Virus record (IMG/VR): IMGVR_UViG_3300033047_000189
Coordinates: 1 to 20,278 of that record
DNA from: a virus
Length of the DNA: 20,278 bases
Strand: one strand, 5' to 3'
Part shown: positions 1-20,278 of the stretch, piece by piece
Numbering within the stretch: the first letter of the stretch is position 1
Layout of the letters: each line of letters opens with the position of its first letter
Notes under the pieces: generated by a model
The model's database searches: none
Seen by the model: only the letters and a program-made list of their open reading frames with translations
What the model was told of the DNA's origin: nothing
Made by a program: the position numbers and the translations under genes

Positions 1-68
1 CGGCGTAAGGCACGAAACACAAAGAATTCATCTTTAGTACAAAAGGTATTTTTTAGTATAAAAGACAC

Positions 69-97
69 TTGCAATTGGTGAGTAAATCGGGTTTAAG
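69..97 (+). promoter_or_regulatory. Candidate promoter of the tRNA-Arg gene
   Basis: TTGCAA at 69-74 and TTTAAG at 92-97 are separated by 17 bases and would start transcription near 104, about 16 bases before the mature tRNA. The elements are only moderate matches to sigma-70 consensus, so this is a suggestion from position and spacing. Confidence 0.35.
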
Positions 98-119
98 GCG
101 GTTCTCGACTTTACGGCAT

Positions 120-196
120 GCACTGGTAGCTCAGTTGGATAGAGTACCTGACTACGAATCAGGGGGTCGGGGGTTCGAATCCTCCCCAGTGCGCCA
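120..196 (+). tRNA. tRNA-Arg (anticodon ACG)
   Basis: A complete cloverleaf can be read. The acceptor arm GCACTGG (120-126) pairs with CCAGTGC (186-192), followed by discriminator G and an encoded CCA (194-196). The D arm contains AGCTCAGTTGGATAGAG, the anticodon stem CCTGA/TCAGG encloses the loop with ACG, and the T arm contains GGTTCGAATCC. ACG is read as ICG and decodes CGU/CGC/CGA arginine codons. This is host chromosomal sequence. The phage end lies within about 50-75 bases downstream, but the tRNA is intact and the element is a transposing phage, so the nearness is probably chance and not tRNA-site integration. Confidence 0.97.
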
Positions 197-272
197 TTTA
201 CTTTCAAAGCGATTTTATATTTTTCTGATATTTGCACTTGCTTGCTGCTGCCATAGTGGACTGGTATGTGGG

Positions 273-296
273 ACGAAAGAAAGCGTGGCCAAAGCC
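273..296 (+). promoter_or_regulatory. Putative transposase-binding end site L1
   Basis: ACGAAAGA, four variable bases, then GTGGCCAAAGCC. The same pattern recurs at 418-440 on this strand and at 371-393 on the other. The CGAAAG core resembles the CGAAA(A/G) end of the known MuA-binding consensus. The long gap to the second site and the short gap from second to third match the spacing of L1, L2 and L3 in Mu attL. That these sites bind the transposase is inferred. Confidence 0.6.
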
Positions 297-297
297 C

Positions 298-330
298 GGA
301 CTACTGCGGATGAGAGCGGACTACGGCGGA
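298..330 (+). repeat. 13-base direct repeat with 20-base period
   Basis: GGACTACTGCGGA (298-310) and GGACTACGGCGGA (318-330) differ at one base and are 20 bases apart, nearly two helical turns. They lie between putative end sites L1 and L2, where Mu binds the architectural protein HU. Function is unknown. Confidence 0.5.
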
Positions 331-370
331 CACCATTGAATAAAAAGGGTTTTTTCTTGATATTGTTTCC

Positions 371-393
371 AGCTTGGCCAACTTCTCTTTCGT
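371..393 (-). promoter_or_regulatory. Putative transposase-binding end site L2
   Basis: On the minus strand this reads ACGAAAGA, GAAG, TTGGCCAAGCT, matching the L1 and L3 sites. It faces L3 in inverted orientation around a central TGGCCA (402-407), so 371-440 forms one long interrupted dyad. Confidence 0.55.
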
Positions 394-417
394 TTCAAAA
401 ATGGCCAAAATACCCAA

Positions 418-440
418 ACGAAAGAGTCCGTGGCCAAGCC
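418..440 (+). promoter_or_regulatory. Putative transposase-binding end site L3
   Basis: ACGAAAGA, GTCC, GTGGCCAAGCC. It shares the pattern of L1 (273-296) and is the mirror partner of L2; AAACGAAAGAG is identical in both arms. Assignment as an end site is inferred from repetition, location and the CGAAAG core. Confidence 0.55.
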
Positions 441-519
441 TAAAAGTGCGATAATCCTCGGTGGTATAAGGGTTTTTCTATTATTGCGTTACTTCGCAAC
501 TAGGGCCGAATTCGATTTC

Positions 520-587
520 AGGCCTAAGTTTGCTAAGTAATTGAATAAATTAGAGAAAATAATCAATCAAAAATATAAGTTAGGCCT
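520..587. repeat. AGGCCTAA inverted repeat flanking an AT-rich segment
   Basis: AGGCCTAA at 520-527 is repeated inverted as TTAGGCCT at 580-587, with about 50 very AT-rich bases between (for example AATCAATCAAAAATATAAG). A short stem TTGCG-TTACTT-CGCAA lies just upstream at 485-500. No coding sequence is visible between 441 and 612. It could be a bending-protein or regulatory site near the phage end, but nothing more specific can be said. Confidence 0.4.
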
Positions 588-593
588 GTGATT

Positions 594-609
594 TTGACAA
601 TATTGTCAA
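594..609. promoter_or_regulatory. Perfect 16-base palindrome TTGACAATATTGTCAA
   Basis: An exact palindrome lies three bases beyond the stop codon of the leftward zinc-ribbon gene. It contains TTGACA on both strands but no convincing -10 at 16-18 bases on either. There is no T-run next to it on the minus strand, so a classical terminator is not well supported. An operator or a weak transcription stop for the repressor operon are the alternatives. Confidence 0.45.
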
Positions 610-612
610 CAC

Positions 613-804
613 TTACATAGTTAATTTGCCGACGATCCAGAGAACAATAAATATTGCCAGACACCAAAAAAGCACTTTTTTTGTCTTATCACTAACGGCT
701 CCTATTACTGGAGGATTAGGATATGGTTGTCCGCAATTCTGGCAGGCTTTTGCCCCAGCAGCAACTGGATTGCTACATGATGGACATGGTTTTAAACTGG
801 TCAT
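613..804 (-). CDS. Small zinc-ribbon membrane protein in the repressor operon
   Basis: 63 residues. The N-terminal third has CPSC (residues 7-10) and CQNC (21-24), a four-cysteine zinc ribbon of the type found in short prokaryotic membrane proteins. The segment after residue 42 (VLFWCLAIFIVLWIVGKLTM) is a single hydrophobic helix ending at the C terminus. The start is supported by AAGGAC just upstream on the minus strand. It begins nine bases after the repressor stop, so both should be on one transcript and this protein would be made in the lysogen. Its role is unknown; immunity, superinfection exclusion or host modification are only guesses from that position. It is short but the cysteine pattern and Shine-Dalgarno site make it credible. 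Confidence 0.75.
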   Translation of the reverse strand: MTSLKPCPSCSNPVAAGAKACQNCGQPYPNPPVIGAVSDKTKKVLFWCLAIFIVLWIVGKLTM

Positions 805-813
805 AAGCTGTCC

Positions 814-1455
814 TTAATAGGTGTTTGCTGCCCACTTAATTTGCCCGATAATTCTAAAATTATCATCAGGCGGGTTTTCAATATAGAGATCATCATAAAA
901 GTCATTGTCTGATTTCACCTGTAATCGTCCATCGGGTAGTTTTTGGATACGTTTGATGTACAGAGTATCGTCGATGCTAAATGCGTATATACCATCATTT
1001 TCTATACGTTCCACCAAATGATTGACCAAAACCAATGAGCCATCGCGAATCGTTGGCTCCATGGAGTCGCCCCGCGCAACGATAACGGACAGGTGCCGAG
1101 CAGGAACCCCGATGTGTCTTTGAAGCCAGTCTTTCCGAAAAGCTATAGGACGTGCTTGCAGTTCTTGTTCTACCAGTGTGCCATTGCCCGCAGAGGCATT
1201 AACATCAAATCTGCGCACCAACTGCAAATCAGCGCCGCCTCCAAGTCCCGGTGTTCCTTTGCCTGTAATTAGCCAATTCAAATCACAGCCCGTTGATTCT
1301 TTAATTCGGATAATTGCATCAAGTTTCGGAGGGCTTCCACCGGACAGCCAACGTTTGAATGTGGGGATAGGTACCCCTGCGTCGGCAGCAAATTTATCTT
1401 GAGTGACCCCTGCGGGTATCAATAATTTCATTCTCTGTGCTAAAGTTGTTACCAT
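814..1455 (-). CDS. Phage repressor, XRE-type HTH with S24 peptidase domain
   Basis: 213 residues. Residues 1-60 form a helix-turn-helix domain (TQDKFAADAGVPIPTFKRWLSG), followed by a linker with ASAGNG near 87-92, which contains a possible Ala-Gly self-cleavage site. The C-terminal half is a LexA/CI-like S24 domain with the serine in ARGDSMEPTIRDG (Ser131) and the lysine in DTLYIKRIQ (Lys168), the usual catalytic pair. It is transcribed leftward, divergent from the ner-like gene, as c is in Mu. Mu's own repressor is not of S24 type, whereas D3112-like and many proteobacterial transposable phages use S24 repressors that respond to DNA damage. It should repress the early promoter through the AGTATC sites at 1467-1505. 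Function is confident; RecA-stimulated cleavage is inferred. Confidence 0.93.
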   Translation of the reverse strand: MVTTLAQRMKLLIPAGVTQDKFAADAGVPIPTFKRWLSGGSPPKLDAIIRIKESTGCDLNWLITGKGTPGLGGGADLQLVRRFDVNASAGNGTLVEQELQARPIAFRKDWLQRHIGVPARHLSVIVARGDSMEPTIRDGSLVLVNHLVERIENDGIYAFSIDDTLYIKRIQKLPDGRLQVKSDNDFYDDLYIENPPDDNFRIIGQIKWAANTY

Positions 1456-1466
1456 ATTCTATTCCG

Positions 1467-1505
1467 AGTATCATTTAGTTGTTGACTAGTATCAATAACG
1501 ATACT
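1467..1505. promoter_or_regulatory. Divergent operator with three AGTATC half-sites
   Basis: AGTATC occurs at 1467-1472 and 1488-1493 (21 bases apart, two helical turns), and its inverse GATACT at 1500-1505. The last two form the dyad AGTATC-AATAAC-GATACT. The block lies between the divergent repressor and ner-like genes and overlaps candidate promoters for both, so binding here could control lysogeny. Either the S24 repressor or the Ner-like protein could be the ligand. Confidence 0.65.
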
Positions 1506-1510
1506 AAACA
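1482..1510 (+). promoter_or_regulatory. Candidate early promoter (Pe-like)
   Basis: TTGACT (1482-1487) and TAAACA (1505-1510) are spaced by 17 bases, and the spacer is almost exactly the AGTATC/GATACT dyad. This would drive ner and the early operon and be blocked by operator binding. On the opposite strand TTGATA and GATACT, also 17 bases apart, are a candidate repressor promoter, but its start point would fall only a few bases before the repressor ATG. Confidence 0.5.
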
Positions 1511-1586
1511 AATCACAAGTCAAATTAACTACATGACGAGGAACGAACGCAATTCGATTCTCGTCACAAGGGAAAAAGAGGATTTT

Positions 1587-1919
1587 ATGAGTACCAATCA
1601 AAACACCGAAAGCGAGCATTGGGACAAAGAACGGGTTAAAGCCGAGCTTCGCCGCAAGGGCTTCACTCTAGCTTCACTAGCTCGCATCCACGGCAAGGGC
1701 CGCACTTACTTTTCCCTCGTGCTAATTTATCCATTACGCAAGGGTGAAAAGATTATCGCCGATATTCTCGGTGTGCATCCCTCCGAAATATGGCCCGCTC
1801 GCTACGGGTCAGACGGGCGTCCTCATCAAGGCCGCTTCCTTCCTGAAAACGATGGTCTTGCAAAAGAGGCCGCTCGTCAAGCCCGATGTTCTGCCGAAAA
1901 CACAGGAGATGCATCATGA
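1587..1919 (+). CDS. ner: Ner-like DNA-binding regulator
   Basis: 110 residues from the ATG at 1587, chosen because GGAAAAAGAGGA lies just upstream; an in-frame start at 1479 would place coding sequence across the operator. Residues 10-75 match the Ner/Nlp family of lambda-repressor-like HTH proteins: HWDKERVKAELRRKG, then TLASLARIHGKGRTYFS and the closing GVHPSEIWPARY. In Mu, Ner turns down both the early and repressor promoters when lytic growth starts. Position as first gene of the rightward operon, facing the repressor, fits this. The C-terminal 35 residues after PARYGSDGR are extra compared with Mu Ner and of unknown purpose. The stop overlaps the next start (ATGA). Confidence 0.88.
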   Translation: MSTNQNTESEHWDKERVKAELRRKGFTLASLARIHGKGRTYFSLVLIYPLRKGEKIIADILGVHPSEIWPARYGSDGRPHQGRFLPENDGLAKEAARQARCSAENTGDAS

Positions 1920-2197
1920 GTATCACTATTACCAACCGCGCATTTAGACGCCGCATTATCCCTGTAAATGACAATTTTACAATCGACACTTCGGTTATCG
2001 AAGTTAAGTGCGAGGACGGGCTGTGGTATCTATTGATTTCTACACGTGGCAATCCTGAATATTTTACGCCTGAACAGGCGGATTATATCATCAATGGACT
2101 GGAAAAAGACCCTCAGCCACACACCCTACCAGTGCTCGAGGCGCTTCAATACAGTGCCTATCGTTGCCGCATGTTTAATGGGGGGATGCGGGCATGA
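1916..2197 (+). CDS. Hypothetical early protein
   Basis: 93 residues, starting at the ATG that overlaps the ner stop, with GGAGATG upstream. No domain is recognised. The protein is of mixed composition with no membrane segment or signal. It is held in the early operon by overlaps at both ends: its stop overlaps the ATG of the next small gene at 2194. Translational coupling is likely. Its position between ner and the transposase is one where transposable phages vary. Confidence 0.7.
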   Translation: MSITITNRAFRRRIIPVNDNFTIDTSVIEVKCEDGLWYLLISTRGNPEYFTPEQADYIINGLEKDPQPHTLPVLEALQYSAYRCRMFNGGMRA

Positions 2198-2349
2198 AAG
2201 AACCTGTGAAACAACGCGCCGAGGGCAAGCGTCATATGGGCGCAAGAAACCGTACTAACAAAAACCGTGACCGTGAATTGGCGTGGGAAATAGCTGACCG
2301 CCGCCACGACGTAAAATTACGACGGGCAGCGCGGAGGGCAAGTTCATGA
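2194..2349 (+). CDS. Small basic hypothetical protein
   Basis: 51 residues, very rich in arginine and lysine (RNRTNKNRDRELAWEIADRR). It starts at an ATG overlapping the preceding stop (ATGA at 2194) and ends at a TGA overlapping the ATG of the transposase N-terminal frame (2346). These chained four-base overlaps are the style of the whole early operon and are the main evidence that it is real. No family is recognised; the charge suggests nucleic-acid contact but that is inference. Confidence 0.6.
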   Translation: MKEPVKQRAEGKRHMGARNRTNKNRDRELAWEIADRRHDVKLRRAARRASS

Positions 2350-2690
2350 AGCCGTATATGACAGCGCAGGAAATTGTAGATTCGGGTCTATCTGGTTTGC
2401 CTAAAAAAGTTAATGGTCTAACCAGAATGGCCAAGCGAGAAAACTGGCCATCCCAACCACGGGAAGGTCGCGGCGGTGGCCGAGAATATGCCGTCCACGC
2501 ATTACCACAGGTCGCGCTTTCAGAGCTGGCTTTTCGGGCAGTTGAAATAGCCGCCGAAAAGCAAAAACAGGATGATGCACCGCTTGACCCATATGGCGCA
2601 CCAAAATCATCGGCCCGTGCATGTATCTTGAGAATTTCGAACCAGTTTATAGAAATCACGGGCTTGTCGCAGGGTGTTGCAAGCAAGTAG
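2346..2690 (+). CDS. Mu-type transposase, N-terminal DNA-binding part (frame interrupted)
   Basis: 114 residues. Residues 1-55 look like the Mu transposase N-terminal winged-helix domain: MTAQEIVDSGLSGLPKKVNGLTR, then a lysine/arginine-rich RENWPSQPREGRGGGREY and VHALPQVAL. In MuA this domain binds the internal enhancer. The frame stops at TAG 2688-2690, in the middle of the linker, right after ITGLSQGVASK. The expected continuation (VERYNEK... leading to KLSARSLRRW) is present in the frame one base back, from 2687. The start overlaps the preceding stop. Joined to the downstream frame, the protein would be about 714 residues, a normal length for these transposases, so this is one gene split by a frameshift or base-call error. 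Confidence 0.8.
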   Translation: MKPYMTAQEIVDSGLSGLPKKVNGLTRMAKRENWPSQPREGRGGGREYAVHALPQVALSELAFRAVEIAAEKQKQDDAPLDPYGAPKSSARACILRISNQFIEITGLSQGVASK

Positions 2691-4489
2691 AGCGCTATAA
2701 TGAGAAAACCCTGAATGTACTGCCTTGGATATTAAGATATTTTCCTAAACTTTCCGCTCGCTCTTTACGGCGCTGGAAACTGACTTCTGATAAGCACGGC
2801 ACTGACGCTTTGGTAGACAAACAACGCGGGCCAAAGGGCTCGTCTTTGTGGGATACTAACGCCGAACTTCGCGAGTACGTCATAGCCCAAATAGCGGGCA
2901 AGCCGCATGTAGTTTGCGAGTCGCTCCATAAAGGTGTGTTGGCAAATATTGAAAACCCGCCGTCCCTGCGTTCACTTCAAATGTATGTTAAAAAATACCG
3001 GAATGAAAATTCATCCGCACTGCTCTATGCGGCCAATCCTGATCAATGGAAATCACACCGCAGAGCAGCCTTTGGCTCGATGTCTGCAGACATACTCCGG
3101 CTCAATCAAAAATGGGAAATTGACGGCACTATTGCGGATGTTCAATGTCAGACTGACAACGGTACTTTAACCAGATATTCTCTGGTCGCTTTAATCGATG
3201 TTTTCTCGCGCCGCTCCAAGGTGTTGGTGACACTTCAACCAAGCGCCATCGCCACCGCAGCATGTTTGCGCACAGCCATTATTGATTGGGGCCTGCCTGA
3301 ACGCCTGAAGGCTGATAACGGTAAAGATTACACGGCGGCGCATGTTGAACGCATTGCGTCAGATTTAGGCTTTGCTCTTGACTATTGCACGCCGTTTTCA
3401 CCGGAGCAAAAACCACATGTTGAACGCTTCTTTGGCACATTGACGCGCGAGCTGTTTGAGGTGCTTCCCGGCTTCGTCGGTCACAGCGTTGCAGACCAGC
3501 AAGCCCTCCGCGCTCGCAAAAGTATGGGCCAGCGTTTTGGGGCATCAAAAACAGCGACATTTACCCTCACTGCAGCCGAGCTCCAAATCGTTATCAATGA
3601 CTGGTTAGAAAATACATATGAACTTCGGGTTCACAGCGGCATAAAAACGACACCATATCAGAAAGCTTTGGACGGTCGTGCGCGTAGAATCAAAGACGAA
3701 CGAGCGCTTGATTTATTGCTTGCTCCGGCCCCCGGTCAAGACGGTGTGCGTATGGTTCAGAAAAAAGGCGTTTCTGTCTTTAATCACTGGTACATTTCTG
3801 CCGAGCTTGGCGGTCTGGTTGGCTCGCGCGTTTCGGTTCGCATTGACCCTGAAAACGAAGCCCGTGTGGTTATATATTCTGCGGATACCAGAGAGTTTAT
3901 TTGCACCGCCGAAGACCCGACTATGACGGGTGCAGATATGCGCGATATCGCTCTTCGTGCAAGGCAAACGCAGACCCGCGAACTGAAGAAGTTACGCGAC
4001 CAACAAAAAGCGGCAACTGCCGTTCATAATCCCGACAAACTGGCCTCGGATATTTTAGGCCACGCTGCAGAAAAAGCCAGCAAGGTGGCAGCAATCCGCG
4101 CACCGTATGTAGATATTACCCCAGCATCTATAGAGCGTGAGCGCGAAGCGGCGGCGGCTCTGGACAACCCCAATCCAGAGCCCGCCCCGCTAACTGATGA
4201 ACAGGTGGCCAAGGCTAAGGTGAACCTTGTGGAGATTACTTACAAGCCAACCCCGTCATTTACAGTTTGGCCATCCGATCCATTGGAGCGCCCGCAGTTT
4301 GCTATGAGTGAACAGGGTGATTTTGATTTCTGGAAATGGGCAACTAATTTGCAAAAACTTGGCCTCCTCGACGACGAAACCACACTGGAGCTGGCAGAGT
4401 TGGAATCCGAACTACACTTTGCCCTCGTGCTTGAGAGCAAGGGCTTAAAGCCCAAAAATACATATAAAAAACTGGGAGTAATATTATGA
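2621..4489 (+). CDS. Mu-type DDE transposase, catalytic part (frame interrupted)
   Basis: Open from 2621, but homologous sequence begins near 2687, so the ATG at 2621 is unlikely to be a real start and has no ribosome site. The DDE triad is visible: Asp168 in EIDGT, Asp232 in KADNGKDY and Glu268 in PHVERFFGT, numbered from 2621, with 35 residues between the last two. Upstream, KLSARSLRRWK resembles the end-site-binding domain, and downstream is the beta-barrel region typical of MuA (VFNHWYISAELGGLVGSRVSV). The C-terminal 150 residues include a charged helical stretch, where MuA contacts MuB. It carries out strand transfer for integration and replicative transposition. The break at 2687-2690 separates it from the N-terminal frame. 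The stop overlaps the MuB-like start. Confidence 0.88.
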   Translation: MYLENFEPVYRNHGLVAGCCKQVERYNEKTLNVLPWILRYFPKLSARSLRRWKLTSDKHGTDALVDKQRGPKGSSLWDTNAELREYVIAQIAGKPHVVCESLHKGVLANIENPPSLRSLQMYVKKYRNENSSALLYAANPDQWKSHRRAAFGSMSADILRLNQKWEIDGTIADVQCQTDNGTLTRYSLVALIDVFSRRSKVLVTLQPSAIATAACLRTAIIDWGLPERLKADNGKDYTAAHVERIASDLGFALDYCTPFSPEQKPHVERFFGTLTRELFEVLPGFVGHSVADQQALRARKSMGQRFGASKTATFTLTAAELQIVINDWLENTYELRVHSGIKTTPYQKALDGRARRIKDERALDLLLAPAPGQDGVRMVQKKGVSVFNHWYISAELGGLVGSRVSVRIDPENEARVVIYSADTREFICTAEDPTMTGADMRDIALRARQTQTRELKKLRDQQKAATAVHNPDKLASDILGHAAEKASKVAAIRAPYVDITPASIEREREAAAALDNPNPEPAPLTDEQVAKAKVNLVEITYKPTPSFTVWPSDPLERPQFAMSEQGDFDFWKWATNLQKLGLLDDETTLELAELESELHFALVLESKGLKPKNTYKKLGVIL

Positions 4490-5226
4490 AGACAGGCGTT
4501 TATTGTGCTGACATAACCAATGTGCAGCGTTTCACAACGGGAGTTGAGACACTCGCTGGCCGTGGTGCCGAGGAAGCATCTTGGCTTTTGATTGAGGGTG
4601 ACCCCGGTCTAGGTAAAACCAGAGCTTTACAATGGTATTCTGTCCAGCAAAACGCGGTTCTCATCCGTGCAAAAGCAGGATGGACAATCCCTTGGATGCT
4701 TAAGGATATCTGTGAGGGTTTGGACTTACAGGCCGCACACAGCTCAACAAAAATGTTTGACCAAATTATCAATGAAGTGGTGATGAAAAACCCCATCTTG
4801 ATCATCGACGAAATTGACCATGCAGCTCGTAAAATCAAGACACTGGAAACCCTGCGCGACTTAACCGATATGTCGCAGCTCACCTTAATCGTGGCTGGTA
4901 TGAAGGGCATTCGTCAGAAGTTAAAGGCCCATAAACAGGTCTATAACAGGATTGCCGATGTGGTGGAGTTTCAGGCTGCCACAATAGAGGACGTACGCAC
5001 ATTGTGTAACCAACTGTCCGAGGTTGAAATAGCTGACGATTTGGTAGTTAGGATTCACGCAGAGACAGGCGGTATTTTTAGAGAAATTTTAAATTCTATT
5101 GCCCGCGTCGAACAGGCAAGCCGCCGCAACCGTGGCAGCACAATCACAGCAAAAATGGTCGAAGCCATACCACTTACCAATGATGGGCTTGCCCGAAAAA
5201 TTGGCAAAGGCCGGAGGGCCGCATAA
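4486..5226 (+). CDS. MuB-like AAA+ ATPase, transposition target selection
   Basis: 246 residues. Walker A GDPGLGKT at 38-45 and Walker B ILIIDEID at 104-111 are clear, followed by a sensor-like stretch LTLIVAGMKG and an arginine-rich C-terminal part (RVEQASRRNRGS). MuB binds target DNA as ATP-dependent filaments, delivers it to the transposase and gives target immunity. Length is below the 312 residues of Mu B, whose N-terminal HTH region is missing or very short here, as in many D3112-like phages. The start overlaps the transposase stop (ATGA) and the stop overlaps the next start (TAATG), so it is translationally coupled on both sides. Confidence 0.9.
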   Translation: MKTGVYCADITNVQRFTTGVETLAGRGAEEASWLLIEGDPGLGKTRALQWYSVQQNAVLIRAKAGWTIPWMLKDICEGLDLQAAHSSTKMFDQIINEVVMKNPILIIDEIDHAARKIKTLETLRDLTDMSQLTLIVAGMKGIRQKLKAHKQVYNRIADVVEFQAATIEDVRTLCNQLSEVEIADDLVVRIHAETGGIFREILNSIARVEQASRRNRGSTITAKMVEAIPLTNDGLARKIGKGRRAA

Positions 5227-5879
5227 TGACCAAGCTGGCGGGCCTCACACAAATGACAGTCCTAAATCAGCTGGTTAAAGCCAGCGACGAAGGTGTGCAT
5301 TGCCTTACTCTCGACGAGTTAGCGGATATGATCCAACACCCTCGCAGGATTATCGTCAAGCGCATGCAGGCTCTTATGGGTAATGGTTATGCCAGAACTG
5401 TACGCATTGGTTGCTATGCCGTTACACCGCAGGGATATAAGCGTCAGATGGACGGCGGTGATATGGTCAGCGGCCCTCGCAAAGGTGTCACAGGTCGTGC
5501 GCAACCAATTCACAATGCTACATTACGAGCACGGGTTTGGCGGGCATTTCGTGTTAACCCACAATCTACAAAAGCAGGCCTGCTACAACTTGCCAGCCGC
5601 CCCGAAGATGATGGCAAAACCACATCCGCTATAAAACTGATCAACCAGCTTTGCCGAGCCGGTTATGCAATAAAAATGCCGCTGCGCATTAAACCAACCC
5701 GTCAATGCTCTGGCGGCGAAGTTATTTATTATCTGGTGAAAAATACTGGCCCGAAATGTCCCATTGAGCGGCTGATCAAGCCCACAGGAGTTCGTGGTTT
5801 GTATGACCACAACACGGAAGAATTTACGCCTTACGGTCAACCTCAAGCCCGTCCCAAAGCTGTGCGAGCATCAGCATGA
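5226..5879 (+). CDS. Early protein with winged-helix-like N terminus
   Basis: 217 residues. The first 75 residues read as a winged helix: LTLDELADMIQHPRRIIVKRMQAL as the helices, then NGYARTVRIGCYAVTPQGY as the wing. A second similar unit may follow around 105-150 (LRARVWRAFRVNPQST...SAIKLINQLCRAGYAIKM), so two tandem HTH domains are possible. The C-terminal 60 residues carry no recognised domain. The gene directly follows the MuB-like ATPase and overlaps it by one base. Proteins of this layout occur at this place in alphaproteobacterial Mu-like phages, but no function is known to me. Confidence 0.75.
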   Translation: MTKLAGLTQMTVLNQLVKASDEGVHCLTLDELADMIQHPRRIIVKRMQALMGNGYARTVRIGCYAVTPQGYKRQMDGGDMVSGPRKGVTGRAQPIHNATLRARVWRAFRVNPQSTKAGLLQLASRPEDDGKTTSAIKLINQLCRAGYAIKMPLRIKPTRQCSGGEVIYYLVKNTGPKCPIERLIKPTGVRGLYDHNTEEFTPYGQPQARPKAVRASA

Positions 5880-6256
5880 GAGGTACGTTGACATTGACAT
5901 TCAGAACCAAGGCCGAGTGTGCTTATGGTTCAGATTGCCCGAAGTGGATACTGGCGCTTGCTGATGCCTGCGACGCTGCAGGGTTTGTAAAACCCGTCGC
6001 TGCTCGCATAGGATACTCCCACAGTGCAGTGAGCGCAGTAATTAACCGTTCCTATACGGGTCGCACGGAACGCGTCGAGGAGGCCGTAGTATCCTGTCTC
6101 ATGAGCGGCAAAGTCCAATGCCCGGTATTAAGTGAGATTACATCGGAGCGCTGCCACAATATTCAGAGCCGCAAGACGCTGCGAGCAACCGACCCGTCTG
6201 CAGTGAAGCTCTGGCGGGCCTGTAATAGCACCTGCCCAAATAAGCGGGGCGGCTAA
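5876..6256 (+). CDS. HTH protein with cysteine-rich C terminus, putative regulator
   Basis: 126 residues. A helix-turn-helix is apparent at about 37-62 (KPVAARIGYSHSAVSAVINRSYTGRTERVEE). The C-terminal half has four spaced cysteines, in VQCPVLSEI, ERCHNIQ, WRACNST and STCPN, which could bind zinc or another metal. Proteins with this combination, including the CPVL.EI and C-H pattern, are common in the early region of Mu-like prophages and are usually called transcriptional regulators. A further Cys pair, CAYGSDC, lies near the N terminus. It overlaps its neighbours by ATGA and TAATG. Specific targets are unknown. Confidence 0.75.
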   Translation: MRGTLTLTFRTKAECAYGSDCPKWILALADACDAAGFVKPVAARIGYSHSAVSAVINRSYTGRTERVEEAVVSCLMSGKVQCPVLSEITSERCHNIQSRKTLRATDPSAVKLWRACNSTCPNKRGG

Positions 6257-6597
6257 TGGCCATAGATTTAAACAATATCACTGCCTTTGATTATCTTGAG
6301 GCTGCCCGGCGTCTCAATCTGATCATGCGGGCCAAAGCCAAGACGGGAAAGATGACGACGGCATGGTTCATCGACATGACTAAAGCCCAAGCCCGTAACT
6401 TCGAGTTTATCGAGGGTCTACTCACCAATGAAATTGCCGAGCGAAATGATGTCCCCGAGGCATTTATCAAAGAGCTCGACCGTAAGATTGATGCTGAACT
6501 GCAAAAGCAAGACGGCTCCCGCATCAAAACCAGCACGGGAAATCTTGTGCATGTGAACTTTGGCAGACGTCCAAACACAGGAGACCGTGATGAGTAA
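6256..6597 (+). CDS. Hypothetical early protein
   Basis: 113 residues, predicted mostly helical, soluble, without recognisable motifs (FDYLEAARRLNLIMRAKAKTGK near the start). The ATG overlaps the preceding stop as TAATG, and the stop overlaps the next gene. Such overlaps support it as a genuine member of the operon. Function unknown. Confidence 0.7.
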   Translation: MAIDLNNITAFDYLEAARRLNLIMRAKAKTGKMTTAWFIDMTKAQARNFEFIEGLLTNEIAERNDVPEAFIKELDRKIDAELQKQDGSRIKTSTGNLVHVNFGRRPNTGDRDE

Positions 6598-6943
6598 GAA
6601 AGTCACAGTAGACGGACTTGAAGGTGAATGGCGGCTTGTTGTTGACATTAATACTACTGACCAGCCTCGGTATTTGGTGGAAAATACAGACAATGGAATG
6701 CTGCTAATCACCGAAATTTTGAACGGCGATTACAGTCGCGTTGCCGGGCCGTTCACAGCCCAAGAGGCATTTCAGGGAGCTGTGGACATATTGTCTGGCC
6801 GCACTCCACTCGGCAGCGTCACAGCGGCCATGCAATCAATTGCCGCTGGTTTGATGTGGTTTCTCGCTGACTACGACCTCAATCAACAAAAAAAATTAAA
6901 AACCAAACCAAAAATTAGGAAAAAACATGACCAAAAAACATAA
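6590..6943 (+). CDS. Hypothetical early protein
   Basis: 117 residues from the ATG at 6590, chosen because ACAGGAGA lies upstream; an in-frame upstream start would run further into the previous gene. The C terminus is a strongly basic tail (QQKKLKTKPKIRKKHDQKT) following a hydrophobic amphipathic stretch (AAMQSIAAGLMWFLADYDL). It overlaps the start of the Gam gene by 17 bases. No domain is recognised. Confidence 0.65.
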   Translation: MSKKVTVDGLEGEWRLVVDINTTDQPRYLVENTDNGMLLITEILNGDYSRVAGPFTAQEAFQGAVDILSGRTPLGSVTAAMQSIAAGLMWFLADYDLNQQKKLKTKPKIRKKHDQKT

Positions 6944-7487
6944 AATCACAGTGACGGTACCACAGTCATCCGCAGAGGCTGAAGCCGCTTTACGCGCACT
7001 TGGTAAGGCACGTATTGCCGTTGAGGAAATTGATACGCAGCTAAAGGCGGACAGCCAAAAGCTTAAGCAAGATGCAGGCGATGCAGCCGCACCATTTGCT
7101 ACGGATATTGAGAAACTTGAAGCGGGTCTGACCTCATATGCTGAAGCGCACAGGTCTGCACTGACAAATAAAAATAAAAGCAAAACTGGCAAGATGGTCG
7201 CTGGTTATTTTGAATGGCGGAACTTGCCTGACAAAGTTTCGACCAAAGGTGTACCCGATATTATCGCGGCGATTAAAGCTGTCCTTGCAGAGCTTCGCGG
7301 GGCCAAGGTCAAAGCTGATATCGAGAAGCGAGAAAAATTACAGCAGTTTGTAAATGTCAGTTTGTCACTCAACAAACCAGCCATGCTTGCTGAACCGGTT
7401 CTGGCCAAAAGTTTTGACGGCGTCACTATCGGCAGTGACGGCGAGCGGCTTGAAATCCATATCCACGAAAACTCACTCAAAGATTAA
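6927..7487 (+). CDS. gam: Gam, host-nuclease inhibitor
   Basis: 186 residues. It matches Mu Gam in length and layout: a long N-terminal coiled coil (residues 12-75), then the conserved centre KTGKMVAGYFEWRNLPDKVSTKG, and a C-terminal helical/beta part ending in GERLEIHIHE. Gam is a Ku-like dimer that binds free double-stranded ends and shields linear phage DNA from RecBCD-type exonucleases. It sits at the usual place after the A-B genes and their accessory cluster. The stop is followed directly by the next small gene. Assignment is firm on sequence pattern. Confidence 0.92.
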   Translation: MTKKHKITVTVPQSSAEAEAALRALGKARIAVEEIDTQLKADSQKLKQDAGDAAAPFATDIEKLEAGLTSYAEAHRSALTNKNKSKTGKMVAGYFEWRNLPDKVSTKGVPDIIAAIKAVLAELRGAKVKADIEKREKLQQFVNVSLSLNKPAMLAEPVLAKSFDGVTIGSDGERLEIHIHENSLKD

Positions 7488-7489
7488 CT

Positions 7490-7798
7490 ATGGCGGCTTT
7501 CCCTCAACCAGACATGCCTGACCAAAGAGGTTGGGATGATGTGCACAAAAAAGTCGCGGCCAATGATGCCAAGCGACGCGCAAAGGCTCTGGTTGGGGCT
7601 GCTCGCTGCCGGGACTTGAGAGCATTGAGAATTAAGAAAAAAGAAGTTCCGGCGTATTCTGTCGTGGTTTCCGTAACCAGAGGCACGAGAGGTCGCAAGC
7701 GCGATGTCGCATGTGTTTTGACATTCATTCACCACGCAGCCGCCAAGAGTTTTGTTCACGAAGCCCAAAAAATAAGAGCCGCAAGATGTTCCACATAA
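7490..7798 (+). CDS. Hypothetical basic early protein
   Basis: 102 residues, starting two bases after the gam stop. Rich in Lys and Arg (AKRRAKALVGAARCRDLRALRIKKKE), with a beta-like middle (YSVVVSVTRGTRGRKRDVACVLTFIHH). No family is recognised. The upstream ribosome site is weak, so coupling with gam is likely. Confidence 0.6.
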   Translation: MAAFPQPDMPDQRGWDDVHKKVAANDAKRRAKALVGAARCRDLRALRIKKKEVPAYSVVVSVTRGTRGRKRDVACVLTFIHHAAAKSFVHEAQKIRAARCST

Positions 7799-7813
7799 AC
7801 AAGGATTTTTAAG

Positions 7814-8086
7814 ATGACGTACAAACCTCGCATGCCACATGCTGACGAACCGTTCTTTCTAGTGCTTGGTCGCGACGAGAAAGCGGCCTGCATAGCACGG
7901 CTCTATGGCTATTTAGAAATGGGTCAAATCGACATGGCCAAGCGTGAGCTCGATTCAGCCATATCCGTTGTCAACCAAAATGCGCCAAAACCGCCGCATC
8001 ACCCAAAAGTCAGGTCGTGTTTTAACACAGCCGATCAACTGGACGAATATTATCGTGGCCAAGCTATGAAACAGGTGATTGGTTAA
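7814..8086 (+). CDS. Hypothetical early protein
   Basis: 90 residues with a good AAGGA ribosome site. The opening HADEPFFLVLGRDEKAACIARLYGYLE resembles a short family (DEP.F.L..RD..A....RLW) that recurs in early regions of Mu-like prophages, without known function. The stop overlaps the methyltransferase start (TAATG), so the two are probably translated together. Confidence 0.7.
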   Translation: MTYKPRMPHADEPFFLVLGRDEKAACIARLYGYLEMGQIDMAKRELDSAISVVNQNAPKPPHHPKVRSCFNTADQLDEYYRGQAMKQVIG

Positions 8087-8769
8087 TGCCCCGCTCTTCA
8101 AACCGCTCCGCTGCCGTTGTCCAGCAACGCACCATGCCTCATGATAGCTTGGATTTTTTCCCAACACCGCCGTGGGCAACACGGGCGCTGTTCTTCGCAC
8201 TCAAACTGAACAGTTTTAAGTTTGACAACAAATCGGTGTGGGAACCGGGCTGTGGACGTGGTGATATGAGCCGAGTTTTACACGATTATTTTGACGAGGT
8301 TTATTCCAGCGACATTCACGATTATGGTTACGGCGATGTGCAGGACTTCCTATTCAACGGTGTTGATTATGATCCAACCTGCATTGTCGCCAATCCACCG
8401 TTTAATTTAGCCCAAGCATTCATTTTTAAGGCACTTGAACGAGCCAGCGATATGGTGGCTATCTTTGCCCGCTCCGCGCTGGCCGAAGGTAAAACCCGTT
8501 ATTTGGAATTATACAATCCCATCCCGCCTGCTTTGATTTTACAATTCACACAACGTGTCAGCTGTGTTCCGGGACGGCTTGACCCGAAGGCCAGTCTGCC
8601 AACCGCATATAGCTGGTATATTTGGCGCAAAGGAAATTTAACTTCCAAAACCCAATTTGCATGGATACCACCGTGCCGCAAAAACTTGGAAATGCCGGGT
8701 GATTATCCAGACCAAGAACAAGTAGAGCCGCCTGAACCTATGCCCATGTTTGCAGAACAGGTCGCCTGA
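8086..8769 (+). CDS. DNA N6-adenine methyltransferase-like protein
   Basis: 227 residues. The SAM-binding motif I is WEPGCGRGD at 52-60, an acidic residue follows in SSDIHDYGYGD as expected for the adenosine-ribose contact, and the catalytic motif IV is NPPF at 103-106. A leading DFFPTPPWATRAL is typical of short phage methyltransferases that lack a separate target-recognition domain. It would methylate adenine or cytosine amino groups in phage DNA; NPPF favours N6-adenine. In Mu, DNA modification is by Mom, a late and chemically different system, so this early enzyme may protect replicating phage DNA from host restriction or adjust transcription. The target sequence cannot be told from sequence alone. 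Confidence 0.85.
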   Translation: MPRSSNRSAAVVQQRTMPHDSLDFFPTPPWATRALFFALKLNSFKFDNKSVWEPGCGRGDMSRVLHDYFDEVYSSDIHDYGYGDVQDFLFNGVDYDPTCIVANPPFNLAQAFIFKALERASDMVAIFARSALAEGKTRYLELYNPIPPALILQFTQRVSCVPGRLDPKASLPTAYSWYIWRKGNLTSKTQFAWIPPCRKNLEMPGDYPDQEQVEPPEPMPMFAEQVA

Positions 8770-8771
8770 CC

Positions 8772-8978
8772 ATGCCAAGGAGCGGAGATCTGTTTGGTGT
8801 TGATACTGACCCCGATGTGATGGCCGCCCGCCAAGAATACGACCGCCGATTTAAGCTGAACAAAACGGCAAGGATTGGCACCAAGATGAAGAGACAGGCT
8901 GAGTTGGAAGTGGCTTGCGACACACTTTTAAAGGCCGAATTGACAGCCGCAAAACGAATAAAGGAAATGATGCAATGA
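8772..8978 (+). CDS. Small hypothetical protein
   Basis: 68 residues, charged and probably helical (DPDVMAARQEYDRRFKLNKTARIGTKMKRQAELE). It starts three bases after the methyltransferase stop and overlaps the next ATG (ATGA). No domain is recognised. Confidence 0.6.
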   Translation: MPRSGDLFGVDTDPDVMAARQEYDRRFKLNKTARIGTKMKRQAELEVACDTLLKAELTAAKRIKEMMQ

Positions 8979-9139
8979 GCACTGAACGCAAGAAAACCCA
9001 GAAACTCAAAGACCTTCGGAAAGAGGCGACATTGCTCCGCGCCAATGCGGCCACCTGCCGTAAGCGCCATCCTGCGGAAGCTGCCCGCAAAGAAAATGAA
9101 GCCCGGAAAATTGAAAAGAAAATAGCGAGAATGACATGA
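8975..9139 (+). CDS. Small basic coiled-coil-like protein
   Basis: 54 residues from the ATG at 8975, preceded by AAGGAA. The whole chain is helical with many lysines and arginines (KKTQKLKDLRKEATLLRANA and ARKENEARKIEKKIARM). It is joined to both neighbours by ATGA overlaps. Function unknown. Confidence 0.6.
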   Translation: MSTERKKTQKLKDLRKEATLLRANAATCRKRHPAEAARKENEARKIEKKIARMT

Positions 9140-9408
9140 GTCAAAATATGTTGATCAACTTTCAAGATACTGGCCAAGATTTTTTAGAATGGATTGTGTC
9201 AGAAAACGGCGAGGTATTAGCTTGTGCCCCATTTCAAGCTTTTCATTGGGTTGGTAGAAAGGTGCTTGCCGCCCATATGGTGGATGGCAATTTGTGTTTG
9301 ATTTTGAATGCTGGTGATGGGGTGGGCGAGTATAACTTAAAACATGCTGTTGCCTCAATAGTTGAGACTGACCGTGTAGATTTTTCTGAACAGGCAGTAG
9401 CATCATGA
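9136..9408 (+). CDS. Hypothetical early protein
   Basis: 90 residues, beta-rich by appearance (FLEWIVSENGEVLACAPFQA, GRKVLAAHMVDGNLCLILNA). Overlaps both neighbours by four bases. No known family; the gene context gives only membership in the early operon. Confidence 0.65.
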   Translation: MSQNMLINFQDTGQDFLEWIVSENGEVLACAPFQAFHWVGRKVLAAHMVDGNLCLILNAGDGVGEYNLKHAVASIVETDRVDFSEQAVAS

Positions 9409-9647
9409 GGGGCGCACAGGTAGTTACTTTCGCTGATGCAACAATCTGTATTGATGGCGAACGGTTTTACGGCCAGCTCACGTTTTGGAAAAAATCGTCT
9501 GAATATTTTTGGTCTTTTGTAGCTGAATATTACCAAAACCGAGAGCTTACTGAAGTGAAACTTAATAGTAGCGCACATGCTACGCAAATACTTGCAGTCA
9601 AAAACGCCGAAAATCTCGGGTTCCAATTAAACGAGGATGAGGCATGA
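9405..9647 (+). CDS. Hypothetical early protein
   Basis: 80 residues. It is aromatic-rich in the centre (FYGQLTFWKKSSEYFWSFVAEYY), with a mixed alpha/beta look and no membrane segment. The start overlaps the previous stop, and the stop overlaps the GemA start. No family is recognised. Confidence 0.65.
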   Translation: MRGAQVVTFADATICIDGERFYGQLTFWKKSSEYFWSFVAEYYQNRELTEVKLNSSAHATQILAVKNAENLGFQLNEDEA

Positions 9648-10090
9648 GCGCCGCAGTCTACCGCCGCCTGTACGGGGCAAAAAAAGAATACGGCGTTCCT
9701 GACGATATTTTCAAAGCTATCCTGCTTGGTCAAGTCGGCAGCGAGAGCGCCAAAGGCATTACGTGGGCTGGAACCGATGCCTGCATAGCAGAGTTTAAAA
9801 AACACAATCCCGGTGCAGCTCTGCGTAAGGAGCAAGGCAAACCGGAACCCAAGCCCAAACCTGATAACTGGCGCAAGCCTGCAACCAGCCGTCATGCCCG
9901 CAAGGTCTATGTACTGTGGGGCATCCTGCGCCGTCACGGCAAAGTAGAGGCGCGGTACCCTGATGCCTATGTCAAGCGTATGACGGATATAGACCGCGCA
10001 GATTTCCTGACACCCGCGAAATCCAACATTGTTATCGAAGGCTTGAAAGACTGGATTGAACGAGAGGGGCTGGTGGGTGAACTTAGGTAG
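9644..10090 (+). CDS. gemA: GemA/gp16-like regulatory protein
   Basis: 148 residues. Recognised by the DUF1018/GemA pattern: RRLYGAKKEYGVPDDIFKAIL near the N terminus, KPATSRHARKVYVLWGILRR in the centre, and a C-terminal segment ending DWIEREGL. In Mu, GemA alters host gene expression and DNA topology and lies before mor, as here. Its coding sequence overlaps the Mor-like gene by 14 bases. Biochemical activity is poorly known even in Mu. Confidence 0.88.
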   Translation: MSAAVYRRLYGAKKEYGVPDDIFKAILLGQVGSESAKGITWAGTDACIAEFKKHNPGAALRKEQGKPEPKPKPDNWRKPATSRHARKVYVLWGILRRHGKVEARYPDAYVKRMTDIDRADFLTPAKSNIVIEGLKDWIEREGLVGELR

Positions 10091-10466
10091 GATTGATAAT
10101 TCCCCAACCATCTTTGACAGATTGGTAGAAGCTGCAGGCGTTGCGGCTGCTGTTGCGCTGTGTAAAAAACGTGGTGGCCGTGAAGTTACAATCCCCCATA
10201 AAGCGCATGGTTCTATTCTTGCCGACATTGTTGGCGTTGATGCTGCTGAAAAAATAAAAGACGAGTTTGGTGTCTGTCGACTGGTTGTACCATTTGGCCC
10301 CTACGGCGGCGCACAAGGTCGCCGCACAATTGCCATAGAGGCTTTGCGCGACGGTGCCAGTGTAAGTCAGGCGGCTTTACAAAGCGGTGTGCATATGCGT
10401 AGTGTTAAGCGGTTTAAGGCTGATCTCGACGGTGCATCACAACACCATCCTGATTTGTTTGATTAA
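10077..10466 (+). CDS. mor: Mor/C-family transcription activator
   Basis: 129 residues from GTG 10077, chosen because GAGAGGGG lies just upstream; an in-frame TTG at 10056 is weaker. The N-terminal half has the dimerisation pattern of the Mor/C family (KKRGGREVTIP), and the C-terminal half has an HTH (RDGASVSQAALQSGVHMRSVKRFKADL). In Mu, Mor activates the middle promoter, and the related C protein then activates late promoters. Only one such gene is visible here, at the end of the early operon and directly before the lysis genes, so it may do both jobs. The dyad GGTGACA-N2-TGTCACC, six bases after its stop and again before the protease gene, is the probable binding site. Confidence 0.88.
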   Translation: MNLGRIDNSPTIFDRLVEAAGVAAAVALCKKRGGREVTIPHKAHGSILADIVGVDAAEKIKDEFGVCRLVVPFGPYGGAQGRRTIAIEALRDGASVSQAALQSGVHMRSVKRFKADLDGASQHHPDLFD

Positions 10467-10471
10467 TACGT

Positions 10472-10515
10472 GGTGACACCTGTCACCGTTTATTACTCTC
10501 AGCTCTTTGTCTAAA
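10472..10515 (+). promoter_or_regulatory. Putative late-promoter module 1 (Plys-like)
   Basis: Dyad GGTGACA-CC-TGTCACC at 10472-10487, then GTTTATT (10488-10494) and TTTGTCTAAA (10506-10515). The same order of elements appears at 17801-17846. It lies between the Mor/C-like gene and the muramidase gene, the place of Mu Plys. The dyad is likely an activator site. TCTAAA is a possible -10, with no good -35, as in activator-dependent promoters. Confidence 0.7.
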
Positions 10516-10553
10516 TCTTGGACACGATCCAAGCACTAGATACAGAGCCGACC

Positions 10554-11447
10554 ATGAAATTATCAGCAGCCGGAATTTCCCTACTCACCACACTTGAGGG
10601 CAAGCGTTCAAAACCATACCTAGACGCCGTAGGGCTGTGGTCAAATGGCATTGGACATTTATACACTAATCAGCTGGTTGGCCGTACTGATGCGCCGTGG
10701 AGTGATGCTAAAATCATGCAGACACTGCGCAATGACCTATATCAGTTCGAAACCACCGTTATGGATGCCTGCTTGAGTGGTGGCTTAAAACCCTCTCAAT
10801 CACAGTTTGACGGCATGGTTCTGCTGGCTTTCAATATCGGTCATAAGGGTTTTACTAATTCCACAGTCCTGCGCCGTTTTCTGAACCGGGACAATGCAGG
10901 CGCGGCCAGTGCGTTTTTATTGTGGAACAAAATCACCATAAACGGCAAAAAGGTTGCCAGTCGTGCGCTGGAAGCTCGGCGTATTGCCGAGAGCCGAGTA
11001 TTTTTGCACGGCTATTACGACGCTACACCGTACAACTCCCTTGACGATGACGAGAAACTGAAAGCCTTGATCATTCCAAGAAACACCTATGATCACCCGA
11101 CACAAATTGTCCCGTCTGAAAGTGAAGCGAGGCCGGACTTAAATAACAGCCGCACAATGAAAGCGTCTGTATTGGGGCAAGCTGGCTCCGGCTTGGCTGC
11201 TGCATCTGCCACGGCGGGTATCGTCAAGTCTATCGCTGACCAAACCAAGGCAGCAGCCGATAGTGCAGGTGATGCTGTACGCTCGGTTAATGATGCCGCG
11301 CAAGCCACAGGTGATGTTGCTGGCTTGTTATCAAACACATCCTTTTGGATTTATGGGGCTGTCGGCGTGGGTGCGCTGATTGCCATTACTGCATTTATTT
11401 CGGTGCGACGTGCGCGCCGAGATGACTGGCAACGAGGGTGGCGCTGA
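10554..11447 (+). CDS. GH24 muramidase (endolysin) with C-terminal membrane segment
   Basis: 297 residues from the ATG at 10554; an in-frame TTG at 10518 overlaps the late-promoter region and is less likely. Residues 7-36 carry the T4-lysozyme-type active site: Glu15 in LEGKRSKPY, Asp24 in YLDAVG, and Ser30 in WSNGIGH where Thr is usual, with the standard 8- and 5-residue spacing. It cuts peptidoglycan at host lysis. After about residue 165 comes an Ala-rich linker (ATAGIVKSIADQTKAAADSAG), then a membrane helix at about 264-284 and the basic tail RRARRDDWQRGWR. No N-terminal signal or SAR helix is seen, so export could rely on a holin or on the C-terminal helix. First gene of the lysis cassette. 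Confidence 0.88.
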   Translation: MKLSAAGISLLTTLEGKRSKPYLDAVGLWSNGIGHLYTNQLVGRTDAPWSDAKIMQTLRNDLYQFETTVMDACLSGGLKPSQSQFDGMVLLAFNIGHKGFTNSTVLRRFLNRDNAGAASAFLLWNKITINGKKVASRALEARRIAESRVFLHGYYDATPYNSLDDDEKLKALIIPRNTYDHPTQIVPSESEARPDLNNSRTMKASVLGQAGSGLAAASATAGIVKSIADQTKAAADSAGDAVRSVNDAAQATGDVAGLLSNTSFWIYGAVGVGALIAITAFISVRRARRDDWQRGWR

Positions 11448-11743
11448 TGTCTGTGTTGCTCGCTTGGATCGCGGCTCCGTTCAGACGTGTTGGCGGCACC
11501 CTTGTTGCTTGGGGTTTACTTATCGGTGCCTTAATTTTGGCACTCGCAGGCTTCAAGCGCAAAAGTGAACGCAAGGGTCGACGTGAAGAACGGGAAAAAA
11601 ATGAACGTGTCCAATTACGGCAGGCACTTAAAGAAGGAAAGAAGCATGCAAAAATTACTAACGCGATGCACGAAGCCAATGTTGATGGCCCTCATAGTGC
11701 CGACGATGTACTTGAGCGGATGCGTAACGCCGAAGACGACTGA
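11447..11743 (+). CDS. Putative inner-membrane spanin (Rz-like)
   Basis: 98 residues from the ATG at 11447, preceded by GAGGG and overlapping the muramidase stop (TGATG). A membrane helix spans about residues 15-36 (GGTLVAWGLLIGALILALAGF), followed by a long, highly charged coiled-coil-like periplasmic part (RKGRREEREKNERVQLRQAL). This is the layout of an i-spanin, which joins an outer-membrane lipoprotein to fuse the membranes at lysis. The lipoprotein gene at 11646 begins inside it in another frame, as Rz1 does in Rz. A small holin-like role cannot be excluded. Confidence 0.72.
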   Translation: MSVLLAWIAAPFRRVGGTLVAWGLLIGALILALAGFKRKSERKGRREEREKNERVQLRQALKEGKKHAKITNAMHEANVDGPHSADDVLERMRNAEDD

Positions 11744-11942
11744 ACCTGTTGTCGTCAAGGAGTTTGTTTGCCCGCCGTTGGAAAAGTGGAGCGCGGAATC
11801 TCAAAGGCGTGCCGCTGAAGACTTGGCGTTTTTGCCGAAGTCTAGCCCGGTCTTTGATTTGTTGGCCTCGGCATATCGCCTGCGCGATGAGGTGCAGGCC
11901 TGCAACGACAACAGCGAAGGTGATGGGGAGCCAACATCATGA
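11646..11942 (+). CDS. Putative outer-membrane spanin lipoprotein (Rz1-like)
   Basis: 98 residues from the ATG at 11646, preceded by AAGGAAAG. An N-terminal lipoprotein signal (KPMLMALIVPTMYLSGC) ends in LSGC, with the lipidated Cys at 26. The mature part, about 72 residues, holds PKTTEPVVVKEFVCPPLEKW and is otherwise helical, with two more cysteines. The first 98 bases overlap the spanin-like gene in a different frame, the hallmark of embedded Rz/Rz1 pairs. It would sit in the inner leaflet of the outer membrane and bind the i-spanin C terminus across the periplasm. Longer than lambda Rz1 (40 mature residues). Confidence 0.75.
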   Translation: MQKLLTRCTKPMLMALIVPTMYLSGCVTPKTTEPVVVKEFVCPPLEKWSAESQRRAAEDLAFLPKSSPVFDLLASAYRLRDEVQACNDNSEGDGEPTS

Positions 11943-12391
11943 TGCCCAATGTCATTATGCAAGCAGCTGAACCATGGCTTGGCTTGGACTGGAAAGTTAT
12001 CGGTATTTTTGTGGGCATTTTACTTGCTGTCATCGGCGGCATGTTGAGCTTGTTGTACAAACTGATCGTCAGCACTTTTTCTGCGCACGTTAAATTGTTT
12101 GAAGAGAAATTGAAATCTACAGCGCAAAAATTTCAAGCAGCCGTTCATAATAATTCAGCCGTCGATAGCTTGCACATGAAACAGATTCAGGCGGACTATA
12201 AACGCATGCAGGAAAAGCATGATGATCTGGAAAAAGACTTCAGAAAACACCTCGCTGATTTACCCCGTGAATTTGTCCAGCGCATTGATTGGATACGTGA
12301 GTTTAACAAGGTCGACGCGAAGCTTGATGCCATTTGGAAGAAAGTATCTGAAACCCGAGAAGACGTTGCAAAAAAAGGAACTGCAAAATGA
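11939..12391 (+). CDS. Membrane-anchored coiled-coil protein of the lysis/head junction
   Basis: 150 residues. One membrane helix at about 18-44 (WKVIGIFVGILLAVIGGMLS) is followed by about 100 residues of heptad-like helix (FEEKLKSTAQKFQAAVHNNS, MKQIQADYKRMQEKHDDLEK). The position, after the lysis genes and before the gp26/27-like genes, matches Mu gp25, a DUF2730 membrane/coiled-coil protein, though the match is by layout and not clear sequence. Overlapping ATGs at 11939 and 11942 leave the start open by one codon. It could help lysis or be unrelated to it. Confidence 0.7.
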   Translation: MMPNVIMQAAEPWLGLDWKVIGIFVGILLAVIGGMLSLLYKLIVSTFSAHVKLFEEKLKSTAQKFQAAVHNNSAVDSLHMKQIQADYKRMQEKHDDLEKDFRKHLADLPREFVQRIDWIREFNKVDAKLDAIWKKVSETREDVAKKGTAK

Positions 12392-12699
12392 GTGAACATT
12401 TACACCTCGCCGACGCTCGGCGTAAAAACATTCGTTGGCGCATTTTGGCGGTTTGCGATTCATCCCGTGATATTAGACTGGATGAACAATTATTACTGCA
12501 GGTGCTGAGTGACACTGACTTAGATGTCTCTCCTGCAGAGCTTCGCAAGGAGACCAGCTTCCTTGAGAAAAAGGGGTTGATCAATATCGATAAAGACAAG
12601 GGTCGCCATTTGTTGGGAATTACAGCATATGGCACGGAGTTTGTTGAGTATGATGCCGCCGCCATTAAGTCGATTGGCCGTCCACAAAAATATTTCTAG
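12388..12699 (+). CDS. Winged-helix phage protein, VpaChn25_0724/gp26-like
   Basis: 103 residues. The pattern RRKNIRWRILAVCDSSRDIRLDEQLLLQVL, then SPAELRKETSFLEKKGLI and LGITAYGTEFV, reads as a winged helix and fits the family placed just before the gp27-like gene in Mu-like prophages. It overlaps the previous stop by four bases. Its biochemical role is not established; a part in packaging or late control is possible. Confidence 0.75.
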   Translation: MSEHLHLADARRKNIRWRILAVCDSSRDIRLDEQLLLQVLSDTDLDVSPAELRKETSFLEKKGLINIDKDKGRHLLGITAYGTEFVEYDAAAIKSIGRPQKYF

Positions 12700-12701
12700 A
12701 T

Positions 12702-13223
12702 ATGCCACAAGTTTCCAAAATGGACAGCCTGCCGGAAGATATCCGCGTACAGCTAAATGCCAAAATTAAAGCCAATGGTTTTGGTGGCTATGAGGCATTG
12801 GCCGAGTGGCTGACCAGAGAAGGCTGTGCAATTGGAAAAACCACTGTGGCCAAATATGGCAAGCAGTTCAAAGACCGTCTAGAGCGCCTGCGGGATGCTA
12901 CCCAACAGGCTAAGTTTCTCGCGGATGAATTTCCTGATGATGACGGCTCTATGAACGACGCGTTATTGCGCGACTATCAAGCCAAGCTTTTTACGGCCAT
13001 GCAAGATTTGAAAATTGATGCAGAAAATTTAGACATAAATAAACTTGGGAAAATCATAGCTGATTTATCCCGCGCGTCAGTTAGCCAGAAAAAGTTTGCC
13101 AAAGAAATCCGCGCTGAAGCTCGGGCAGCAGCTGCAGAGGATGCTGCCGAAGCGGCAACTGCTCAAGGTTATTCACAAGCGTCCGTCGATTTTATCCGCA
13201 AGAAAGTGTTGGGGCAGGAGTAA
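12702..13223 (+). CDS. gp27-like protein (DUF3486), putative small terminase
   Basis: 173 residues. The N-terminal HTH-like region (DSLPEDIRVQLNAKIKANGF, then AEWLTREGCAIGKTTVAKYGK) and the helical rest (KLFTAMQDLKIDAENLDINK) match Mu gp27. By position before the large terminase it is the presumed small terminase subunit recognising DNA near the phage end. The C-terminal third is Ala/Glu-rich (AEARAAAAEDAAEAATAQGY). The stop is one base before the terminase start. Confidence 0.87.
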   Translation: MPQVSKMDSLPEDIRVQLNAKIKANGFGGYEALAEWLTREGCAIGKTTVAKYGKQFKDRLERLRDATQQAKFLADEFPDDDGSMNDALLRDYQAKLFTAMQDLKIDAENLDINKLGKIIADLSRASVSQKKFAKEIRAEARAAAAEDAAEAATAQGYSQASVDFIRKKVLGQE

Positions 13224-13224
13224 T

Positions 13225-14724
13225 ATGTCCACTGCCTTTCATCCATTCAATGTTGAAAATGCTGAAGCGCTCGAGGAGGCTGATCTCCCGCGCGGTAATC
13301 TCTTGCTTGGATATCAAAACCGCCTCCTGACAACAGTCTCGAAAAGTGCATTGGTTGTGGTCGAGAAGTCCCGACGTATCGGTGCGACTTGGGCGCTGGC
13401 AGCTGATGCTGTTTTAAGAGCGGGCGCAAGACGGTCTGTGGGCGGCATGAATGTCATGTACATTTCCTATGCCATGGATATGACGCGTGAATTTGTCGAG
13501 GCCTGCGCAATGTTTGCACGGATATTTGACCAAGGTCTATCCAACATTGAAGAGTTCTTGTTCAAAGATGATGACCCCGACAACGAGATAAACGCTTTTA
13601 GGATATCCTTTGCGTCCGGTTTTAAAATACAAGCACTGTCCAGCGCCCCGCGTTCCATCCGGGGCAAACAAGGTCTGATCATTATCGATGAAGCCGCTTT
13701 TGTTGATAACCTGAACGAGCTGGTCAAAGCAGCTATGGCCATGCGGATGTGGGGTGGCAGAATTGTTGTCATCTCTACCCATAACGGTATTGACAATACC
13801 TTTAATCGGCTCCTTGACGATGTCCGGGCTGGCAAACGAAAAGGGCTGGCCGTAAAAATTACATTCCAAGATGCTATTGACGATGGTCTCTATGAGCGCA
13901 TCAAACTGATGACCAAAGGACAGTCTGATTTTCCTGAAACTTTGGAAGCGTTTGTTGAGGATATGTATGGTTTTTACGGCAAAGACGCTGACGAAGAACT
14001 TGATGTCATTCCGTCGGCTGGCGGTGGTTCATGGATTAAACCTTCTGATGTATCCATAGCCACGATGTCTGATGAAATCATTGGGCCCCATAACTACCAA
14101 GGCGGGTTTTGTTATGTGGGGTGGGATGTTGCCCGCAAAAAAGACCTATCTGTAATATCTGTTTTTGAGGATGTTAACGGGGTGTTGGTACAGCGCGAAA
14201 TTATCGTCATGGATAATTGGAAATTTTCAGCTCAATATAAAGAATTCGACCGGGTAATGAATCGGTACCGCGTAGTGCGCGCCGGGCTTGATCAAACAGG
14301 CATGGGACTGCCTGTATTAGAGGCAGTACAAGAAACACACGGCGAAGCCCGTGTGCACGGTATTAGTTTTTCAGTAACATCCAAACTGGAAATGGCAACC
14401 GAATACCGTGAGCGGTTTGAAGACCAAGCCATACATATCGCTAAAGATGGAAACCTGCGCTCAGACATTCTTGCAATCAAAAAATCAGGCGGGTCAAGTG
14501 GCGTCCCAGTATTTGCAAATGATAATAATACAGATGGCCACGCTGACAGGTTTTGGTCAGGGGCTTTGGCGGCGACAATGGCTAAAACTGGTTATGAAGA
14601 ATTCGCCTATCATCCTGCAGGCCGGGGCTCTGGTCGGGATGATGGTTGGGGTCGGGATAGAGACGACGGATTTCGCCGGGTGCGCACCACATCCGGCATG
14701 CGCGGCATGAGAGGAACTTACTGA
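13225..14724 (+). CDS. Large terminase subunit, Mu gp28-like
   Basis: 499 residues from the ATG at 13225, with GGGGCAGGAG upstream; the in-frame start at 13096 would overlap the gp27-like gene by 128 bases. ATPase motor: Walker A-like EKSRRIGATWA near 47-57 and Walker B GLIIIDEAAF near 150-159. RNase H-like nuclease: Asp301 in VGWDVARKKD, Asp356 in AGLDQTGMG and Asp441 in GHADRFWSG. It packages phage DNA by the headful mode, cutting host flanks of integrated copies. The C terminus is Gly/Arg-rich (RGSGRDDGWGRDRDDGFRR). The stop overlaps the portal start (TGATG). Confidence 0.95.
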   Translation: MSTAFHPFNVENAEALEEADLPRGNLLLGYQNRLLTTVSKSALVVVEKSRRIGATWALAADAVLRAGARRSVGGMNVMYISYAMDMTREFVEACAMFARIFDQGLSNIEEFLFKDDDPDNEINAFRISFASGFKIQALSSAPRSIRGKQGLIIIDEAAFVDNLNELVKAAMAMRMWGGRIVVISTHNGIDNTFNRLLDDVRAGKRKGLAVKITFQDAIDDGLYERIKLMTKGQSDFPETLEAFVEDMYGFYGKDADEELDVIPSAGGGSWIKPSDVSIATMSDEIIGPHNYQGGFCYVGWDVARKKDLSVISVFEDVNGVLVQREIIVMDNWKFSAQYKEFDRVMNRYRVVRAGLDQTGMGLPVLEAVQETHGEARVHGISFSVTSKLEMATEYRERFEDQAIHIAKDGNLRSDILAIKKSGGSSGVPVFANDNNTDGHADRFWSGALAATMAKTGYEEFAYHPAGRGSGRDDGWGRDRDDGFRRVRTTSGMRGMRGTY

Positions 14725-16280
14725 TGGCTAAAAAACCGGAACTTGTTGCCAGCGATGGCATAACACCTTTGCGCCGTCCAACGGCCAAGCAACTTAAAAA
14801 ACGTGTGGTCACCAAAGGCGGTGGCCGTGAATTGTGGCAAGCCTCTGTTGGCTCGGTTACGCCGAGCAGATTAAGCCAAATTCTGCGCCGCCATGCAGCT
14901 GGTGATTTAGACGACTTCCTTACCTTTGCAGAAGAGATGGAAGAAAAGAGCCAACATTATGGCTCGGTACTTGGCACACGAAAACGCAAGCTTGAGGGAT
15001 TAGAGTTTTCTATTGTTGCCGCTAGTGACGAAAAAGCTGATCAGGAGATTGCCCAAGCCTGTTCGGATATCATTCGCGGTGATGGTTTTATCGAACTGGT
15101 TCAAGATTTGCTGGATGCGCTCGGTAAAGGCTTTGCTGTGGTCAACCAGATTTGGGACACCGAGGGAGCCAACAGTGCGACTCCTTGGGTGCCTGTGGCG
15201 TGGGAACGCCAAGACCCGCGCCTTTTCCAGTTAGACCCGAGCGGTCGAGGTTTGCGGATTAAAGACAGAAATACCCGCGACGGCCTGCCGTTGGAGCCGT
15301 TTAAATATATCACCCATTTCTCGAAGCTGAAATCTGGTGCACCACACCGCGCCGCTCTGGCTCGTGCTTGTGCATGGCCATATATGTTCGAAAATTTCAC
15401 GGCTAAAGACTGGGTGGGATTTGTCGAAACATATGGTCAGCCATTTCGGGTTGGTAAATATGGCCCTAATGCATCCGATGAGGATGTGGCCACACTTGTC
15501 CGTGCATTACAAAACCTCGGTACCGACGCCGCCGCTGCTATCCCGCAGTCCATGTTGATTGAATTTGTTAGTGCAGCTGGTAACTCAAGCGGGGATGTGT
15601 TCAAGGATTTGGCTAAATATTGCCAGCATCTGATATCAAAATCAGTGCTTGGTCAAACCATGACGACGGACGACGGTTCGAGCAATGCCCAGTCCAATAC
15701 CCATAATGAAGTGCGCCACGACATAACTCGATCTGATGCTCGCCGCATATGTTCTACAATTATGCGTTTCGTCCTGAAGCCGTTTATTGATTTGAACTTT
15801 GGTCGCCAAGTCCGCTATCCACTTATGGTGTCCCCGGTTCTTAGCCCGGAAGATTTAAAAGTTTTAATTGGGGTCGTAAAAGGCCTCGTCGAACTGGGCT
15901 TGCCCGTGTCTGAAAATTGGGCGTATTTGCGGTTTGGCATTCAAAGACCTGCAAACGGCGACAAGCTACTGGTTCCTGCTGTGCAACCCAATGCCAGTCC
16001 GGCAAAGGCTTCGCGCAGTATCGCAATGGCAGCTGCCAATGGCTCACCAGACGCAGAGGAAATTATTGATGATATTGTTGATGGCTCTCTTGATGGTTGG
16101 GAGAAAGTTAGCGACGGTCTACTGACAGGTTCGTTGGACGCCATAGATGAAGCAGAAACCTATGAAGACGCTATCCTTGCTTTGGCATCACGGTACCCGG
16201 ATGCAGACCCGTCTGCTCTGGCGACAACCTTACGCTCTGCACAGGCCGCCGCCCGTGGCGCTGGCGATGCGACAGATTAG
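14724..16280 (+). CDS. Portal protein, Mu gp29-like (DUF935)
   Basis: 518 residues. The DUF935 pattern is clear: TPSRLSQILRRHAAGDLDDF, EMEEKSQHYGSVLGTRKRKL, the middle DWVGFVETYGQPFRVGKYG, and ITRSDARRICSTIMRFVLKP. It forms the dodecameric ring at the head vertex through which the terminase pumps DNA and to which the tail joins. It overlaps the terminase stop and is followed after eight bases by the gpF-like gene. The C-terminal 100 residues are acidic and helical. Confidence 0.95.
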   Translation: MAKKPELVASDGITPLRRPTAKQLKKRVVTKGGGRELWQASVGSVTPSRLSQILRRHAAGDLDDFLTFAEEMEEKSQHYGSVLGTRKRKLEGLEFSIVAASDEKADQEIAQACSDIIRGDGFIELVQDLLDALGKGFAVVNQIWDTEGANSATPWVPVAWERQDPRLFQLDPSGRGLRIKDRNTRDGLPLEPFKYITHFSKLKSGAPHRAALARACAWPYMFENFTAKDWVGFVETYGQPFRVGKYGPNASDEDVATLVRALQNLGTDAAAAIPQSMLIEFVSAAGNSSGDVFKDLAKYCQHLISKSVLGQTMTTDDGSSNAQSNTHNEVRHDITRSDARRICSTIMRFVLKPFIDLNFGRQVRYPLMVSPVLSPEDLKVLIGVVKGLVELGLPVSENWAYLRFGIQRPANGDKLLVPAVQPNASPAKASRSIAMAAANGSPDAEEIIDDIVDGSLDGWEKVSDGLLTGSLDAIDEAETYEDAILALASRYPDADPSALATTLRSAQAAARGAGDATD

Positions 16281-16288
16281 GTGATAAC

Positions 16289-17494
16289 GTGGATGGCTAT
16301 GATTTCAAACCCAAGCCGCCCAGAGCGGTCACAGACTATCTGAAGAACAAAGGTCTTAAGCCTTCTTTTAGTTGGCTCGACGTTTGGGCTGAAGAACATG
16401 CCTTTGCTTTTACCGTCGCCAAGGCCACACAAATCAATGTGCTGACAGATATCCGCGAGGAGCTGCAACGCGCACTCGACGACGGCCTGCCTTACAGCGA
16501 GTTTCAAAAGCAGCTTAAGCCCCGCTTAAAGGCGCGTGGATGGTGGGGCACCAAAAATGTGGTTGACCCGGACACAGGCAAGAAAGTCAAAGCCCGTCTC
16601 GGGTCGCCGCGTCGTCTGCAGGCAATATACTCGGCCAATGTCCGCACGGCCAGAGCAGCTGGACAATGGGAGCGCATACAAAACAACAAGGATGTGCTGC
16701 CATATATTATTTATCAACTCGGCCCTTCAGAAGTCCACAGACCACTCCATGCAAATAAACAGGGTATTATTTTGCCCGCCGATGATCCGTTCTGGATTGA
16801 GTGGTTTGCGCCCAACGGCTGGGGCTGCAAATGTCACCACAGATCAGTGAGTGGCCGCGAGGCCAAAAGGCTTGGTTATTCTGGGCAACCGGCTCCGAAA
16901 ATTCCGCGTGATAAACACATCAATAAACGCACAGGCGAAGTGACCGAAGTGCCGCGCGGTATTGACCCCGGCTGGCACACTAATCCGGGCTTGTCCCGGC
17001 AAAAGAATATAGAGAACTTTTTGGCAGAGGCTGTGGATACTGCGCCTCTTGATTTAGCGCGGGTGGCAGTGGCCGACTTGATGCGCGACAGCGAGTTCAA
17101 AGCCCACTTACTTGGTGAACGTCTATTATTCTCTATCCCGGTTGCCGTTCTGCCGGAAGATTTGGCAGCACTAACTGGCGCAAAAACCAAAGCCATTAGA
17201 GTATCGGCTGAAACCGCCCGCAAGCACAATCCAAAGACAGGGTCGTATCCACCACCTGAACTTTGGCTGAAAATTTTAGAGACGATTGAAACTGCTGATT
17301 TGTACATGGATGCATCCCGCCCTGGTCATATGACGTTTCAGTTTTTAAATGATGAGGATGGGCGTTGGTACAGATATGTGATCAAGCTGACAAAAGATTT
17401 GCGCGAGATCTATCTGACAACATTTCACACCCTGCCAAGCGACCGTCCAAATCGGCCTCCGCGCGGTGTAAAAATTAAACGTAAGGGTAATTAA
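16289..17494 (+). CDS. Minor head protein gpF/gp30-like with possible C-terminal nuclease-toxin domain
   Basis: 401 residues from GTG 16289 with AGGTGA upstream. The N-terminal 250 residues match the phage head morphogenesis (SPP1 gp7/Mu gpF) family: AIYSANVRTARAAGQWERIQ, then YQLGPSEVHRPLHANKQGII and NGWGCKCHHRSVS with the conserved Cys/His cluster. It is a minor capsid protein near the portal. The last 100 residues (LWLKILETIETADLYMDASR, RWYRYVIKLTKDLREIYLTT, FHTLPSD) look like the PBECR2 (phage barnase-EndoU-ColicinE5/D-RelE-like) domain attached to some gpF proteins. That would make it a packaged, delivered RNase candidate; the domain call is by pattern only. Confidence 0.87.
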   Translation: MDGYDFKPKPPRAVTDYLKNKGLKPSFSWLDVWAEEHAFAFTVAKATQINVLTDIREELQRALDDGLPYSEFQKQLKPRLKARGWWGTKNVVDPDTGKKVKARLGSPRRLQAIYSANVRTARAAGQWERIQNNKDVLPYIIYQLGPSEVHRPLHANKQGIILPADDPFWIEWFAPNGWGCKCHHRSVSGREAKRLGYSGQPAPKIPRDKHINKRTGEVTEVPRGIDPGWHTNPGLSRQKNIENFLAEAVDTAPLDLARVAVADLMRDSEFKAHLLGERLLFSIPVAVLPEDLAALTGAKTKAIRVSAETARKHNPKTGSYPPPELWLKILETIETADLYMDASRPGHMTFQFLNDEDGRWYRYVIKLTKDLREIYLTTFHTLPSDRPNRPPRGVKIKRKGN

Positions 17495-17620
17495 GAGACC
17501 GGGCGGGTCGGCAACCCCGCGCTGTTCAAGACAGGCTGACCGAATTGCTCCGGGCTCTGCGTTCATCCTAGCGCACATTTCACACCAAAAGCAAACATTT
17601 TCCCGAAAACGACTATTTCT

Positions 17621-17635
17621 GGGGTCAGAGACCCC
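17621..17635 (+). terminator. Possible stem-loop after the gpF operon
   Basis: GGGGTC-AGA-GACCCC is a perfect six-base-pair stem with a three-base loop. It is followed by GTGCGTTAACAAAAAA and not by a T-run, so an intrinsic terminator is weakly supported. It could also be a processing or pause site. Confidence 0.3.
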
Positions 17636-17666
17636 GTGCGTTAACAAAAAACGGCTCTCTCGTCGC

Positions 17667-17690
17667 CGTTAACGGGGGCGTTAACGGGGG
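17667..17690 (+). repeat. Tandem 12-base repeat CGTTAACGGGGG x2
   Basis: Two exact copies lie head to tail at 17667-17678 and 17679-17690, and a further GCGTTAAC occurs at 17638-17645. Each contains the palindrome GTTAAC. It lies in the noncoding interval upstream of late-promoter module 2. Function unknown. Confidence 0.65.
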
Positions 17691-17800
17691 GTGACAGTTT
17701 TTTGGGGGCTTGACACCACAGCGCTAGCCGTGCCCTATAGGCGAGCCCCTACGGCGATTTCCCAAATTTCTGGTTTCATGGTCTCACAGCCTTTTCGCAC

Positions 17801-17846
17801 GGTGACAACTGTCACCGTTTATTCAGGGTTTAGGATTTGGTCTAAA
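17801..17846 (+). promoter_or_regulatory. Putative late-promoter module 2 (PI-like)
   Basis: Dyad GGTGACA-AC-TGTCACC at 17801-17816, GTTTATT at 17817-17823 and TTTGGTCTAAA at 17836-17846. It repeats the elements of 10472-10515 with two extra bases in the spacer. It lies just before the gpI-like gene, the place of Mu PI. If TCTAAA were the -10, the transcript would start almost at the ATG 17853 and lose the ribosome site, so the exact -10 remains open. Confidence 0.68.
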
Positions 17847-17852
17847 AGGGCC

Positions 17853-19001
17853 ATGACAACAGCGGCACGCAAATCCAAATATAAAGCTATGGGGAAATCC
17901 AAGCCTTTTATGCTTCCGGCAATCGCGCTTACCAAATCAGGTGATGACGAAGTTATTGTTCCCGAGTGGATTAAGTTGTTTGACGAAGGTCATTTGACAA
18001 CTAACGATAATCGGGAATGGTTTAATACCAAGCCGGATGAATTTATTGCCGCGACATCTGCGCTTAAACTTGAGCCGCCAGTTGATGTAAATCATAACAT
18101 AGAACACGGCGCGAGTGACCCGGCTATGGGTTGGGTCAAAAAGCTCGAAAATCGGTCAGGCGAAATTTGGGCCTATGTCGAGTGGACAGGCCGAGGGCAT
18201 ACAGCGGTGGCTAATAAAGAGTACCGCTATGTCTCACCGTCCTTTGCTTACGATAGTCGCACTCTTGAAATACTACATCTCGAATCTTTGGCTTTGGTCA
18301 ATAAGCCAGCCTTTTCACTTCCCGCTCTGACCAGCCGGAACCCCAAAGCGGCACAAACCGCATTCACTTCAAAAACGGAGACTTCTATGTTCACTGACGA
18401 GCAACTGGCGCAGATGCGCAAAACCTACGGCTTGGCCGACGATGCTGACGCTGATGCTATCATGGCGGCAATGGATGCGGCAAATGCTGCTGACGAGCCA
18501 ACGGCAGAAGAAAAGGCCGCTGCTGAAAAGGCTGCCAAAGAGCTTGAGGCCAAAGAGCTTGAGGCCAAGGAAGCTGAAGAAGCTGCTGCGGCATCCGGTA
18601 ATGACAATGATTTTACTGCTGAAAGCCCTGACCCGACAAAATGGGTACCTCGTGCCGATTATGATGTGGTTGCTGAAAAGCAGGCTGCTGCTGAAACAGG
18701 TGACAGTGAAGCCACTGCCGAAGCAGATGTGAGTTCTGCCATTGAAACGGCGATTGCCTCTGGCCGTATTGCACCGTCTACTAAGGTGTACCACACTGCC
18801 AATTGCGCAACCAAAGGGGGCTTGGCTGCCTTCCAAAAAATGGTCAAAGCTTCACCGGAAATCGTTCCCAAGAAAGCTGCTGTGGCAACTGCCTCAAAAG
18901 ACCTTGGTGCGACTGCACTGACATCTTTGCAGAAAAAGGTCTGTGCGCAAACTGGCGTGTCTGAAGCGGCCTACGCTAAAACCCTCGCAACTCAAAACTA
19001 A
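17853..19001 (+). CDS. Head maturation protease/scaffold, Mu gpI-like
   Basis: 382 residues from the ATG at 17853, chosen for AAAAGGG upstream; an in-frame start at 17691 would run through the promoter dyad. Residues 15-150 match the Mu I protease family: FMLPAIALTKSGDD, LEPPVDVNHNIEHGASDPAM, YVEWTGRGHTAVANKEYRYV and HLESLALVNKPAFSLPALTS. The C-terminal half is an acidic Ala/Glu-rich scaffold that guides head assembly and is then digested. An internal start at 18387 would make the scaffold alone. The gene starts the second late cluster, directly after the conserved dyad. Confidence 0.9.
   Translation: MTTAARKSKYKAMGKSKPFMLPAIALTKSGDDEVIVPEWIKLFDEGHLTTNDNREWFNTKPDEFIAATSALKLEPPVDVNHNIEHGASDPAMGWVKKLENRSGEIWAYVEWTGRGHTAVANKEYRYVSPSFAYDSRTLEILHLESLALVNKPAFSLPALTSRNPKAAQTAFTSKTETSMFTDEQLAQMRKTYGLADDADADAIMAAMDAANAADEPTAEEKAAAEKAAKELEAKELEAKEAEEAAAASGNDNDFTAESPDPTKWVPRADYDVVAEKQAAAETGDSEATAEADVSSAIETAIASGRIAPSTKVYHTANCATKGGLAAFQKMVKASPEIVPKKAAVATASKDLGATALTSLQKKVCAQTGVSEAAYAKTLATQN
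18387..19001 (+). CDS. Internal-start scaffold protein (Mu gpZ-like)
   Basis: In-frame ATG 18387 inside the protease gene, preceded by GGAGA (18377-18381) with five bases between, a much better ribosome site than expected by chance in coding sequence. The product would be 204 residues (residues 179-382 of the long form), starting MFTDEQLAQMRKTYGLADD. Mu is known to make scaffold Z from an internal start in gene I. The product is acidic, with a probable coiled coil and the short repeat AKELEAKELEAKEAEEA. Confidence 0.7.
   Translation: MFTDEQLAQMRKTYGLADDADADAIMAAMDAANAADEPTAEEKAAAEKAAKELEAKELEAKEAEEAAAASGNDNDFTAESPDPTKWVPRADYDVVAEKQAAAETGDSEATAEADVSSAIETAIASGRIAPSTKVYHTANCATKGGLAAFQKMVKASPEIVPKKAAVATASKDLGATALTSLQKKVCAQTGVSEAAYAKTLATQN
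18534..18578 (+). repeat. 15-base in-gene tandem repeat in the scaffold
   Basis: GCCAAAGAGCTTGAG occurs twice exactly (18534-18548, 18549-18563), followed by a degenerate third copy GCCAAGGAAGCTGAA (18564-18578). It encodes AKELE-AKELE-AKEAE, a helical stretch. The repeat keeps frame and may vary in copy number. Confidence 0.75.
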
Positions 19002-19018
19002 TAGAAAAGGAGCTTAAA

Positions 19019-19414
19019 GTGCTCACGAACGACAAACAAATAAAATCACGTAACTATTCAATTCTTGCGCACCCCCTTGCAGCTGCAGCTGTCATTTTCA
19101 AAGGTGCATTGTGTGTGCTGGACGGCGATGACGATCTAGCACCGGGCACCTCTGCTGTTGGTTTGCGAGTGGTTGGTATCGCGAGACGTTATGTCTCCAA
19201 TGAAAGCGGCATTGCTGGAGCTGAAGTCGGTGAGGTTCGCGTAGATGAAAGTCCACGCCTACTCAATGATTCGGTCACCCCCGTTACACGCGCCGATATC
19301 GGCTCTGATTGCTACATCCTCGATGATGAGACGGTCAGTGGCGACAACACAGGACGTTCCCGCGCCGGGACTGTTGTGGATGTTGATGCAAACGGCGTTT
19401 GGATTAAATTTTAG
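19019..19414 (+). CDS. Small head protein, putative capsid decoration protein
   Basis: 131 residues from GTG 19019 with AAAGGAGC upstream. The chain is mostly beta: AAVIFKGALCVLDGDDDLAP, GLRVVGIARRYVSNESG, then DIGSDCYILDDETVSGDN and AGTVVDVDANGVWIKF. This is the pattern of DUF2190-like and gpD-like head decoration proteins lying between scaffold and major head protein. It would cover the capsid surface after expansion. Family assignment is by layout and context and not by a specific motif. It ends nine bases before the major head gene. Confidence 0.7.
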   Translation: MLTNDKQIKSRNYSILAHPLAAAAVIFKGALCVLDGDDDLAPGTSAVGLRVVGIARRYVSNESGIAGAEVGEVRVDESPRLLNDSVTPVTRADIGSDCYILDDETVSGDNTGRSRAGTVVDVDANGVWIKF

Positions 19415-19423
19415 GAGACACCC

Positions 19424-20278
19424 ATGACACAGATTTCACGCGAAGTATTCGATAACTTTCACATTGCCGTTAAGACCAGTTTTCAAGGTGCTTTTGACAA
19501 TGTAGAAACTAACTACACAGAAATAGCCGAGGTTATCCCGTCCTCGGGCAAAGGTAACGCATATGACTGGCTCGGCGAAATTCCCGACATTCGTGAATGG
19601 ATTGGATCTCGCGTTTTAAACGAGGTCGGCAAGCACGGTTACTATATCAAGAACAAAAAATATGAAGGCACCATTCGGGTCAACATTGACGATATCGACG
19701 ACGGCGAGCTTGGTCAGTACGGTATTTTGTCCAAGGGCATTGGCAAGAAAGCCGCTAACTTCCCACAGGGTTTGGTGATGAAAACTCTCAAAGCTGGATT
19801 TACAGAGCTGTGTTATGATGGCCAGAATTTCTTTGACACTGATCACCCGGTTATGATCAATGATGAGGAAGTCGTGGTCTCCAACATGCAGGCTGGCGCA
19901 GAGGAGGCTTGGTACCTGCTCGACACAACCCAAATCATAAAACCAATTATTTTCCAAGAACGCTTAAAGCCTGTATTTTCTTCACTGGATACCGACGCTA
20001 GTACACTGGTATTTATGAACGACGAGTACGCATTTGGCTCCAAGCAACGTTGCAATACTGGCTATGGTTTTTGGCAAATGGCGTATGGCTCTAAGGATGT
20101 TCTAAACGAAGCCAACCTTAAAGCCGCACGGCTTGCTATGCGTCAATTGAAAAACAACGCAGGCGAAAGCTTGGGTATTGTTCCCACGGTTCTGGTTGTT
20201 GGTTCCAGCAATGAAGACACTGCCGAGCAGTTAATCAACGCTGATAAAATTGGCGGTGAGCACAATACGCTCAAGGGT
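19424..20278 (+). CDS. Major head protein, Mu gpT-like (partial, runs off window)
   Basis: 285 codons are present without a stop, starting at ATG 19424 with TAGGAGA upstream. The family pattern is clear: ISREVFDNFHIAVKTSFQGA, YDWLGEIPDIREWIGSRVLN, YEGTIRVNIDDIDDGELGQY, and GQNFFDTDHPVMI, all typical of Mu gpT. It has the HK97 fold and builds the icosahedral head. Family members are about 300-310 residues, so only 15-25 residues should be missing beyond the window edge. It follows the scaffold and decoration-type genes in Mu order. Confidence 0.94.
   Translation, partial: MTQISREVFDNFHIAVKTSFQGAFDNVETNYTEIAEVIPSSGKGNAYDWLGEIPDIREWIGSRVLNEVGKHGYYIKNKKYEGTIRVNIDDIDDGELGQYGILSKGIGKKAANFPQGLVMKTLKAGFTELCYDGQNFFDTDHPVMINDEEVVVSNMQAGAEEAWYLLDTTQIIKPIIFQERLKPVFSSLDTDASTLVFMNDEYAFGSKQRCNTGYGFWQMAYGSKDVLNEANLKAARLAMRQLKNNAGESLGIVPTVLVVGSSNEDTAEQLINADKIGGEHNTLKG

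Follow-up and report, generated by a model that had tools for sequence, protein, structure and literature searches.

We analysed a viral fragment of 20,278 bp from IMG/VR (the window), whose right phage end and right copy of the target duplication lie off the record. An intact host tRNA-Arg(ACG) gene stands near its start. It is followed by DNA that carries only spurious open reading frames and is otherwise gene-free, and then by the genes of a Mu-like phage (Table 1). The genes begin with the cI repressor and Ner, continue with MuA, which occupies two overlapping frames, and MuB, and go on through HTH regulators, Gam and GemA to lysozyme, Mu gp27, terminase, a Mu-type portal, a Mu F-like protein and a Mu-like I protease. 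Pfam and PHROG both recognize an rve core with a Mu C-terminal domain and, beside it, a MuB ATPase. The closest named phages by MuA identity are HS6 (37%), MuM16-1 (32%) and RC1/RS1 (30%).

Table 1. Features at the left of the window (positions in the window)
Feature	Position	Strand	Basis or remark
Host tRNA-Arg(ACG), intact	120..196	+	ARAGORN; 3' end 70 bp from phage left end
Predicted left copy of 5-bp target duplication, TGGTA	262..266		Inferred from duplications of seven relatives
Phage left terminus TGTGGGACGAAAGAAAGCGTGGCCAAAG (terminal repeat)	267..294	+	Ungapped alignment with solved left ends of G001 and G110
End site L1	273..294	+	Phage bp 7-28; motif scan
Four-copy array, 10-bp period: CCGGACTACT GCGGATGAGA GCGGACTACG GCGGACACCA	296..335	+	Position-weight scan
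End site L2, inverted	372..393	-	Phage bp 106-127; motif scan
End site L3	418..439	+	Phage bp 152-173; motif scan
cI-type repressor (Phage_CI_repr and Peptidase_S24)	814..1455	-	Pfam/PHROG
Ner-like regulator (HTH_35)	1587..1919	+	Pfam
MuA-like transposase, N-terminal part (HTH_Tnp_Mu_1)	2346..2690	+	Frame differs from rest of MuA
MuA-like transposase, catalytic and C-terminal part (rve, Mu-transpos_C)	2621..4489	+	Pfam, PHROG
MuB-like AAA+ target-capture ATPase (AAA_22, weak TniB)	4486..5226	+	Pfam, PHROG
Conserved protein after MuB, predicted tandem winged helix	5226..5879	+	Structure model

Relatives have muA as a single open frame, but in the window a -1 frame change near 2610-2640 divides the gene, and we saw no clear slippery heptamer there. 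The split may reflect a mutation, an assembly error or recoding. Because of it, the copy of the phage in the window may be defective or mis-assembled. The protein encoded after MuB was considered as a TniQ-like protein and rejected: its model (pLDDT 78, moderate confidence) contains two winged helices and had no PDB match at E below 0.001. None of the ten window proteins scanned matched TniQ.

The left end and its sites

The motif ACGAAAGA-N4-KTGGCCAA occurs in the window three times without a mismatch, at 273-292 (+), 374-393 (-) and 418-437 (+). The sequence-only reading had placed these copies correctly to within 2-3 bases, and also correctly in gene-free DNA between a host tRNA and the repressor operon. 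With up to three mismatches allowed the window holds seven matches, compared with 0.47 expected, and seven were reached in none of 100 shuffles; after the three perfect copies, the next-best matches have three mismatches and lie elsewhere in the window. In their 22-bp form the copies had no equally good internal match in any of 300 shuffles. L2 and L3 together make a 24-bp inverted pair.

As the window lacks a right end, the phage ends were solved in relatives. These were reached through the window's split MuA gene, by a scan of genome contigs and then by profile searches; a search of IMG/VR proteins with the window's MuA or MuB alone returned no relatives. The contig scan gave two closer relatives, one in a Robiginitomaculum MAG (L047) and one in a Caulobacterales MAG (L048). 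Scanning for the exact site of the window as a pattern turned up 38 contigs, which were rejected as relatives: none had the array and only three had a related portal, so we took them as chance matches.

We searched for TG...CA end pairs flanked by five identical bases, and a clear top pair emerged in seven genomes (Table 2). The expectation of a five-base target duplication outside the ends was thus borne out exactly in seven relatives. Of 30 positions, 20-22 are identical between the left and right termini of each solved phage. G001 and G110 sit at other insertion sites, and their left ends align ungapped with the window, starting from the TGT at 267 and running on through the terminal repeat and the GGAC array to the ATTGAA behind it. 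This alignment makes base 267 the left end of the phage, in keeping with the earlier claim that the end lies here; for the window itself, the left terminus is the part of the TG...CA pair that is seen. No target consensus is visible in TGGTA, CAAAC, GCAAT, AAAAC, ATTGC, CATGT and CTGAT.

With terminus bp 7-28 as the query, sites were found in G001 at bp 7, 123 and 154 of the left end and bp 7 of the right, in G110 at bp 7, 123 and 153, and in G385 at bp 7, 100, 132 and 156. Further right-end sites lie at bp 30 in G518 and G850 and at bp 29 in G510. The inverted copies predicted for the right end therefore have equivalents at the right ends of relatives, and multiple inverted sites are present at the left end of the window and at both ends of the relatives. 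The site words differ by subclade (TGGCCAA, CTGCCAAA, GGTGTCC and GCGCCACATGGTTT). Because every subclade has its own word, the pair of transposase and site evolves quickly. Judged from sequence, the three copies are transposase sites of the end type, and they mark the left end of a Mu-like phage.

The phage and its relatives share with Mu the TG...CA termini, the 5-bp duplication, the MuA and MuB genes and the cI/Ner layout; as in Mu, bp 30-70 of the left end, and of that end alone, carry a 10-bp phased array. The proposed likeness to the L1-L2-L3 spacing also stands, since the three left sites lie at nearly equal distances in the two phages: the copies begin at phage bp 7, 106 and 152, and CGAAA in Mu starts at bp 22, 127 and 167. 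The sites themselves differ. In the window CGAAAG forms the outer half (bp 8) and TGGCCAA the inner half, whereas Mu has CGAAA at the inner end of each site, and L2 of the window is inverted. Equating the CGAAAG core with the CGAAA(A/G) of the MuA site consequently fails, and the suggestion of a distinct site family is upheld: the best motif match in the ends of Mu has five mismatches, with none below five. Shewanella phage MuM16-1 and Pseudoalteromonas phage HS6 have the same gene order (cI-Ner-MuA-MuB-HTH-HTH), and a phased array, though a weak one, lies immediately inside their left ends. They differ in MuA (30-37% identity) and fall outside the clade described below. Virions of MuM16-1 contain variable host DNA, from random sites (PMC8541194).

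tRNA genes beside the prophages

All seven clade prophages that could be resolved, the window included, lie 23-70 bp from a tRNA gene, at six tRNA loci, and six of the seven are on its 3' side (Table 2). Mu is the textbook random transposon, and its near-random choice of targets differs from the strong tRNA adjacency in the window's clade. The 132,891 bases of host flank that we examined contain six tRNA genes, each of which adjoins a prophage.

Table 2. Target duplications (TG...CA end pairs in the seven relatives) and neighbouring tRNA genes
Prophage	5-bp duplication	tRNA	Distance	Position of tRNA
Window	TGGTA (predicted)	tRNA-Arg(ACG)	70 bp	tRNA 3' side, phage left end
G001	CAAAC	tRNA-Leu(TAA)	41 bp	tRNA 3' side, before phage
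G496	AAAAC	tRNA-Gln(CTG)	23 bp	tRNA 3' side, before phage
G385	ATTGC	tRNA-Arg(CCT)	45 bp	Beyond right end, tRNA 3' end toward phage
G518	CATGT	tRNA-Arg(CCT)	55 bp	Beyond right end, tRNA 3' end toward phage
G850	CTGAT	tRNA-Thr(TGT)	50 bp	Beyond right end, tRNA 3' end toward phage
G110	GCAAT	tRNA-Leu(CAA)	68 bp	tRNA 5' side
G510	GTGAC

G385 and G518 occupy the same tRNA-Arg(CCT) locus in two species, with different duplications, and were counted as one, which leaves six independent tRNA loci. Because the hypothesis arose from the window and G001, the fair test is the other four loci, and all four were positive. If a genome of 3.2 Mb has about 45 tRNA genes, as we assumed, the chance that an insertion falls within 75 bp of one is about 0.2%. 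Even at 2.3%, the value assumed for insertion within 75 bp when only intergenic DNA is a target, the chance of six out of six is about 1e-10. Distance and orientation vary, and G110 lies on the 5' side of its tRNA, so the docking geometry is not fixed as it is in Tn7. Pattern scans for terminal inverted repeats added few usable flanks.

At the tRNA-Arg(CCT) locus both prophages (L123 and L124 for G385 and G518) are inserted in a remnant of about 110 bp from the right end of an older relative. This site was thus used repeatedly.

In a transposase tree of 69 sequences the seven tRNA-adjoining phages fall in one group of 11 (SH-aLRT 97), and the tRNA label changes once on the tree, compared with 5.5 times in shuffles. 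The other members of the group are L047 and L059 (without host flank) and L060 and G855 (left flank only). L144, whose MuA is 71% identical to that of G385, was added later and stands outside the tree. The left flanks of G855, L060 and L144, the only side on record for each, have no tRNA gene. P4-type integrase genes are typical of islands at the 3' ends of tRNA genes, and a gene that we assigned to this family by eye from its sequence starts about 75 bp from L144.

Mappable prophages outside the clade mostly lack a neighbouring tRNA gene. G510 has none on either side, the insertion of L084/L178 is within a gene, and no tRNA was found in left flanks of 865 to 11,621 bp from eight others (L061, L079, L080, L087, L091, L146, L148 and G745). 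At eight loci of tRNA-less prophages, an Rfam scan found no other RNA beside the phage; its only hit was a tRNA inside the muA gene of L060. This is an intact tRNA-Arg(UCU) gene at 5933-6008 (74.8 bits) that lies in frame and adds about 26 residues to the linker. The other clade members have no such addition there.

In one phage outside the clade, L159 (20000-21764; also L173), the end that carries the array follows a tRNA-Ser(CGA) gene at a distance of about 74 bp on its downstream side, and the transposase gene points toward that end. The tRNA trait may therefore extend beyond the clade.

Target choice and its alternatives

We propose that the three copies are the left-end sites of a MuA-type transposase, in a temperate Mu-like phage that lies just downstream of a tRNA gene because its clade selects targets beside such genes. 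We give this reading a probability of roughly 78%. Counting against it are the small number of loci (six), the varying distance and orientation, the failure to find a selector gene or target motif, the tRNA-free left flanks of G855, L060 and L144, and the frame-split muA of the window. It can also be supposed that insertion is near random, as in Mu, and that prophages survive in the harmless 3' flanks of tRNA genes while others are purged. Many elements use such flanks as neutral sites, and Mu inserts widely in Escherichia coli, leaders and tails of pre-tRNAs included (PMC7350765). Selection of this kind, however, should affect all Mu-like prophages, and it does not account for G510, which has no tRNA, or for L084/L178, inside a gene; nor does confining insertions to intergenic DNA make six out of six probable. 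We therefore regard survival as unlikely. A little less likely still is that tRNA adjacency is secondary to a preference for terminators, hairpins or the remnants of older phages and islands at tRNA hot spots. The remnant under G385 and G518 would fit this idea, as would the palindromic repeat that adjoins G510 and the hot spots of some Pseudomonas transposable phages near BIME hairpins (PMC5977238). Against it, BLAST found no phage remnant at the sites of G001, G110, G496 and G850, and the bias is not shared by phages outside the clade.

That the three copies are repressor operators seems to us highly improbable. They do lie upstream of the repressor operon, and short repeated sites are common as phage operators, but the repressor is transcribed away from them, with a divergent promoter region at about 1456-1586. 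Moreover, the equivalent sites of relatives recur at the right end, some 36 kb away, and there too at bp 7 from the terminus.

Selection of tRNA-proximal targets by a MuA/MuB system, which we infer from these sequences, could work as follows. MuA would bind L1-L3 and the right-end sites and synapse the ends, and the MuB-like AAA+ ATPase would mark the target. A clade-specific bias would then move the MuB mark to the 3' flank of a tRNA gene, leaving the tRNA intact. The cI, Ner, MuA, MuB and two HTH proteins are common to all phages compared, save for an occasional missing match, and the first 12.5 kb contain no extra gene, as a target selector might be, that is both universal in the clade and unique to it. 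The bias therefore most likely resides in MuA and MuB, unless these respond to some host factor or state of the DNA that marks tRNA genes. We consider it an even call whether this alphaproteobacterial clade of Mu-like phages went from near-random transposition to selection of tRNA flanks with the selector inside MuA/MuB and no separate TniQ-type protein. In E. coli, Mu spares the mature tRNA sequence but inserts into the leader and the tail of the pre-tRNA, in a MuB-dependent manner (PMC7350765). That behaviour could have been the starting point for tRNA targeting.

Other elements also insert beside tRNA genes. The Tn7-like transposons CyCAST I-D and CAST I-B2 likewise combine a DDE transposase with an AAA+ ATPase, and CyCAST inserts about 30-33 nt downstream of tRNA-Leu via TnsD (PMC10293859). 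Such elements rely on a TnsD/TniQ selector and insert at a fixed distance, whereas in the window's clade no such selector was found and the distance varies. The eukaryotic retrotransposons Ty1, Ty3 and TRE5-A find a safe harbour by integrating in a window next to tRNA genes (PMC5911963, PMC5006619), but their machinery is unrelated and RNA polymerase III factors recruit them. Our literature search, which covered papers outside subscription, found no report of tRNA-directed Mu-like phages. If our proposal is correct, the clade would show how an AAA+ target-capture protein can gain specificity, as an intermediate between Mu/IS21 and Tn7/CAST, and it might offer a compact tool for placing DNA next to tRNA genes.

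A phased array inside the left end

Just inside L1, in the spacer between L1 and L2, the window carries a GGAY array. Packaging of Mu DNA starts from the left end, where Groenen and van de Putte reportedly mapped the pac site, which we take to be at about bp 32-58. From its sequence and place, the array is probably the packaging (pac) site. It would be read by the small terminase subunit, with one terminase contact per helical turn. Alternatively, it may be a bending site for assembly of the transpososome. As a pac site shared with Mu, it would supply a sequence test for where these phages start packaging and for the way in which their terminase reads DNA. The mapping of Mu pac is cited in PMC5418689.

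A weight matrix detects the array in about 20 phages, some tens of bases inward of the left end, and at none of the right ends examined. Mu and distant Mu-like phages thus share a 10-bp phased GGGAT/GGACT array that is confined to the left end. When the window was left out of the matrix, the top hit in the first 1.5 kb of Mu (NC_000929) was bp 31-70, a score reached by one of 2000 dinucleotide shuffles in Mu and likewise in the window.
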